Shown here piece after piece: positions 1 through 64,000 of a stretch of 64,000 nt of DNA; the stretch's first letter is position 1, and every line of letters begins with the position of its first letter. Location of the stretch: NCBI RefSeq assembly GCF_029760915.1, contig NZ_CP121685.1, forward strand, positions 1,214,001 to 1,278,000, written 5' to 3'. The position numbers and the translations under genes are program-made. The notes below the pieces were generated by a model. It had not been told where the DNA came from and made no database searches. It saw nothing but the letters and a program-made list of their open reading frames with translations. The stretch is from Olleya sp. YS (GTDB lineage: Bacteria; Bacteroidota; Bacteroidia; Flavobacteriales; Flavobacteriaceae).

Positions 1-355
1 GTTGTTCAGCGCAAGCGATAAATAAGTCCAAAACACGTTGCGAATACAAACTTGGCTCTAAGCAGCGCTCAATTATAGTATCAAAACTATTGGGTTGCGG
101 ATGTAACACTAAAATAGGTGTTGTAATTCCTGCATCACGTAAAGCAACACCTTCATAGGTATAGGCTACAGCAAAATAATCGACGTTTAAATCTTGAAGA
201 TATTTAGCCACTTCAATAGCATCACTACCATAAGCAAACGCTTTAACAACCGCTAAAAATTTAGTGTTTGTAGACAGTTTAGATTTTAAAAACTCAAAGT
301 TATGTTGTAGTGCTTTTAAATCTATTTCTAAAATAGTTTCTTGTGCCTTAGCCAT
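1..355 (-). CDS. alr: Alanine racemase, N-terminal part (cut by window edge)
   Basis: PLP-dependent racemase converting L-alanine to D-alanine for peptidoglycan. Only the first 118 codons lie inside the window. The start of the TIM-barrel domain is recognisable: a short beta strand ([12 protein letters not shown]) is followed by the PLP-lysine segment [12 protein letters not shown], where the usual family motif is AVVKANAYGHG; the lysine is kept but the following Asn-Ala-Tyr-Gly-His is changed to Phe-Ala-Tyr-Gly-Ser. The start codon at 353-355 overlaps the tdk stop by 8 bp (ATGGCTAA), so the two genes are probably co-transcribed and translationally coupled. Family assignment is firm; the active-site tyrosine and C-terminal domain are outside the window. 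Confidence 0.9.
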
Positions 356-995
356 TAGATGTTTTGGTTTTGGCGTCTAATTCTTCGGCATCATTCACTT
401 TCATTTGTCTTATTTTTTCACGCATAGTGGCTTTGTAATAAGCAGCACGACTTAATGGTTCGTACTCTTCTGTTTCGCCTAATAGTACTAAACTGTCATT
501 TTTAGATTTTCTAAAACTGTATTGCGCTAAGTTTCCTGTTCTAGTACAAACAGCGTGTACTTTAGTAACATATTCTGCAGTAGCCATTAAATTTGGCATT
601 GGCCCAAAAGGGTTACCTTTAAAATCCATATCTAATCCAGCAACAATAACGCGAATACCTTTATTGGCTAAATCGTTACAGACACGCACAATCTCGTCGT
701 CAAAAAACTGTGCTTCGTCAATACCAACTACATCACAGCCATCTGCTAAAATTGGGATATTCGCAGCAGCAGGAACAGGTGTGGATCTTATCTCGTTAGC
801 ATCATGAGACACGACTTTTTCATCATCATAACGCACGTCAATTGCTGGTTTAAAGATTTCTACTTTTTGTTTTGCAAATTGCGCACGTTTTAATCGTCGG
901 ATTAATTCTTCTGTTTTACCAGAAAACATTGATCCGCAGATGACTTCAATCCATCCAAATTGTTCTTTTTGATTTACAGTATTTTCAAGAAACAT
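348..995 (-). CDS. tdk: Thymidine kinase (type II)
   Basis: Phosphorylates thymidine to dTMP in the pyrimidine salvage pathway; cytoplasmic. At 215 residues it has normal type II length. The P-loop is GSMFSGKT at residues 21-28 and the Walker-B/catalytic-base motif DEAQFF at 93-98 (Glu94). The lasso/zinc region is degenerate: Cys150 is present in AVCTRTGN but the second cysteine of the usual CxxC is Thr153, and the distal cysteine pair is replaced by a leucine/serine-containing stretch ([13 protein letters not shown]), so a structural zinc is unlikely. The gene lies upstream of and overlaps alr. The 120 bp upstream region, shared with a divergent gene, carries a 9-bp inverted repeat. Confidence 0.95.
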
Positions 996-1012
996 TTCGT
1001 AAATTTAGCACT

Positions 1013-1035
1013 AAAACGTAATGTGTTTACGTTTT
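1013..1035. promoter_or_regulatory. Inverted repeat in tdk divergent promoter region
   Basis: AAAACGTAA (1013-1021) and TTACGTTTT (1027-1035) are perfect 9-bp arms around a 5-nt spacer, in the 120 bp between the divergent tdk (start 995) and the gene starting at 1116. The position fits an operator for a dimeric regulator or a cruciform; no regulator can be named from the sequence. No U-tract follows a GC-rich stem, so it is a poor terminator. Confidence 0.4.
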
Positions 1036-1115
1036 GTATAAAGGTGGCTCAAATTTATTAAAAATCAAAAGGGTAACTTGCAATAAATTCAAAATAATTA
1101 TAAAAAAATAAATCC

Positions 1116-1847
1116 ATGAAGAAGAAATTAGAATCAGAATTAATGAGTATTGCGCACAGGATTCTAAAATTAGGAGGTAAAGATGATGTTAATAAAATGC
1201 ATGCTGAGGTTGCTGCATTATATGAAAAATTGACGGTTTTAAAATTTGCGAATGAAAATTTTGAAAGCGAGCTACCAACTATAGGGAACGACTCCTCATT
1301 TTTTGAGATGTTGGACTCGGCATTTAACAATAAAGTTAGTGACAATATTGAAGTTGATAATAAAACCTATATTAATTTGGATGATGTTGAAGAGGATGAT
1401 ATTATGGAGCCTGTAATGGAAAAAATTAAAGACATGGTGGCGCAAATGCCTAACGAAACCCATCAAGTAGATGCTTTAATTGAAGAAGTTATACCAAAGA
1501 AAGAATACCATAAAAACGATTTAGAAGAAATTACCGCTGGATTTGAAGAAACGCCAATTTTTGAACCAGTCATTAAGTCTGAAAACAATGAAAAAAAGTC
1601 GCTAAACGATAAATTAAAATTAGGCTTAACTATTGGTCTTAACGATAAATTAGCATTCATCAAGCACTTGTTTGATGGTAAAAATGAAGATTATGACCGT
1701 GTATTATCTCAACTAAACACCACTGCATCTTTAGCTGAGGCCACTAACCTAATTAGAAATGTGGTTAAACCAGATTATAATAATTGGGATGGAAAAGAAG
1801 ATTATGAAGCTAGATTTATGGAACTTATTGAAGCCAAATTTGATTAA
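1116..1847 (+). CDS. Conserved flavobacterial hypothetical protein
   Basis: A 243-residue soluble protein with no signal peptide or membrane helix. The N-terminal third is helical and charged (residues 1-50). The middle (about 70-170) is very acidic and probably disordered, with runs such as DDVEEDD. The C-terminal 85 residues (NDKLKLGLTIGLNDKLAFIKHLF onward) look like the conserved folded domain, with a conserved-looking NNWDGKEDYEARFMELIE ending. I recognise this arrangement from flavobacterial genomes but know no function. It is divergent from tdk, and its stop codon shares a TTAA palindrome with the stop of the convergent downstream gene, leaving no room for a terminator. Confidence 0.7.
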   Translation: MKKKLESELMSIAHRILKLGGKDDVNKMHAEVAALYEKLTVLKFANENFESELPTIGNDSSFFEMLDSAFNNKVSDNIEVDNKTYINLDDVEEDDIMEPVMEKIKDMVAQMPNETHQVDALIEEVIPKKEYHKNDLEEITAGFEETPIFEPVIKSENNEKKSLNDKLKLGLTIGLNDKLAFIKHLFDGKNEDYDRVLSQLNTTASLAEATNLIRNVVKPDYNNWDGKEDYEARFMELIEAKFD

Positions 1848-4800
1848 TAATTTAAATACACATAACCAACAAATGGTTGTTTGATACTATTTATAGTCAA
1901 CACATAATAATACGTACCAACTGGTAACACTTTGTTTTGATTTACTGGTCCTTGATTTGGTATGCCATTCCAGTCATTAATATAATTATTGCTTAGGTAA
2001 ACTAAAGTTCCGTACCTATTATAAATCTTTAGAATATTTTCAGGATAATCTTCTATACATGGGATAACAAAAGTGTCGTTTACAGCATCATTATCTGGTG
2101 AAAAACCACTAGGGATTTGTAAACATCCATCAACAGTAACTTCTGCATAATCTTCGTTATTAGTATCATCACGATCCACTTCTGAGACACTGTTTAAACT
2201 TGCAACATTTAATAAATTATTTGATGAAATGACTTGAGCAATTACATCTAATGTTTCGGATTGATTTGGTAATAAGTTTGGTAAACTCCATAACGAAGTT
2301 AATGTGTCATAAGTCCCATAACTGGTTGCTTGAGAAATATATTGGTATCCAGTTGGTAAACTTTCTAAAATAGAAATATTTGTAGCTTCTGTTGTCCCAA
2401 TATTTGTGGCTGTTATTGTAAAAGTGACTACATCACCAATTGAAACTTCGGTTGGTGTAACCGATTTTAAAACTTCTATGTCAACATTAGAGGTGTCTTC
2501 TAATACTTCTAAGGTAGCACTTGCTTGAGAGCTGTCAATATTATTTTGGTCTGTAAAATTTGTAGTGTTGTTTAAATAATCACCAACTACTGAAGAAGTA
2601 ACGTTAACAGAAAACGTACAACTTTCTACTCCATTTGGAATGGTTAGATCAGTTACACCAATAGTTGTTCCACCAATTGTACTTGTAAAAATAGCTGTAC
2701 ATCCATTAGCATTTACCCAACTTATTGGACCTGCAACAGTCACTCCTGTTGGTAAATTATCTGTAAAATTAATATTAGTTTGTTCTGGATTACCAGCTAG
2801 GTTATAAATAGTAAATTCTAATATGCTTTGTTGTCCAACAATAATTTGATTAGGTGAAAATGATTTTTCGACTGTTGGAGCTATAACTTGTACATTACTA
2901 ATAGAGATGTTTGTATCTGGAGTTAATTCTTCATTATCATTACTATTAGGAACTGCTTGTGCTGTATTAGTAAAAGCGCCACCAAAACTTGGAGCTGTTA
3001 CTGGAATTACTATTTGAATGGTTGAAGCAGCATCCATGTTTAAAATAGTTTCTGATATGGTATTAGTAGCATTATCTATATTAAAACTAGACATACAGCT
3101 TGCTGTACCAGAAACCACATTACAAATTGGTGTTCCTGCTATAGCAAATTGCGGACCTAAAACATTTTCAAAATCTATATTAATAGCATTAGAACTTGTA
3201 TTACTATTGGTAATATCTACTATCCAATTAAATGTATCATTAACTCCAACTGATGTAAACTCAGGATACGTTTGCACTAAAATATCGACACATGGTGCAA
3301 AAAAAGTATCTACAGAGTCTGTATTATCTCCTAGATTTACTTCATTTGGATCACTAATACTGTTAATCTCTACACTGTTTCTAGCTCTAATTGCATTAAT
3401 ATCGCAATTAGGTTGCCAATCAATGACTACTTGATAGGTTATTGAGCTTTGTGCAGGTAACGTCCAATTTTCTTCAGGTGTAATTTGCCAGAATACATCA
3501 AATTCTCCTGCATCAGGTACTCCATCTTGTAGCATACCAATGTTAGCATTTACAATATCATAGCATGTTGCTGTTCCGGTTGTGGCAATACAAGTCACTG
3601 AGACTAATGCTCCTGGTGTGGTAATAGATACAAAATCGACCAATTCTGTAACAGAATCGATGTCGCTATAATTGGTTGCAGTAATTTCATAAGTAACTTC
3701 TCCCCAAGAAATTGTATTTGACGTATTAGATCCAGCAGGAAGAGCAGGATTTATTTGTGTTTTGGTGACAGAAAGTTGTACAATATCCTCAGGTTGGCAT
3801 TCTGGTAATGGAGGTAATAATACAAAATCACTATCATTATCATTGGTTAGGTCAGGATCTATTAATGTAGATTCTAAAAGATTAACACCACTTCTTGCAT
3901 GTGCTAATGTATTATCTTGTATAACAGTAGTACAGTCATCAGACTCTAAATAAATTACAACGGTAGTAACAGTTATTGTGGTGTTAGCTGGTAATACAAA
4001 TTCATTACTTTCCCAAAATTGTCCTTGATCTGTCAAGGTGAAATCACTACAAGTAATTGGTCCTGTTGTTGCATCACAAGAGATAGAAACAATCTGCCAA
4101 TTTACACCTACAGTCAAGTTTTGGAGAAAGAAACGCATATACGCATCCTCTGGACCCATATTGCAAATGTCTGTGACAAATGTCACTTGTTCATTCCAAT
4201 TAACTTCCTGTAAAGGATTGGGATTAGTTTGCACTGTCGAAATACAAAGATCAGCTTGAGCGCATAAATTGCCTTCAAGTAAAATATTACTTATGCTATT
4301 AGAGTCGTCTGAAGATTGATTAATATTGGAAGGGGATAGAGACAGTTGTATTAAACTAGACAATTCTAATGGTTGTAACTGTGTGCTACACGCAGGTTCT
4401 AGAAACAAGACTTCCATTTCAAAAGTAATAGAGCCACCAGCAGAAAACTCGATAGGACTAGAAAAATTAAATAAATTTTGAGAAGAGCTAATCCCAACTG
4501 GTACACCTCCAATTCCTGAGGTATCAGGACAAATTATTCCGTTAGTTGTACTAACACAAGTTAAACTATTTAACTGTATTAAAGGCACACCAAACACAGT
4601 GCTTAACAAATTTGAAAACCGACTTCTAAAACCTTGTAATGGAAAAGTAAAAGCACTATTATTAGTAATAGTAAATTGATAGGTTATGGTTTGATTCCAA
4701 GCAGTTATTGATGTGCCAGAAATAGGATTTATTTGGTTGTAGACTACAGTAAAATCAATTGGAATTTCAACTACATCAATAGAGATAACAGACGTATTAT

Positions 4801-5239
4801 TAGAAGTGTCGTTATCTGTAGTTCCGTCTGGCGGAAAAACAGTTACAGTGGTAGCAACTCCTCCAGGAGATAAAGATGCTCTAACAATAATTTTAACTTG
4901 CACACTACTATTGGATGGTAGATTGGCAATAGTACCCTCTAAGGTGTTTCCGGTTAAATTAATAGGTGAAACAGCACTAGCTCCTCCTGTTTGATTCTGA
5001 CTAATAAAACTTTGTACAGTTATTGATGGGTTTATAGCCTGAGAAAAAGTAGCATTATTTACAGCATTCCCAGAATTAAATATCGTCACGATATACTGAA
5101 ACTCTCCATAAATATTTACTTGAGAAATAGGACTTCCAGTTAAATCTTGTGCAGCAACAACAATAGATAAATCTGTAGTTTGTGCTTTAGAAATTAAAAA
5201 GGAAACACAAAAAAGGAGCAAGCAAAATGCTTTTTTCAT
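1844..5239 (-). CDS. DUF11-repeat surface protein with T9SS type-B C-terminal sorting domain
   Basis: An exported 1131-residue protein. Residues 1-19 form a signal peptide ending ISKAQ. The body consists of successive CARDB/DUF11-like immunoglobulin-type beta domains of about 110-150 residues; recognisable domain starts include VDILVQTYPEFTS, APTVEKSFSPNQI and VDIEVLKSVTPTEVSIGD. The last about 85 residues (IPSGFSPDNDAVNDTF ... IYNRYGTLVY ... LPVGTYYYVL) are the gliding-motility-associated C-terminal (CHU_C/type-B) sorting domain, which directs secretion through the type IX system to the cell surface. It is a stand-alone gene with no PorP/SprF next to it, unlike the adhesin operon near 40 kb. 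A structural or adhesive role is inferred; no enzymatic domain is visible. Confidence 0.85.
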   Translation of the reverse strand: MKKAFCLLLFCVSFLISKAQTTDLSIVVAAQDLTGSPISQVNIYGEFQYIVTIFNSGNAVNNATFSQAINPSITVQSFISQNQTGGASAVSPINLTGNTLEGTIANLPSNSSVQVKIIVRASLSPGGVATTVTVFPPDGTTDNDTSNNTSVISIDVVEIPIDFTVVYNQINPISGTSITAWNQTITYQFTITNNSAFTFPLQGFRSRFSNLLSTVFGVPLIQLNSLTCVSTTNGIICPDTSGIGGVPVGISSSQNLFNFSSPIEFSAGGSITFEMEVLFLEPACSTQLQPLELSSLIQLSLSPSNINQSSDDSNSISNILLEGNLCAQADLCISTVQTNPNPLQEVNWNEQVTFVTDICNMGPEDAYMRFFLQNLTVGVNWQIVSISCDATTGPITCSDFTLTDQGQFWESNEFVLPANTTITVTTVVIYLESDDCTTVIQDNTLAHARSGVNLLESTLIDPDLTNDNDSDFVLLPPLPECQPEDIVQLSVTKTQINPALPAGSNTSNTISWGEVTYEITATNYSDIDSVTELVDFVSITTPGALVSVTCIATTGTATCYDIVNANIGMLQDGVPDAGEFDVFWQITPEENWTLPAQSSITYQVVIDWQPNCDINAIRARNSVEINSISDPNEVNLGDNTDSVDTFFAPCVDILVQTYPEFTSVGVNDTFNWIVDITNSNTSSNAINIDFENVLGPQFAIAGTPICNVVSGTASCMSSFNIDNATNTISETILNMDAASTIQIVIPVTAPSFGGAFTNTAQAVPNSNDNEELTPDTNISISNVQVIAPTVEKSFSPNQIIVGQQSILEFTIYNLAGNPEQTNINFTDNLPTGVTVAGPISWVNANGCTAIFTSTIGGTTIGVTDLTIPNGVESCTFSVNVTSSVVGDYLNNTTNFTDQNNIDSSQASATLEVLEDTSNVDIEVLKSVTPTEVSIGDVVTFTITATNIGTTEATNISILESLPTGYQYISQATSYGTYDTLTSLWSLPNLLPNQSETLDVIAQVISSNNLLNVASLNSVSEVDRDDTNNEDYAEVTVDGCLQIPSGFSPDNDAVNDTFVIPCIEDYPENILKIYNRYGTLVYLSNNYINDWNGIPNQGPVNQNKVLPVGTYYYVLTINSIKQPFVGYVYLNY

Positions 5240-5280
5240 AGTTGGTTAGTTTCTTAGTAGATGTCTAAATTAGTAAAAGG

Positions 5281-5314
5281 TTGCTTTAACTATCTTAAAA
5301 AGATTGTAAATTTG
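5281..5314 (+). promoter_or_regulatory. Flavobacterial-type promoter of rsmI
   Basis: A -7 element TAAATTTG (5307-5314) matches the Bacteroidota consensus TAnnTTTG, and a TTG triplet at 5281-5283 gives a 23-nt spacer, the long end of the accepted range. The rsmI ATG is 20 nt downstream, which predicts a short leader. Confidence 0.5.
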
Positions 5315-5333
5315 AATTAGAAGCAAAAATATA

Positions 5334-6005
5334 ATGAGCAAACTTTATATCGTTCCAACACCTATAGGAAACCTTAAGGACATGACCTTTAGGGCAATAG
5401 AAGTTTTAAAAGACACTGACTTAATTTTAGCAGAAGACACAAGGACTTCAGGAAAATTATTAAAACATTATGAGATTGGCACACCAATGCAAAGCCACCA
5501 TATGCACAACGAGCATAAAACAGTTGACAGCTTGATCCAAAAACTACAAGCAGGAACAACAATAGCTTTAATTAGTGATGCTGGTACACCTGCCATTTCT
5601 GACCCTGGATTTTTACTAACTAGAGCGTGTATAGAAAATCAAATAGAAGTCGATTGTCTTCCTGGTGCAACCGCTTTTGTACCTGCATTAGTTAATAGTG
5701 GTTTCCCAAACGATAAGTTTGTGTTTGAAGGTTTTTTGCCAGTAAAAAAAGGACGTCAAACTAGATTAAAGCTATTAGCTGAAGAAACCAGAACAATTAT
5801 TTTTTATGAAAGTCCGCATAAACTAATAAAAACGCTCACTAATTTCTGCGAATATTTTGGAGAAGAACGTTCAGTGTCTGTATCCAGAGAATTAACAAAA
5901 TTATATGAAGAAACTATACGTGGTACTGCAAAAGAAGTATTGAAACACTACACCAATAAACCGCCTAAAGGTGAGATTGTGATTTGTGTTGGAGGGAAGA
6001 AATAA
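5334..6005 (+). CDS. rsmI: 16S rRNA (cytidine-1402-2'-O)-methyltransferase
   Basis: A SAM-dependent tetrapyrrole-methylase-fold enzyme that methylates the ribose of C1402 in the 16S rRNA decoding centre. At 223 residues it is a little shorter than the about 280-residue proteobacterial enzyme, lacking the C-terminal extension, as is usual in Bacteroidota. Seen: the N-terminal LYIVPTPIGNLKDMTFRA signature, AEDTRTSGKLLKHY, the SAM-binding SDAGTPAISDPG loop, the LPGATAFVPALV segment and the FYESPHK motif. It has its own promoter just upstream. The stop codon TAA overlaps the next gene's ATG by one base, so the two are translationally coupled. Confidence 0.95.
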   Translation: MSKLYIVPTPIGNLKDMTFRAIEVLKDTDLILAEDTRTSGKLLKHYEIGTPMQSHHMHNEHKTVDSLIQKLQAGTTIALISDAGTPAISDPGFLLTRACIENQIEVDCLPGATAFVPALVNSGFPNDKFVFEGFLPVKKGRQTRLKLLAEETRTIIFYESPHKLIKTLTNFCEYFGEERSVSVSRELTKLYEETIRGTAKEVLKHYTNKPPKGEIVICVGGKK

Positions 6006-6583
6006 TGAAAACTTTATTACAAGAAATATCCCATTGTATTTTATGCAAGCAGCATTTGCCATTAGGACCAAAACCAATAGTTGAGGCAAGCATAAATTCA
6101 AAAATCATTCTAATTAGTCAAGCTCCTGGACAGGTAGCACATCGCTCTGGAACAGCATGGGATGATGCAGGAGGTAAACGACTAAAAGCATGGCTAGATG
6201 TAACTGAGACACAATTTTACAATCCCAACAATTTCGCCATTATACCAATGGGTTTTTGTTATCCTGGAAAAGGAAAAACAGGTGATTTGCCACCAAGAAA
6301 AGAATGCGCTCCAGAATGGCATGATGTAATACTACAAAAATTGTCAAACATTAAATTGATAATTTTAATTGGTGCTTACGCGCAAAACTATTACTTAAAA
6401 GAAACTTCTAAAAGGACTTTAACCGAAACAGTTAGTGAGTATAAAACGTACTTGCCTAAATATTTCCCGATACCACATCCAAGTCCAACAAATCGATTTT
6501 GGAGAAGCAAAAATCCTTGGTTTGAAGAATTGGTTGTGCCAGAGTTACAGAAAAAAGTAAAAGAGATATTAAATACGCTTTAA
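6005..6583 (+). CDS. Uracil-DNA glycosylase superfamily protein
   Basis: Predicted 192-residue member of the uracil-DNA glycosylase fold, related to the family 4/5-like single-domain proteins in Bacteroidota. Seen: an early CxxC (CILCKQHLPLG), the glycosylase loop IILISQAPGQVAHRSGTAWDD, the central FAIIPMGFCYPGKG strand-loop, and the C-terminal PIPHPSPTNRFW, equivalent to the leucine-loop HPSP motif. The protein has few of the cysteines required for a 4Fe-4S cluster, so true family-4 chemistry is uncertain. I chose the ATG that overlaps the rsmI stop rather than a TTG 21 bp upstream. It shares a TTAA double stop with the convergent gene downstream. Confidence 0.8.
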   Translation: MKTLLQEISHCILCKQHLPLGPKPIVEASINSKIILISQAPGQVAHRSGTAWDDAGGKRLKAWLDVTETQFYNPNNFAIIPMGFCYPGKGKTGDLPPRKECAPEWHDVILQKLSNIKLIILIGAYAQNYYLKETSKRTLTETVSEYKTYLPKYFPIPHPSPTNRFWRSKNPWFEELVVPELQKKVKEILNTL

Positions 6584-7182
6584 TACTGAGACCCATCATG
6601 CTTTCCAACCTCAAAACCATGTTTTCCAAGATATTGGTTACCGCTTTCAATAGCATCATCTTCCATAGTTGTTCCCATAGAGTCATTCCATCTGTTTAGG
6701 TATCCAAATAAGGAGATAACACCTAGCATTTCTACAATTTCGCCTTCTGTCCAATGGTCATGTAAACGTTTTTTTATGTCTGCATTAACTGCGTTTGGAA
6801 CTTGACTAGCAGCTAAACTAAAATCTAATGCAGCACGCTCTGCGTCGTTAAACGCAGGATGTGTTCGATACTCCCAAATATTATCTAACTGTTCTTGTTC
6901 TGCACCATAACGTTCTGCAGCTCTAATAGCGTGAGCCTGACAGTATCGACAACCCGTAGCATTACTACTCACCCAAGCAATCATACGTTTTAAAGCAGAA
7001 GTGACTTTACCTTCATTAGCCATAACTGCTTTATTTAAATTAATAAACGCTTTACTAATGGCAGGACGACGCTGCATGGTTAATACCGAGTTTGGACAAA
7101 ACCCAAGCGTTTCATTAAAAAAAGTAGCTAATTCTTTAGTTTCTAAATCGTGTTCTGCTGATAATGGTGTGACTAATGGCAT
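6580..7182 (-). CDS. AhpD-like carboxymuconolactone decarboxylase family protein
   Basis: Predicted alkylhydroperoxidase-type protein of 200 residues, all-helical. The redox motif is Cys78-Arg-Tyr-Cys81 followed by His84 (GCRYCQAH), the CxxCxxH signature of AhpD/peroxidase-related enzymes. The N-terminal extension contains LGFCPNSVLTMQRRP, typical of the peroxidase-related subfamily. The next gene, divergently placed 60 bp away, is an OsmC-family peroxide-reducing protein, so a shared role in peroxide or thiol defence is plausible but inferred. The substrate is unknown. Confidence 0.85.
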   Translation of the reverse strand: MPLVTPLSAEHDLETKELATFFNETLGFCPNSVLTMQRRPAISKAFINLNKAVMANEGKVTSALKRMIAWVSSNATGCRYCQAHAIRAAERYGAEQEQLDNIWEYRTHPAFNDAERAALDFSLAASQVPNAVNADIKKRLHDHWTEGEIVEMLGVISLFGYLNRWNDSMGTTMEDDAIESGNQYLGKHGFEVGKHDGSQY

Positions 7183-7242
7183 AAATAGTTGTTATTTTAT
7201 GGTATTTTTGGTTACTTTAAATAAACGAAAAAATCTTCATTT

Positions 7243-7665
7243 ATGTCGCATAAAATTACAACAGTTTGGAAAGAAGACCTAATCTTTGAAAGCGATAATC
7301 CTAATGGATATACATTTAATTTAGGTCAGTCGGATAAAGAAAATGACCCTTACAAACCTTTAGGTCCTAAAGCTACCATGTTATCTTCGCTAGCAGCTTG
7401 TTCTGGATTAGACGTAGTTTCAATACTAGAAAAAATGAAAGTATCACTTGGTGATTTTAAAATTGAAGTTGAAGGCGAACTAACAGATGAGCATCCCAAA
7501 ACCTATCACACAGTTACAGTAGACTATCATTTTTCAGGACAGGATTTAAACGAAGAAAAAATTAATCGAGCAGTGCAATTATCTATTGAAAAGTATTGTG
7601 GTGTTATGGACATGTTTAGACAATTTGCTGAGGTAAAAACCAATATTTACTTTTATAACAATTAG
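7243..7665 (+). CDS. OsmC/Ohr family peroxide-reducing protein
   Basis: 140 residues, the usual length for the family, whose members reduce organic or inorganic hydroperoxides through two conserved cysteines. Here these are Cys53 in SSLAACSGLDV and a second one in EKYCGVMDMF near residue 118. The segment between them (VEVEG-type strand, YHTVTVDYHF, INRAVQLSIEKYC) matches the OsmC fold. It starts at the ATG of ATGTCGCAT and has no signal peptide. It is divergent from the AhpD-like gene, with 60 bp between them for both promoters, and is followed 50 bp later by recJ in the same direction. OsmC versus the more general OsmC-like class cannot be separated by eye. Confidence 0.9.
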   Translation: MSHKITTVWKEDLIFESDNPNGYTFNLGQSDKENDPYKPLGPKATMLSSLAACSGLDVVSILEKMKVSLGDFKIEVEGELTDEHPKTYHTVTVDYHFSGQDLNEEKINRAVQLSIEKYCGVMDMFRQFAEVKTNIYFYNN

Positions 7666-7717
7666 ATTTGAGTAAGCAAAATTTTTACTTTTCATTTTCA
7701 ACTATTCACTAACCAAC

Positions 7718-9406
7718 ATGCGCTGGACATTAAAACCAAAACCCAATCCTGAAACTGTAAAAACATTAGCAGATAGTTTACAAGTAGATACGTCTATTGC
7801 TTCGCTTTTAGTACAACGTGGTATTGAAACGTATGAAGAAGCTAAAACCTTTTTTAGACCTAGTTTAGACCATTTACACAATCCGTATTTAATGAAAGAT
7901 ATGGACAAAGCAGTTACTAGAATAGAGGAAGCTATTAGTAGCGGAGAAAATATTTTAGTTTATGGCGATTATGATGTGGATGGCACGACTTCGGTTGCAT
8001 TATTGTCTTCGTACTTAAAGACAAAAACATCACAAGTAGCCACGTATATACCAGATAGATATGACGAAGGTTATGGTATTTCATATAAAGGAATAGACTT
8101 TGCGCAGGACAATAATTTCACCTTAATAATAGCATTAGATTGTGGTATTAAAGCAATAGATAAAGTCGCTTACGCGAAAGAAAAAAGAATTGATTTTATT
8201 ATCTGCGATCACCACAGACCAGGTAGTGAAGTTCCTAATGCAGTTGCAGTTTTAGACCCAAAACAAGATGATTGTAACTATCCTTATAAAGAATTATGTG
8301 GTTGTGGAGTTGGTTTTAAACTCATCCAAGCTCTTGCTGAAACATCAAATGAAACCATAGATAATTTAATCCCATATTTAGATTTAGTAGCAACAGCAAT
8401 TGGAGCAGATATTGTTCCAATAACAGGTGAAAACCGAGTATTAGCTTATTTTGGTTTACAAGTCGTTAATCAAAGTCCAAGAGCAGGTTTTAAAGCGATT
8501 ATCAATCAAATTAAAAAAGAGACCTTAACCATCACAGATGTAGTCTTTATTATTGCACCTCGTATTAATGCAGCTGGACGTATGAAGCATGGTCAATACG
8601 CTGTGGATTTATTAACAGAAACCGATTTACAAACTGCAATAAAATATGCTCAAGAAATTGAAGCATTTAACACAGACAGACGCGAAGCCGATAAAAACAT
8701 CACTATTGAAGCTTTAGAACAAATCCAAAATAATAACGAAGAAGACAGACTAACATCTGTGGTGTATCAAGACAATTGGCATAAAGGAGTTATAGGTATT
8801 GTCGCGTCTAGGTTAATAGAGACCTATTACAGACCTACTTTAGTCTTTACAAAAAGCGGAGATAAATTAGCAGCTTCTGCACGATCGGTTTCTGGTTTTG
8901 ACGTGTATAACGCTTTAGAGGCTTGTTCTGAGCATATCGAGCAATTCGGAGGACATAAATACGCAGCAGGCTTAACACTTAGAGAAGAAAACTATGAAGC
9001 CTTTAAACAAGCGTTTGAAGATGAAGTCTCCAAAACAATAGATAGAAACCTACTAATTCCAGAAATTAAAATAGACACCCAAATAGAGTTAAGTACAATT
9101 GATGATAAGTTTTGGCGTATCATCAAACAATTTGCTCCTTTTGGACCTGGTAATATGACACCCATTTTTATGACTAAAAATCTTAAAGATACAGGTTACG
9201 GAAAATGCGTAGGAGAAGATGATAAACATCTAAGATTTACCGCTACAAATGGAGGACAAAAATTTGTCTGTATTGGTTTTAATTTAGGTGATAAACTAAA
9301 TTTAATAAAAGATAAAAAACCGTTTAGAGCTGTGTATTCTATAGATGAAAATCATTGGAATGGTAATATGTCCCTTCAACTTAAAATTAGAGATTTAAAA
9401 GCGTAA
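7718..9406 (+). CDS. recJ: Single-stranded-DNA-specific exonuclease RecJ
   Basis: A 5'-3' single-strand DNA exonuclease of recombination and mismatch/base-excision repair, 562 residues (family about 560-580). DHH phosphoesterase motifs are present: motif I LVYGDYDVDGTTSVAL near residue 83, a DCG motif (IALDCGIKA) near 137, and the DHH motif ICDHHRPGSEVPNA near 165. The DHHA1 domain motif QFGGHKYAAGL is near residue 412, and the C-terminal OB-fold region (APFGPGNMTPIF) follows. The MFS gene starts 1 bp after the stop, so they form an operon-like pair. Confidence 0.96.
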   Translation: MRWTLKPKPNPETVKTLADSLQVDTSIASLLVQRGIETYEEAKTFFRPSLDHLHNPYLMKDMDKAVTRIEEAISSGENILVYGDYDVDGTTSVALLSSYLKTKTSQVATYIPDRYDEGYGISYKGIDFAQDNNFTLIIALDCGIKAIDKVAYAKEKRIDFIICDHHRPGSEVPNAVAVLDPKQDDCNYPYKELCGCGVGFKLIQALAETSNETIDNLIPYLDLVATAIGADIVPITGENRVLAYFGLQVVNQSPRAGFKAIINQIKKETLTITDVVFIIAPRINAAGRMKHGQYAVDLLTETDLQTAIKYAQEIEAFNTDRREADKNITIEALEQIQNNNEEDRLTSVVYQDNWHKGVIGIVASRLIETYYRPTLVFTKSGDKLAASARSVSGFDVYNALEACSEHIEQFGGHKYAAGLTLREENYEAFKQAFEDEVSKTIDRNLLIPEIKIDTQIELSTIDDKFWRIIKQFAPFGPGNMTPIFMTKNLKDTGYGKCVGEDDKHLRFTATNGGQKFVCIGFNLGDKLNLIKDKKPFRAVYSIDENHWNGNMSLQLKIRDLKA

Positions 9407-9407
9407 T

Positions 9408-10682
9408 ATGCAAAAAAACGACCCATACGCAGCGCTTAGGATTAAAGAATTCAACATTTTTTTATTATTGCGTTTTGCACTAGTGTTTGGTTGGTCTATG
9501 CAATTTATTGTTATAGAATGGCAAGTGTATAGCTTAACAAAAGAACCCATATATCTAGGTATTATTGGTCTAATGGAAATTATTCCTGCTTTTACTATGG
9601 CATTGTTTGCAGGACACGTTGTTGACCAGAAAGAAAAACGAAACCTCCTTGCCTTATGTATTGCTGCTTTTTCGTTGATTAGTTTAGGCTTGTTTTTACT
9701 GACTTGGGACAAAGTAGTAGGAGATTGGTCTACACAATCTATTTTGTACGGAATTTATGCGTTGGTATTTTTTGGTGGCTTTTTACGATCGTTTTTTGGA
9801 CCTACAATATTTTCGTTAATCGCACTAATAGTTCCTAAAAAAATATACCCAAATGCCGCAACTTGGAGTAGTAGTACTTGGAAAGCAGCAACTGTTTTAG
9901 GCGCTTTATTTGGAGGCTTTTTAATTGATTGGATTGGTGTAGCTATGACCTTGTGTACTGTATTTGTTTTAGTAGCATTATCTTTTATTATCACCTTTCA
10001 AATTCAGAAAAAACCAATTTTAAATCCAAATATTGGCGAGTCTGTAAAAGAGAGTTTAAAAGTTGGACTCAAGTTTGTGTTTAGTGATAAAGCAATTTTA
10101 GGGGCTTTATCTTTAGATATGATTGCGGTTTTATTTGGTGGAGCAGTAGCATTATTATCTGTTTTTGCACAAGATATTTTACATGTTGGATCTAAAGGAT
10201 TTGGTATTTTAAATGCGTCCATATCTATTGGTAGTATCTTAACCATGTTTATAACCACTTATTTACCAGTTAGTAAAAATGCTGGAAAAAAATTATTGGT
10301 ATCGATTTTTGGATTTGGTATATGCATCATCATATTTGGGATGTCAAAATTATTTTGGCTAAGTGTGCTAGCTTTGTTTTTTTCTGGTGTTACAGATGGT
10401 GTATCAATGGTTATCCGTCAAACAATTTTACAACTTAAAACACCAGACCATATGCGTGGTCGCGTAGCTTCTGTAAATAGTATGTTTGTAGGCTCTTCTA
10501 ATGAGCTTGGTGCTTTTGAAAGTGGTGTAGCAGCTAAATACTTAGGTGGAGCTGCTAGAGCAGTTATTTTTGGAGGTGTTATGACTTTGCTAACTGTTGT
10601 GGCAATTGGCACTAAAAACAAAACCTTAAGAAATCTGGATTTAACCAAAGATATTGAGGAGCACGAAAGTGAAACTAATTAA
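9408..10682 (+). CDS. MFS transporter
   Basis: A 424-residue integral inner-membrane protein with about 12 hydrophobic segments, of the major facilitator superfamily, closest in layout to the EntS/MFS_3 drug-and-siderophore-exporter group. Recognisable parts are the N-terminal helix region (LRFALVFGWSMQFIVIEWQVY), the intracellular loop motif AGHVVDQKEKRNLL between helices 2 and 3, the TPDHMRGRVASVNSMFVGSSNELGAF segment typical of MFS_3 members, and a soluble acidic tail. The substrate cannot be deduced. It is immediately downstream of recJ and probably co-transcribed, although no functional link is apparent. Confidence 0.88.
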   Translation: MQKNDPYAALRIKEFNIFLLLRFALVFGWSMQFIVIEWQVYSLTKEPIYLGIIGLMEIIPAFTMALFAGHVVDQKEKRNLLALCIAAFSLISLGLFLLTWDKVVGDWSTQSILYGIYALVFFGGFLRSFFGPTIFSLIALIVPKKIYPNAATWSSSTWKAATVLGALFGGFLIDWIGVAMTLCTVFVLVALSFIITFQIQKKPILNPNIGESVKESLKVGLKFVFSDKAILGALSLDMIAVLFGGAVALLSVFAQDILHVGSKGFGILNASISIGSILTMFITTYLPVSKNAGKKLLVSIFGFGICIIIFGMSKLFWLSVLALFFSGVTDGVSMVIRQTILQLKTPDHMRGRVASVNSMFVGSSNELGAFESGVAAKYLGGAARAVIFGGVMTLLTVVAIGTKNKTLRNLDLTKDIEEHESETN

Positions 10683-10718
10683 TCTATTATATTTGTAAGG
10701 TCTTAAACTTGAATTAAA

Positions 10719-11378
10719 ATGAAAAAAATTCTCATCGCTATTTTAGTCGTAATTGTATTGATATTTGCATACAATCAATATAAAGAATACCAACGTTTTC
10801 ATCCAAAACATGCTAATTATAATACTAGTAAACCTCTAGATTTAAACCACCATAATCAAGAAGTGGTTTACAACTATAACGAAGCGGTTGAGCAACTAAA
10901 CAGCTATGTAACTATGCAATGGAGTGCAAATGGTATAGATGTTAGAAGCCCAGAAAGTGATGATGCCGAAACCACTTTGGCAGTTAATACATATGCTAAA
11001 AAGTTAGCGAAAGTGAAGTTTTACGAAGCCAAATTAGAACAGTCTAAACAATTAAAAGACAAAGGGTTCTCTAATGAATCAATACAATTGTTTGAAGAAA
11101 CTGGTATGTCACAAGAAGCTTATCAGAAACATATAGAAGACAAAACATTTAAAAATAGACTACTATTAGCTTTGCCAAAAGGTAATTTAAGGTCTGGAGA
11201 AAAAAGTGCTTTTATTTACGAAATACAGAAGCTTCTTGTCAAAAAAGGATACGAAATACCTGTTGATGGTGTTTACAAAAGCATTACCCAAAATGCCATT
11301 TTAGATTTTGAAACCAAAAACAATTTATTTGCGGATGGTAATATAGATCAGCTGACTTTAGAGACTCTAATGGATTAA
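10719..11378 (+). CDS. Membrane-anchored peptidoglycan-binding-domain protein
   Basis: A 219-residue protein with one N-terminal transmembrane helix (residues 2-18, KKILIAILVVIVLIFAY), placing the rest in the periplasm. The central part (40-150) is helical and charged and is not recognised. The C-terminal 60 residues resemble a PG_binding_1 domain: SGEKSAFIYEIQKLLVKKGYEIPVDGVY with the paired FETKNNLFADG ... TLETLMD ending. A role in anchoring to, or sensing, peptidoglycan is inferred. The stop codon overlaps that of the convergent lpxH in a shared TTAA. Confidence 0.7.
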   Translation: MKKILIAILVVIVLIFAYNQYKEYQRFHPKHANYNTSKPLDLNHHNQEVVYNYNEAVEQLNSYVTMQWSANGIDVRSPESDDAETTLAVNTYAKKLAKVKFYEAKLEQSKQLKDKGFSNESIQLFEETGMSQEAYQKHIEDKTFKNRLLLALPKGNLRSGEKSAFIYEIQKLLVKKGYEIPVDGVYKSITQNAILDFETKNNLFADGNIDQLTLETLMD

Positions 11379-12130
11379 AACTCTTTCAACTCCATAGTGT
11401 TTCCATTAAAAACACCATAAGTAAAATACTGAATCCAATCGCCAAGATTGATGTATTTAGAATTATTTCCTAAATCTATATTAAGTGGTAAATGCCTGTG
11501 TCCAAACACAAAATAATCACGATGTTTGGTTTCTAGTTTACGTTTACAGTACTGTACCAACCACTCTTTGTCTTCACCTAAAAATTTAGCGTCTTCATCA
11601 CCAGAAATCATCTTATTTTTTACAGATAGATAATTACCTAATCGCATCCCAAAATCTGGATGTATTAAACGTTGAAATAACCATTTTGCAACTGGATTAG
11701 TAAATAGCTTTTTCATGCGTTTGTACCCTTTATCGTGTGGTCCTAAACCGTCTCCATGACCAATAAAAAAGGTTTTATTATTAAAAGTAAACTCTTTTGG
11801 TTTGTGATACACTGGGATGTTAAGCTCTTCTTCAAAATAACCATTCATCCATAAATCATGATTACCTACAAAGTAGTAAATTGGGATTCCAGAGTCACTA
11901 ATTTCTGCTAATTTTCCTAACGTTCTGGTAAATCCTTTTGGGATGACTCTTCGGTACTCCATCCAAAAATCAAATAAATCACCTAATAAAAAAATAGCAG
12001 CAGCATCATCTTTAATCATGTCCAACCAAGCTACAAACTTTTTTTCTCGAGGAAGTGAGTCTGCTTTTGTTGGTGCACCCAAATGATTGTCTGAGGCGAA
12101 GTATATTTTTTTCCCTTCTGGAATTTGCAT
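11375..12130 (-). CDS. lpxH: UDP-2,3-diacylglucosamine diphosphatase
   Basis: A calcineurin-like metallophosphoesterase of 251 residues that hydrolyses UDP-2,3-diacylglucosamine to lipid X in lipid A synthesis, acting at the inner face of the cytoplasmic membrane. Metal-binding motifs in order: the DNH motif FASDNHLG near residue 13, GDLFDFW near 46, GNHDLW near 86, the GHGDGLG segment near 126, and a C-terminal GHRH (FVFGHRHLPL) near residue 213. It lies downstream of queD on the same strand, with a palindromic interspersed repeat in the 142-bp gap, so co-transcription is uncertain. Confidence 0.9.
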   Translation of the reverse strand: MQIPEGKKIYFASDNHLGAPTKADSLPREKKFVAWLDMIKDDAAAIFLLGDLFDFWMEYRRVIPKGFTRTLGKLAEISDSGIPIYYFVGNHDLWMNGYFEEELNIPVYHKPKEFTFNNKTFFIGHGDGLGPHDKGYKRMKKLFTNPVAKWLFQRLIHPDFGMRLGNYLSVKNKMISGDEDAKFLGEDKEWLVQYCKRKLETKHRDYFVFGHRHLPLNIDLGNNSKYINLGDWIQYFTYGVFNGNTMELKEF

Positions 12131-12179
12131 GATGTAAATATAATTAATTCCTGTGAATGCTATTGGTTGGCTGGTGCGT

Positions 12180-12263
12180 GCGTTAGCGATTAAAACGACA
12201 TCCTTTTTTGCGCGCTTATGCGCAAAAAAGATATAGTGTAAAGCGCGACCCTTGTGGTAACGC
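12180..12263 (+). repeat. Palindromic interspersed element, copy A
   Basis: An 84-bp element between lpxH and queD. It is bounded by short terminal inverted repeats, GCGTTA (12180-12185) and TAACGC (12258-12263), and has a central 10-bp perfect stem TTTTTTGCGC (12204-12213) / GCGCAAAAAA (12220-12229) with loop GCTTAT. Copy B at 34947-35032 matches it almost base for base on the opposite strand, including the blocks GCGTTAGCGAT, ACGACATCCTTTTTTG, GCGCAAAAAAGATATAGTG and AGCGCGACCCTTGT. No coding capacity is visible. A non-autonomous mobile element (MITE/REP type) or a structured transcript is the likely nature. Confidence 0.8.
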
Positions 12264-12272
12264 CCAAATTAT

Positions 12273-12725
12273 TTACTCGTTATCACTAGCATACCATTGT
12301 GCGTAACTGGTTGCGGTTTCAGACAGTTTTAACGAGTGTAGTTTAATACTATTGGGTAATCTCTTTTTTATTTTTGCAGCAAAATCAATAACCATCATTT
12401 CACTAGTTGGTTGATAATCCACTAGTAATACATTGTGACCTCTTTCTTCAAGTTCTTTGGCTAACTCCACGTGTGGTGTGTTTTTGTTAAAAACAGTTGC
12501 GTGGTCAAAGACATTTACAATCTCTTCTTTGACAATTTTTTTAAGATCAGAAAAATCTATAACCATCCCAAACTTAACATTTGTAGTGTCCGAAATAGGC
12601 TTGCCAATAACAGTTACGTCTAATTTGTAGCTGTGTCCATGGACATTTTTACATTTTCCGTCATAGCCATATAGTGCATGACCAGTCTCAAAAGTAAATT
12701 GTTTTGTAATGCGTATGTTGCTCAT
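12273..12725 (-). CDS. queD: 6-carboxytetrahydropterin synthase (QueD family)
   Basis: Converts 7,8-dihydroneopterin triphosphate to 6-carboxy-5,6,7,8-tetrahydropterin in queuosine/7-deazaguanine synthesis. The 150-residue protein has the T-fold zinc site His16 (FETGHAL), His29 and His31 (NVHGHSY) and the candidate catalytic Cys25 in KCKNVHGH. VIDFSDLKK and the FDHATVFNKN motif follow, and a late glutamate-containing PTSEMMVIDFA segment binds the pterin in the family. A 6-pyruvoyl-tetrahydropterin synthase activity is the alternative, but QueD is favoured in bacteria. A clear -7 box lies just upstream. Confidence 0.88.
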   Translation of the reverse strand: MSNIRITKQFTFETGHALYGYDGKCKNVHGHSYKLDVTVIGKPISDTTNVKFGMVIDFSDLKKIVKEEIVNVFDHATVFNKNTPHVELAKELEERGHNVLLVDYQPTSEMMVIDFAAKIKKRLPNSIKLHSLKLSETATSYAQWYASDNE

Positions 12726-12744
12726 TAACCAAGTATTTATTGCA

Positions 12745-12752
12745 CAAAGATA
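12745..12752 (-). promoter_or_regulatory. -7 element of queD
   Basis: On the minus strand TATCTTTG is a perfect match to the flavobacterial -7 consensus TAnnTTTG, 19 nt before the queD ATG. No TTG triplet lies at the usual 17-23 nt upstream. Confidence 0.45.
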
Positions 12753-12940
12753 TTGATTTTGTTAAAGCGAAATACTATTAGATAACATTTGCACGCTCTT
12801 TAGAATATAGAATTAGTTTTTAAATATTAATAGTTAAGAGATAGAGCAGATTATCTATCCATTTACAGATGTGTTATAGTTATTGAAAGCATATATTAGA
12901 ACACGAAGTTAAACCTGTGCTAACAAAACGATTAAGTATT

Positions 12941-12961
12941 ACAGGTTAGTTAAAAACCTGT
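12941..12961 (-). terminator. Weak hairpin terminator after the small membrane-protein genes
   Basis: ACAGGTT (12941-12947) pairs with AACCTGT (12955-12961). On the minus strand it begins 3 nt after the stop of the 25-residue gene. The stem is only 7 bp and no real U-tract follows. The rest of the 239 bp between queD and the small gene (12726-12964) holds the queD promoter region and nothing else that I can identify. Confidence 0.4.
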
Positions 12962-12964
12962 TAA

Positions 12965-13042
12965 TTAGCGTCTTTTGCTTCGGTTGTAAAAGTAGATAAC
13001 AATTAAAACTACTGCTAGTAATAGAAAAATTCTGTTTCCCAT
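12965..13042 (-). CDS. Tiny single-helix membrane protein (25 residues)
   Basis: A 26-codon open frame reading ATG GGA AAC ... CGC TAA on the minus strand. The product is one hydrophobic helix (residues 5-19, IFLLLAVVLIVIYFY) with a polar Gly-Asn-Arg start and a basic RSKRR tail, predicting N-out/C-in insertion by the positive-inside rule. It begins 15 bp after the stop of another small membrane-protein gene and ends at a hairpin, so the pair looks like the tail of the MATE operon. Coding is inferred from the clean helix-plus-basic-tail design and spacing; no family is recognised. Confidence 0.5.
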   Translation of the reverse strand: MGNRIFLLLAVVLIVIYFYNRSKRR

Positions 13043-13057
13043 GATTTTGTATTTAGA

Positions 13058-13228
13058 TTATATATCTGAATTTCTGTTTTTGTTATATCTATAAAGTAAA
13101 TAGGCTAATACTACAAGAACAATTAAAGGTAGATACGACCCTATTAAGATGCCTATCTCATAACCACTATCCTCTGGAGCATTCTTGATTTTTTCTTCAA
13201 TATTTACTTGTAAGTTACTTATAAGCAT
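13058..13228 (-). CDS. Small single-pass membrane protein (56 residues)
   Basis: A 57-codon open frame starting at ATG 13228, 22 bp after the MATE gene stop on the same strand. Residues 1-24 are polar and acidic (NIEEKIKNAPEDSGYE), residues 25-46 form one transmembrane helix (IGILIGSYLPLIVLVVLAYLLY), and the tail is basic (RYNKNRNSD), giving an N-out/C-in topology. It is followed after 15 bp by a 25-residue membrane protein. No family is recognised. The helix design and the tight operon-like spacing argue that it is a real gene, perhaps a modulator of the transporter or an independent stress peptide; this is inference. Confidence 0.6.
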   Translation of the reverse strand: MLISNLQVNIEEKIKNAPEDSGYEIGILIGSYLPLIVLVVLAYLLYRYNKNRNSDI

Positions 13229-13250
13229 TATTGTTTAATTTAAAGTAAAG

Positions 13251-14585
13251 TTAATGGTTTTGAGCTAGTGGTAAAAATAGTTTTCTAAATTTAATAATTA
13301 ACGGAAAACCTCTAGCCACAATCCACAAGGTAAAAGCAATAAAAATTCCTGTGAGTTTTAAATGGTAATAATCTGCCAAAAATAAAGCAGGTAAAAACAC
13401 TAAAAAGGTAGACAGTAAAAGTAGGTTGCGTAAATCTTTCATTTTACCAAGTCCTTTAAACATTCCATCAAAAATAAAGGCTAATGCACACAACGGTTGC
13501 ATGGCTAATACTATCCAAAATACGTCATAAAAGGCTTGTAGTACTTCAGGTTCTTGAGTGAAGATTTTTCCAATTGGATAATATAACACCGCTCCAATAA
13601 CCGCAACAATGCAACCTAATAGAATTCCTATTTTAATTAATCTTGTGCTTAGTTGTAGCAACGTTTTGTAGTTTTTTTCTCCAAATAATTTACCAGATAA
13701 TATATTGCCAGCACTTGCATAACCATCTATAATAAAAGCACCTAAAAACCATAAGTTTATAGCAATAGTATATGCTGCAATATAATTTTTACCATAACCA
13801 GTTGCGTATTTTGTGGCAAAATATAACGTAATGTTTAAGGCTAAAGTCCTAATAAAAAGATTTAAAATCATAAACACAAAATTCCTGATTTGTACATTAA
13901 AAGGAAATCTAATTCGTAACGGAATAGAAGTCTTAGTCAGCAGTAAATAACCAGATAATATAGCCATAAATATTTGAGAAATAACACTAGCATATGCTGC
14001 ACCTTGTATGTGCATTGGTTGTATAAAATCTGTAATACCGTAAACTAATATAAAATCTAAAACAACATTTAATAAAGCGCCCAAAATAGCTATTATCATA
14101 GGGTAATAGGTGTTTTGTAACCCTCTAAATGTTCCAAAAACAGCGATGACAAATAAGGTAAACGGAAAACCAAACACTCTAATTTTATAATAGTCAACAC
14201 TATAATCTAGTATTAAATCTGATGCGTTATACAATTTAAAAATTTGTGAAGCAAATGGATAAGTGGTTGCAATAATAATTAAGCTTAATGACGTAATTAA
14301 AAAAATGGCTTGAGCAGGCAGTTCTCTAACCTTATCTAATTTATCAGCACCTAAGTGTTGTGATATTATTGAAGAAATAGCACTTCTAGTTTGGCCTAAA
14401 ACCCAAATTAGCATAGATAAAAACGTAGTTACAATTCCAATTGCAGCTAAAGATTCAGTTGGGTTTAACTGTACATTTCCAACAACAGCAGCATCAGTTA
14501 ATGACAGGATAGGCTCTGAAATACCTGAAATTAAAGCAGGAATGGCTAATCTGTTTATGTTTTTTAAACTGATGGTATTATTCAA
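13251..14585 (-). CDS. MATE family efflux transporter (DinF-like)
   Basis: A 444-residue inner-membrane protein with 12 predicted helices in two halves, of the multidrug and toxic compound extrusion family, DinF branch. The N-terminal NRLAIPALISGISEPILSLTDAAVVGN segment is diagnostic, and ISSIISQHLGA and the FRGLQNTYYPM loop also fit. Transport is expected to be driven by a Na+ or H+ gradient; the substrate is unknown. The only in-frame initiator near the expected N terminus is TTG at 14585; there is no suitable ATG until far inside the protein. Two small membrane-protein genes follow closely on the same strand. Confidence 0.92.
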   Translation of the reverse strand: MNNTISLKNINRLAIPALISGISEPILSLTDAAVVGNVQLNPTESLAAIGIVTTFLSMLIWVLGQTRSAISSIISQHLGADKLDKVRELPAQAIFLITSLSLIIIATTYPFASQIFKLYNASDLILDYSVDYYKIRVFGFPFTLFVIAVFGTFRGLQNTYYPMIIAILGALLNVVLDFILVYGITDFIQPMHIQGAAYASVISQIFMAILSGYLLLTKTSIPLRIRFPFNVQIRNFVFMILNLFIRTLALNITLYFATKYATGYGKNYIAAYTIAINLWFLGAFIIDGYASAGNILSGKLFGEKNYKTLLQLSTRLIKIGILLGCIVAVIGAVLYYPIGKIFTQEPEVLQAFYDVFWIVLAMQPLCALAFIFDGMFKGLGKMKDLRNLLLLSTFLVFLPALFLADYYHLKLTGIFIAFTLWIVARGFPLIIKFRKLFLPLAQNH

Positions 14586-14650
14586 AATAAATACAATTGT
14601 ATTGCGAAGGTCGTAAAAGTTTCTCGATTAATTACTGAATAAAAAAAATG

Positions 14651-14658
14651 TATTTTTG
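14651..14658 (+). promoter_or_regulatory. -7 element of the universal stress protein gene
   Basis: TATTTTTG matches TAnnTTTG and lies 19 nt before the chosen ATG at 14678. It also contains the bases just after an upstream in-frame ATG at 14648, which argues that the upstream ATG is not used. No TTG at the ideal -33 distance. Confidence 0.45.
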
Positions 14659-14677
14659 TAGTCTAAATTTTATAGTT

Positions 14678-15475
14678 ATGAAATCTATTTTAGTTCCTGT
14701 TGGTTCTTCCAAAAATGCACAAAGTCATTTACAATATGCAGTAGATTTTGCTCAAGCTTTTGGCGCAAAATTATACGTGATACAAGTCTATAACGTATAT
14801 ACAAAATCTGGAACCATGATTAAAATAGATCATATTTTGGAACGCGAAAGTTTAGAGTTTTTAAATAGTCATATCGCAAAGGTAGATACTAAAAATGTTG
14901 AAGTTGTAGTCAAAACATTTAAAGGAAAACTAGTTGACACTTTAGAATTGGTTTGTAAAACTTTAGATATTGATTTAATTATTTTAGAGCCAAGAACCAA
15001 CTCGATAAAAGACGAAGTTTACTTGGGTAAAACTTCAGGCAAAATTGTAAAACAAACTAATATACCAGCTCTGATTGTACCTGAAGGCTACAAATATAGA
15101 CCAATTGTATACATACTAATAGCATTAAAATCTGCTATAATAAAAAAAGAAGGAGTGTTAGTGCCTTTAAAATCTATAAAAAATCAATATAAATCTATTG
15201 TTAATCTTTTGTTGGTTAAAACACCATATTATAACGAGGGAGATTTTGATGTTAACACAGAGTTATCTAGTCTAATTACTAAAACTACTTATTCTGAAAA
15301 TGCAACTACGTTTCAAGGTGTATTAGAACATTATAAGGATAATGATCCAGAATTATTATGTGTGGTTAGACGTAAAAGAGGATTTTTTACAAAACTCTGG
15401 GAAAAAAATGCGGTCTTAAAGAAAGATTTTCATTCTTCTACTTTGCCTGTTTTAGTGCTTAGTGGTTTAAAATAA
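14678..15475 (+). CDS. Tandem universal stress protein
   Basis: A 265-residue cytoplasmic protein with two UspA-like halves. The first (residues 1-140) starts with MKSILVPVGSSKNAQSHLQYAVDFA and ends with the nucleotide-binding-type loop LGKTSGKIVKQTNIPALIVPEG. The second (from about 145, RPIVYILIALKSA) is degenerate, ending LPVLVLSG. ATP-binding residues of the classical G-2X-G-9X-G(S/T) motif are only partly kept in half one. The start was chosen at MKSI because the longer reading would begin inside the promoter. The stop lies inside the convergent hydrolase gene (17-bp overlap). Confidence 0.85.
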   Translation: MKSILVPVGSSKNAQSHLQYAVDFAQAFGAKLYVIQVYNVYTKSGTMIKIDHILERESLEFLNSHIAKVDTKNVEVVVKTFKGKLVDTLELVCKTLDIDLIILEPRTNSIKDEVYLGKTSGKIVKQTNIPALIVPEGYKYRPIVYILIALKSAIIKKEGVLVPLKSIKNQYKSIVNLLLVKTPYYNEGDFDVNTELSSLITKTTYSENATTFQGVLEHYKDNDPELLCVVRRKRGFFTKLWEKNAVLKKDFHSSTLPVLVLSGLK

Positions 15476-16304
15476 AATCTAAACTTTTATTAGTTACCAT
15501 TTGTAATGCTTTTGGCATCAGGTTATGGTTCCAAGGGTGTTTAGCGTCAAAGACGTGGTCACTATTTTTTATAGCAAATAATTCACTTTTAGGATTCCAA
15601 GAATGTAAAGATTTTGCTTCTTCAAATGTAACAGACGGATCATCTTTAGCATGAATTATTAAATGTGGAATTTGAATATTTTTACAAGCTTTTTCAATAT
15701 TTAATCGCTCTTTATTTGCTTTGTAATCCAAATAAAATTGATAGTTATGAGGCATTTGCTGTTTTGTTCTTCCATTTAAAACATATTTAACACCATCTTT
15801 TTTCCATTGTTCTAAATCTCCTGTAGTTGAGGTGCGTTTTCCAAATGCACTAACACTTGCCCAAGTTATTAGTTTGGTTATTCTGTTATCTTCATTTGCT
15901 CTTATTGTAGCAATTCCACCTCCTCTAGAATGACCAATTAAAGTAATGTTTTTGGTATCAATTTCATTTAAAAAACTATTATTCTCTGAACATAAATAAG
16001 ACAGTAGATCGTCTAAATCCTGTAACTCTTTACTATAATTATTTTCAGCAAAAGCCTCTAAGTCTGGAAAATCTATGGGTTGCTCTACAGTACCACCATT
16101 ATGAGAAAAATTAAATTTCACAAAAAATAAATCACAGTTTTTAAAGGTGTTAGCCACCAAGTCCCAAGCTCCCCAATCTTTAAAACCTTTATAACCATGA
16201 CAGAATATAACTAAAGGTTTAAGTTCTTTAGTTTTGTTAAAAAACAGGTCAAAAACAATCGGTTTTTGCTCTTTTCTGGTTAAAATTTGGTTCTTTTTAA
16301 TCAT
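15459..16304 (-). CDS. Alpha/beta hydrolase
   Basis: A 281-residue serine hydrolase of unknown substrate (peptidase S9/dienelactone-hydrolase-like). The oxyanion region is VIFCHGYKGFKDWGAW, the nucleophile elbow LIGHSRGGGIA has Ser near residue 129, the acid is in HAKDDPSVTFEEA, and the catalytic histidine is in NSDHVFDAKHPW. It has no signal peptide, so it is cytoplasmic. The start ATG overlaps the stop of the upstream AddB-like gene by one base (TAATG), indicating translational coupling. Confidence 0.88.
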   Translation of the reverse strand: MIKKNQILTRKEQKPIVFDLFFNKTKELKPLVIFCHGYKGFKDWGAWDLVANTFKNCDLFFVKFNFSHNGGTVEQPIDFPDLEAFAENNYSKELQDLDDLLSYLCSENNSFLNEIDTKNITLIGHSRGGGIATIRANEDNRITKLITWASVSAFGKRTSTTGDLEQWKKDGVKYVLNGRTKQQMPHNYQFYLDYKANKERLNIEKACKNIQIPHLIIHAKDDPSVTFEEAKSLHSWNPKSELFAIKNSDHVFDAKHPWNHNLMPKALQMVTNKSLDFILNH

Positions 16305-19057
16305 TATATCTCTTTTTCAATAAAATCTACTTCAGGATTACAAATGTCTAATATTAGGGTTTTTAGTTGAGTTTCAAATTGACCCAACATCTCTTTAGTA
16401 ATTAAAGTCTCATTATTTCTGCTGTGTGAACTTGTTTTTTTTGCAAAAGGAATAAATCCAAAGCCTAAATTTTTAAATGAGATTATTCCAGCTTCTACAG
16501 GTAGCGATATACGTTTAGCTTTATTAAGCATGTAGGTATACATTAACACTTGAAACGATTTGCTATATTTTGTATAATCTGTCAATAGGTCTTCCCAATT
16601 AACAATAGACACCTTACTTTGATCTACTTTACCAGTTTTATAGTCTATTACTCTAGTGGTTCCGTTATATTCATCAATTCTATCTACAGTGCCTTTTAAT
16701 TGTATTGTAAAATCTAAACTATCTATCTGTATTGGAATATGGTCCACTGTTGCTTCTAAAGCTATTATTTTTATAGCGTTTCCTTGTTTAAGTGATTTTA
16801 TTTCTAAGTTTAAAAAATTAAGTACATAGCGTTTAGCAATTTCAAAAACAATTAAATTTTTACCTTTGGACATATCACCTTCTATATATTCTTCTTTAAA
16901 GAATTTTGTGATGTAAGTATCTATTTTTGGTTTTAGTTCTTTTATTTTTTCTACGGTTAAAAATTGTCCAACAAAAGGTAAATACAACGTTTCTAAGGTG
17001 TTATGTACTACAGTTCCTAGTGTATTTGCTGCAATGGTTTCTTCCACTTCCTCTAGATCAGAAATGCCTAACAATTTTTGGTAATAAAAGTCAATAGGAT
17101 TTCTTATATAGCTAGTTAATGATGAAGGTGAGAACCCTTTTTGAGCTATTAACTTTAATTGAGAAATAACAGCATCTGTTTTAACTATGGTTGCAAGTTC
17201 TTTTTTATAATTGGGTACTTGAGGTGTTAGTATTTTATGATTAATAGTATGATTTTCAATATCCTCTAGTTCTAACTGTTTTATAAATCTACTCTTTTCA
17301 CCTCCAACTAAAGTGTCTATTTCTGTATTATATAAAATGTAGATGTTTTTTGCTCGTTGTAATAAATGGTAAAAATGGTAAGTATAAACAGCATCTTTTT
17401 CTTTATAAGTCGGCAGTTTATTTTCTAGTTTAATATCAAATGGGATAAAAGAATTATTAGTTTTTCCAGAAGGTAAAACACCTTCATTAACATTAGTAAT
17501 AATAACAGTTTCAAAATCTAAAACACGAGATTCTAACATTCCCATAATTTGTAAACCTTGTAAAGGTTCTCCTTGAAAATCTAAAGTTTCAGAGCTTAAT
17601 AACTCTTTATATATACTATATAGCGCCTTAATATCTTTAATATGCTGATAAGTTTGATTTAAGCGTTGTATTTCATTAAATAGTGTGTTAAATCGATATA
17701 GATATTCTAAGCCTAACTGATTTTTTTTCTTGTCTTCAGATAGATGTTCTTTTATAGTTTTTATAAGTTCAAAACAATTTTTTAAAGCTGTCTTAGGGTT
17801 GTTATCCCAATTTCCGAACAATACGCGCAATAAATCTTCATCTTCAGGTGAAATAGCTACCAGACGCTCTTTTGTTAGGTAGACTAGATTATTTTTATTA
17901 ATAAGTTCAATTAAAGTTATAGCGCTTCCATTTTTAAATAATGGTTGAACAAACTGATGTGATAAAATGCTTATGACATCTTTATAATAAAAAGTAACAC
18001 TGTTCTTTTTTTGAAGTATAAATAAGTACTCAAATAATGAAGCTAACGGTATTGTTTTTAAAGGAAAACCCATAGTGATATTTAAGGTCTCTACAGATTT
18101 TGGAATAGAATTCAAAACCGGAATCAACAAGTTTTCATCACCTAAAACAAGAGCAGTATTTTTTAAAGACGCGTCTTGTATTGATAATTCATCTAAAATA
18201 GATCCAATTGCTTTGGCTTGTCCAATATTTTTGGGCACTCCGAATATTGATATATTTTTTGGTTGTTTGTAATGATTGTTTATCCAATTAAAAGGAGACT
18301 TTTTGAAGTACTTCCAATTAGCTCTATGTTGCCTAATAAATAAACCAGCATCGTGTATAATATTATCAATAAATGCACTATCAATATCCCAATAGATTGA
18401 TGCCAAATCATTTTGCAACAATTCTTGAATAATGGTTTCTTCAGCTTTATTTAAAGCGTTAAATCCTAAAAACACATGTTGACATTTAGTGCTATTAATA
18501 TAAGCTTCAATGTTTTCAAATGCCTCACGATACAATAATCCCTGATATCCTTTTTTATCAGCAATTAAAGATTGAGTAAAGTTGGTGTAATATTCATTAA
18601 GCTTATTCCAGAATTTAAGATAGTTAGTTACAACTTCTGTTGGATTAGGTTGTACTGACCAATGTTCTAAATCTTTAATAGCTTTTAAATAGTCAAATAT
18701 TTTTTTTTGCGGAACCAGGTAACGATCAATCTCGTTAAAATCTTGAAGTATTATTTGAGCCCATTTAGAAAAACTATCAAAATTTTCTCTTTGATTTTTT
18801 GATGTTAACTCTAAATAAGAATTGTAAAAATGAAAAAGTAGCTCTGTATTTGAAACTGATTTTAGTTGAGACAACTCCTCAACAAAGGATTCAACACTAA
18901 TTATTTTTGGCGCAAAAACAGTTTTATTTAGTAGTAAACTTAGCTCGCGTTTTAGAAATATTCCTGAGCGTCTACTAGGACAAACAAAGATAAGTTGGCT
19001 AAAGTCTACGTTCTTTTTTTTTAAGTCATTTAGTACCTCTTGAATAAAACTTATCAT
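16304..19057 (-). CDS. AddB-like PD-(D/E)XK nuclease
   Basis: A 917-residue protein that is the probable partner of the AddA-like helicase encoded at 21950-25096 in a RecBCD/AddAB-type double-strand-break processing complex. The N terminus (LIFVCPSRRSGIFLKRELSLLL) resembles an AddB helicase-like domain without a functional Walker A. VIITNVNEGVLPSG in the middle corresponds to the inactivated helicase motifs of AddB/RecC. The C-terminal 270 residues form a RecB-family nuclease: SPSSLTSYIRNPIDFYYQKLL, then DRIDEYNGTTRVIDYKTGKVD with the D...DYK catalytic residues. It is separated from its partner by ompA and kbl, an arrangement I recall from other Flavobacteriaceae. Confidence 0.88.
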   Translation of the reverse strand: MISFIQEVLNDLKKKNVDFSQLIFVCPSRRSGIFLKRELSLLLNKTVFAPKIISVESFVEELSQLKSVSNTELLFHFYNSYLELTSKNQRENFDSFSKWAQIILQDFNEIDRYLVPQKKIFDYLKAIKDLEHWSVQPNPTEVVTNYLKFWNKLNEYYTNFTQSLIADKKGYQGLLYREAFENIEAYINSTKCQHVFLGFNALNKAEETIIQELLQNDLASIYWDIDSAFIDNIIHDAGLFIRQHRANWKYFKKSPFNWINNHYKQPKNISIFGVPKNIGQAKAIGSILDELSIQDASLKNTALVLGDENLLIPVLNSIPKSVETLNITMGFPLKTIPLASLFEYLFILQKKNSVTFYYKDVISILSHQFVQPLFKNGSAITLIELINKNNLVYLTKERLVAISPEDEDLLRVLFGNWDNNPKTALKNCFELIKTIKEHLSEDKKKNQLGLEYLYRFNTLFNEIQRLNQTYQHIKDIKALYSIYKELLSSETLDFQGEPLQGLQIMGMLESRVLDFETVIITNVNEGVLPSGKTNNSFIPFDIKLENKLPTYKEKDAVYTYHFYHLLQRAKNIYILYNTEIDTLVGGEKSRFIKQLELEDIENHTINHKILTPQVPNYKKELATIVKTDAVISQLKLIAQKGFSPSSLTSYIRNPIDFYYQKLLGISDLEEVEETIAANTLGTVVHNTLETLYLPFVGQFLTVEKIKELKPKIDTYITKFFKEEYIEGDMSKGKNLIVFEIAKRYVLNFLNLEIKSLKQGNAIKIIALEATVDHIPIQIDSLDFTIQLKGTVDRIDEYNGTTRVIDYKTGKVDQSKVSIVNWEDLLTDYTKYSKSFQVLMYTYMLNKAKRISLPVEAGIISFKNLGFGFIPFAKKTSSHSRNNETLITKEMLGQFETQLKTLILDICNPEVDFIEKEI

Positions 19058-19068
19058 TATATAAAAAT

Positions 19069-19100
19069 AAAAAACGCTTCGGATATCCGAAGCGTTTTTT
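19069..19100 (-). terminator. Intrinsic terminator of ompA
   Basis: A perfect 32-bp palindrome with halves AAAAAACGCTTCGGAT and ATCCGAAGCGTTTTTT lies 29 bp after the ompA stop. The GC-rich stem with a U-run predicts termination on the minus strand; the symmetry would also work on the plus strand. It separates ompA from addB. Confidence 0.9.
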
Positions 19101-19128
19101 TGTAAAACTTATATGTGGTTTGTTAATC

Positions 19129-20556
19129 TTATTTTCTAAGTTTAACTTCTACACGTCTGTTGTTTGCTCTACCTGCTCTTGTAGCGTTAGAATCGATTGG
19201 ATAATCTTCTCCAAAACCGTAAGCATTTAATCTAGTGCTATCTATACCGTTTTCGATAAGGTATGCCATTACAGCATTAGCTCTAGAGTCAGATAATGTT
19301 TGGTTAGAAGTTTTACTTCCAACGCTATCTGTATGACCTTCAATTGTGAATTTAGAATTTGGGTACTCTTTTAATATTGCAGTAATAGACTGTAATACAG
19401 AATAAGTTTCTTGCTTGAAGCTAGATTTTCCAGTGTCAAATAAGATAGTTTTAGCATAGCTGTTTAATCTATCCATAACTTCTTGAGTTGGTTGAGCAAC
19501 TACTTCTGGACAACCATTGTTAGCTACAGTTCCAACTTCTTTAGGACAGTTATCATCTTTGTCTAATACACCATCACCATCAGTATCTGGCCAAGGACAT
19601 CCATTGTTTGCAGCTGGACCAGCTTCGCTAGGACATTTATCTTTAGCATCTGCTACACCGTCGCCATCAGCATCTGGACAACCTCTTAAAGATTTTAATC
19701 CTTTAACTTGAGGACAGTCGTCGTTATTATCAGCAACACCATCACCATCAGAATCAGGACATCCGTTAAACTCAGCTAAACCTGCTTCGTTTGGACAAGT
19801 ATCTTTAGAGTCTTCGATACCATCACCATCAGTGTCTGGACAACCATTGAAAGCTTCTAAACCAGGTACGTCTGGACAAGCATCATCTTTATCGTAGATA
19901 CCGTCACCATCAGTGTCAGTTCCTCCAAATCTTACAGATAAACCTGCAGAATGTTGGAAATGTTTAGTTAAATAGTCTTCGAAAGAATGCTTATATTTTG
20001 ACTCAACAAATAAACCAATGTTATCAGAGAACCAGTAAGTTAATCCTAATGAAGCATTAACAGTTCCTGCTCCTACAGTGTTACCAGATGTAGTAGAAAA
20101 TGTATTATAAGTACCTTCCTCAATCCAAGTATAACCACCACCAACACCAATTGCTGGATCTAATTTAGTTGAACCAATTAAATTTCCTAAGTGATATCTT
20201 ACATTACCATCTACAGCATAGTAAGCTAAATCATTAACAGGAAGGCTAGGGTTAGTATTATCTTGTCCCCATTTGTCAATTCTATTAATAGAACCTCCTA
20301 CTTGGATTGTAAAATTATCTCCTACGTACTTTGATACTGATAAAGTAGATAACGATGGTAAGATACTATAGTGATCACCTACGTTAAAAAATTCGTCAAA
20401 GTAACCTCCTTGTGGAGTGTTTTCACCTACAGGAAAAACATCTACTGCGTTAATACCGAAGTTGATTGCCCATGGGTTGTTTTGGTCTTGCGCCATAACG
20501 TTACCTAAACTAGTAAGTAGTAACATTGTGAACAATAATCTGCTAAGATTTTTCAT
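19129..20556 (-). CDS. ompA: OmpA family outer-membrane protein with thrombospondin type-3 repeats
   Basis: A major-type outer-membrane protein of 475 residues. Signal peptide about 1-23 ([16 protein letters not shown]), an OmpA-like eight-strand beta-barrel up to about residue 205, then five calcium-binding thrombospondin type-3 repeats of D-D/G-D-G pattern (for example [15 protein letters not shown]) to about 345. The C-terminal OmpA domain binds peptidoglycan ([23 protein letters not shown] ... [12 protein letters not shown]). The start is the ATG at 20556, not a TTG two codons upstream. A strong flavobacterial promoter precedes it and a palindromic terminator follows, so it is a monocistronic, probably highly expressed gene inside the AddAB region. 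Confidence 0.93.
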
Positions 20557-20591
20557 ATTCAAAAATTTAATTTTTAAGTGTTAATTAGAAG

Positions 20592-20621
20592 CAAAAATAA
20601 GTTGTTAAATATTATTAACAA
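20592..20621 (-). promoter_or_regulatory. Consensus flavobacterial promoter of ompA
   Basis: On the minus strand a TTG triplet (20619-20621) and TATTTTTG (20592-20599) are separated by exactly 19 nt, a textbook match to TTG-N19-TAnnTTTG. The ompA ATG lies 35 nt downstream. Confidence 0.8.
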
Positions 20622-20681
20622 AGACAAATATATAAAAATATTGATTATTTCTTGCTTTTGTTTAACTATTATAGATTGTTT

Positions 20682-21875
20682 CTAAATAATTTCAAGTGTT
20701 TTACCAACTTTAACAAAGGCGTCTACAGCTTTTTGTAAATGCTGTTTTGTGTGTGCAGCAGAAAGCTGTACACGGATTCTAGCCTTTTCTTTTGGAACTA
20801 CTGGGAAAAAGAATCCAATAACATAAATCCCCTCTTTTAATAACATATTTGCCATAGTTTGAGATAGCTTAGCATCATATAACATTACTGGTACAATTGC
20901 AGAGTCTCCATCTATAATATCAAAGCCAGCTTTTTTCATCTCTTGTTTAAAGTAATTGGTGTTATCCTCAAGCTTGTCTCTTAAAGAGCTATCGTTTGCC
21001 AACATATCAAAAACTTTAATAGATGCACCAACTATTGCAGGTGCTAGAGAATTAGAAAACAAATAGGGTCTTGAGCGTTGACGTAACATATCTATAATCT
21101 CTTTCTTACCTGTTGTATAACCACCCATTGCTCCTCCCAGTGCTTTACCTAAAGTCCCTGTTATAATATCAATTCTATCCATAACACCTTTTTCTTCTAA
21201 AGTGCCTCGACCAGTCTCGCCTATAAAACCTGTAGCGTGACACTCATCAATCATTACTAACGCATCATATTTATCTGCTAAATCACAGATTTTATCTAAA
21301 GGAGCAACAAGTCCGTCCATAGAGAACACACCATCTGTAACAATAATTTTGAAACGTGCACCATTATTATTAGCATCTATTAATTGTTGTTCTAAATCTG
21401 CCATATCGTTATTTTTATAGCGATAGCGTGCAGCTTTGCACAATCTAACACCATCAATTATTGATGCATGATTTAACGAGTCTGATATAATGGCATCTTC
21501 TTTACCTAATAAAGGTTCAAAAACACCACCATTGGCATCAAAAGCTGCAGCATATAATATGGTATCTTCAGTACCATAAAATTCTGCTATTTTTTGTTCT
21601 AAGGTTTTATGTATGTCTTGTGTACCACAAATAAATCTAACAGACGACATACCAAAACCATGAGTATCCATAATGTCTTGTGCTGCTTTTATAACCTCTG
21701 GATGAGAGGATAATCCTAAATAATTATTAGCACAAAAGTTTAAAACGGTTTCTCCTGTGTTTAGTGTTATTTCTGCCCCTTGTGCAGATGTTATTATACG
21801 TTCTTCTTTATAAAGTCCGTTATCTTTTATGTCTTGTAACTCTTTTTGCAAGTGTTCTTTTATCTTATTGTACAT
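20682..21875 (-). CDS. kbl: Glycine C-acetyltransferase (2-amino-3-ketobutyrate CoA ligase)
   Basis: A PLP-dependent alpha-oxoamine synthase fold enzyme that cleaves 2-amino-3-ketobutyrate with CoA into glycine and acetyl-CoA in threonine degradation. With the ATG at 21875 it is 397 residues, essentially the length of the E. coli enzyme. Seen: [29 protein letters not shown], the [10 protein letters not shown] aspartate/histidine cluster, and the PLP lysine in [14 protein letters not shown]. An upstream in-frame GTG at 21896 falls on the -7 promoter element and is unlikely to be used. No threonine dehydrogenase gene is nearby. Confidence 0.93.
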
Positions 21876-21895
21876 ACACTGAATTTTAGTTTTCA

Positions 21896-21924
21896 CAAAT
21901 TTAAAACGTTTTTAGCTATACCAA
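21896..21924 (-). promoter_or_regulatory. Promoter of kbl
   Basis: Minus-strand TAAATTTG (21896-21903) with a TTG (21922-21924) 18 nt upstream, inside the 74-bp gap after the AddA-like gene. It predicts that kbl is transcribed separately from addA and supports the ATG at 21875. Confidence 0.6.
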
Positions 21925-21949
21925 TTATTTTACAGCTAATCTTTTAATT

Positions 21950-24900
21950 TTAATACGTGACTATTTTAATGTCTTGGTTTATATAAATTAATATTTTTTT
22001 ACTTACCGTAAAATTCATTTCTTTTAATATATCTGAATAATTTTCTAATTGTTGTTGGTATTTAGGATTTGATAATCCTGTTTTATAATCTATAATTACT
22101 GCATCATTATTATTAATAGCTAAACGATCAGGACGTACAATTTCTCCTGATTTTGAAATAATATCTCGTTCATTATAAATAATGTAAGCATTTGTATAAT
22201 ATTGTTTTATTTCTGGATGGTTTATAATATTAGTTATTGTGTCTGACAATAAACTGGCTTGTTCTTGATTTATAATTCCAGTATTAATGTAATCATTAAT
22301 TACAAACTTAACATCTTCTATAGTCTTGACTTCAGCCATGATATCATGAATTAAATTACCCTTTTCAATAGCATATTGTTGATTAGTATCCCATAAATAG
22401 CCAGATTTAGTAATAATTTTTATATCATGATCTTGTTTTGCAACACTAATAAATTGCTTGGTTTCTAATGTGGTTTCTACTAAATCTTCTACTTGTATTT
22501 CTTTTTTTTCGCTACCAAACGTGTAATCTAATTGTGATTCGTTCCACAATCCTTTCTGTATTAAGTAATTAATAAGCAATCCCGAATAAGTGTTTAGTGA
22601 CACTACATCCTTCTTTGAATTTTCTAACTTAGAAATGATATATAGTTGTTCTACAGGTCTAGTTAATGCAACATACAATAGGTTAATATTGTCTAATTCT
22701 TGTTCTGATCGATGTTTTAAATAAATAGCCTCACCAATGTCTCCATAATTTTCGAAATCTTTATTGAAGTTTAATAGTGCTTTTGAAAACCCGTTAAACT
22801 GGTTTTTATCCAATGGAAACCATTCTTGAGGTTCAATTTCTTTATAGATATCTAAATGTGCATACGGAAAGATAACCACAGGAAACTCTAATCCTTTAGA
22901 CTTGTGAATGGTCATTATCTGAATGGCATCTTGATTATTTGGTGAGACGATGTTTAAAAGGTCTTTTTTGGAATTGTAATAGTCTAAAAAAGCTGAAATA
23001 TCGGATATTTGTTTTTGGGAAAACTCTAAAACAATATCTAAAAAATATTGTATAAATGCATTAGAAGCTTTAGTTAATTTAAAGTCTCTTACAATGGATT
23101 CTGCCATATCATATAATGATAGTTGTAGCAATTGTGATGGGTTTGTGTGAATTGAAAACTGTGAAAAATTTTCAAAAAAAGCACCAATTGGTAACTCTAA
23201 ATTGGTTTTAAAATAATTGTGCTTATCCTTGATGTTATTTTGGGAAGCCACATGGTCTAAAATCTTGATTTTTGCTTCTAAGTTTTTTTGGTTAACAAGT
23301 AATTTAAAAATATTGATAACTAATTTTACATCTTCAGAGTTGTCTATTAACATGGTTTCTGAGGATGTTATTTTTATACCTTTTTCGCTCAAATATTCTG
23401 CAATAGCTGCACCTTCTTTTTTCTTCCTAACCAATATGCAGATATCTTTTAAATGGTAACCATTTGCTAAACAGTGTTCTATGGTTTCAAAAACAGTTTG
23501 GCTATAACTATCGTTTTGGTCATCTTCTTTTTGAATATCTAAAAATTTGATACTCACAAAACCTTCTTGCTCCAAAAATGTCTCCTGATTTGCTTTTTTA
23601 TATAATTCAGAATAGTTAGGATTACTAAAGCAATGTTCTGACAGATAGCTGAAAAACTGATTGTTAAAATGAATGATGTTTTTAAAACTTCGATAATTAT
23701 AATCTAACTTAATAACTTCTTTTTCTACTTGAAAGGGGTTTTGAGAAGGGTCTTTATTTTCCTTTTTTGTCAACTCCATAAATTGCTCAGCCTTACCACC
23801 ACGCCATCTATAAATAGCTTGTTTGGCATCACCAACTATCATTGCTGTTCCTTTTTCACCTTTTAAATTATGACCACTTAAAGCATTGTCTATTAGTGGT
23901 ATTAAATTGTCCCATTGCATTTCTGAAGTATCCTGAAACTCGTCAATAAAATAATGTCTAAATTTTTCTCCTAAACGCTCGTAAATAAAAGGTGTAGGTT
24001 GGTTTTTAATTTCTTGACTAATTAAGGTATTAAATTCTGAAATTAATAGCTTGTTTTCGTCTTCCTTAATAATGGTTAACTCTTTGTTAATAGCATTTAA
24101 AACAGAAAGTGGAGTGATATTTTTATAGATAGCTTTTAAAAATTTTAAATCATAAACTGTTGCTTTAATTTGGTGATATGCTTGGTCTATAATTGGTAAA
24201 AGTTGATCTATTAGTTGTGCTTTCGAGGAGTTTAAAGTTTTTGTATACAGCTTGCCTTCTGCTATATTATCTGCTAGTTTATTGTCATACAATCTATCAA
24301 AATCAAAATTTGATGCTTTTATAAAATGATTATACAGCGTGCCTCTAGAAAAATCTTTGTCCTCTAATCCATTGGCTTTAAAATTTGAAAGTATTACATC
24401 GGTTAATTGCGACACTGACTTTTCTTTGATTTCAATCTTGTTTATTATTAGCTTTTTAAAATCGTTAAAATCCTCAAGTGTTTTATGTTTTATACTGTCT
24501 AGATGTGGCAAGTCATTGTCATTAATTAGCAATTTAGCAATGCTATTAAAGTCTCTAGAGACATCCCAACTTTTATCATCGTCTGCTTTTTCTAATGCAA
24601 AGTCTATTAGTATTTTAGTTAATTTATCGTTGGTGCCAGCTTTTGCAATTAAGCTATCTACTGCTTGATTAAGTAGGGAAGGTGTGTCAAGTTCAACTTC
24701 AAAATTTATGGGTATTTTCAAATCGTGTGCAAACGTCCTAATTAATTTATGGTTAAAACCATCTATAGTAGATACATCAAAAGCAGCATAATTGTGCATG
24801 ATAGTGTTTAGTATGACTTTTGATTTTTTACGCACGTAATCTGGTTCCAGATTAAGTTCTTCAACAAGTGCTAAAAACATACTGCTATCTCTGTGCGGAA

Positions 24901-25096
24901 ACTCTTTTAAAGAATCTAAAATCCTTGTTTTCATTTCGGCTACAGCTTTATTGGTAAAAGTTAGCGCTAAAATATGTTTGAAGCTGTCGTTATATGTAGA
25001 GGTAAATAATAGCTTTAAATACTCCTTAACTAAAGCAAAGGTTTTTCCACTTCCAGCAGAAGCATCATAAACTTTAAAAGGAGGGTTTTTGGACAT
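21950..25096 (-). CDS. AddA-like UvrD-family helicase/nuclease
   Basis: A 1048-residue SF1A helicase with a C-terminal nuclease, predicted subunit of an AddAB/RecBCD-like complex that resects double-strand breaks. Motifs in order: Walker A DASAGSGKTFALVKEY at residues 11-26, the motif Ia-type LALTFTNKAVAEMKTRI, the Walker B FIDEFQDTSEMQW near residue 390, GDAKQAIYRWRGG, LDYNYRS, the IMTIHKSKGLEFPVVIF motif near 730 and LLYVALTRP. The C-terminal RecB-like nuclease is short (RPDRLAINNNDAVIIDYKTG). Its partner AddB-like gene lies 2.9 kb downstream on the same strand, after kbl and ompA. A -7-like TAATTTTG at 25126-25133 lies 30 nt before the ATG. Confidence 0.92.
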   Translation of the reverse strand: MSKNPPFKVYDASAGSGKTFALVKEYLKLLFTSTYNDSFKHILALTFTNKAVAEMKTRILDSLKEFPHRDSSMFLALVEELNLEPDYVRKKSKVILNTIMHNYAAFDVSTIDGFNHKLIRTFAHDLKIPINFEVELDTPSLLNQAVDSLIAKAGTNDKLTKILIDFALEKADDDKSWDVSRDFNSIAKLLINDNDLPHLDSIKHKTLEDFNDFKKLIINKIEIKEKSVSQLTDVILSNFKANGLEDKDFSRGTLYNHFIKASNFDFDRLYDNKLADNIAEGKLYTKTLNSSKAQLIDQLLPIIDQAYHQIKATVYDLKFLKAIYKNITPLSVLNAINKELTIIKEDENKLLISEFNTLISQEIKNQPTPFIYERLGEKFRHYFIDEFQDTSEMQWDNLIPLIDNALSGHNLKGEKGTAMIVGDAKQAIYRWRGGKAEQFMELTKKENKDPSQNPFQVEKEVIKLDYNYRSFKNIIHFNNQFFSYLSEHCFSNPNYSELYKKANQETFLEQEGFVSIKFLDIQKEDDQNDSYSQTVFETIEHCLANGYHLKDICILVRKKKEGAAIAEYLSEKGIKITSSETMLIDNSEDVKLVINIFKLLVNQKNLEAKIKILDHVASQNNIKDKHNYFKTNLELPIGAFFENFSQFSIHTNPSQLLQLSLYDMAESIVRDFKLTKASNAFIQYFLDIVLEFSQKQISDISAFLDYYNSKKDLLNIVSPNNQDAIQIMTIHKSKGLEFPVVIFPYAHLDIYKEIEPQEWFPLDKNQFNGFSKALLNFNKDFENYGDIGEAIYLKHRSEQELDNINLLYVALTRPVEQLYIISKLENSKKDVVSLNTYSGLLINYLIQKGLWNESQLDYTFGSEKKEIQVEDLVETTLETKQFISVAKQDHDIKIITKSGYLWDTNQQYAIEKGNLIHDIMAEVKTIEDVKFVINDYINTGIINQEQASLLSDTITNIINHPEIKQYYTNAYIIYNERDIISKSGEIVRPDRLAINNNDAVIIDYKTGLSNPKYQQQLENYSDILKEMNFTVSKKILIYINQDIKIVTY

Positions 25097-25246
25097 TAAT
25101 ACTTAAATTTTAGACAAGATAATAACAAAATTATGGTTGCTAAATTTATTTTAAAACTATCTTCAATATTTAAACTACGATGTTAAAGTATTATTAAATA
25201 CAATTAAACAATGGTCTAAATATTTTCAATTGAAGGCTTTAATGTT

Positions 25247-25254
25247 TAATTTTG
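25247..25254 (+). promoter_or_regulatory. -7 element of sodB
   Basis: TAATTTTG fits TAnnTTTG 37 nt before the sodB ATG. The nearest TTG upstream (25230-25232) gives only a 14-nt spacer, shorter than usual, so the -33 part is doubtful. Confidence 0.4.
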
Positions 25255-25290
25255 ATGTAACACAATATTAACACTTAAAAACATACAATT

Positions 25291-25899
25291 ATGGCTTTTG
25301 AATTACCAAAACTAAAATATGCGTATGATGCATTAGAACCACATATTGATGCACGTACAATGGAAATACACCACAGCAAACATCATAACGGTTACACAAC
25401 TAAATTAAACAACGCTATTGAAGGTACTGATTTAGAAGGAAAATCTATAGAAGATATTTTGACTAATTTAGATATGAAAAATATGGCTGTTAGAAATAAT
25501 GGAGGAGGATTTTACAACCACTCGTTATTTTGGGACGTTATGAATCCTGAAGGTAAAGGACGTTTGTCTGGAGATTTAAAGGATGCTATTGAAGCAGCCT
25601 ATGGGTCTGTTGACGCTTTTAAAGATGCATTTAGCAAAGCAGCAGCGACACAATTTGGATCAGGTTGGGCTTGGTTATGTGTCCATAAAGGCGGAAAGGT
25701 AGAAGTATGCTCTACACCAAATCAAGACAACCCATTAATGCCAGGTGTGACTTGTGGAGGGACTCCAATTTTAGGATTAGATGTTTGGGAACACGCTTAT
25801 TATTTAAATTATCAAAATAGACGTCCAGATTACATCGATGCTTTCTTCAATGTGATTAATTGGAACGAAGTAGAAAGACGTTATGCAGAAGCTAAATAA
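25291..25899 (+). CDS. sodB: Superoxide dismutase (Fe/Mn family)
   Basis: Dismutates superoxide to peroxide and oxygen; cytoplasmic, 202 residues. Metal ligands are visible in order: His in [12 protein letters not shown] (about residue 27), His in [11 protein letters not shown], and Asp and His in [18 protein letters not shown]. The [15 protein letters not shown] strand is typical of the family. Fe versus Mn versus cambialistic cannot be decided by eye; the start of the protein ([20 protein letters not shown]) is characteristic. It has its own promoter and a strong terminator 25 bp after the stop. Confidence 0.95.
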
Positions 25900-25923
25900 G
25901 CTTAAACGTTTATAAAACTGAAT

Positions 25924-25954
25924 AAGCAGGCTTTTTAAAGTCTGCTTTTTTTTT
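25924..25954 (+). terminator. Intrinsic terminator of sodB
   Basis: AAGCAGGCTTT (25924-25934) pairs with AAAGTCTGCTT (25937-25947) apart from one G-U wobble, followed by an unbroken T-run on the plus strand. Confidence 0.85.
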
Positions 25955-25989
25955 ATACTTAAACTGTTTTTTTTGGGAAAGTTTAGGCA

Positions 25990-26064
25990 AATAAAAAAGG
26001 AGAACGAGAGTTCTCCTTTTTTGCCCCAAATCTACCATGAACTTAACCTACTTATGTTATGGTA
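25990..26064 (-). ncRNA. Candidate small RNA with own promoter and terminator
   Basis: A compact unit in the 270-bp gap between sodB and purF, read on the minus strand. A perfect -7 box TATATTTG (26069-26076) places the expected start near 26062-26064. The RNA would begin with a hairpin: UACCAU pairs with AUGGUA (26059-26064 with 26033-26038), extended by AAC/GUU with one bulged C, around a 13-nt loop. A single-stranded GAUUUGGGGC segment follows, then a perfect 12-bp terminator stem (25993-26004 / 26011-26022) with a U-run. No start codon with a useful frame is present. A purF 3'-UTR processing product is the alternative: the purF stop is about 105 nt upstream of the predicted start. Confidence 0.5.
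25993..26022 (-). terminator. Intrinsic terminator (candidate sRNA and/or purF)
   Basis: AAAAAAGGAGAA and TTCTCCTTTTTT are perfect 12-bp arms around the loop CGAGAG (CUCUCG on the minus strand). They would terminate minus-strand transcripts from purF or from the candidate sRNA, and perhaps readthrough from sodB on the plus strand. Confidence 0.85.
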
Positions 26065-26169
26065 AGCTCAAATATAACGACATTTAAATTGAATTATTAC
26101 ATATTATAGTTAAAAAGTAAAAATATTCGGTTAAATGATGTGTGACGAGAAAAAACTTACCAACTAGAA

Positions 26170-28068
26170 TTAGTAAGCACGTTCTTTATTGCCTTCATAA
26201 AAATTAATAAATGCTCTATTTACCACTCTATTACCTCCAACTGTTGGATAGTTACCAGTAAAATACCAATCTCCTAAATGATCTGGACACGCTTTATGTA
26301 AATGGTCTACAGGTTGAAAAATGATTTCTACCTTAGCATTGACAGAATCGTCAGTTAACAAGCTTGATATTTTTGCCGAAATTTGTTCTGGTGTAAACTG
26401 GTCGTAGATTTCTTTTACAAAATTGGTAACGTCTTTATCCTCTAAATCTTCTTGCGCTTTACACTTTTTGTAAACCTCTTCTACTAAATTGTATTTGTTG
26501 TTTTCCTTTAGTAACTCTAAAGCTGCATTAAAAGCAACTAAAGTTTCTAGATTAGCCATATCAATTCCATAGCAATCTGGATAACGTATTTGTGGCGCAG
26601 AGGAGACAACTACTATCTTTTTAGGATGTAATCTGTCCATCATTTTTATAATACTCTTTTTTAAAGTGGTACCACGCACAATACTATCGTCAATTATAAC
26701 CAAATTGTCTGTGGGCTTTATTACTCCGTAAGTTACATCATAAACGTGCGCAACCAAATCGTCTCGACTAGAATCTTCAGTTATAAAAGTTCTTAGCTTA
26801 ACATCTTTGATGGCTATTTTTTCTATTCTTGGTCTTTCTTTTAAAATAGAAGTGACATTTTCTGCAGAGAGCTTACCATTACCATCTAATATGGCTTGAG
26901 TTTTCTTTTGGTTTAAGTGTTCTTCAACCGTTTCAATCATCCCATAAAAAGAAGTTTCAGCTGTATTTGGTATGTATGAAAACACTGTGTTTTCGGTGTC
27001 ACCTTTTATAGCCTTCAATACTTGAGGCATTAATAAACGACCAAGCATTTTTCGTTCTTGATAGATTTCGGCATCACTTCCTCTAGAAAAATAAATACGT
27101 TCAAAACTACAAGATTTACGCTCTAAAGGTTCTAATATTTTTTTAATTGAAGTCTCGCCAGATTTTTTAGTAATAATGGCGTGTCCAGGACTTAATTCTT
27201 TAACATCATCAAATTCTACATTAAATACTGTTTGAATCACTGGACGCTCTGAAGCAACCACAACAATTTCGTCATCTTTATAATAGTAAGCTGGACGTAT
27301 TCCTGCTGGATCACGCAATACAAAAGAATCTCCATGACCTAATAAACCAGCCATAGCGTATCCACCATCCCAATTTTTTGCTGCACGCTTTAAGATTTTA
27401 TGAATTTTTATACGCTCTGCAATTAAAGGAGAACATTCGTGCTTATCATAGCCTTCTTTTTTTAAGTCTCTATAAATTTTGCTTACAGCATCATCTAAAA
27501 AATGACCAATTTTTTCCATGATTGTAATTGTATCTGTATATTCTTTTGGATGTTGACCAAGTTCTACCAGATTTTTAAATAGCTCTTTAACATTAGTCAT
27601 ATTAAAGTTTCCAGCTAGAATTAAATTACGATGTTGCCAATTATTTTGTCTTAAAAAGGGATGTACACTTTCTACGCTGTTTTTACCAAACGTACCATAT
27701 CTAACATGTCCTAAAAGGACTTCTCCTATATATGGTATGTGTTTTTTCTGTAACGCAACATTATCTTGATATTCTGGATGCTCTGTTAACTCTTTATTAA
27801 CACGTTCATTAATTTGAGCAAAAATATCTTGTATGGGTTGTTGTGCGATAGAGCGTACGCGACTAATATAACGTTCGCCAGGTTTAGTGTCTAATTTGAT
27901 GCTTGCAAAACCAGCACCATCTTGACCACGATTGTGCTGCTTTTCCATCATTAAATACATTTTATTAACTCCGTAAAATGCACTTCCATATTTTTTCTTG
28001 TAAAATTCTAAAGGCTTAAGGAGTCTAATTTGTGCAATTCCGCACTCGTGTTTTAAAGCATCACTCAT
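26170..28068 (-). CDS. purF: Amidophosphoribosyltransferase, long Bacteroidota form
   Basis: Catalyses the first step of purine synthesis, transferring ammonia from glutamine to PRPP. Cys9 (MSDALKHECGIAQ) would become the N-terminal nucleophile of the class II glutaminase domain after removal of a short propeptide; HNRGQDGAGFAS, HVRYGTFG and the NGxx-type loop LAGNFNMTN follow. The PRPP-binding loop VIIDDSIVRGTTLKKS is in the second half. At 632 residues it is about 125 longer than the E. coli enzyme: extra segments lie in the glutaminase domain and at the C terminus (HKACPDHLGDWYFTGNYPTVGG). A consensus promoter precedes it, and the purN-rnhA-kinase genes lie upstream on the same strand. Confidence 0.88.
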   Translation of the reverse strand: MSDALKHECGIAQIRLLKPLEFYKKKYGSAFYGVNKMYLMMEKQHNRGQDGAGFASIKLDTKPGERYISRVRSIAQQPIQDIFAQINERVNKELTEHPEYQDNVALQKKHIPYIGEVLLGHVRYGTFGKNSVESVHPFLRQNNWQHRNLILAGNFNMTNVKELFKNLVELGQHPKEYTDTITIMEKIGHFLDDAVSKIYRDLKKEGYDKHECSPLIAERIKIHKILKRAAKNWDGGYAMAGLLGHGDSFVLRDPAGIRPAYYYKDDEIVVVASERPVIQTVFNVEFDDVKELSPGHAIITKKSGETSIKKILEPLERKSCSFERIYFSRGSDAEIYQERKMLGRLLMPQVLKAIKGDTENTVFSYIPNTAETSFYGMIETVEEHLNQKKTQAILDGNGKLSAENVTSILKERPRIEKIAIKDVKLRTFITEDSSRDDLVAHVYDVTYGVIKPTDNLVIIDDSIVRGTTLKKSIIKMMDRLHPKKIVVVSSAPQIRYPDCYGIDMANLETLVAFNAALELLKENNKYNLVEEVYKKCKAQEDLEDKDVTNFVKEIYDQFTPEQISAKISSLLTDDSVNAKVEIIFQPVDHLHKACPDHLGDWYFTGNYPTVGGNRVVNRAFINFYEGNKERAY

Positions 28069-28103
28069 TGTTGTTGTGTTGTGAGTTGGTCAATGTTGTT
28101 ATA

Positions 28104-28133
28104 CAAAAATATTATAAAATCATTTTGATACAA
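28104..28133 (-). promoter_or_regulatory. Consensus promoter of purF
   Basis: Minus-strand TTG (28131-28133) and TATTTTTG (28104-28111) are separated by exactly 19 nt. It lies just after the terminator of the kinase gene, so purF is transcribed independently of the upstream kinase. Confidence 0.8.
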
Positions 28134-28145
28134 GTCCAGAACAAA

Positions 28146-28176
28146 AAAAAGCGCTCTATAATTTAGAGCGCTTTTT
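28146..28176 (-). terminator. Intrinsic terminator of the PfkB-type kinase gene
   Basis: A perfect 13-bp stem, AAAAAGCGCTCTA (28146-28158) with TAGAGCGCTTTTT (28164-28176), loop of 5 nt. It starts 1 bp after the kinase stop on the minus strand, and the A/T flanks make it bidirectional. Confidence 0.9.
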
Positions 28177-28177
28177 G

Positions 28178-29104
28178 TTATGTTAATTTGATATCAAATT
28201 GTGTCAAGTTTTTAAAAGCTTGTAAGCGTTTATATACTTCTTTGTCTGTTAAATTAAGCATGCGCTCTGTCCCGAATTTTTCCACACAAAACGAGGCTAA
28301 GGTCGAACCATAAATTACAGCGTTTTTCATGTTTTCAAAACTGGTATCTCCTGTGCTTGCTAAATATCCAGCAAAACCACCTGCAAACGTATCACCTGCT
28401 CCAGTTGGATCAAAAACTTCTTCTAATGGTAACGCAGGTGCATAAAACACCTCGTCATTATGAAATAATAACGCACCATGTTCTCCTTTTTTAATAACGA
28501 CATATTTTGGACCCATTTCATGTATCTTTCTTGCAGCCACTACTAAGCTATATTCTCCTGATAATTGTCTAGCCTCTTCATCATTAATAGTAATTACATC
28601 AACGTTTTTTACGACAGATTTTAAATCGTCTAAGGCAATGTCCATCCAAAAGTTCATGGTATCTAAAATTGCCAACTTAGGCTTTGTTGTCATTTGGTCT
28701 AAAACACTTTGTTGTACAGAAGGATGAAGGTTACCAAGCATCACGATTTCAGCATCTTTATAACTATCTGGCACAACAGGATTAAAATGTTCTAAAACAT
28801 TTAATTCTGTAGCTAAGGTGTCACGAGAGTTCATATCGTTATGATACTTACCACTCCAGAAAAAAGTTTTTCCTTCTTTAACAATTTCTATACCATCTAT
28901 ATTTATACCTCTAGTTGTTAAAAGGTCTAAATACTCTTGAGGGAAATCTCCACCAACAACAGAAACTGCTGCTGCATCAACATTAAAATTAGACGCAGAC
29001 AACCCTATATAGGTTGCAGCTCCACCAAGAATTTTATCTGTTTTACCAAAAGGTGTTTCTATAGCATCAAAAGCTACAGTACCAACAATGACTAATTTGC
29101 TCAT
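28178..29104 (-). CDS. PfkB family sugar/nucleoside kinase
   Basis: A 308-residue ribokinase-fold kinase. Seen: the N-terminal glycine pair KILGGAATYIGLSASNF, the TINDEEARQLSGE segment, KKGEHGALLF, and the C-terminal signature DPTGAGDTFAGGFAGYLA with the catalytic aspartate (Asp in GAGD). The substrate is not certain. Its position between purN/rnhA and purF suggests adenosine, inosine or ribose as substrate, but this is context-based inference. It ends directly at a strong terminator, so it groups transcriptionally with rnhA and purN upstream rather than with purF. Confidence 0.88.
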   Translation of the reverse strand: MSKLVIVGTVAFDAIETPFGKTDKILGGAATYIGLSASNFNVDAAAVSVVGGDFPQEYLDLLTTRGINIDGIEIVKEGKTFFWSGKYHNDMNSRDTLATELNVLEHFNPVVPDSYKDAEIVMLGNLHPSVQQSVLDQMTTKPKLAILDTMNFWMDIALDDLKSVVKNVDVITINDEEARQLSGEYSLVVAARKIHEMGPKYVVIKKGEHGALLFHNDEVFYAPALPLEEVFDPTGAGDTFAGGFAGYLASTGDTSFENMKNAVIYGSTLASFCVEKFGTERMLNLTDKEVYKRLQAFKNLTQFDIKLT

Positions 29105-29172
29105 AAAAGCGTTTTAAATTAAGGCGCAAATATACGATTTTTATGGAGTAATTTAAGGAAAGATTGTATTAG

Positions 29173-29814
29173 TTACTTTCTACCAAAATCTGCAGGAATT
29201 TCTCCCCAAGCTTTGGTTTCCCATTTAACTAGTGTTGTCGTGTAAGTATTGGTTTTTAGCCAAGTAACTGCGCGATCTACTAAATCAAAAACTGGTTTAT
29301 TTTTTTTATTACGTTCTAGTTTAGAGTTGCAATGCTTTTTCTTCACCCAACTTATTGCAGTTTTAGAGTCTGTGTAAATAAGTTTATCACTATTACGTTG
29401 TTTTAAATAAGCCAAACCATGGACTATAGCGAGAAACTCACCAATATTATTTGTGCCTTCCTCAAAAGGACCTTGAATAAATAATTGTTTTTTGGTTTTG
29501 GTGTCAACTCCACGATATTCCATAATACCAGGATTACCAGAAGAAGCTGCATCTACAGCAATAGAATTATAGTTAGGTTGTCCTATTTTTTTAAGCTGAA
29601 GCTCGCTCAACTCACTTTTAAAGGTCTTGTCTTTACCTATATAATCTTTATAGTTGCCTTTTAATGCTTTTTTTGCTGCTTCAAAAGTGGCGAAAGATTT
29701 ATAAATAGCACCTTGATAGTCTTTAATTTGGGCTTTGCAATCGTCCCAAGTTTCAAAAACACCAGTGTGATGTCCTTTCCAAACGGTATAATATTTCTTC
29801 TTCTTTTTACTCAT
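29173..29814 (-). CDS. rnhA: Ribonuclease HI with viroplasmin-like N domain
   Basis: Degrades RNA in RNA-DNA hybrids. Residues 1-55 form a caulimovirus viroplasmin/RNase H1 N-terminal hybrid-binding domain (KKYYTVWKGHHTGVFETWDDCKAQIK ... FATFEAAKKAL). Residues 75-213 are the catalytic domain with Asp in SIAVDAASSGNPG, Glu in NNIGEFLAIVHGL, Asp in IYTDSKTAISWVKKK and a final Asp in IPADFGRK. At 213 residues it has the usual size for the Bacteroidota two-domain form. The gene ends 69 bp before the downstream kinase start and starts 28 bp after purN. Confidence 0.93.
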   Translation of the reverse strand: MSKKKKKYYTVWKGHHTGVFETWDDCKAQIKDYQGAIYKSFATFEAAKKALKGNYKDYIGKDKTFKSELSELQLKKIGQPNYNSIAVDAASSGNPGIMEYRGVDTKTKKQLFIQGPFEEGTNNIGEFLAIVHGLAYLKQRNSDKLIYTDSKTAISWVKKKHCNSKLERNKKNKPVFDLVDRAVTWLKTNTYTTTLVKWETKAWGEIPADFGRK

Positions 29815-29842
29815 CCTTCGTTACTACAAAAGCGGGAATCAT

Positions 29843-30409
29843 TTACTTATTTAATAGTTTTTCAACGACTTTTGGAAAATGTTCCATTTCTAATTCATGA
29901 ATTTTTTCAGCAACATCTTGAGCAGAATCTGATGATTTTACTTCACATTTTGCTTGAAAAATAATAGCACCTTTATCATAATGTTCATTTACATAATGAA
30001 TGGTGATACCTGTTTCAGTTTCTTTTTGATTGACAACTGCTTCATGGACATGCATGCCATACATTCCTTTTCCACCAAATTTTGGAAGCAAAGCAGGATG
30101 TACATTAATAACCTTATTTGGGAAGTGCTTTAAGATGTTTTCTGGGAATTTCCATAAAAAACCAGCTAATACAATTAAGTCTGGATTAGAAGATTTTAAA
30201 ACATTTAATACATCTTCTGTTTCGATAAATGCTGTTTTGTTAAATGATAACGCGCTTACTTTTAGTTTTTTACAGCGATCTAGTACTTTGGCATGAGGAT
30301 TGTTAGTTAGAACTTGAATAACAGACGCATTGTCGCTATTTTGAAAAAACCTTATTAAATTTTCAGCATTACTTCCGCTACCGGACGCAAAAATTACTAC
30401 ACGTTTCAT
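29843..30409 (-). CDS. purN: Phosphoribosylglycinamide formyltransferase
   Basis: Transfers a formyl group from 10-formyl-THF to GAR in purine synthesis; cytoplasmic, 188 residues. Seen: VIFASGSGSNAENLIRFF (phosphate-binding), VLAGFLWKFPENIL, the catalytic INVHPALLPKFGGKGMYG with His, and ETGITIHYVNEHYDKGAIIFQ with the conserved Asp. It is divergent from acpP across a 182-bp gap, and is the first of a minus-strand run purN-rnhA-kinase. Gene order purN/acpP-fabF-rnc is one I recall widely in Bacteroidota. Confidence 0.95.
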   Translation of the reverse strand: MKRVVIFASGSGSNAENLIRFFQNSDNASVIQVLTNNPHAKVLDRCKKLKVSALSFNKTAFIETEDVLNVLKSSNPDLIVLAGFLWKFPENILKHFPNKVINVHPALLPKFGGKGMYGMHVHEAVVNQKETETGITIHYVNEHYDKGAIIFQAKCEVKSSDSAQDVAEKIHELEMEHFPKVVEKLLNK

Positions 30410-30552
30410 TTTCTAGTTTCAATGTTAAAATCTTCAAACAAAAAAAGCAATAATTATTAACAATTACAGGCTTAAATTGAAATTCTTCAATTTAAATAAT
30501 TAAATTAGTAGCACATTTTTTAACTAAACGTGTGTTTTAAATTAAAGTTTTT

Positions 30553-30560
30553 TATTTTTG
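30553..30560 (+). promoter_or_regulatory. -7 element of acpP
   Basis: TATTTTTG matches TAnnTTTG 31 nt before the acpP ATG. At 19 nt upstream the triplet is TGT, not TTG, so only the -7 half is convincing. Confidence 0.5.
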
Positions 30561-30591
30561 CCACTTAATTAAAACTAAAAAAATTAAAATT

Positions 30592-30825
30592 ATGTCAGAC
30601 ATTGCATCAAGAGTAAAAGCGATTATCGTAGACAAATTAGGTGTTGATGAAAACGAAGTTGTAACAGAAGCTAGCTTCACTAACGACCTAGGAGCAGATT
30701 CATTAGACACTGTAGAATTAATCATGGAATTTGAAAAAGAATTTGATATCCAGATTCCAGACGACCAAGCAGAGAACATTGCAACAGTGGGTCAAGCTGT
30801 ATCTTATATTGAAGCTGCTAAATAA
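30592..30825 (+). CDS. acpP: Acyl carrier protein
   Basis: Carries growing acyl chains on a 4'-phosphopantetheine arm in fatty acid synthesis. The protein is 77 residues, acidic and all-helical. The modified Ser37 lies in the invariant [16 protein letters not shown] promoter-like -7 box sits close upstream and fabF starts 12 bp after the stop, so the two form an operon with rnc following. No oddities. Confidence 0.98.
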
Positions 30826-30837
30826 GCACAATAATTT

Positions 30838-32088
30838 ATGGAACTTAAGCGAGTAGTAGTTACAGGTTTAGGCGCATTAACACCAATTGGAAATACTAAA
30901 GACGAGTATTGGTCTGGTTTAATTAGTGGTAAAAGTGGTGCGGCACCAATAACTTATTTTGATACTGAAAAGTTCAAAACCAACTTTGCTTGTGAGTTAA
31001 AAAATTTCGTGGCTACAGATTTTCTAGACAGAAAAGAAGCACGAAAAATGGATAGGTTTACACAGTACGCAATGGTCGCGTCAGACGAGGCTATTGCGGA
31101 CTCAAACCTAGACTTAGAAACTGTCAATAAACTTAGAGTTGGCGTTATTTGGGGAGCTGGAATTGGTGGATTAGAGACTTTTCAGAATGAAGTGTTAAAC
31201 TTTGCTGAAGGAGACGGAACACCAAGATTTAATCCCTTTTTTATCCCAAAAATGATTGCAGATATTGCTCCAGGAAACATTTCTATAAAAAATGGTTTTA
31301 TGGGTCCTAACTATACTACTGTATCTGCTTGCGCATCTTCTGCAAATGCTATGATTGATGCCCTAAACTATATTCGTTTAGGACATTGTGATGTTATCGT
31401 TACAGGAGGTAGTGAAGCTGCTGTGACTATTGCAGGTATGGGAGGATTTAACGCTATGCATGCTTTATCTACCAGAAATGATAGTCCAGAAACAGCATCA
31501 AGACCTTTTGATGCTACTAGAGATGGTTTTGTTTTGGGTGAAGGTGCAGGAGCTATTATATTAGAAGAGTATGAACATGCTAAAGCTAGAGGCGCAAAAA
31601 TATATGCTGAGGTTTTAGGAGGTGGACTATCTTCTGATGCCTATCACATGACAGCACCACATCCAGATGGAATTGGTGTTATTGCTGTAATGAAAAATTG
31701 TCTTGAAAATGCTGGATTAAAACCAGAAGATGTAGACCATATTAATACACATGGTACGTCTACACCTTTAGGAGACGTCGCAGAATTAAAAGCAATTAAG
31801 GAAGTTTTTGGCACACATGCCAAAAATATAAATATCAATTCTACCAAGTCAATGACTGGTCATTTGTTAGGTGCTGCAGGAGCTGTAGAATCTATTGCTG
31901 CTATTTTAGCAATGGAACACGGTATTGTGCCACCAACTATTAACCATACAACCGTTGATGAAAATATAGACGCTGAACTAAACTTAACTTTAAATAACCC
32001 TCAAAAAAGAGATATAAAAGTTGCTATGAGCAATACTTTTGGATTTGGAGGTCACAACGCTTGTGTATTGTTTAAAAAATTAGATTAG
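30838..32088 (+). CDS. fabF: Beta-ketoacyl-ACP synthase II
   Basis: Elongating condensing enzyme of type II fatty acid synthesis, 416 residues. Catalytic triad: Cys near residue 165 in TVSACASSANAM, His in NTHGTSTPLGD (near 305) and His in STKSMTGHLLGAAGAVE (near 342); the C-terminal NTFGFGGHNACVLF glycine motif is intact. It stands between acpP and rnc with short gaps (12 and 8 bp), a conserved Bacteroidota operon. Confidence 0.97.
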   Translation: MELKRVVVTGLGALTPIGNTKDEYWSGLISGKSGAAPITYFDTEKFKTNFACELKNFVATDFLDRKEARKMDRFTQYAMVASDEAIADSNLDLETVNKLRVGVIWGAGIGGLETFQNEVLNFAEGDGTPRFNPFFIPKMIADIAPGNISIKNGFMGPNYTTVSACASSANAMIDALNYIRLGHCDVIVTGGSEAAVTIAGMGGFNAMHALSTRNDSPETASRPFDATRDGFVLGEGAGAIILEEYEHAKARGAKIYAEVLGGGLSSDAYHMTAPHPDGIGVIAVMKNCLENAGLKPEDVDHINTHGTSTPLGDVAELKAIKEVFGTHAKNININSTKSMTGHLLGAAGAVESIAAILAMEHGIVPPTINHTTVDENIDAELNLTLNNPQKRDIKVAMSNTFGFGGHNACVLFKKLD

Positions 32089-32096
32089 TTATCCGA

Positions 32097-32843
32097 ATGA
32101 AGCGCATTCGAAACATATTTAATTCCCAGTCTAAAGACCATGGGGATTTTTTTATGTCTATTTCTAAAATCTTAAAGTTTAAACCTAAAACAATTAAGCA
32201 CTACCAAACAGCTTTTACACATCGTTCCATGAACATAAAAGATGGTAAAGGACACATTATAAATTACGAACGTCTAGAGTTTTTGGGTGATGCCATGCTT
32301 AGTGCTGTTATTGCTCATCATTTATATATGGAAGTACCAGGAGGTGATGAAGGGTATTTAACTAAAATGCGATCTAAAGTGGTAAGTCGTGAGCATTTAA
32401 ATGAATTAGGAAAAGACCTTAGGCTAATTAAATTAGTACAAAGTAAAATACCAAAAGGGCAATTTGGAGATAACATACATGGCAATTTATTTGAAGCTTT
32501 AATAGGAGCCATCTACTTAGATAGAGGCTACAAATACTGTGAAAAATTTATACAAAAACGTGTTATTAACCCATATGTAGATATTGAAAAACTAGAAGGT
32601 AAAGTCATTAGTTACAAAAGCTTATTAATAGAATGGTGCCAAAAAGAAAAAAAGATTTTTGATTACCATGTGTATGAAGATACAGGTAATGATGATGTTA
32701 AACATTTTTCAGTAAAATTATCCATAAACGATAAAATTGTAGCCAAAGCTAGAGCAACATCAAAAAAGAAAGCTGAAGAAAAAGCTTCAAAACGCGCTTT
32801 TTTTGCATTACAAACTCAAATTTCTAAAGCTGGCTTTATTTAA
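32097..32843 (+). CDS. rnc: Ribonuclease III
   Basis: Double-strand-specific endoribonuclease for rRNA and mRNA processing, 248 residues. The catalytic helix motif ERLEFLGDAMLSAVIAHHLY (Glu/Asp metal ligands) lies near residue 62 and the second acidic site in GNLFEALIGAIYLDRG near 140. A dsRNA-binding domain occupies about 168-245 (SYKSLLIEWCQKEKK ... ARATSKKKAEEKASKRAF). It has a 20-residue N-terminal extension with basic residues. It begins 8 bp after fabF. Confidence 0.96.
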   Translation: MKRIRNIFNSQSKDHGDFFMSISKILKFKPKTIKHYQTAFTHRSMNIKDGKGHIINYERLEFLGDAMLSAVIAHHLYMEVPGGDEGYLTKMRSKVVSREHLNELGKDLRLIKLVQSKIPKGQFGDNIHGNLFEALIGAIYLDRGYKYCEKFIQKRVINPYVDIEKLEGKVISYKSLLIEWCQKEKKIFDYHVYEDTGNDDVKHFSVKLSINDKIVAKARATSKKKAEEKASKRAFFALQTQISKAGFI

Positions 32844-32981
32844 TAGTTAGCCATTTCTATTTAAACTTAAAAGTCAAGTTTTTACTATATCGTTTTCGTA
32901 ACAATTTGTTGTTAAGTTTAAGTAAAATAGAGTGTAAGTAAGTGTTTTAATGCTATATTTACATTTAATTTGCTAACTAAA

Positions 32982-33467
32982 ATGGCTGTTAGAAAACTCT
33001 CTTTAGATGATTTTTTAGAAGAAGAGCATTACGCATTAATAGGTATTCATTGTGTAATAGAAGATTATCGTTTGGCTTTTTTAATTAATAAAATATTGGA
33101 CATCAATCTTAAAAGAAAACTAGATGATGTAACCAATCCTAGCCTTAAGACTGCGTACTCCATTTATGAATGGGTTGATCAAAAACAACTAACAACTTAC
33201 CATTTAGTAGCCAACACTTGTAAAGTTCAACATAACAATTTGGAACAACTATCAAACTCGTTATTTGGAGAAGATACAGCAGGCGCAAATCATTATTATT
33301 TGTTGCCAGAATACAAAAAGGTGAATTACCTTCTTAAAATAGAAACAGAGTTTCAGAACAAAGAAAAAAATATTTTAAATAAAATTCTAAAGATTCCGCA
33401 GGTTGTCACAGCATACAGTATCGCTGTAGACACGTTAAAATCTAAAGACAATTTAATATTCAACTAA
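32982..33467 (+). CDS. IPExxxVDY family protein
   Basis: A small 161-residue protein found almost only in Bacteroidota, of unknown function, named after a central motif that here reads LPEYKKVNYLLKIE near residue 108. The N-terminal region (YALIGIHCVIEDYRLAFLINKILDI) is also typical. It is cytoplasmic. The ATG at 32982 was chosen over an upstream TTG. Its stop overlaps the pyruvate kinase start by one base (TAATG), so the two are translationally coupled; this pairing is conserved in the phylum as far as I recall. Confidence 0.85.
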   Translation: MAVRKLSLDDFLEEEHYALIGIHCVIEDYRLAFLINKILDINLKRKLDDVTNPSLKTAYSIYEWVDQKQLTTYHLVANTCKVQHNNLEQLSNSLFGEDTAGANHYYLLPEYKKVNYLLKIETEFQNKEKNILNKILKIPQVVTAYSIAVDTLKSKDNLIFN

Positions 33468-34909
33468 TGCCAAAAAGAAAAAAAACCAAGATAGTAGCCA
33501 CTTTGGGTCCAGCAACCAGCAGTAAAGAAGTCTTAAAAGGTATGTTAGACGAAGGTGCTAATGTATTTAGAATCAACTTTTCTCATGCAGATTATAAAGA
33601 CGTTGAAGAACGTGTACAAATGATTAGAGAGTTAAACGAAGAGTTTGGTTATAACGCTTCTATTTTAGGAGACTTACAAGGACCAAAACTGCGTGTTGGC
33701 GTTATGAAAGGAGAAGTCATTGTAAATCCTGGAGACGAAATTATTTTTGCAACAGGAAAAAAGTTTGAAGGCACCAAAAAGCGTGTTTATATGACTTACG
33801 ATAACTTTCCACAAGATGCTAATCCAGGAGAGCGTATCCTTTTAGACGATGGAAAATTAATTTTTGAAGTCGTTTCCACAGATAAAAAAACTGAAGTTAA
33901 AGCCAAAGTCATACAAGGCGGACCTCTTAAATCTAAAAAAGGAGTTAACCTTCCAAACACCAATATTTCACAACCAGCTTTAACAGAAAAAGATATCGAA
34001 GACGCTATTTTTGCTTGTAAACTAGGTGTAGATTGGATTGCTTTATCTTTTGTACGTCATGCAGAAGATTTAATGCAATTGGAAGAGCTAATTAAAAAAC
34101 ATAGCGAGCATAAAATCCCAATTATAGCAAAAATTGAAAAACCAGAAGCAGTAGAAAATATAGATAAAATTGTAGCCTATTGCGACGGATTAATGGTAGC
34201 GCGTGGAGATTTAGGAGTAGAAATCCCAGCAGAAGAAGTGCCATTAGTGCAAAAAAAGTTAGTGCTACGTGCAAAACGCGCCAGAATACCAGTAATTATA
34301 GCAACCCAAATGATGGAGACTATGATTACTAGTTTAACACCAACACGAGCAGAAGTTAATGACGTTGCTAATAGCGTAATGGATGGTGCAGATGCAGTGA
34401 TGTTATCTGGAGAGACTAGTGTAGGAAGTTATCCTGTGCAAGTCATTCGTCAAATGTCTAACATTATAAAAAGTGTAGAAGATTCGGACTTAATTAAAGT
34501 ACCACAATCACCACCTCATATTCGTACTAAGCGTTACATCACAAAATCAATTTGTTATCACGCAGCACATATGGCTAATGATATTGATGCTAAAGCCATT
34601 TCAACATTAACCAATAGTGGTTATACTGCGTTTCAGATTTCTGCTTGGCGACCAAATACGCATATTTTAGTATTTACTTCAAATAAGCGTATTTTAACAC
34701 AGTTAAGTTTACTTTGGGGAGTTACAGCCTTTTATTACGATAAGTTTGTTAGCACAGACGAAACCATTGAAGACGTTAACGCAATAGCTTGTAAAAAAGG
34801 ATTTTTAGAAGTAGGAGACATGCTAATTAGTTTGGCAGCAATGCCTATACAAGAAAAAGGAATGGTTAATACGTTAAGAGTAACAGAGATTACTAGTTGT
34901 AGTTTCTAG
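33467..34909 (+). CDS. pyk: Pyruvate kinase
   Basis: Converts phosphoenolpyruvate and ADP to pyruvate and ATP, the last step of glycolysis; 480 residues. Seen: KTKIVATLGPATSSKEVL at the N terminus, FRINFSHADYKD, the B domain at about 70-170, the catalytic lysine and metal site IIAKIEKPEAVENIDKI, MVARGDLGVEIPAEEVP, the ATQMMETMI loop with TRAEVNDVANSVMDGADAVMLSGETSVG, and a C-terminal allosteric domain. Translationally coupled to the IPExxxVDY gene. Followed by a repeat element and then a bidirectional terminator. Confidence 0.97.
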   Translation: MPKRKKTKIVATLGPATSSKEVLKGMLDEGANVFRINFSHADYKDVEERVQMIRELNEEFGYNASILGDLQGPKLRVGVMKGEVIVNPGDEIIFATGKKFEGTKKRVYMTYDNFPQDANPGERILLDDGKLIFEVVSTDKKTEVKAKVIQGGPLKSKKGVNLPNTNISQPALTEKDIEDAIFACKLGVDWIALSFVRHAEDLMQLEELIKKHSEHKIPIIAKIEKPEAVENIDKIVAYCDGLMVARGDLGVEIPAEEVPLVQKKLVLRAKRARIPVIIATQMMETMITSLTPTRAEVNDVANSVMDGADAVMLSGETSVGSYPVQVIRQMSNIIKSVEDSDLIKVPQSPPHIRTKRYITKSICYHAAHMANDIDAKAISTLTNSGYTAFQISAWRPNTHILVFTSNKRILTQLSLLWGVTAFYYDKFVSTDETIEDVNAIACKKGFLEVGDMLISLAAMPIQEKGMVNTLRVTEITSCSF

Positions 34910-34912
34910 TTT

Positions 34913-34939
34913 GTCATTCAAAACGAAGTGAATAATCTC
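34913..34939 (+). repeat. Degenerate short interspersed repeat next to palindromic element B
   Basis: GTCATTC..AACGAAGTGA.TAATCTC is a close relative of the short sequence GTCATTCCGAACGAAGTGAGGAATCTC that I remember as a frequent intergenic repeat in Bacteroidota genomes. It starts 3 nt after the pyk stop and ends 7 nt before element B. Recognition is from memory of the consensus, not from a search. Confidence 0.45.
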
Positions 34940-34946
34940 TTTTTGA

Positions 34947-35032
34947 GCGTTACAACAAGGGTCGCGCTATTCACTATATCTTTTTTGCGCATAAGCGCGC
35001 ACAAAAAAGGATGTCGTTTTTATCGCTAACGC
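34947..35032 (-). repeat. Palindromic interspersed element, copy B
   Basis: An 86-bp copy of the element found at 12180-12263, on the opposite strand. It is bounded by GCGTTA (34947-34952) and TAACGC (35027-35032). The central stem is TTTTTTGCGC (34981-34990) with GCGC..AAAAAA, interrupted by two extra bases (AC) compared with copy A; a few other substitutions separate the copies. It lies between the convergent pyk and dinB genes, before their shared terminator. Confidence 0.8.
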
Positions 35033-35057
35033 TTAACTAATGATAGTATTAATAATT

Positions 35058-35087
35058 AAAACCAGTTATAGAGATATAGCTGGTTTT
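35058..35087. terminator. Bidirectional terminator between pyk and dinB
   Basis: AAAACCAGTTATA (35058-35070) and TATAGCTGGTTTT (35075-35087) pair over 13 bp with one T-G wobble, loop GAGA. It starts 5 bp beyond the dinB stop and 148 bp beyond the pyk stop. Confidence 0.8.
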
Positions 35088-35091
35088 TAAT

Positions 35092-36195
35092 TTAAAACTC
35101 AAAACGTAATTGGACACTCACCTCTTTGTCTTTTGTAATAGGCTTAGCTTTCTTTTCAGTATTTAGATTAGATAAAGAAATACCTAATAAACGCACAGAG
35201 TTACTCATTTTTTCTTGGTACAACAACTCTTTAGCGGTTTCTAAAATAACAGCTTTATCTGCAATAAAATAAGGCAACGTTTTACTTCGTGTTTGTAAGG
35301 TAAAATCGCTATACTTTATTTTAAGCGTTACAGTTTTACCAGCTACTTTGCTTTTGCTTAGGCGTCTAGCCACTTCTTCAGCAATATGGTCAAGCTTTTC
35401 TAACATAAACACTTCAGAAGATAAGTTTTCGCTAAAAGTACGTTCTGCAGCTAAAGATTTTCTAGTTCTGTTTGGTTTGACTTCACTATTGTGGATACCT
35501 CTAACAATGTAATAGTATGATTTGCCAGATTTTCCGAAATTTGCTTCTAAATACTCTTTAGATTTAGATTTTAAATCTTGACCAGTAAAAATGCCCTTTT
35601 GATACATTTTTTCGGCAGTTACTTTTCCTATTCCGTAAAATTTTCTAATGTCTAAAGCCTCTAAAAAGTCTAAAACCTCTTCTGGATTTACTGTTTTTTG
35701 TCCATTAGGTTTATTGTAATCGCTCGCAACTTTGGCTACAAATTTATTAATGCTAATTCCAGCAGAAGCAGTTAGTCCAACTTCGTTAAAGATTCTAGCT
35801 CTAATTTCTTCCGCAATAAGCGATGCGCTTGGATTTCCTTTTTTGTTTTCGGTAACGTCTAAATAGGCTTCGTCTAAAGATAAAGGCTCAACCAAATCGG
35901 TATATTCATAAAAGATTGCTCTAATTTTTTTTGAAATTTCGGTATAACGCTCAAAATCTGTTCTAACAAAGATTAATTCTGGGCATAATTTAATTGCTAA
36001 CCTGCCAGACATCGCACTTTTTACTCCAAACTTTCTTGCTTCATAACTTGCTGCGCTAATAACACCACGTGTTCCACCACCTCCAACTGCAATTGGTTTT
36101 CCTTTAAGTTCTGGATTATCCATTTGTGCTACAGATGCGTAAAAGGCATCCATATCGACATGAATAATTTTTCTTATTGGTAAATCGTTTTGCAT
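35092..36195 (-). CDS. dinB: DNA polymerase IV
   Basis: Y-family translesion polymerase, 367 residues. Catalytic acidic residues lie in HVDMDAFYASVAQMDNP (near residue 12) and SLDEAYLDVTENKKG (near 105); the finger motif SYEARKFGVKSAMSG and the helix-hairpin-helix-type KFYGIGKVTAEKMYQKGI segment are intact, followed by the little-finger domain (AAERTFSENLS). The C-terminal tail KEVSVQLRFEF resembles a sliding-clamp-binding peptide (QLRFEF). It is divergent from the CYTH gene; a small inverted repeat lies in the shared upstream region. Confidence 0.95.
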   Translation of the reverse strand: MQNDLPIRKIIHVDMDAFYASVAQMDNPELKGKPIAVGGGGTRGVISAASYEARKFGVKSAMSGRLAIKLCPELIFVRTDFERYTEISKKIRAIFYEYTDLVEPLSLDEAYLDVTENKKGNPSASLIAEEIRARIFNEVGLTASAGISINKFVAKVASDYNKPNGQKTVNPEEVLDFLEALDIRKFYGIGKVTAEKMYQKGIFTGQDLKSKSKEYLEANFGKSGKSYYYIVRGIHNSEVKPNRTRKSLAAERTFSENLSSEVFMLEKLDHIAEEVARRLSKSKVAGKTVTLKIKYSDFTLQTRSKTLPYFIADKAVILETAKELLYQEKMSNSVRLLGISLSNLNTEKKAKPITKDKEVSVQLRFEF

Positions 36196-36206
36196 CTTGT
36201 AAATTT

Positions 36207-36221
36207 AGACATTAAATGTCT
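36207..36221. promoter_or_regulatory. Small inverted repeat upstream of dinB
   Basis: AGACAT-TAA-ATGTCT forms 6-bp arms with a 3-nt spacer, 12 bp upstream of the dinB start and 40 bp upstream of the divergent CYTH gene. The position is suitable for a repressor operator, but it does not match a LexA box I know, and the arms are short. Confidence 0.3.
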
Positions 36222-36260
36222 TTTATTTATTTCCTTTTAAAATGAAATAAAAATAAAACT

Positions 36261-36728
36261 ATGATAGAAATAGAACGTAAATTTTTAGTCACATCCAATG
36301 CTTTTAAAACTGAAGCCTATAAAAAAACTAGAATTATTCAGGGTTTTTTAAGTACAAATAAAAAACGAACAGTCAGAGTGCGTTTAAAAGGCGAGCAAGG
36401 GTTTTTAACAATAAAAGGAGAGTCGTCTGTAAACGGATTATCAAGATATGAGTGGGAAAAAGAAATACCAAAAACTGAAGCAAAACAACTTTTAAAACTC
36501 TGTAAAAAAGGAGTTATTGATAAAATTAGGCATGAAGTTAAAGTTGGTAGTCATATTTTTGAAGTCGATGAGTTTTTTGGTAAGAATGAAGGTTTAATTC
36601 TTGCAGAAATTGAGCTAACCTCAGAAAAAGAATCTTTTTCAATACCCAATTGGTTGGGTAAAGAAGTCACTGGTGACATAAAATATTATAATTCGCAATT
36701 AAGTAAACATCCATTTACAAAATGGTAA
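36261..36728 (+). CDS. CYTH domain protein (triphosphate tunnel metalloenzyme)
   Basis: 155 residues, one CYTH domain. The signature ExExK is MIEIERKFLV at residues 2-7, followed by the alternating basic and acidic strands lining a tunnel (RTVRVRLKGEQGFLTIKGE, YEWEKEIP, DKIRHEVKVGSHIFEVDEFFG, LILAEIELTSEKESF). This short bacterial form usually hydrolyses inorganic tripolyphosphate; adenylate cyclase activity is less likely. It has no signal peptide. It overlaps by a few bases only with a longer reading of the next gene, whose real start is probably 11 bp after the stop. Confidence 0.9.
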   Translation: MIEIERKFLVTSNAFKTEAYKKTRIIQGFLSTNKKRTVRVRLKGEQGFLTIKGESSVNGLSRYEWEKEIPKTEAKQLLKLCKKGVIDKIRHEVKVGSHIFEVDEFFGKNEGLILAEIELTSEKESFSIPNWLGKEVTGDIKYYNSQLSKHPFTKW

Positions 36729-36739
36729 AAATTATTATT

Positions 36740-37231
36740 ATGAAACGATTAGTATGGATTGTATTAGTCATGTTAATGGCTTGTAAAAATGAAACAAAAG
36801 AAGTAACACCTACTTTAGAGGACGTAAAAACGGAAGTAAAACAAACATCTAAACAACTACTAGATTCTTTAAAATCTGAAGGCTTTGAAACTTTTGATTA
36901 TGTTGATGAAAAAACAAAAGACACTATTATTATGCAACAGTATTTTATTGCTTTTTTAAAAACAGGTCCAATTAGAAATCAAAATGAAGAAGAAGCTACA
37001 ATTTTACAAAAGCAGCATCGTGCACATTTAGGTAAAATGTATGATTTAGGTTATGCAGATATTTCTGGTCCTTTTGGTGATGATGGAGACATTAGAGGAA
37101 TAACTATTTATAATGTTCCAACATTAAAAATGGCAGATAGTTTAGCCAATTCAGACCCAATGGTTAAAGCTGGTCGTTTGAAAATTGAAGTGCATCCATG
37201 GTGGGCAGCTAAAGGATATAGTTTACGATAA
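36740..37231 (+). CDS. YciI-like domain lipoprotein
   Basis: A predicted 163-residue lipoprotein: signal peptide MKRLVWIVLVMLMAC with the lipobox LMAC at residues 12-15, so the mature protein is anchored to a membrane, probably facing the periplasm. A charged linker (residues 16-45) leads to a C-terminal YciI/YCII-like domain (about 70-160: YFIAFLKTGPIRNQNEEEATILQKQHRAHLGKM ... GPFGDDGDIRGITIYNV ... DPMVKAGRLKIEVHPWW) with the family's HxxH-like and GP segments. I chose the second methionine because it produces a proper lipoprotein signal. Function unknown; a bidirectional terminator follows. Confidence 0.8.
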   Translation: MKRLVWIVLVMLMACKNETKEVTPTLEDVKTEVKQTSKQLLDSLKSEGFETFDYVDEKTKDTIIMQQYFIAFLKTGPIRNQNEEEATILQKQHRAHLGKMYDLGYADISGPFGDDGDIRGITIYNVPTLKMADSLANSDPMVKAGRLKIEVHPWWAAKGYSLR

Positions 37232-37232
37232 C

Positions 37233-37266
37233 AAAAAAGCCTTACTAAATTAGTAAGGCTTTTTTT
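37233..37266. terminator. Bidirectional terminator
   Basis: AAAAAAGCCTTACTAA and TTAGTAAGGCTTTTTT form a near-perfect stem directly after the YciI-like lipoprotein gene. On the minus strand it lies 42 bp after the end of the adhesin-PorP-OmpA operon and probably ends that transcript as well. Confidence 0.9.
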
Positions 37267-37308
37267 ATGGTTTATAGTGTGTTTTGGTTGTAAACTATAA
37301 GTGTGTTT

Positions 37309-39225
37309 TTATTGTCTTTGTGGGCCACCACTAACAATAAAGAATTGGCTTCTTCTGTTTAGTTGGTGTTCTTCGTCAGAGCAAGGGTTACAGTCTACTG
37401 CTGGTTCTGTCTCACCACGTCCTGAGGCGCTAATTCTATTTGCATCAATTCCTTTAGAGATGACGTATTGTACTGTAGTTTGTGCACGACGTTCTGACAA
37501 GCCTTGATTGTATTGTCTTGATCCTCTAAAATCGGTATGTGAGGTCGCCTGTATCACTAAATCAGGATACTTGTTCATGACTTGTACTAAGTTGTCTAAC
37601 TCAAACGCTGCGCGTGCTGTGATATTAGATTTGTCAAAGTCAAAGTATATTGGATTAAGTACCACACGCTCTTGTGGGATGACAATCTTCTCTATTGGTT
37701 GTAATCTTACCGTTGCTGCAACTTCTTCTTCATTACTTCCTGCGATAGCAACCTTGTTACTTTCATAACCATCCATAGTGACTTGTAACTCGGTATCTGT
37801 TTCACATTCTATTATGTATTCTACTTGTCCTTCTGCATTGGCTGGTTTAGAGGCTAACACGTTTCCGTTTGCATCTACTAAACTGGTTAGTGCACCTGCT
37901 AATGATTCTCCTGTTTTATCATCTAAAACAGTTCCTACAATTAGCACATCACATAATGGTTGTAGTTTTTTAATAGCGTAAATGTCATCACTACCTTGTC
38001 CACCTTCACGATTGGAAGAGACAAACCCTTCGCCTGTATCTTCGTTCATTCTAAATGCAAAGTCATCTCCATTACTATTAATTGGGATACCTACATTACG
38101 AATTGGTGCTACTTTACCGTCTATTTCTTTGGTGTAAAAGACATCCATACCACCTAATCCTAAGTGGCCTGTTGACGAGAAGTATAAGGTGTTGTTACTA
38201 CTAATGTATGGAAACATCTCTTGGCCTTCTGTATTTACTTTTTGACCTAGGTTTACTGGTGTCCCTACATTACCATTGTTGTCTAACGTGGCTTTATAGA
38301 TGTCAAACTTTCCAAAACCTCCTGGCATATCACTTGCAAAGTAAATAGTACGTCCATCTACACTAATAGTTGGGTTTTTAATGGAGTAGTTTGGACTATT
38401 GATTGGCAGTGCTTCTATTTGTGAAAAGCCATCACTTCCTTTTTTAGCTTTGAATAAGTGTAAGACACTATACTTGGTGTTAGACAGACTGTCTTTTTCG
38501 TAAATGTTTTCAAAGAAACTTTCTCTAGAGAAAAACATGGTTTTACCATCTGGTGTAAAGCTTGTTATCCCTTCGTGATACTTGGTATTGATTTCGTTTC
38601 CAAGAAGCGTCTCTCCTTGATAGGTTCCATCATCTGCTAAGGTGTACTGATAGATATCTAAGAATGGCTCTTCATTCCATCCATATTTTTTTCTATTATC
38701 ATTTCTAGAGGTAGTAATATATAGTTTACCGTCTTGAAGGGTTCCTCCAAAGTCAGAATTACTACTGTTAAGCTCTAAGCTTTGTACGTTAAACTTTTTT
38801 CCTTTGTCTAATATTTTTGATAAATAATTTGGATTGGCTTTGTAGAGTACTGCACGCTCATCTGCTGGTCGCATGGATGCAAACTTATCCATTTGCGTAT
38901 TAGAGGCTGCATACTTACCGTTAGCTTTTAACATCTCTGAATACTTCCACAGGGTTTCTGGCTCTGCATTACCGGCTTCAATTGCTTTAGCATACCATTT
39001 CTCGGCTTCGATAGTACTAAATATATTGTAGTTAGCTTCTGCTAATCTAGAATACACGTAGGCACTACCTTCTCCTTTTTCTACAAGTTTATTGTAGGCC
39101 TCAATAGCGTCTACAAATTGAAACTTAGCAAATAATTTATCGGCTCTTTTCGTCGCATTACTTTGGGCAATTACACTGGTACTGCTTAGTAGTATAGCGA
39201 TTATAAATAGTTGTATTTTTTTCAT
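37309..39225 (-). CDS. TPR/PD40/OmpA cell-envelope protein of a T9SS adhesin operon
   Basis: A 638-residue exported protein: signal peptide 1-20 (LFIIAILLSSTSVIAQ), TPR-like helices about 25-130 (FAKFQFVDAIEAYNKLVEKG), WD40-like PD40 beta-propeller strands about 180-420 (TPDGKTMFFSRES, DGRTIYFASDMPGGFGKFDIY, GMDVFYTKEIDG), a carboxypeptidase-regulatory-like beta domain about 430-520 (GTVLDDKTGESLAGALTSLV), and a peptidoglycan-binding OmpA domain about 525-638 (YFDFDKSNITARAAFELDNL ... LSERRAQTTVQYV ... NRRSQFFI). This is the PorE-like layout known in T9SS-linked operons. It is the third gene of an operon with PorP/SprF (20 bp upstream) and the 2180-residue adhesin; the likely role is to fix the surface complex to peptidoglycan. 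Confidence 0.9.
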   Translation of the reverse strand: MKKIQLFIIAILLSSTSVIAQSNATKRADKLFAKFQFVDAIEAYNKLVEKGEGSAYVYSRLAEANYNIFSTIEAEKWYAKAIEAGNAEPETLWKYSEMLKANGKYAASNTQMDKFASMRPADERAVLYKANPNYLSKILDKGKKFNVQSLELNSSNSDFGGTLQDGKLYITTSRNDNRKKYGWNEEPFLDIYQYTLADDGTYQGETLLGNEINTKYHEGITSFTPDGKTMFFSRESFFENIYEKDSLSNTKYSVLHLFKAKKGSDGFSQIEALPINSPNYSIKNPTISVDGRTIYFASDMPGGFGKFDIYKATLDNNGNVGTPVNLGQKVNTEGQEMFPYISSNNTLYFSSTGHLGLGGMDVFYTKEIDGKVAPIRNVGIPINSNGDDFAFRMNEDTGEGFVSSNREGGQGSDDIYAIKKLQPLCDVLIVGTVLDDKTGESLAGALTSLVDANGNVLASKPANAEGQVEYIIECETDTELQVTMDGYESNKVAIAGSNEEEVAATVRLQPIEKIVIPQERVVLNPIYFDFDKSNITARAAFELDNLVQVMNKYPDLVIQATSHTDFRGSRQYNQGLSERRAQTTVQYVISKGIDANRISASGRGETEPAVDCNPCSDEEHQLNRRSQFFIVSGGPQRQ

Positions 39226-39245
39226 TGTCTTGGTTAGCTTAAGGT

Positions 39246-40151
39246 TTAGAAATAACGTGGTGAACGTGATACTTTTCTTGGAAGGTTAATATCAAAATTA
39301 ACAAAAATCTCATGTGAGGCATTGGTCACTACATCTAATTGAGATTGGATACTGTCATAGGCATAACCAATTCTTAAATTTGGTGCTACTAAAAAGTTAA
39401 TCATCCCACTAAAGGAATCATCCAAACGGTATCCTGCTCCAACCTCTACAAAATCATACATAAACAGATTTAAATTAACATCAAAACTAAGTGGTGCATC
39501 AAATGCTATTTTGGCTAAAGCGTGTGGTTTTAGCTTAAAGTCTTCTGATAAATCAAACACGTAACCTGCTGCTCCAAAAAAGTGCTGTGTCTCTGATCCT
39601 ATTTTAAATCCATTGGCATCTAAATGTACCGAGTTTAAAATATTTGGCATCGAGGCTGAGATATAAAATTTGCTTGGTTTGTAAAAATATAGTCCTGCTC
39701 CAATATTGGGTGTAATCTCGTTTATGTTTTGCGAGAAAAACGGATCGTTAGGATCTATTAAATCTAATCCGGTTAACCCAATGTCATGAAACGTGGCTCC
39801 TGCTTTTAATCCAAACGCTAATTTGGTACCTGTTCCTACTGGTATGGTGTAGGAGAAATCTACATAGGCATTGGTCTCGTTTACTGGTCCGACTTCATCA
39901 CTTATTAAAGAGAAGCCTAAACCGACGTTTTTACCTACTGGCGAGTGGATGGCTAGAGTCCCTGTGGTTGGTGCTCCTTCCAACCCTACCCATTGGCTTC
40001 TGTATAGCGCGCCTATAGCGACACCATCAAATGAACCTGCATAGGCTGGATTGACCACATTCATGTTGTACATGTACTGTGTGTACTGTGGATCTTGTTG
40101 GGCTTGTACACCTATAAACACTAGGAATACGATATATACTATTTTTTTCAT
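39246..40151 (-). CDS. PorP/SprF family type IX secretion system membrane protein
   Basis: A 301-residue outer-membrane beta-barrel protein: signal peptide 1-17 (KKIVYIVFLVFIGVQA), then the signature start QQDPQYTQYMYNMNVVNPAYAGS, YRSQWVGLEGAPTTGTLAIHSP and NVGLGFSLISDEVGP. Proteins of this family (SprF in Flavobacterium johnsoniae) are needed for surface attachment or export of the giant adhesin encoded beside them. Here it lies 28 bp after the 2180-residue T9SS protein and 20 bp before the OmpA gene, the classic triad. The partner relationship is inferred from this context. Confidence 0.93.
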   Translation of the reverse strand: MKKIVYIVFLVFIGVQAQQDPQYTQYMYNMNVVNPAYAGSFDGVAIGALYRSQWVGLEGAPTTGTLAIHSPVGKNVGLGFSLISDEVGPVNETNAYVDFSYTIPVGTGTKLAFGLKAGATFHDIGLTGLDLIDPNDPFFSQNINEITPNIGAGLYFYKPSKFYISASMPNILNSVHLDANGFKIGSETQHFFGAAGYVFDLSEDFKLKPHALAKIAFDAPLSFDVNLNLFMYDFVEVGAGYRLDDSFSGMINFLVAPNLRIGYAYDSIQSQLDVVTNASHEIFVNFDINLPRKVSRSPRYF

Positions 40152-40179
40152 CTGTTATTTTGTTGGTTTGCTAGTTAGT

Positions 40180-43100
40180 TTATCTGTTTATGTATACCCA
40201 AGCGGCTTTTGTTTTTGTTCCTTGATATTTCATGACGTAGTAATAAGTCCCTACTGGTAACATCTCTCCGTCATCAGACTGACCTTCCCACTCCATAGAG
40301 TAGTTCTCTTTGGAATAGACTAATCGTCCATTACGGTTGTAAATCTCTAATAGTTGTACATCGTAACTACTTAAATCAAAGTTATCATTAAACCCATCAC
40401 CATTTGGTGAGATACCTTGTGGAATAACACAGGTTTCTAATTCTGATACAAACACATCTGTAGTGCTTGAACATCCTGTATCGTTAAAGGTCACCTCTAT
40501 ACTATAAGTCCCTTGGGTTAATACTGTTGGTAAATCTAATCCGGTTTGACCAACCACTTCTACACCTTCATTATACCACTTAATGCTTACCTCTGAAGTC
40601 GTATAGTTAACCGCTTCTGCACTAATGGTAATTGGTACTGTAGCATTTGGACATACCTCATAAACAATAGAAGAATCAAACATGGTCTCTGGGGAGATAC
40701 CAAATACTAAATCAAAGGTTGTAGTTTCAAAACATCCAGTTGTTGCGTTTTCTGCTCTTACGTAAATAGTTTCTGCACCTGGAGAATCATATGCAGTTAT
40801 ACCTGTGATAGCATTAGTACTAGCGTTAGCATCATCAATTGAATTATGATAAGTGAATACTAAATCTGTTTGTCCATCTGCAATAACTGTTTCATTTACT
40901 GTTAAGTCATAATCTGCAATTCCGTCATTATCGTTATCACAACCTATGACATCATCAGCTTGAACTAATATTGGTTTTGGTGCTAATTCTAAATCAAAAC
41001 TATTTGTTTTGAAGCATCCAGTTACAACACTTTCAACTCTAAAGTATATAGTTGTAGCACCTGATGAAGTATAACTTGTTGGATTTGTTATAGGATTTGT
41101 TCCATCCAATGCATCTTGTGCTGTTTCATAATAAATAACTATAACATCGGTTTGTGTTCCTATAATGTTTGCTTCATTCTCTGTAAGGTCAAAAATTGCT
41201 ATTCCACTATTGTCAGTATCACATGCAAGAATTGTTGTTTGTGGGTCTGCAGTAGGGTTTTCAAAAAATTCAACTAATACATCATCAGAATAGAAACAAG
41301 CAGCAGATGTACCAGTAAATACAATATCAACTTGATATAAACCAGTTTCAGTAACATCTAATGTAGGACCTGTTTCACCTAAAATTGGCTCAGTAATACC
41401 ATTTGCAACAGTATACCAAGTTATAGTAGTACCTGCTGGTTGAGGCACTCCAATATCTAATGTTACAGCTTCACCTTCACAATTAGCTAAACCACTATCA
41501 AGTAGAATATCATCTCCTAAATCAATTTCACCAATATCGAAACTACTAGCTTCAAGGAATACAGCCGAATCAAAAGCAGTATCACCATCATCTGCAACTA
41601 CAAGCTTTATGCTGTACACATTATTAGGTATAACAGGAGCCATAGCTGTTAGTGGAACAGTTCTTCCAATAAAGTTAGTTGGGTTAGTAATAGGTGGTAG
41701 ACCAGTTCCAGGACCATAATAAGAATCAAATAATGCTGGGTTAGAAGATGGACAACCTCCATTATGAGTATTATCTCTAATAGTAAATACCGATACTGGA
41801 TCTGTGGTTCCAGGAACAACTGCTATATTAGTAGTAATACCTGTACTTATATCAGTCAATAAGAAAGCGAAAGCATCAGAAAAACCACACTGGAATGTAC
41901 CATATTCTTCTGCAGCGAAAATAAAATTGAATGATAATTGATCAATTAATGGTGTAAATTCAAATTCTATAATCGATGCGTTATTTGTTGGCCCTTCATT
42001 TATTACCGCTTCTAAGTCTGCATCTCCAGGCCATCCTACACCACCACCATCACTTAAAACTCCGGTTTCCGGACCAGGTGCATTTAATACATTACCTGTA
42101 GTTAACACGATACCGCTTTGGAATGGAAAACTTGAACCATTAGCTTCAAAATATCCAATACCATTTGGACCACCAAAATCAGTACCTGTTGATGAAGTTA
42201 CATTATTAACAATAGCACAAGGTGAATTTACAAGTACATTATTGACCAATTCAGTAACTGTATATAAAGTATCATTTGTTGTAATTGGAGGTGGAATTGT
42301 GAACACACATAAATCAAAACTAACATCTTGGAAAGGTGTATCTCCAGCTGTAAAAACTCTAATATAGTATGTGTTTCCAACGGTTAAACCGTTAGCTATA
42401 CTATTATTACCAGCTTCACAGTAAAGATTAGTTAAGTTGTTACAATCTGTTCCTTCATATAATGCATGGTCTAAATTAGTAGTGTCGCCAATGATATTAC
42501 TAATATCTATTCCATGGTCTGTTGCTATAGCATCAAACTGAAACCATACGTCATCATTAGTATCTCCAGGACAAGGATTAGCTTGAGGAGAAGGTGTTGC
42601 TCCATAAAGAGTTGCACTTGTTATTGTAGTACAGTTCTCGTCAGCATTTGGTGTTACTATTATTGCATCTGTACATTCATCGTTTGCTGGTGGGCAAACT
42701 GGAACATTTAAAGTGTTACTAGTAACAACACAATTACTGTCATCTGCATTAGCAACAGTAACTACAACATCTGTATCTAAAGCATATGGTCCCATTTGTA
42801 CAATTCCTACTGCCATTGCAGTTTGTAACGGACTACCTTGATTATCTGTGATGTTTAAAGTTGTTGCATCACCAATACTAGTAATATCCACATCAATAAA
42901 AAATTGATTATTACCATTATCGCAATCGCTTACAGTCACAAAATCAACTACTTGATTAATGCAAGTTGCGCAAGTTACAGTAAAAGTTATTGGAGTAAAT
43001 CCTCCTGTTGCGCATCCAATTGTAAAATCTGAATCTACTTGAAAGGAAATAGTGGTTCCTGTAGATTGAAATGATAGTCCAGAAACTTGACCAGCATTAC

Positions 43101-46100
43101 CATAAGGAGTTGCTGCATTCAAATTGGTCGTTCCGTCTGAATCTAAAACAATCACTTCATCAAAGTTATTTTCTACTTCACCAGCACTTATTACTAAGTT
43201 TAAAGGCGTAGTTCCATCTGTAGATGTAAATGTAAACACGTTAGTGTCGTTGTTTTCGTAACAATATGTTACAGTTTGAGGTCCATCAACAGCACAATCT
43301 AAATTAAAGTTAAATTGAATTAACGTTGAAAAGTTAAAAGGTCCAGCCCAAACACTAGTATCTGCACCACAGATTGCCTGTACATAGACTTCATAATCTG
43401 TTGCTGGGTTTAATGCGGTTTCAGACACTGTTGTTGTACTAACGGTTGTTCCTGATGTTGGCACACCAGTACCTGCTGGTTGCACCACATAATTCCACTG
43501 AGTTTCTGGTCCACTAGGTGTCCAAGAAATATCTGCAGAGGTTTCTGTAATACTTGTTGCTGTTATATTAGTTGGTGCAATACAGAAGCTACCACAGGTT
43601 TCTACACGGACTTGATCGATAGACATATCACCTTCAAATCCTGAACCTGCACCTCCATAGCTGAATTCTACATAAATAACTTGTCCTAAATAAGCGTCTA
43701 AGTTAATTCCTATTGGCACCCATGCTTCATCTGCTGTAGATTGATAATCACCAGCCCATGTAAATTCTGTCGTAAATGGTCCTGTTGCAGACGTACTAAC
43801 ACCTACATTTAATGTGCCGATATCATCTCCAAAAGCATGCATCCAAAACGATAACTCTGCACCATCTATTGCAGGTGTTAAGTCGATTGCTGGCGTAATG
43901 GCTGATGCAATATCTGTTGCGTTTCCTGAAGCTTCATATTCTAAATGCATTCCTGGGCTACCGTCCCAAGTGATATTTGGTCCTGTTCCTGCAGAGTTTG
44001 CACTCTCGGCAGTAATATCCCAATCACCATTTCCGCCTCCAAAACCGGTTCCTGTCCAACCGATTGGATCAGTATTGGGATCGTTTCCAAAACTTTCTGT
44101 AAATATAAAAGTAGATCCTCCACTTGCACAAGTCACACCCACTGGTGGTGGTGGTGGTGTGTTAAGCGTGGTAAAGTTAACTGGTCCTGCCCATACACTC
44201 ATTCCGTTTCCACAATCTGCTAGAATATATACTTCGTAATCTGTTGTTGCAGTTAATCCCATTGCTGTGTAAGGATTGGTGGTAATAGCTGTTCCTGGTC
44301 CTGTTGGTACGCCTGTTCCTGCTGGTTGTACTACTATCTCCCAAGCGGTTTCTCCGTTATTTGCTGTCCAAGAGATATCTGCTGTAGTATCTGTTATAGC
44401 GTCTACCATTAAACCTGTTGGCGCTACACAGAAGTTACCACAAGTTTCTACACGAACTTGATCGATAGACATATCACCTTCAAATCCTGTTCCTGCACCT
44501 CCATAGCTAAATTCTATATAAATGACTTGCCCTAAGTAAGCATCTAAGTTAACTCCTATTGGTACCCATGCTTCATCTGCTGTAGCTTGATAGTCACCTA
44601 TCCAAGTGTATTCTGTCGTAAATGGTCCTGTTGCAGAGGTGCTAACACCTACGTTTAACGTACCGATATCATCCCCAAAAGCATGCATCCAAAACGATAG
44701 CTCTGCACCATCAACCGCAGTCGATAAGTCGATTGCAGGTGTAATGGCTGATGCAATATCTGTTGCGTTTCCTGAAGCTTCATATTCTAAGTGCATGCCT
44801 CCTGCAACTCCATCCCAAGTGATGTTTGGTCCTGTACCACCTGAGTTTCCACTCACTGCAGTAATATCCCAATTTCCGTTAGAACCATCAAACCCTGTTC
44901 CTGTCCACCCTGATGGATCGGTGTTGGTATCAGTTCCAAAGTCTTCTGTAAAGATAAATGTAGAAGATCCACTTGCACAAGTTACTCCTACTGGTGGTGG
45001 TGGTGGTGTGTTAAGTGTGGTAAAGTTAACTGGTCCTGCCCATACACTCATTCCGTTTCCACAATCTGCTAGAATGTATACTTCATACACTGTACTTGAG
45101 GATAATCCCATTGCTGTGTAAGGATTGGTGGTAATAGCTGTTCCTGGTCCTGTTGGTACACCAGTTCCTGCTGGTTGTACTACTATCTCCCAAGCGGTTT
45201 CTCCGTTATTAGCTGTCCAAGAGATATCTGCTGTAGTATCTGTTATAGCGTCTACCATTAAACCTGTTGGCGCTACACAGAAGTTTCCACAGGTTTCCAC
45301 ACGAACTTGATCGATAGACATATCACCTTCAAATCCTGTTCCTGCACCTCCATAGCTAAATTCTATATAAATGACTTGTCCTAAGTAAGCATCTAAGTTA
45401 ACTCCTATTGGTACCCAAGCTTCATCTGCTGTAGCTTGATAGTCACCTACCCAAGCATATTCTGTCGTAAATGGTCCTGTTTGAGACGTGCTAACACCTA
45501 CGTTTAGCGTTCCCATATCTGTACCAAAAGCATGCATGTAAAACGATAGTTCTGCACCATCAACCGCAGTCGATAAGTCGATTGCAGGTGTAATGGCTGA
45601 TGCAATATCTGTTGCGTTTCCTGAAGCTTCATATTCTAAGTGCATGCCTCCTGCAACTCCATCCCAAGTGATGTTTGGTCCTGTACCACCTGAGTTTCCA
45701 CTCACTGCGGTAATGTCCCAATTTCCGTTAGAACCATCAAACCCTGTTCCTGTCCATCCTGATGGATTGGTGTTGGTATCGGTTCCAAAGTCTTCTGTAA
45801 AGACAAATGTCGATGCGCCACTTGCACAGGTTACTCCTACTGGTGGTGGAGGTGGTGTGTTAAAGGTTGTAAAGTTGACTGGACCTATCCAATTACTAAA
45901 CCCATCTGTACCACAATTAGCTCTAACATATACTTCATACGCTGTACTAGGGGTTAACCCCATCGCTGGATAAGGCATGTTAGACATGGTTGCTGTACCA
46001 TCTGTTGTTGGTACACCTGTTCCTGCTGGTTGTACCCAAATTTGCCACTCGGTTTCTGTACCTCCTACGTTCCATGAAATGTCTGCAGTACTATCGCCTG

Positions 46101-46722
46101 TAGTTGTTGCTGTTAAACCTGTAATATCTGGACAAGTTGGAGGCATTTGTGAGGTTGCGGTTGGAGAGTTTATACAAAATCCCCATCCCCAGATACCACC
46201 ATCATCATAATATAGACGGTATTTAAATCCTGATAACTGTGTCGCAGTAAAGCCTGCTATGTTTAATTGCTCTGAGGTAAAGGCTACCGTAGTACCTGAA
46301 CAAAAATTATCTGTTGGTGGTGTTGGTGTATCTGCTTGTATTGGAGTTCCCCAAGGGTTCCAAGTCCCAGCATCTGCATCCCAATATTCAACTCCTATGG
46401 CGTCTGCACTTATCCAATTAAAAACATAATCAAAGTCTACAAACAACCACGTCTCTCCTGCAGTAAATGCTGCAGTCAAATCTATAATTGGTGACTCGGC
46501 TTGAATATTATCCGAACTCGTACTACCTGCATCATCATCGTCAAATGCAAAGTTTGCGGTAGTGGTTGGATCTGCTTCAAATGCTGTAGGAGCTGTGTTA
46601 TAAGTTCCAGTAACTGTCCAATTGGTATTTGGCCAATTGGCTGGCTCATTAAGTACTTGTGAATTAGCCTGCAAACCTATTAAAGATAAAAGCAAAACTA
46701 AAATGAAGGTAGTTTTTTTCAT
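40180..46722 (-). CDS. Giant modular T9SS adhesin (FN3 / MAM-like repeats, choice-of-anchor L, type-B sorting domain)
   Basis: A 2180-residue surface protein. Signal peptide 1-21. An N-terminal jellyroll-like domain (to about 195) is followed by alternating fibronectin type III domains (first near 200-285) and MAM/jellyroll-like modules beginning with a TPPPPPVGVTC linker at about 290, 575 and 858. These FN3-plus-module units repeat every 282-283 residues and are nearly identical in DNA. After a fourth FN3 (about 1045-1140) and unassigned beta domains comes a choice-of-anchor L domain (about 1485-1740; FIFAAEEYGTFQCGFSDAFAF), three Ig-like segments, and a gliding-motility-type C-terminal sorting domain (about 2095-2180; IPQGISPNGDGFNDNF, IYNRNGRLVY, LPVGTYYYVMKY). 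It heads the operon with PorP/SprF and OmpA; adhesion in gliding or biofilm is inferred. Confidence 0.92.
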   Translation of the reverse strand: MKKTTFILVLLLSLIGLQANSQVLNEPANWPNTNWTVTGTYNTAPTAFEADPTTTANFAFDDDDAGSTSSDNIQAESPIIDLTAAFTAGETWLFVDFDYVFNWISADAIGVEYWDADAGTWNPWGTPIQADTPTPPTDNFCSGTTVAFTSEQLNIAGFTATQLSGFKYRLYYDDGGIWGWGFCINSPTATSQMPPTCPDITGLTATTTGDSTADISWNVGGTETEWQIWVQPAGTGVPTTDGTATMSNMPYPAMGLTPSTAYEVYVRANCGTDGFSNWIGPVNFTTFNTPPPPPVGVTCASGASTFVFTEDFGTDTNTNPSGWTGTGFDGSNGNWDITAVSGNSGGTGPNITWDGVAGGMHLEYEASGNATDIASAITPAIDLSTAVDGAELSFYMHAFGTDMGTLNVGVSTSQTGPFTTEYAWVGDYQATADEAWVPIGVNLDAYLGQVIYIEFSYGGAGTGFEGDMSIDQVRVETCGNFCVAPTGLMVDAITDTTADISWTANNGETAWEIVVQPAGTGVPTGPGTAITTNPYTAMGLSSSTVYEVYILADCGNGMSVWAGPVNFTTLNTPPPPPVGVTCASGSSTFIFTEDFGTDTNTDPSGWTGTGFDGSNGNWDITAVSGNSGGTGPNITWDGVAGGMHLEYEASGNATDIASAITPAIDLSTAVDGAELSFWMHAFGDDIGTLNVGVSTSATGPFTTEYTWIGDYQATADEAWVPIGVNLDAYLGQVIYIEFSYGGAGTGFEGDMSIDQVRVETCGNFCVAPTGLMVDAITDTTADISWTANNGETAWEIVVQPAGTGVPTGPGTAITTNPYTAMGLTATTDYEVYILADCGNGMSVWAGPVNFTTLNTPPPPPVGVTCASGGSTFIFTESFGNDPNTDPIGWTGTGFGGGNGDWDITAESANSAGTGPNITWDGSPGMHLEYEASGNATDIASAITPAIDLTPAIDGAELSFWMHAFGDDIGTLNVGVSTSATGPFTTEFTWAGDYQSTADEAWVPIGINLDAYLGQVIYVEFSYGGAGSGFEGDMSIDQVRVETCGSFCIAPTNITATSITETSADISWTPSGPETQWNYVVQPAGTGVPTSGTTVSTTTVSETALNPATDYEVYVQAICGADTSVWAGPFNFSTLIQFNFNLDCAVDGPQTVTYCYENNDTNVFTFTSTDGTTPLNLVISAGEVENNFDEVIVLDSDGTTNLNAATPYGNAGQVSGLSFQSTGTTISFQVDSDFTIGCATGGFTPITFTVTCATCINQVVDFVTVSDCDNGNNQFFIDVDITSIGDATTLNITDNQGSPLQTAMAVGIVQMGPYALDTDVVVTVANADDSNCVVTSNTLNVPVCPPANDECTDAIIVTPNADENCTTITSATLYGATPSPQANPCPGDTNDDVWFQFDAIATDHGIDISNIIGDTTNLDHALYEGTDCNNLTNLYCEAGNNSIANGLTVGNTYYIRVFTAGDTPFQDVSFDLCVFTIPPPITTNDTLYTVTELVNNVLVNSPCAIVNNVTSSTGTDFGGPNGIGYFEANGSSFPFQSGIVLTTGNVLNAPGPETGVLSDGGGVGWPGDADLEAVINEGPTNNASIIEFEFTPLIDQLSFNFIFAAEEYGTFQCGFSDAFAFLLTDISTGITTNIAVVPGTTDPVSVFTIRDNTHNGGCPSSNPALFDSYYGPGTGLPPITNPTNFIGRTVPLTAMAPVIPNNVYSIKLVVADDGDTAFDSAVFLEASSFDIGEIDLGDDILLDSGLANCEGEAVTLDIGVPQPAGTTITWYTVANGITEPILGETGPTLDVTETGLYQVDIVFTGTSAACFYSDDVLVEFFENPTADPQTTILACDTDNSGIAIFDLTENEANIIGTQTDVIVIYYETAQDALDGTNPITNPTSYTSSGATTIYFRVESVVTGCFKTNSFDLELAPKPILVQADDVIGCDNDNDGIADYDLTVNETVIADGQTDLVFTYHNSIDDANASTNAITGITAYDSPGAETIYVRAENATTGCFETTTFDLVFGISPETMFDSSIVYEVCPNATVPITISAEAVNYTTSEVSIKWYNEGVEVVGQTGLDLPTVLTQGTYSIEVTFNDTGCSSTTDVFVSELETCVIPQGISPNGDGFNDNFDLSSYDVQLLEIYNRNGRLVYSKENYSMEWEGQSDDGEMLPVGTYYYVMKYQGTKTKAAWVYINR
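43560..45870 (-). repeat. Tandem 846-849 bp coding repeats in the giant adhesin
   Basis: Marker sequence CTTGATCGATAGACATATC occurs at 43611, 44457 and 45306, giving periods of 846 and 849 bp (282 and 283 codons; one unit has one residue fewer in the NITWDG..GMHLEYEASG segment). Long stretches, such as that around 44260-44340 versus 45110-45190, are almost base-identical, suggesting recent duplication or gene conversion. About two and two-thirds units are present. Confidence 0.9.
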
Positions 46723-46907
46723 TTTTATGAAATTGATGTGTTAGTTTAAATTTTTTATGAAAAATATTGTGTAAAACATTAGTTTAGTCATTTAAAGGTA
46801 TACTATTAAATAGACTATTTTATCACAGATAGATGTAATGCCTTTTTTTTCGATGAAATGATAAATTTTTGTTAAAAAAATATTACTTTGAGACTTACAT
46901 GGGATAA

Positions 46908-49259
46908 TTATTTAGAAATTATAACCTTTCTTTTCAATTCATTACCATTTTCATCAATAACAGTTAATAAATGTTCACCAATTTCTGGAATAATTGCGAT
47001 ATTATGAATATCTGTAGTTTGACCTAAATATGTTTTATCAATGTACCAAAAAAGCGTGCTATTTTTTTTAGAATGTGCAACTTTTAAAATAAGTTCGTTT
47101 ACTTTTTCATCAAAGTCTTTAGGAAGAAAAATAGTGCTTGATTCTTTTGGATAAATAAATTGCATATCTACTTTGTTTTCACTCAAACAATCTGCCCTAA
47201 ATGGTGGAAGAGATTTATAAAAAGGATTTTTTTTCTTGTAGTAATATTCTATTAAAGGAGGTAAAACAAACCATGATTGATGATTAATACGACTTAAATC
47301 TTCACATGAAGAATTGACTTGATAGGTCAAATTAGTATCCAAGTGAATAAGTTTATGATATGGACAAGGTCTTGTTTTTAAACCACTTTGCTGTATAAAT
47401 TGTAATTGTTTATCGTTACAATTAGTAGAAGCTCTGTAACCACTTTTTGTGCAAATTTCAATTTCTTGCATTTCATCAAATGGTTTTTTAAACCATTCAC
47501 TATTAGGTAAAATATCAAAGACATCAAATAAAATTGGTGCTGCAGTTTGAACACCAACCAACCCAGGACGACCTTCTCCATCTGCATTACCAACCCAAAC
47601 ACCAACAACATAATCTTTGGTCGTACCAATAGCCCAAGCATCTCTAAATCCATAACTAGTTCCGGTTTTCCAAGCAATTTGTTTAGAATCATCAAAAAAC
47701 TCCCAATTATCATCACCTTCCGGACGATTGACTTCTTTTAAACTCTCGTAAGTTAGATAGATAGAAGCTGCATCAAAAACTGTTTTTTCTGACGATTTTT
47801 TTCCGAAGTCAATGTTTTTCGAATCAAAAAATGTTGGCTCACAAAATTCATTTGAAAAATACTCAGAAGATGTATCGTTAAAATGATTAATTGTTGATGA
47901 GAATGCTGCATAACTTTTGCATAAATCCCACAAATTACTTTCTGCACCACCAAGAATTAGAGACAAGCCATAATGATTGGCATTATACCTAATATCTTTT
48001 AATTCTAAAGCTTTTAAGTAGTGATGAAATCGATCCAACCCAAACTCCTGTAACATTCTTACAGCTGGTACATTTAAAGATCGTGACAACGCACGTTTTG
48101 CAGGTACAGCTCCATCAAATTCTTTATTGAAATTTTCTGGTGAATAGTTGCCAAATTGTGAAGGGACATCTGCCACTAAAGTGTTAGGTAAAATATCTCC
48201 AGCATCTAACATTGCTGCATATAAAAAAGGTTTTAAAATGCTACCTGTACTTCTGGGTTTATTAATAATATCAACACTATTTTGATGTGCTTTATCAGTA
48301 GGAGTATTGCCTATATAAGTCAGTACTTTTCTGGTTTTTACATCTAAAACTAATACAGATATGTTATAAATTTCATTCTGTTTTAAAGTATTATAGTGAT
48401 TGTAAACAATAGTATTTGCTTGTTCTTGCAAATGTTTATTAATAGTTGTTTTTATGCGTTCGCCTTTATTGGTTTTAGAAATATTTTGTAGTAAATGAGG
48501 TGCAATTTGAGGTAAACCATAAGGTTTTTGAGGTAAACCTTCTTCAATCGATAGATCGTAGGTCAGTGAATCTATAGTTTTATTTTCCAATAGTTTTTTG
48601 AGTAATCTATTTCGTTTTTTAAGTAATAGTTCTTGATTTTTACCAGGATAAATCAAACTAGGTGCATTGGGTAAAACTGCTAATGTTGCACTTTCTGCCC
48701 AAGATAGGTTGTGCGCATCTCTATTAAAATAACGCCAGGAAGCTGCATCTAAACCAACAACGTTTCCACCAAAAGGCGCATGACTAGCATAAAGCGACAG
48801 GATTTTTTCCTTACTATATCTTAATTCTAATCGCGTAGCAAGAATAATTTCCTTGATTTTTTCAAGATAAGTTCTAGATTGCCCTTTTCTAGATAACCTT
48901 ATAACTTGTTGCGTAATGGTACTTCCACCACGTTTGATTTCACCAGAACTTAAATTTTCTTTAAAAGCTTTAATAATAGAGATAGGATTAAAACCTGGAT
49001 GTTTGTAAAAGTACTCATCTTCAAAAGCGATAATACAGGTTTTAAATTTTTCAGGGATACTATCGTTTTCAGGAAATCGCCACTGTCCATCATCTGCAAT
49101 TTGTGCTCCTAATAATAGATTCTTGCTACTTGTTATTACAGTTGCATTGGGATCTTTAAACAGTTGTTTAGGTAAACAGAATAAATAGGCTACCAATAGT
49201 ATACATATAACTATTGATTTCTTTTTATTTCTATTAATTAGGTCGAATATCCTATACAT
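46908..49259 (-). CDS. pbpC: Penicillin-binding protein 1C
   Basis: Bifunctional peptidoglycan synthase of 783 residues, anchored by an N-terminal helix (about 15-31, KKSIVICILLVAYLFCL). The GT51 glycosyltransferase has the catalytic glutamate in FEDEYFYKHPGFN and RGGSTITQQVIRLSRK. The transpeptidase has SxxK in STGSILKP, SxN in SRSLNVPAVR and KTG in AWKTGTSYGFRDAWAIG. A C-terminal BiPBP_C beta domain (about 690-783) is PBP1C-specific. PbpC is commonly encoded next to a bacterial alpha-2-macroglobulin; here that gene lies 3.1 kb further along on the same strand, with two unrelated genes in between. Confidence 0.95.
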   Translation of the reverse strand: MYRIFDLINRNKKKSIVICILLVAYLFCLPKQLFKDPNATVITSSKNLLLGAQIADDGQWRFPENDSIPEKFKTCIIAFEDEYFYKHPGFNPISIIKAFKENLSSGEIKRGGSTITQQVIRLSRKGQSRTYLEKIKEIILATRLELRYSKEKILSLYASHAPFGGNVVGLDAASWRYFNRDAHNLSWAESATLAVLPNAPSLIYPGKNQELLLKKRNRLLKKLLENKTIDSLTYDLSIEEGLPQKPYGLPQIAPHLLQNISKTNKGERIKTTINKHLQEQANTIVYNHYNTLKQNEIYNISVLVLDVKTRKVLTYIGNTPTDKAHQNSVDIINKPRSTGSILKPFLYAAMLDAGDILPNTLVADVPSQFGNYSPENFNKEFDGAVPAKRALSRSLNVPAVRMLQEFGLDRFHHYLKALELKDIRYNANHYGLSLILGGAESNLWDLCKSYAAFSSTINHFNDTSSEYFSNEFCEPTFFDSKNIDFGKKSSEKTVFDAASIYLTYESLKEVNRPEGDDNWEFFDDSKQIAWKTGTSYGFRDAWAIGTTKDYVVGVWVGNADGEGRPGLVGVQTAAPILFDVFDILPNSEWFKKPFDEMQEIEICTKSGYRASTNCNDKQLQFIQQSGLKTRPCPYHKLIHLDTNLTYQVNSSCEDLSRINHQSWFVLPPLIEYYYKKKNPFYKSLPPFRADCLSENKVDMQFIYPKESSTIFLPKDFDEKVNELILKVAHSKKNSTLFWYIDKTYLGQTTDIHNIAIIPEIGEHLLTVIDENGNELKRKVIISK

Positions 49260-49346
49260 AAACTATACAATAGTCTTTTAAGGGCTTAAATAATTGTGAA
49301 TTTAAATAAATACATTTATACTTGATAAGTATCCTAACTATTTAAC

Positions 49347-51818
49347 GTGAAAAAACACTTTTACATTCTTAATTTAATCATAATATTTTGTGCATTATTA
49401 TGCACTAAATACGGATATGCTCAATTAGGATTTTGTAACGGAAATTCTGGAGATCCCATTTTTACAGAAACCTTTGGGACTGGAACTTTAAATAGTACTT
49501 TGCCAGCAGGAACTACAACCTATGCTTATGCAAATGGTTTTCCAAATGATGGCTTTTACACAGTAGATAATGGTACTTTTGGAAATGTATACGATTGGCA
49601 TCAAACAGAAGACCATACTCCTGGAGACACAAACGGAAAATGTTTGATTGTTAATGCAGGATTTTCTGCAGGTGAATTTTATAGAACTAACGTTTCTGGG
49701 CTTTGCGAATCCACTACTTACGAGTTCTCTGCGTGGCTACTTAATCTTGTTATTGCAGGTACTTTTTGTTCAACACAACCTTCAGGTTCTATTCCAGTAA
49801 ACGTCAGGTTTGAAATTTGGGACAGCACAGATACCAACCTGTTAGCATCAGGAGATACAGGTAATATAACAGAAACAGCTTCACCAAATTGGCAAGAATT
49901 TGGCTTGGTTTTTCAAACCCTACCAGGAGAAACCGCTGTTATTTTAAAAATGATAAATAATGGAAATGGAGGATGTGGAAATGACTTAGCAATTGATGAT
50001 ATAGAATTTAAAACTTGTGGTGACTTTATTTCTATAAGTGATACGTCAAGTTTTGATACAGTTACACTTTGTAGTAGTCAAACACCTTACAGTACAATGC
50101 TAACTGTAACACCAGACAACTCTGTGTTTAGCTCTTATTTTTATCAATGGGAAACCAGTACTGATGGTATAACATGGACAGATATTTCTGGAGAGACTGC
50201 TCAAAGTGCAGCGTTAACAGGTATAACAAATTCAGGTTTTTACAGAGCTAAAGTTGCAGAATCTGCAGTAAATTTAAGTAATACCTCTTGTTATGTCACT
50301 TCAGAAATTTTTGAAGTTATTGTCAACCAATTACCAGCAGCTCCAACTATAGAGTGTTGGGAAACCGCTACAGTAAATACTGCAACTTGTTCGTGGGACG
50401 TCACAGGTTCACAACCAATCCAACCAACTTTAGAGTGTTGGGAAACCGCAACCTTTAACACTACAACTTGCGTTTGGGATGTTACAGGTTCGCAACCAGT
50501 TCAACCAACCATAGAATGTTGGGAAGTAGCGACTTTTAATAATACGACTTGCATTTGGGATATTACTGGTACACAACCAACCCAACCAGCAATAGAATGT
50601 TGGGAAACAGTAACCTTTAATACTACAACCTGTGTTTGGGACGTTTCAGGAACCCAACCAGCACAACCTTCAGGATTAGAATGTTGGGAAGTAGCAACTT
50701 TTAATAATACAACCTGCGTTTGGGATATTACAGGTACACAGCCAATACAACCCACTTTAGAGTGTTGGGAAATTGCAACCCTTAATAATACGACTTGCGT
50801 TTGGGATGTTTCAGGAACCCAACCAGCACAACCTACAGGATTGGAGTGTTGGGAAGTAGCAACTTTTAATAATACAACTTGCATTTGGGATATTACTGGC
50901 ACACAACCAACCCAACCCACTTTAGAGTGTTGGGAAACCGCAACCTTTAATAATACGACTTGTGTTTGGGATGTTGTAGGAAATCAACCAGCACAACCTA
51001 CAGGATTAGAGTGTTGGGAAAACGCAACATTTAATAACACCTCTTGTGCTTGGGAAGTTTCAGGAACTCAACCAGTACAACCTACAGGTTTAGAATGTTG
51101 GGAAGTTGCAACGTTTAATGATACAACATGTTTATGGGAAGTCTCTGGAGATCAACCCATAGATGTAACAGAAGTAGATGTTGCTTTTTGCGAAAATGAA
51201 GATTTAGATTTACAAGCAGTTTCTACCATTACTAATCCAATGTATACTTGGAGTACAGGCGAAATGACCGAATTTATAACGGTAGATCAACCAGGAGTTT
51301 ATACAGTAGAAATCACAGATGGATGTTCTACAACTAATAGTACTTTTAATGTCGAAGAGATTGAAACTCCAATTATAAACACTATTGAATCAGTTGGAAA
51401 TTCAATAGTTGTAACAACTAGTAACTTTGGAAATTTTGAATATTCTTTAGATGGTATTTCGTTTCAGTCTTCTAATGTTTTTGAACCTGTTGAAGGTGGA
51501 CAATATACTATTTATGTAAGAAGTTTTGGCTGCGATACGGTTGTAACTAGTACTTTCATTCATTTTTATATTCCACAATTTTTTACACCAAATGGAGATA
51601 CTAAAAATGAAACTTTTAATATAAAAGGTCTGGAATATTATCAGTCTTCAGAAGTCTATATTTTTGACCGTTATGGAAAGCTTTTAAAAAGCGTTAAAAA
51701 CGCACCAGTCTCTTGGGATGGTACGTTTAATGGTAGTCCTTTACCAACGTCTGATTATTGGTATGTTATTATTATAGATGGTCAACGTCGTGTAGGACAC
51801 TTTACTTTAAAGCGCTAG
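49347..51818 (+). CDS. Repeat-rich T9SS type-B sorted surface protein
   Basis: An exported 823-residue protein starting at GTG (49347); no ATG is available near the signal peptide (residues 1-25, KKHFYILNLIIIFCALLCTKYGYAQ). Residues 26-230 form a jellyroll-like domain (YDWHQTEDHTPGDTNGKCLIVNA ... DLAIDDIEFKTCGD), residues 235-325 an Ig/PKD-like domain. Residues 333-605 hold ten 27-28-residue repeats of pattern P-T-x-ECWE-x-ATFN-x-TTC-x-WD-V-x-G-x-QP-x-Q, each with two cysteines. The C terminus (about 735-823; IPQFFTPNGDTKNETFNI, YIFDRYGKLLK, LPTSDYWYVII) is the type-B sorting domain. It interrupts the pbpC/alpha-2-macroglobulin neighbourhood on the opposite strand. Confidence 0.9.
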   Translation: MKKHFYILNLIIIFCALLCTKYGYAQLGFCNGNSGDPIFTETFGTGTLNSTLPAGTTTYAYANGFPNDGFYTVDNGTFGNVYDWHQTEDHTPGDTNGKCLIVNAGFSAGEFYRTNVSGLCESTTYEFSAWLLNLVIAGTFCSTQPSGSIPVNVRFEIWDSTDTNLLASGDTGNITETASPNWQEFGLVFQTLPGETAVILKMINNGNGGCGNDLAIDDIEFKTCGDFISISDTSSFDTVTLCSSQTPYSTMLTVTPDNSVFSSYFYQWETSTDGITWTDISGETAQSAALTGITNSGFYRAKVAESAVNLSNTSCYVTSEIFEVIVNQLPAAPTIECWETATVNTATCSWDVTGSQPIQPTLECWETATFNTTTCVWDVTGSQPVQPTIECWEVATFNNTTCIWDITGTQPTQPAIECWETVTFNTTTCVWDVSGTQPAQPSGLECWEVATFNNTTCVWDITGTQPIQPTLECWEIATLNNTTCVWDVSGTQPAQPTGLECWEVATFNNTTCIWDITGTQPTQPTLECWETATFNNTTCVWDVVGNQPAQPTGLECWENATFNNTSCAWEVSGTQPVQPTGLECWEVATFNDTTCLWEVSGDQPIDVTEVDVAFCENEDLDLQAVSTITNPMYTWSTGEMTEFITVDQPGVYTVEITDGCSTTNSTFNVEEIETPIINTIESVGNSIVVTTSNFGNFEYSLDGISFQSSNVFEPVEGGQYTIYVRSFGCDTVVTSTFIHFYIPQFFTPNGDTKNETFNIKGLEYYQSSEVYIFDRYGKLLKSVKNAPVSWDGTFNGSPLPTSDYWYVIIIDGQRRVGHFTLKR
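50343..51161 (+). repeat. Ten tandem 81-84 bp coding repeats (ECWE repeats)
   Basis: Ten consecutive in-frame units of 27 or 28 codons within the surface-protein gene, with core words GAGTGTTGGGA (ECWE) and ACTTGYGTTTGGGAT (TCVWD). Units with and without an extra glycine codon (PTGLECWE versus PTLECWE) are interleaved, suggesting duplication of a two-unit block. Such repeats can expand or contract by slippage or recombination. Confidence 0.92.
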
Positions 51819-51870
51819 AAATTCTTTCAAAATCAGGGGTCTATTAAATTGAAATTTAAGGTTTCCTATT

Positions 51871-52335
51871 TTATAGTAATTTTTTTCTCTCAGAAATTCT
51901 TTTTTCAAATTTAGGATTTGATTCAATTTGTTCTATAAACTTTGAATCAAAACTTCCAATTGAGATGAACTCAAAATCAATGAAAAAGAAATGTTTCATT
52001 TTATTGTTTTTCAGGATTTCTTCACGATTATTTTCTGGTAATCTTTCGATTTCAAGTGTATCCGAAACTGGCTTTTCAAATTGATAAATACATAATTGAT
52101 TTGTGTTTAGATTTAGTATATTTTTTAAGCCATCTAAATCAGTTTGTACATCCATTACCATTTGACGAACAGATAAATTTTTCAATGTTATTCCGTTTTC
52201 ATTTTTTAAATCAGTTTTCCACCATTTAATAATCTCATTTGGATTAAATTTATGAATAAAAATATTATCTATTCCTTTATCAATTAGCTCCCAAATTTCT
52301 TGGTTACTGTTTATTTCAAATGTTATTTCCTTCAT
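51871..52335 (-). CDS. Hypothetical protein, unrecognised
   Basis: A 154-residue soluble protein, mixed charge, rich in Asn, Glu, Ile and Lys, no signal peptide or membrane helix. Visible features are an acidic start (MKEITFEINSNQEIWELIDKG), an aromatic-basic NEIIKWWKTDLKN segment, and a C-terminal charged helix (ESNPKFEKRISERKKLL). I do not recognise a family. It resembles in composition the small accessory proteins of island regions and sits between two features of that kind: the ECWE-repeat gene (convergent) and a REP-like hairpin next to the alpha-2-macroglobulin gene. Length and codon use look genuinely coding. Confidence 0.6.
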   Translation of the reverse strand: MKEITFEINSNQEIWELIDKGIDNIFIHKFNPNEIIKWWKTDLKNENGITLKNLSVRQMVMDVQTDLDGLKNILNLNTNQLCIYQFEKPVSDTLEIERLPENNREEILKNNKMKHFFFIDFEFISIGSFDSKFIEQIESNPKFEKRISERKKLL

Positions 52336-52351
52336 TTTTTAAATTTGAAAG

Positions 52352-52371
52352 ATTCCCACTTTCGTGGGAAT
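52352..52371 (-). repeat. REP-like hairpin at the 3' end of the alpha-2-macroglobulin gene
   Basis: ATTCCCAC (52352-52359) and GTGGGAAT (52364-52371) form a perfect 8-bp stem; read on the minus strand the loop is GAAA, a GNRA tetraloop. The sequence is close to ATTCCCGCTTTCGCGGGAAT, which I recall as a very common flavobacterial intergenic hairpin. It lies 3 nt after the stop and may act as a transcript end or mRNA stabiliser. A partial relative (AAAGCGGGAATC) is present at 29830-29841. Confidence 0.6.
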
Positions 52372-52374
52372 GTA

Positions 52375-55300
52375 TTACTTCTCCACTTCAACCCATTGCC
52401 CTTTGTTTCTAACTAAAAAATCATTATCGTACATCGCTTCTGCTTGTATTCCTGGTAAATAGTAAGTACCTAAATACGATGCATTAAGCATGACATTGAA
52501 GGTTTTGGTTTGATTTTTACCTAAATCGAAATAAAAGTTAACACGATCATCTCTAATATCTGTAAATCGTGCTTGACTTGACGTTGATGCTCCAAAAGCG
52601 GTAAAACGTGTGTTTACAATTTCCCATCCAGAAGGGAAGATTTGTGTTAATGCGACATCGTTTACACTGTAGTTTTTAGAGTTTGTAACTTGTACTGTAG
52701 CTACAAAATCTTGACCTTGTTGAAGTTTAGAAATGTCAATTTTATTGCCCTTTAAGTCTTTATAAACGACACTAGCGGTTAAGCCTCTTTGTTCTTCTAA
52801 TTCTTGACCTAAAGGTAATTTTCCAGAATTTAAAACCGTAACGTAAACCCTATTTTCTTTATCGTTTTTAATGGTAATACTGTTGTTGCCATCATTAACC
52901 ACTAATGGTCTTACTGCTATTGCACTTTTGGTATCCATACTTTCTGTTTTACCATTTATGGTATAATTTAACTTCATTGCTTTTCCACCACTAGCATTAA
53001 CCATTTTAGCCATAGCTAACAAGCTGTAAGCTGTACTTTGTGTGCTCATCCAACTATCACTTGATAATGATCTTGCGATGGTTTCGGATAAATCTTTAAC
53101 GCGTTTATCCTTAGTTAAAATCATGGTTTCTAAAGCCATAGCTCGGTTTCTATCCACAGAGCCATAGGTGTAATAATTATATCTTGGTGCTTTAAATTCG
53201 ATATTTGCTGTACTTGATACTTTATTACTCGCTTCAGTCTGTCGAGCTAATGCGTAAGCTGCTGCTAAACGCCATTTAGCTTCGTTAGAAATTTCTGAAA
53301 ATTCTCGTAAGCGGTTCATTGCAGCTAAATCAGGACTTCCAGCCAATGCTAAAGTGTATAATCTATAGGCTTGTGCTAAGTCAGAATTATAAGTTCTGTA
53401 GCTTGGTCGCCAATTTTGCGCAGCTTCTTTTTGATAGCGCAACCAATTACTTTTAAACGTCAGTGGTAATACAAAGCCTTTCTTTTCTGCTTCTAACATA
53501 AAATGTCCAGCATAACTTGTTCCCCAATCATTAGTATTATTTTCTCCCATCCAATAACTCATACCACCATTTGGTCTTTGAAAATGACCCAAACGTTTGA
53601 TTCCGTTTTCTATATTAGATTGGATACTTTGCTTTTGTTTATAAGGGATATCAAAAATATCTTGTAAAAATAATTGCGGAAACACACTAGACGTGGTTTG
53701 TTCCACACAACCATGAGGGTAACGAATGAGATACTCTAAACGACGTGTAAAATCCATTGGAGGTAATGTAGAAAACTCTACAGTTGCACTATTGGTTCCT
53801 GCAACACCAAAAGTTGAAAAATCTATTGTTTTAGTACTATTTGCTTCTAAAGTTTCGTTTAATCCTTTAGAGGTCATTGGGTTGACATTTTCTACATCTA
53901 ATTCTACTTTATAAGTTGAGGATTCTCCATTTCCATTAGCAATAACTTCAACTGTATTTATCCCATTAGCTTTACTAACGTCTAATTCAAAATATGCCAT
54001 TTGCTCGTCTGGACGCGCAAATGTTAAGGATTTGGTTTTGTCGCCAACAACAGTAATTCCGTCACTTAACTTAAGCTTTATTGATACATTTTTCACTTTA
54101 GGTTCCATTGCAAAAACAGTCACTGGAAGTGTTACTTTTTCGCCTGGACTTAATTTTCTAGGTAAAGTTGCTAAAACCATTAATGGTTTTTTGACTTGTA
54201 CGGATTTGTCTGTACTACCATAAGCTTCGGTGTTATTATTACCAGCTACAACCATAGTTCTAACTGCACCAACGTAATTGGGTAGTTTAATTTTGTGCGT
54301 TTGTCTTCCACCAGCTTCCAACTTAAAGGGTCCTAAAAACTTCACTACAGGTTTAAATCTGTTGGCTTTTTTGTTTTTACCTGCTGCTGCATTTCCGTCT
54401 CCTCCAATTGCAAAAACCTGTTCGATGCTTCCGCTATAAGCACCAACAACATCATCAAAAACATCCCAAGTTTTAACACCTAAAGCTTCTCTAGCATAAA
54501 AGGATTGCCATGCATTTGGTGTTTTAAAACGTGTTAAATCTAATAAGCCTTCTTCTACCATAGCGATAGTATACGTCATGGCTTTATTGTTTTTTTCAGA
54601 TACAAAAACCTCAAATTCTTGTTCTGGTTTTAACACACTAGGCATCTTAATTTCTGGCTCTAATTTGGTATTTGGGTCTTCTACTAAAATTGGAATAACA
54701 CCAAATAAACGTAATGGTAAATCGTTAGCTGTAGAAGCATGAGGTTGTAATAAGGAGATATTGACAAATACATTTGGAGCCATCTCTTTTGTAATAGGAA
54801 TATCTACAGTAGTTTCCCCTTTTTTTGTTTTCACCCATTTGTGTTGTAAAACATTAGAACCGTTTTCAATACTAACTAAGGCACGACCTTCTGTTCCAGA
54901 CGGAAACGTGATTTTTGCAGTTTCGCCTACATTATAATTTTCTTTATCTGCTGCAAATACTAACATTTTAGCAGCTTCTTTATCTCCAGAAGGTTGACGT
55001 TGCCACCAGTTTTTGTAGAAATAGGCTGTACGACCTGTCATATGTCCAGATACAGGATCTTTTATAGTTATGTAATAACGACCACCTTCGTTATCTGGCA
55101 CTTTAATATTAAAAGACGCTTTTCCGTTTGAACTTGTATTGATTTTACTATTTAAAAACGGTTTATGGTAACTGCTGGATGTGTATTGTGATAGATTGTC
55201 GTAAGACGAATTCCACCACCAACGCCATTCTATTTTATAGACTTTTACTTCTAAATTATTACGTTTTATAGGTTTACCTTGATCGTCAACAGTTACTAAA

Positions 55301-57954
55301 TCAAACGTATGACTTTCATCTGTAAAAAAGGAACCATAAGCTTTACCTTGAGGCGATTTTAAGCCAACAAAGGACTTGTAAGGTGCGTAAGGCATCGTAA
55401 AGGCGTCCATAGAAAAATCACCTCCATTTTCAAAAGCACGCACTAAAAACTGTGCGTTTAACATACCAGGAGCATCTTGACCAATACTAAGGTTTTTAGT
55501 GATGTTAGCTAAACCTTCTGCGTCAACATTACCTTCAAAAACGGTAACTTCTTCTGTATTAAATGTTTTAGAAGGATCTCTAAAGATATAATCTTTGTAA
55601 TTCTCAAAACCAGAGTAAGATGTGCTAAATTTGGCTTTTACTTCTGCTTTAATGTTTTTTGCTGGCGCACCATGTAACCAGTTTACTGCTAGCTTTCCGT
55701 TTAAAGGCGAGTTAGATTTAAGGACATCATCTTCAAAATCTATTTTAATTTTTAGTCGGTTTGGTTTAACTGTTTCAACTTTAAGTCCTTTGTAGAATTT
55801 TGCACCACCAACACTAACTTTAGCATTCCAGTTTCCTGTTTTATCTTCTGTTGACGTTGGGATGGTAAACTGATAGAAATTATTGACGCTATTATTAGTA
55901 ATGTTTTTGAATGCTAATTTTCCATTAGCATCAGTCACTTCTAATTTAACAGGGTGACTTTTAGGTAATTTGTTTGCATTATCATTTAGCATAAACGTTA
56001 AATGAATAGAATCTCCTGGTCGCCACACACCACGTTCGGTATAAATGTAGCCTTTTAATCCACGTTGTAAGGTAGTACCAGACACATCAAATTTACTAAG
56101 TGAAAGTGAGTTCCCGTCGCGTAATTTCACGTAAGTGTAATTATTGCTTTTTGAAACTATTGCAAATGCAGCCAAATTATTTGATTTAATTTTTGCTAAA
56201 CCGTCACTATCTGTATTTGTTGTTGCTAATTCTTGTTGTTGGAAATTATATAGAGTGATTTTTGCTCCAGATTCTGGATTGGTATTTAAAATATTAGTGA
56301 CAGCAAAATGATATGTATTACTGGCTCCTTTTTTTACAATTGCACCTAAATTAGAACCAATTAAATTTTGAGAAATTACTTTATTAGAGCTATAATACGC
56401 CTCATGACATGGGTTGTTACGCTCTTGCCAATTATAGTTATTATTACGATAGCTGTAAGTGATATTATCCCAATATTCTTCTTCTTTTAAGTCTTCATCT
56501 TCGGTGTCTGTATAGCTGTAATCACCATCATAATAGTAATCGTCTTCGTAATAATATTCGTCTTCATAGTACTCATCTTCTTCATTATCACTCGATATAT
56601 TGGCATTAGCGTCACAATCGTATAACGAATAGTCTTTTTTGTAATCTAGTTCTACTCTGTAAATTGCTCCAGGATCTGCTTTTATATATTTAGACAGGTC
56701 AATGCTGTATGTTTTCCATTTGCCATCATTTTCTAATGGATTTTCTATTAGTGTAATAGTATGTTTTGCTATACGTCTTCCAACACGTCTAATTTGGTTA
56801 GAGTTATTACTTTCTAAATTATTGTCTTGTAAAAATTGTAGGACATTGTTCTCAAAAATCTTTATAATTCTAACATCTACAGCACTTAAATTTACCGATT
56901 CGAAGTTGAATTTTAATTCTTGCGAGTTTGGTAAAATCACACCACTATTAATTAGTTTTACTTGTGGTTTAACGTCTTCAAAAGCTATAGTTTCACTAAA
57001 CGGTGTTTTTAATTTATAACCATCTGTATTTTGAATTCCTTGAAACACATCTACTTGTACATTGCCAGTAATTTTTGATTCTGGATAGACTTTTAAAATG
57101 TTACCATTGACAATAAACTTTGGGGTTTTACTATTTTGAATGGTTACCAATCCATCAAAATTTTGTTGTTTTTTGATTGGGTCTGAAAAGTTGATAGATA
57201 AGTATTGTTCTGGAGTTTGTATGACAGTAACATTGGTTATTTTAAAATTATTTTTTCCAGGAATGGCAACTGTGTTTTCTCCAGAATTATCAGCTTTAAT
57301 AGATTTTCCGTTCCATTTTACTAGTATTTCAGAATCTTCTACTTGACGGTTAATACTGTCTATTTTAAATTCGAAATATTTTGAAGGTTGACTTTTCTCA
57401 TTCCATTCAATCTTCAAATTCTTTCCTTTTTGTGAGGCTTCAATCAATTGTTTTGCTTGGTCTAAAGTAATGACATCAGATGCTTTTACAATTCCTAATA
57501 AGTATTGCCATTCTTTAGAATACGATTGTAAATCGTTAGTTTCAATATTAAAATTTGGAGTGATGGTTTTAAACTGAAAGGTGTATTTGTCAAATTCTTT
57601 TGGGATGTCTTTATATAACTTACCTAAATTTATAGTAACTGCATATTCTGTATCTGATTTTAGGTTTTCATCAGGAACAAATTTTATAGAATGGTCATTA
57701 ACAACAATTACTTTTCCTTCTACATATGGTGAAATTTTAAAAACATCGTCTTCTAATATTTGATCGGCTTCCCAACCTTCAACAACTTTAGCTAAATTTA
57801 TGTTGATGTTATCTGTTACAGAGATTCTACCAGAGGTAGTGTAACTAATATAATCTCTAAATTTAAATAAGTTATCCGTTTCGGTTTTTTTTTGTTTGCA
57901 AGAAATTACTAGAGTGAAGATAAGAAGGATGGAGAAAAACGATTTTAACTGCAT
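52375..57954 (-). CDS. Alpha-2-macroglobulin family lipoprotein with thioester motif
   Basis: A bacterial alpha-2-macroglobulin of 1859 residues, thought to trap proteases covalently in the periplasm, and often paired with PBP1C. The lipoprotein signal ends at Cys19 (LLIFTLVISC). N-terminal Ig-like/MG domains (to about 400) precede an unusual Asp/Glu/Tyr-rich stretch (about 445-500), then MG2-type domains (GYIYTERGVWRPGDSIHLTFML), a bait-type region, and the A2M core. The thioester motif Gly-Cys-Val-Glu-Gln (YPHGCVEQTTS) is near residue 1416, so the covalent trap chemistry is preserved; the helical thioester domain follows (GGMSYWMGENNTNDWGTSYAGHF). A C-terminal receptor-like beta domain ends the protein. 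pbpC is on the same strand but 3.1 kb away. Confidence 0.93.
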   Translation of the reverse strand: MQLKSFFSILLIFTLVISCKQKKTETDNLFKFRDYISYTTSGRISVTDNININLAKVVEGWEADQILEDDVFKISPYVEGKVIVVNDHSIKFVPDENLKSDTEYAVTINLGKLYKDIPKEFDKYTFQFKTITPNFNIETNDLQSYSKEWQYLLGIVKASDVITLDQAKQLIEASQKGKNLKIEWNEKSQPSKYFEFKIDSINRQVEDSEILVKWNGKSIKADNSGENTVAIPGKNNFKITNVTVIQTPEQYLSINFSDPIKKQQNFDGLVTIQNSKTPKFIVNGNILKVYPESKITGNVQVDVFQGIQNTDGYKLKTPFSETIAFEDVKPQVKLINSGVILPNSQELKFNFESVNLSAVDVRIIKIFENNVLQFLQDNNLESNNSNQIRRVGRRIAKHTITLIENPLENDGKWKTYSIDLSKYIKADPGAIYRVELDYKKDYSLYDCDANANISSDNEEDEYYEDEYYYEDDYYYDGDYSYTDTEDEDLKEEEYWDNITYSYRNNNYNWQERNNPCHEAYYSSNKVISQNLIGSNLGAIVKKGASNTYHFAVTNILNTNPESGAKITLYNFQQQELATTNTDSDGLAKIKSNNLAAFAIVSKSNNYTYVKLRDGNSLSLSKFDVSGTTLQRGLKGYIYTERGVWRPGDSIHLTFMLNDNANKLPKSHPVKLEVTDANGKLAFKNITNNSVNNFYQFTIPTSTEDKTGNWNAKVSVGGAKFYKGLKVETVKPNRLKIKIDFEDDVLKSNSPLNGKLAVNWLHGAPAKNIKAEVKAKFSTSYSGFENYKDYIFRDPSKTFNTEEVTVFEGNVDAEGLANITKNLSIGQDAPGMLNAQFLVRAFENGGDFSMDAFTMPYAPYKSFVGLKSPQGKAYGSFFTDESHTFDLVTVDDQGKPIKRNNLEVKVYKIEWRWWWNSSYDNLSQYTSSSYHKPFLNSKINTSSNGKASFNIKVPDNEGGRYYITIKDPVSGHMTGRTAYFYKNWWQRQPSGDKEAAKMLVFAADKENYNVGETAKITFPSGTEGRALVSIENGSNVLQHKWVKTKKGETTVDIPITKEMAPNVFVNISLLQPHASTANDLPLRLFGVIPILVEDPNTKLEPEIKMPSVLKPEQEFEVFVSEKNNKAMTYTIAMVEEGLLDLTRFKTPNAWQSFYAREALGVKTWDVFDDVVGAYSGSIEQVFAIGGDGNAAAGKNKKANRFKPVVKFLGPFKLEAGGRQTHKIKLPNYVGAVRTMVVAGNNNTEAYGSTDKSVQVKKPLMVLATLPRKLSPGEKVTLPVTVFAMEPKVKNVSIKLKLSDGITVVGDKTKSLTFARPDEQMAYFELDVSKANGINTVEVIANGNGESSTYKVELDVENVNPMTSKGLNETLEANSTKTIDFSTFGVAGTNSATVEFSTLPPMDFTRRLEYLIRYPHGCVEQTTSSVFPQLFLQDIFDIPYKQKQSIQSNIENGIKRLGHFQRPNGGMSYWMGENNTNDWGTSYAGHFMLEAEKKGFVLPLTFKSNWLRYQKEAAQNWRPSYRTYNSDLAQAYRLYTLALAGSPDLAAMNRLREFSEISNEAKWRLAAAYALARQTEASNKVSSTANIEFKAPRYNYYTYGSVDRNRAMALETMILTKDKRVKDLSETIARSLSSDSWMSTQSTAYSLLAMAKMVNASGGKAMKLNYTINGKTESMDTKSAIAVRPLVVNDGNNSITIKNDKENRVYVTVLNSGKLPLGQELEEQRGLTASVVYKDLKGNKIDISKLQQGQDFVATVQVTNSKNYSVNDVALTQIFPSGWEIVNTRFTAFGASTSSQARFTDIRDDRVNFYFDLGKNQTKTFNVMLNASYLGTYYLPGIQAEAMYDNDFLVRNKGQWVEVEK

Positions 57955-58070
57955 AGGATTGAAGGTTATAAGATGAAAATATTTAACAGGAAGATACTTG
58001 TTAAATAAATTACGTTGATTTTAAAGGTTTTAGTCTGTGACTGATTGTTAAAGTTATTATAAAGTTGAAA

Positions 58071-59117
58071 TTACTCCTTGTAAATCCCAATATACAGCTC
58101 GCCTTTATCATTCATTGATGCTCTGTACATGCCAGCAGTATTAAAGTCCATGACCATGTCACCATTTTTATCTACAGCAATAATTCCGCCATTACCTCCT
58201 AGATTTGGTACTTTTTTCTGTATAACTTCATTTGCTGCTTCCTGTAGTGATAAGCCTTTATACTCCATCAAAGCAGAAATATCATGAGCTACCGTTGCAC
58301 GTATAAAAAACTCGCCCCAACCAGTTCCAGACACAGCGCAAGTGGCATTATTGGCATAAGTACCTGCTCCAATAATCGGTACATCACCAACGCGTCCAAA
58401 ACGCTTGTTAGTCATCCCACCAGTTGAGGTTCCTGCTGCTAAGTTTCCTGATTTATCTAAAGCAACACAACCAACTGTTCCAAATTTTGAATCTTTGATA
58501 GTATCATCATAAAATGCAATTGTTTTCTCTTTATTTGCTTCTCTTTCCTTTACTCTTTTAAGCGAATTTAACCTATTTTCGGTTTTAAAATAGTCTTGAT
58601 TAACTAATTCTAAACCTTGTTCTTTCGCATATGTTTCCGCTCCATGTCCTGCCATCATAACATGAGGAGACACTTCCATTATTTTTCGTGCTAAATTAAT
58701 TGGATTTTTTACGGTCTTTGTTCCTGCAGAAGCACCAGCATTTAAGCTTTTCCCATCCATTATAGAAGCGTCTAATTCTATGGTTTCTTCATTCGTAAAA
58801 ACAGCCCCTTTCCCTGCATTAAATAAAGGCGAATCTTCTAACACATTTATTGTTTTTTCTACAGCGTCTAAACTAGAACCACCTTGTTTTAAAATGTCAT
58901 ATCCAACTTTAATAGCTTCTTCTAATTTAGCTTTGTATTGTGCTTCTTTTTCATCGGACATATTTTTTTTTAAAATGGTTCCTGCACCACCATGGATGAC
59001 AATTGCAAAGTCATTAACTGTTGTTTCGGTTGCAGTTGATTTTTCAACAGTGTCAGGAGTATTTTTACAAGTTAATAGAAGCGTAAATAAACAAGAAATT
59101 AAGAGCAGTTTTTTCAT
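58071..59117 (-). CDS. Isoaspartyl peptidase / L-asparaginase, lipoprotein form
   Basis: An N-terminal-nucleophile (Ntn) hydrolase of the plant-type asparaginase/IaaA family, 348 residues. The lipoprotein signal (LLLISCLFTLLLTC, Cys17) places it outside the cytoplasm. Seen: AIVIHGGAGTILKKNM at the N terminus of the domain, GKGAVFTNEETIELDASIMDG, the autocleavage site just before Thr in FGTVGCVALDKSGNLAAGTSTGGMTNKRFGRVGDVPIIGAGTYA, and the late GNGGIIAVDKNGDMVMDFNT. The enzyme hydrolyses isoaspartyl dipeptides and asparagine after self-cleavage. It has its own divergent region with the next gene. Confidence 0.92.
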   Translation of the reverse strand: MKKLLLISCLFTLLLTCKNTPDTVEKSTATETTVNDFAIVIHGGAGTILKKNMSDEKEAQYKAKLEEAIKVGYDILKQGGSSLDAVEKTINVLEDSPLFNAGKGAVFTNEETIELDASIMDGKSLNAGASAGTKTVKNPINLARKIMEVSPHVMMAGHGAETYAKEQGLELVNQDYFKTENRLNSLKRVKEREANKEKTIAFYDDTIKDSKFGTVGCVALDKSGNLAAGTSTGGMTNKRFGRVGDVPIIGAGTYANNATCAVSGTGWGEFFIRATVAHDISALMEYKGLSLQEAANEVIQKKVPNLGGNGGIIAVDKNGDMVMDFNTAGMYRASMNDKGELYIGIYKE

Positions 59118-59238
59118 TTTATAAAGGTTTTAGTCATGCATTAAAGTTAGCAATTTTTGAAGCGTATTACATCTTAAAAATCAAGGAAATATTAGTATCT
59201 TCGCTAAAAATTAAATAATTCGTAAAAAACACAGAAAT

Positions 59239-60792
59239 ATGCAAGCAATTTCAGCTGATTTCGGAATAAAAGTCGCCTTAAAACAACTAGGAATAAAAGA
59301 TATAAATCATGGTACTTCTACAGGATCTAATAACTTTGGAAGTGGAGAATTAATTGAGAGCTATTCGCCAGTTGATGGTAAATTAATCGCCAAAGTATCT
59401 ACAACTACTGTTGAAGATTATAATAAAGTTATGGATGCTGCAACTTCTGCATTCAAAACATTTAGAACAATGCCAGCGCCTCAACGAGGTGAAATTGTAC
59501 GTCAATTTGGAAATAAATTAAGAGAATTAAAAGAACCATTAGGTAAGTTAGTATCTTATGAAATGGGTAAATCCTTACAGGAAGGCTATGGCGAAGTTCA
59601 AGAAATGATTGATATCTGTGACTTTGCGGTAGGCTTATCACGTCAGTTAAACGGTCAAACTATTCCATCTGAGCGTCCAGGTCACGTTATGCGCGAGCAG
59701 TGGCACTCACTAGGAGTTGTCGGTATTATTTCTGCATTTAATTTTCCAGTAGCAGTTTGGGCATGGAATACTGCTTTAGCTTGGGTTTGTGGAGATACCT
59801 GTGTTTGGAAAGCTTCTGAAAAAACTCCAGTTTGCGCAGTAGCTTGTCAAAATATTATTGCAGAAGTTTTAAAAGATAATAATCTACCAGAAGGTATTTC
59901 TTGTATTATAAATGGAGATTATAGAGTGGGAGAATTTATGACAACAGATCATAGAATTCCATTAGTATCTGCAACAGGATCAACTAGAATGGGTCGCATT
60001 GTTGGTGCAACCGTAGCCGAGCGTTTTGGAAAATCGTTATTAGAATTAGGAGGTAACAACGCCATTATTATTACACCAACTGCAGACTTAAAAGTGGTGG
60101 TGCCTGGTGCTGTTTTTGGAGCTGTTGGAACTTGCGGTCAACGTTGTACATCTACTAGACGTTTGATTATTCACGAATCGGTTTATGATACAGTAAGAGA
60201 TGCAATTGTTGGAGCATACAAACAATTAACTATTGGTAACCCATTAGATGAGAAAAACCATATAGGGCCATTAATAGATAAAGATGCGGTAAACACGTAT
60301 TTAGCTGCAATAGAAAAAGCAAAAGCAGAAGGCGGAAACGTACTTGTTGAAGGAGGCGTTTTAGAAGGCGAAGGTTATGAGTCTGGATGTTATGTTAAAC
60401 CAGCAATAATTGAAGCTAAAAACGATTTTGAAATTGTACAGTCAGAAACTTTTGCACCTGTTTTGTACTTAATAAAATATTCTGGAGATGTTGAAGAGGC
60501 TATTGAAATTCAAAATGGTGTTGCACAAGGGTTATCTTCTGCGATTATGACCAACGAAATGAAAGAAGCAGAGAAATTCTTATCCTTTGCTGGATCGGAT
60601 TGCGGTATTGCAAATGTCAATATTGGAACATCTGGTGCTGAAATTGGAGGTGCTTTTGGAGGTGAAAAAGAGACAGGTGGAGGACGTGAGTCTGGATCTG
60701 ATGCTTGGAAAATCTATATGAGACGTCAAACCAATACAGTAAATTATTCAGACGAATTGCCTTTAGCCCAAGGAATTAAGTTTGATTTATAA
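59239..60792 (+). CDS. Aldehyde dehydrogenase, ALDH7/aminoadipate-semialdehyde type
   Basis: A 517-residue NAD-dependent dehydrogenase. The N terminus (LKQLGIKDINHGTSTGS) and the GSGELIESYSPVDGKLIAKVSTTT segment are typical of the ALDH7A1/AmaB group, which oxidises L-2-aminoadipate-6-semialdehyde (piperideine-6-carboxylate) in lysine degradation. Seen: SAFNFPVAVWAWNTALAWVCGDTCVWK, the glutamate in LELGGNNAIIITP, the catalytic Cys in FGAVGTCGQRCTSTRR, and the C-terminal GAFGGEKETGGGRESGSDAWK. A -7-like TATCTTCG at 59196-59203 is a one-mismatch promoter element. No other lysine-catabolic gene is visible in the window. Confidence 0.9.
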   Translation: MQAISADFGIKVALKQLGIKDINHGTSTGSNNFGSGELIESYSPVDGKLIAKVSTTTVEDYNKVMDAATSAFKTFRTMPAPQRGEIVRQFGNKLRELKEPLGKLVSYEMGKSLQEGYGEVQEMIDICDFAVGLSRQLNGQTIPSERPGHVMREQWHSLGVVGIISAFNFPVAVWAWNTALAWVCGDTCVWKASEKTPVCAVACQNIIAEVLKDNNLPEGISCIINGDYRVGEFMTTDHRIPLVSATGSTRMGRIVGATVAERFGKSLLELGGNNAIIITPTADLKVVVPGAVFGAVGTCGQRCTSTRRLIIHESVYDTVRDAIVGAYKQLTIGNPLDEKNHIGPLIDKDAVNTYLAAIEKAKAEGGNVLVEGGVLEGEGYESGCYVKPAIIEAKNDFEIVQSETFAPVLYLIKYSGDVEEAIEIQNGVAQGLSSAIMTNEMKEAEKFLSFAGSDCGIANVNIGTSGAEIGGAFGGEKETGGGRESGSDAWKIYMRRQTNTVNYSDELPLAQGIKFDL

Positions 60793-60816
60793 TATTTTTT
60801 CGCTAAAGCGGAAGTT

Positions 60817-60845
60817 AAGCCACATCCAAAAGATGTGGCTTTTTT
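60817..60845 (+). terminator. Intrinsic terminator of the aldehyde dehydrogenase gene
   Basis: AAGCCACATC (60817-60826) and GATGTGGCTT (60832-60841) form a perfect 10-bp stem with loop CAAAA, followed by a T-run, 25 bp after the stop. Confidence 0.9.
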
Positions 60846-60983
60846 ATTGCATAATTTTTTAAGCTAACTTTTTATGTAGTTTATCGATTTTTATCAGTTA
60901 TAAATTTATTTAAATAATAGAAGTCTTAAAATTCTGTCATTTTTTTAATAACTTGATAATCATTAACTTAAAAACCAACCATA

Positions 60984-61928
60984 ATGAGTAAAAAAACCGG
61001 ATATCTTCTTGGGATTTTACTGACCATTATTCTGGGTACAATTCTGTACTGGTTTTTCTGTTGTAAACCCTGTTTGGAAGCTAAAAATAAACCTTCTACA
61101 ATAGCAACAGAAAATGAAGATACGTCAGTAAAAACAGACCCAACACCAGTAACCATAAATACATTTAAAGTTATGGATGCTGATGGTGATTTAGATTTTG
61201 ATATTTATGAAAATCTAAACTTTAATACTTCAAGTGCTTCAATTATAACTCCCGTTTCTTTAGCGGTTGATAGTAGCGCTACACAATTAGTAAATTATTA
61301 CAAAGACAATCCTAGTAAATTACTAGATATTTATGGGCATTACAGAAGTGACGAAAGTAATAACTCTGTATTTCCTACGCTAGGATTAGCTAGAGCAAAT
61401 TCAGCTAAAAATTACTTAGTATCTAAAGGGATGTTGTCTAAATCTATAAATACCTACGGTAAACTAGATGATAATTTTAATCCAGATTTAGATGGTGTTC
61501 TACATGGACCTTTAAGTTACGTAGTTAACACTTTAGAAGAAGGTGATAGAAGTGGTGAAGATGAGATGAAAGCTCTTGGAGACACCATTAAAGCGGATCC
61601 ATTAGTACTGTATTTTGATACAGCTCAAGCGTCTATTAATCTCACTGATCAACAACGTCAAAAAGTAGCAAATATGATTAGGTATATAGACCATGTAGAA
61701 GGTGCATCAATAAGCGTTATAGGTCACACAGATAATACTGGAAGTAGAACAACTAATACTAGGTTGGGTCTAAACCGAGCAGATTTTGCTAAAAACTACT
61801 TAGTAGAAAATGGGATTTCTGGAGACAAAATTAATTCTTCTTCTAAAGGACCTGATCAACCAATTGCTGATAATGCAACAGAGGAAGGAAGAGCAAAAAA
61901 TAGACGCGTAGTCGTAACCATTAACTAA
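60984..61928 (+). CDS. Membrane-anchored protein with two OmpA-like domains
   Basis: 314 residues. An N-terminal helix (about 6-26, GYLLGILLTIILGTILYWFF, followed by CCKPC) anchors it, so it is probably an inner-membrane protein facing the periplasm rather than an OmpA porin. A linker (30-60) leads to a degenerate OmpA-like domain (about 70-190, IYGHYRSDESNN ... LGLARANSAKNYLVSKGM) and then a canonical one (about 200-314, VIGHTDNTGSRTTNTRLGLNRADFAKNYLVENGI ... NRRVVVTIN). The first copy has lost the GHTD and NRR peptidoglycan-contact residues. It starts in its own transcription unit after a terminator and is followed 15 bp later by a membrane protein with an H3TH domain; the two are probably co-expressed. 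Confidence 0.85.
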   Translation: MSKKTGYLLGILLTIILGTILYWFFCCKPCLEAKNKPSTIATENEDTSVKTDPTPVTINTFKVMDADGDLDFDIYENLNFNTSSASIITPVSLAVDSSATQLVNYYKDNPSKLLDIYGHYRSDESNNSVFPTLGLARANSAKNYLVSKGMLSKSINTYGKLDDNFNPDLDGVLHGPLSYVVNTLEEGDRSGEDEMKALGDTIKADPLVLYFDTAQASINLTDQQRQKVANMIRYIDHVEGASISVIGHTDNTGSRTTNTRLGLNRADFAKNYLVENGISGDKINSSSKGPDQPIADNATEEGRAKNRRVVVTIN

Positions 61929-61943
61929 CAAAAAATAAAAATT

Positions 61944-62513
61944 ATGAATGTAGTATTAGCAATAAGTATTCCTTGCTGGTTAATTCCATTATTAGTAGGA
62001 GTTATAAGTGCAATTTTAGGCTATCTTCTTGGTAAATTTCTAGGAGGAGGTAGTGATAATAATGTAGACATAGATGTTTACAAAAACAGAATTAGTAAGC
62101 TGGAAACGGATTTAGCAGCTTGCCGAACAAGTAAGGAGGCTACCTCACGTTCTTCAGGAGCAGGAAACACAGTATCTTCGCTCGCAGCATCTACTGCTTC
62201 TGCTAAAACTGGAGTTGCTTTTGATGCAGCAGCAGCTAAAGCAGCGTTTGGTAAAAAAATTAAAGAAAACGATTTAACTGTTGTTGAAGGTATTGGACCA
62301 AAAATTCAAGAATTGTTTCATAACCATGATGTAAAAACATGGTCAGCATTAGCCAATTGTAGTGTAGAAAAATGCAAAGACGTTTTAAAAAGTGGAGGTA
62401 AACGTTTTGAAATGCATAAGCCAGGAACTTGGCCAGAACAAGCAGACCTTGCTGCTAAAGGGTTATGGCAAAAGCTAAAAGAATGGCAAGATCAATTAGA
62501 TGGTGGACGCTAA
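61944..62513 (+). CDS. Membrane-anchored protein with C-terminal H3TH (flap-endonuclease-like) domain
   Basis: 189 residues: an N-terminal hydrophobic helix (about 3-34, ending LLGKFLGGG), a short coiled coil (VYKNRISKLETDLAAC, about 44-60), an Ala/Ser-rich flexible linker (66-105), and a C-terminal helix-3-turn-helix domain (DLTVVEGIGPKIQELFHNHDVKTW ... HKPGTWPEQADLAAKGLWQKLKEWQ, about 108-185). The last part matches a family often labelled as predicted 5' DNA nuclease/flap-endonuclease-like, but the catalytic acidic cluster of true flap endonucleases is absent, so DNA or protein binding is more likely. It follows the double-OmpA gene by 15 bp and ends at a terminator. Confidence 0.8.
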   Translation: MNVVLAISIPCWLIPLLVGVISAILGYLLGKFLGGGSDNNVDIDVYKNRISKLETDLAACRTSKEATSRSSGAGNTVSSLAASTASAKTGVAFDAAAAKAAFGKKIKENDLTVVEGIGPKIQELFHNHDVKTWSALANCSVEKCKDVLKSGGKRFEMHKPGTWPEQADLAAKGLWQKLKEWQDQLDGGR

Positions 62514-62535
62514 AAGTCTATTATCTAGAAACAAA

Positions 62536-62570
62536 AAAAGCCAATATCTATATTTTAGATATTGGCTTTT
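62536..62570 (+). terminator. Intrinsic terminator of the OmpA/H3TH operon
   Basis: A perfect 15-bp stem: AAAAGCCAATATCTA (62536-62550) and TAGATATTGGCTTTT (62556-62570), loop TATTT, with A- and T-flanks. It is bidirectional in principle; on the plus strand it ends the OmpA/H3TH transcript. Confidence 0.9.
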
Positions 62571-62580
62571 CTAGTAATAT

Positions 62581-62627
62581 AAAACCTTAATTCAATGCCG
62601 AACTTGTATCGGGAGAATTAAGGTTTT
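62581..62627. terminator. Second long hairpin with extended apical region
   Basis: AAAACCTTAATTC (62581-62593) and GAATTAAGGTTTT (62615-62627) form a perfect 13-bp stem around a 21-nt apical region that contains a further CCG...CGG pair. A T-run follows on the plus strand. It directly follows the first terminator. A backup terminator is likely on either strand: on the minus strand it lies about 115 bp after the end of the AlbA_2 gene at 62743. The remaining about 115 bp of the gap hold nothing I recognise. Confidence 0.6.
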
Positions 62628-62742
62628 TTTGAAGTTGATTAATAGCATTACGAATATATACATATTAAACACTAGATTAAACAACTAATTTATAGATGGT
62701 AAGAAAAATTGTATAACTGGTCATTTTGCTTACTTCAGTATT

Positions 62743-63873
62743 CTAACTGTATTTTACTTTTCTTAAAATACGTAACACTTCTTTGTATTTGGTATAAATT
62801 TCAGGAAAGGGTTTTAAGTATGGCTTAGCATCGCTTAACTTATCCAATGCTTCATGAAATAAATTTAAATAGCATATTAAATACGTATCAGGTAGGTTGT
62901 TTAGATCACTTAACTCGTTATTATTCAAAACGTGTCCTTTTTTTAGTTTTTCTAAAATGGCATTATTAGAATTGTAAATGTGATGTAATATTTTTTTGTC
63001 AAACTGAGGTGGGTTAAATATTAACGTGGAATCAATATTATAATTTGCATTATTACCAAAACTAATAACTGTACGCTCTAAAGGATAATATTTGTAAGAC
63101 TTTTGAAGCCCAAGCTGAACGTACTCAACAATTGTGAACGAATCTGTGTCATAACTAATAGCCACTTCATCTAAGGTTGAAAAAAATAAACGGACTTGCT
63201 CATTAATAAGTTCAATATCGACTCTAGAGTAAAACGTTTCGTCTTTAACTTGCTTTTTTTCGCCTGACCAACACAACACAAAATATTCTTTAAACACAAT
63301 GTATTTTGGATTGTAGTCTTGTCGTTTTTGCATAAAATCAAAAACACCATCTAAAGTGTATTCAATATTATTTTGTGCATGACTCTCAATAGCTTCTACT
63401 ATTTTAGAGTTTACATCTTTAATGTCGCTTTTAAATACTTTAGGCATGCTCATGCTACCATCTCTAAAAAAAACAGAACCTCCATAATATTTCCAGATGT
63501 TTTTTCTAAGCGATGTCAATCTTTCATTAGCACGAATGGTAACTAACCCTACGACTTTATCATCTGGTAAATGTGGAAATGGAATATTCTCGTACTGCAC
63601 TATTGGTGGATTGGTTAAATAGGCATTAATGAGGTTTTGGATTTTAGAATCGTCAAAAAAATCCACACCTATAATCTTATTGTCTTCATCTTCTACACCA
63701 ATAACGATGTACGAGTTGTTTTTAGGATTGCTATTGGACAACGCGCAAACATGCTTTAAAAACTTTGCTTTTCCTTCTTTTTGGCTAATATCAATCTTTC
63801 GCTTTTTGTCATAAAAACTGTTCTCATCGTTATGTGCGAGCAGGTTTTTAATTAAAAGGCGTTTGTTAATCAT
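62743..63873 (-). CDS. AlbA_2/Schlafen-type ATP-binding-like protein
   Basis: 376 residues, cytoplasmic. Residues about 15-150 form an AlbA_2 (Schlafen-core-like) domain: the acidic-free start FYDKKRKIDISQKEGKAKFLKHVCALSN, then NSYIVIGVEDEDNKIIGVDFFD and VGLVTIRANERLTSLRKN ... YYGGSVFFRDGS. The rest (about 170-376) is unassigned; it includes a long tyrosine/aspartate-rich beta segment and a helical C terminus. Such proteins occur as transcriptional regulators and as defence-linked proteins; nothing here decides between them. It is followed by two hairpins and preceded 3 bp upstream by the end of an SDR gene on the same strand, so it may be the second gene of that operon. Confidence 0.75.
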   Translation of the reverse strand: MINKRLLIKNLLAHNDENSFYDKKRKIDISQKEGKAKFLKHVCALSNSNPKNNSYIVIGVEDEDNKIIGVDFFDDSKIQNLINAYLTNPPIVQYENIPFPHLPDDKVVGLVTIRANERLTSLRKNIWKYYGGSVFFRDGSMSMPKVFKSDIKDVNSKIVEAIESHAQNNIEYTLDGVFDFMQKRQDYNPKYIVFKEYFVLCWSGEKKQVKDETFYSRVDIELINEQVRLFFSTLDEVAISYDTDSFTIVEYVQLGLQKSYKYYPLERTVISFGNNANYNIDSTLIFNPPQFDKKILHHIYNSNNAILEKLKKGHVLNNNELSDLNNLPDTYLICYLNLFHEALDKLSDAKPYLKPFPEIYTKYKEVLRILRKVKYS

Positions 63874-63876
63874 TGC

Positions 63877-64000
63877 TTAATTTTTATTTACAATAGTACT
63901 ACTAGCCTGAGCAGTGCAAAACATAAGTACATCCGCAATATTGACGTGTGCTGGACGTGACACTGTAAAGTAAATAACATCAGCCAAATCTTCTGGTTGC
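63877..64000 (-). CDS. SDR family oxidoreductase, C-terminal end (cut by window edge)
   Basis: The last 40 codons of a short-chain dehydrogenase/reductase, read on the minus strand and ending with TAA at 63877-63879. The segment QPEDLADVIYFTVSRPAHVNIADVLMF followed by CTAQASSTIVNKN matches the C terminus of the NADP-dependent YdfG/serine-dehydrogenase-like SDR group (usual form HVNIxDVLxxPTxQA). The active site lies outside the window. The gene stops 3 bp before the AlbA_2-type gene begins, so they are probably co-transcribed. Confidence 0.85.
   Translation of the reverse strand, partial: QPEDLADVIYFTVSRPAHVNIADVLMFCTAQASSTIVNKN

Follow-up and report, generated by a model that had tools for sequence, protein, structure and literature searches.

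A conserved, often tandem predicted small RNA unit between purF and sodB in Flavobacteriaceae

Introduction

The gap between two convergent genes of Olleya sp. YS, which we take to be purF and sodB, raises a simple question: does it encode a small RNA in its own right, or only the end of the purF transcript? The window analysed here, a 64,000-nt stretch of contig NZ_CP121685.1, had been read once before from its letters alone, and that reading (the original prediction) proposed a stand-alone small RNA on the minus strand with its own promoter and terminator. We know of no description of the regulon that the conserved promoter element reported below indicates.

With its near-identical sequence and its constant locus in a large part of the family, in one to seven copies, a small RNA of this kind is a fixed and easily deleted entry point into post-transcriptional regulation, a poorly mapped field in the Flavobacteriaceae, which have been called understudied (PMC9723704). 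Here, we describe the anatomy, conservation, promoter and candidate targets of the unit, together with a covariance model (R1) that can be used for annotating it.

Results

Anatomy of the unit

On the minus strand of the purF-sodB gap, sequence and predicted fold place a -7 box, a 5' hairpin, a linker and a terminator in this order between positions 26076 and 25993 (Table 1). The -7 box TATATTTG lies where the original prediction had it, and the 9-bp hairpin with one bulge that it described is confirmed by both sequence and fold, provided that an outer U-A pair is counted, which extends the hairpin to 26064-26033; the bulged base is a C, and three further inner pairs can be added. The segment announced as single-stranded is the linker GAUUUGGGGC. 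The intrinsic terminator (AAAAAAGGAGAAC-UCUC-GUUCUCCUUUUUU) is present too, with a stem of 13 bp instead of the 12 first given, and this stem, together with its A and T tracts, can also be read as a plus-strand terminator.

The unit folds at -24.4 kcal/mol (z -3.42), a value equalled by 2 of 200 shuffled sequences, and in the minimum-energy fold GCU 5' of the hairpin is also paired with GGC at the linker end. As the terminator supplies much of this energy, the fold taken alone says little; it is the conservation of the unit in relatives that excludes a chance arrangement, an origin which the original prediction had already found hard to accept.

Table 1. Positions of the unit, its promoter elements and its neighbours in the window
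Feature	Position	Strand	Basis
Predicted small RNA, ~71 nt	25993..26063	-	Anatomy, conservation; covariance model R1, 102 bits
Predicted RNA ends	5' near 26063; 3' at T run (T run ends 25993)	-	
-7 box TATATTTG	26069..26076	-	Sequence; TAnnTT in relatives; column conservation
5' hairpin ACCAUAACAUAAGUAGGUUAAGUUCAUGGU	26034..26063	-	Fold, alignments
Single-stranded linker GAUUUGGGGC, candidate pairing segment	26023..26032	-	Fold, alignment
Intrinsic terminator, 13-bp stem + T6	25993..26022	-	Sequence, fold, covariation
Promoter-proximal element ACTTTTTAACTATAATAT, predicted activator site beside the -33 region	26101..26118	-	42 nt before the -7 box
Upstream direct-repeat copy (TTTAACC core)	26122..26139	-	21 bp from the next copy; sequence
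purF, upstream neighbour	26170..28068	-	Open reading frame; synteny
sodB, convergent neighbour	25291..25899	+	Open reading frame; synteny
Separate terminator-like hairpin 3' of sodB, GCAGGCUUUUUAAAGUCUGC + T run	25925..25954	+	Sequence

Conservation, copy number and neighbourhood

Searched with a 101-nt query, all ten genomes of the genus, the host being one of them, have the same locus at 91-100% identity, with both flanks diverging. Beyond the genus, a fixed sequence pattern placed the unit downstream of purF in 79 of 80 purF loci, these being the best 80 of a longer match list. Two copies were found in 64 of them, one in 11, three in 4 and none in 1; the two or three units of the 68 multicopy loci stand in tandem, 140-329 bp apart (median 226). 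The one locus without a unit (L101) gave none with the covariance model either. These copy counts are lower bounds, since a locus with a single unit by the pattern (L052) has a weak second one by the model, at 35.2 bits. The 151 parsed units correspond to 104 distinct sequences.

The covariance search proposed in the original prediction was carried out with R1, built on an alignment of 29 sequences (A2). At E <= 0.001, R1 matched 256 of 299 sampled Flavobacteriaceae genomes, host included; both stems, whose lack of conservation in other Flavobacteriaceae was to count against the original prediction, are found in the aligned members and are held in R1. In an order-wide sample, 62 of 296 genomes matched, 61 of them Flavobacteriaceae plus one weak match (34.7 bits) outside the family, and a class-wide sample of 197 genomes gave five that matched, every one from the family; these large-sample searches used stricter filters and may miss weak members. 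In a set of 40 Flavobacteriaceae genomes, most of them chosen for their low scores, 39 matched at E 0.01, two of them weakly (34 bits), and one carries seven tandem copies, the maximum in this set. In the host, only one full copy is present, at 102 bits; the match that follows it in score (31.9 bits) looks like a chance terminator. In one genus of the order sample (g112), which is probably Flavobacterium, 32 genomes with the unit are among the matches listed and at least two genomes are without it.

Several near-identical units per genome, a mark of sibling small RNAs, are thus found in relatives, the host having one full copy, and judging by sequence each copy appears to come with a second such mark, a promoter and an intrinsic terminator of its own.

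The order purF-unit-sodB is kept in relatives. In 59 loci chosen for strong model matches (L129-L187), purF was found in 57 and purF or sodB in all 59 fetched stretches, and a uvrD-like helicase gene often comes next after sodB. Where strands were compared, purF lies upstream on the same strand as the unit, and sodB is convergent.

Diverged relatives of the unit were seen in two further settings. One genome (G090) has, besides its purF units, a diverged set on another contig (G090:C13; L192 817-1720, minus strand), whose best three members score 52, 39 and 35 bits and are accompanied by weaker ones. In five genomes of the genus (L019-L023; in L022 at ~1440-1620, plus strand, G000:C1:1006660), the intergenic region downstream of an apparent oligopeptide-type ABC transporter gene holds the 3' arm and linker in diverged form; in most of these loci GGTTAAGT..TGGTARAYTTGG recurs in degenerate form two or three times, the 5' arm and terminator normally found with it being absent.

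Covariation and variability

Compensatory changes, which the original prediction expected in the stems, were found in the terminator stem and were absent from the 5' hairpin in both alignments used. In A2, six of seven terminator pairs show changes on both sides, and none of 500 shuffles reached the observed value in any of five measures. In A3, an alignment fitted to the structure, all seven pairs do so, with two of the five summary measures not above shuffles. A further alignment (A4) contains spurious antisense matches, and its covariation table was excluded from the evidence. As for the first hairpin, of its 11 pairs 8 are constant throughout A2 and 6 throughout A3. Neither alignment has a double change, the variation being confined to G-U-type exchanges and a small number of unpaired cells; the 5' hairpin varies too little for a covariation test. 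Nevertheless, all 41 distinct variants extracted with a loose pattern, including those with insertions in the 5' arm, are predicted to fold as a hairpin joining both arms, although the inner pairs differ and some of the extracted stretches begin at an upstream CCA.

Variation is uneven along the unit. The 217 distinct parsed units comprise 23 variants of the 5' arm, 10 of the 3' arm and 4 of the linker, the counts on the 3' side being favoured by the parsing pattern, which fixes GTAGG and TGGT. Some 30 nt across loop, arm and linker hardly vary, hairpin and linker are better conserved than the terminator stem, and the linker of 71 of the 217 units has one extra A. From this distribution we infer that the 3' arm and the linker form the working segment.

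Promoter and direct-repeat element

When 298 units were aligned on CCAUAAC, a -7 box of the form TAnnTT(T/G)G appeared at -13 to -6, and 294 of them have TAnnTT at this place or only a few bases away. In 273 units the -7 box is preceded, at a distance of 41 or 42 nt, by an 18-nt element with the consensus GCATTTTATCTAAAAAAT, and 262 have a second copy 20 bp further upstream, with a mean score of 7.2 versus -7.6 in shuffles. The g112 units read CATTAGTAGG, were missed by the parsing pattern and did not enter the matrix, so that they could serve as a held-out set: in all 35 distinct sequences TAnnTT is present, with the element 41 nt before it and the repeat 20 bp further up. Mean information per column rises from 0.34 bits at -100..-14 to 1.06 for the -7 box and 1.91 over the first 15 nt. 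The promoter-proximal element of the host scores 11.9, and 20.6 together with the -7 box.

The absence of a TTG at -33, noted in the original prediction, is real, there being none between the -7 box and 26118. Phased repeats beside the -33 region resemble an activator-dependent promoter, and a promoter of this kind would explain the missing TTG. Judged by spacing rules, a LytTR-type regulator is one candidate that may bind the repeats. In the tandem pairs among the rows listed (e.g. L050, L061, L086), the -7 box of the first unit is often TACATTGG or TAAATTGG and that of the second TATATTTG; given these differing boxes, the two copies may use different promoter classes.

Element and -7 box together gave 27 sites above threshold in 864 kb of host sequence, against 12 in the reversed sequence. 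A fixed DNA pattern for the repeats gave 16 matches in ten genomes versus 24 for its control, a result that says little, as the pattern missed known sites. Among the sampled host genes with an element score of at least 8, six of eight have a signal-peptide-like start, compared with 31% of 705 genes (p 0.014, by a heuristic applied post hoc). Individual host genes with the element 40-41 nt before TAnnTT include those in L366, L372 and L381 (minus strand) and L382 and L371 (plus strand); a signal-peptide-like start was recognised by eye in four of them, a hint of a secreted-protein regulon.

Comparison with known RNA families

No Rfam family reaches its cut-off at the unit, and the RNA is absent from the Rfam copy searched. 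FopS (RF04319) gave no match at cut-off in the window or in eight loci, six of them holding units; with relaxed thresholds it scored 19.8 bits, versus the 56 needed, on the opposite strand. The best sub-threshold match, BTnc231 (RF04180), was rejected at 30.4 bits versus 80.4, with many pairs broken or missing. Flavo-1 (RF01705) matches elsewhere in the window and has none at the unit. As to a phage origin or spread, AGTAGGTTAAGTTYATGGTA had no exact match in a viral collection, a search confined to that exact pattern. A literature search at the level of listings and abstract openings, the papers cited here apart, returned no paper describing this RNA.

Candidate targets

Complements of the linker were sought in 714 host leaders drawn from 864 kb (40 stretches plus the 64-kb window). 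The best duplex of all, at -19.7 kcal/mol, was with the leader of a gene for a leucine-rich repeat (LRR) protein (Pfam LRR match), which has orthologs in the ten genomes of the genus. In nine of the ten, its promoter has the element of the small RNA exactly 41 nt before TAnnTT, and the gene is among the six of 705 sampled host genes whose arrangement of element and -7 box scores at least 10. The strong 11-nt complement is present in two of the ten genomes (host and G001); the LRR leaders of the other eight form duplexes ranking at 0.024-0.408 among host leaders. A second leader, AUUGACCCCAAAUCAAU, whose duplex ranks at 0.004, carries the complement in both G000 and G001 and precedes a protein with a signal-peptide-like start and no Pfam match; in the host, elements lie 99 and 78 nt before its ATG, with scores of 12.5 and 3.3. 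In a third candidate, the start codon abuts CCCCAAATC in five genomes (L254, L257, L266, L319, L320), and the product, scanned in L320, gave a glycosyltransferase-2 match below cut-off.

Across ten genomes, the linker complement CCCCAAATC..ATG occurs in 74 rows, 20 of which are the small RNA locus, versus 25 for the reversed pattern; the portion of these sites inspected singly yielded the three candidates above and the intergenic element described below. CCCCAAA before ATG occurs in 87 host rows, of which a minority were inspected singly, versus 35 for the control. However, CCCCAAA within the coding sequence of sampled genes was antisense in 51 cases and sense in 5, so that counts of this type are inflated by antisense coding sites, and in the leaders of 722 genes it was not enriched (rank 22 of 35 permutations). 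A simple k-mer test of the leaders gave no enrichment, and the AUG-containing arm complement ACCATGAANTTAANC, allowing one mismatch, was not enriched in the ten genomes either, with 90 matches, 10 of them at the small RNA locus itself, versus 124 for the reversed pattern. Two ideas were dropped: a recurrent site CCCCAAATCAT(A/G)TG turned out to be antisense within a coding frame, and CCCAAA did not favour hairpin loops in leaders (stem of at least 4 in 4/12 versus 91/487 elsewhere; stem of at least 5 in 0/12). The element-bearing genes as a group did not pair significantly better (p 0.12 and 0.23). Among the 15 best-pairing leaders, two belong to genes with a signal-peptide-like start, versus 31% of all 705, and four have an element score of at least 2, versus 4.8% of genes, the latter being a post hoc comparison. 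This sequence-based evidence on targets is only suggestive, a lead and not a result.

An intergenic element of another kind was noted around CCCCAAATCTA, between genes that by eye encode an apparent sigma factor and ABC transporter (L253, L256, L312, L313, L314). It reads GUUGG/GUUAG-CCCCAAAU-CUAAC, with CUAGC as the last part in L256, and a terminator-like hairpin comes after it; in all five loci read it contains GCCCCAAATCTA, 12 nt complementary to the small RNA. It is possible that this is an anti-small RNA, or else a -7 box on the other strand.

Discussion

We are highly confident that the unit is a genuine RNA gene, shared by a large part of the Flavobacteriaceae. Its conservation, its tandem copies and the TAnnTT box that accompanies it support, as far as sequence can tell, the stand-alone small RNA with its own promoter and terminator that had been proposed. 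Regarding its function, we lean towards an independently transcribed, multicopy ("sibling") small RNA that regulates by base pairing. An activator bound to direct repeats phased at 20-21 bp would help RNA polymerase at a TAnnTTTG promoter, and an RNA of ~71 nt would start at the first hairpin and end at its own terminator. The segment formed by the 3' arm and the G-rich linker, GUAGGUUAAGUUYAUGGUA(A)GAUUUGGGG, which hardly varies, would then pair with C-rich mRNA leaders near the start codon and change translation, most likely by repressing it. The 5' arm, predicted to fold over the 3' arm, probably stabilises the 5' end or gates the pairing. It is tempting to speculate, with the tentativeness due to an idea that could well prove wrong, that these parts form a feed-forward circuit, in which one activator on the 20-21-bp repeats drives both the tandem small RNAs and genes for secreted surface proteins, some of the same mRNAs have C-rich leaders (CCCCAAAUC) with which the linker GAUUUGGGG pairs just before the start codon, and the copy number of the small RNA sets the dose of surface protein.

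Other readings have to be weighed against the base-pairing one. The conserved RNA might mainly bind a protein through its 3' arm and linker, as a ligand of the RRM type or as a decoy or sponge, for which CsrB is the model. A near-invariant stretch of ~30 nt is longer than the usual seed, tandem copies would raise the dose of such a ligand, and partial GGUUAAGU..UGGUARAYUUGG copies are repeated in one further intergenic region of the genome; moreover, the RRM protein RbpB is described as binding the multicopy FopS small RNAs in Bacteroides (PMC11697453). Yet the linker finds good complements in a few leaders, one of which belongs to a gene sharing the promoter element, and on balance we consider a mainly protein-binding role unlikely. 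More improbable is that the unit is the purF 3' UTR, its terminator ending the purF mRNA and a processed tail giving rise to the small RNA, which the original prediction had named as its main alternative. From the purF stop (26170) down to the unit, inspection by eye showed no other terminator-like hairpin, and the first unit follows purF in most loci compared. Nonetheless, one terminator suffices for a 3' UTR, while two or three units are present in 68 of the 80 loci and up to seven elsewhere. The multiple units per locus and their own TAnnTT boxes weaken this reading (294 of 298 units have the box and 273 the element at 41 or 42 nt), and conservation is low ahead of the units, at 0.34 bits per column over -100..-14. 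Even so, the purF transcript may end at the same terminator as the small RNA.

Two further possibilities seem to us scarcely credible. One, that only a bidirectional purF/sodB terminator matters and the rest is chance, would fit a stem that reads as a terminator on both strands, but it is at odds with the better conservation of hairpin and linker. The other, very remote as well, is that the unit encodes a short peptide, AUG GUA GAU UUG GGG ..., and here the original claim of no open frame needs amending: an AUG does open a frame inside the RNA, and AUG GUA GAU UUG GGG CAA... runs through it with no stop before the terminator in the window, itself awkward for a peptide gene. What makes coding unlikely is the extra A of the linker, which shifts the frame while the DNA otherwise stays the same, the two linker classes, one base apart, reading MVDLGQ.. 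and MVRFGA...

As a sibling base-pairing RNA, the unit would work like the csRNAs of Streptococcus and the FopS RNAs of Bacteroides, and by this analogy it may pair near start codons. The FopS RNAs (PMC11697453) are multicopy paralogues of ~65-70 nt with a sigma-A-type promoter and an intrinsic terminator, classed as intergenic (9), antisense (4) or 3'-UTR (1), that pair near the start codons of surface-protein mRNAs. The unit shares with them the phylum, a similar size, multiple copies, a terminator and a promoter of its own, while pairing at start codons, shown for FopS, would be an extrapolation here; they differ in that FopS has a single-stranded 5' seed stretch and no 5' hairpin, whereas in the unit a 5' hairpin is predicted before the linker. 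The csRNAs of the CiaRH regulon are siblings of 87-151 nt with segments able to pair with ribosome-binding sites and AUG (PMC4507080, PMC3091779). Control of sibling small RNAs as a set by one regulator is a csRNA feature at which the shared repeat element of the units may hint for them too, although the phylum is another and the repeats of the unit are spaced 20-21 bp, so that a likeness is meant without any claim of homology.

Closer relatives of the host also have small RNAs for comparison. Candidate small RNAs without Rfam matches are mentioned for F. columnare (PMC5395568), and some of the Rfp1-89 RNAs of Flavobacterium psychrophilum are described as conserved across species (PMC9723704). 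The unit may be one of these Rfp RNAs; in Rfp18, by description, the third stem-loop is the pairing region (PMC9723704), a difference from the unit within an otherwise shared class of flavobacterial small RNAs. Flavo-1 is likewise a flavobacterial non-coding element, unlike the unit in that the latter does not match its model, and the same report found no hint of what Flavo-1 does (PMC9723704). Its host genome matches number 14, 12 of them over the cut-off, and the window itself holds two Flavo-1 RNAs, at 12165-12254 (plus strand, 53.7 bits) and 34956-35042 (minus strand, 56 bits).
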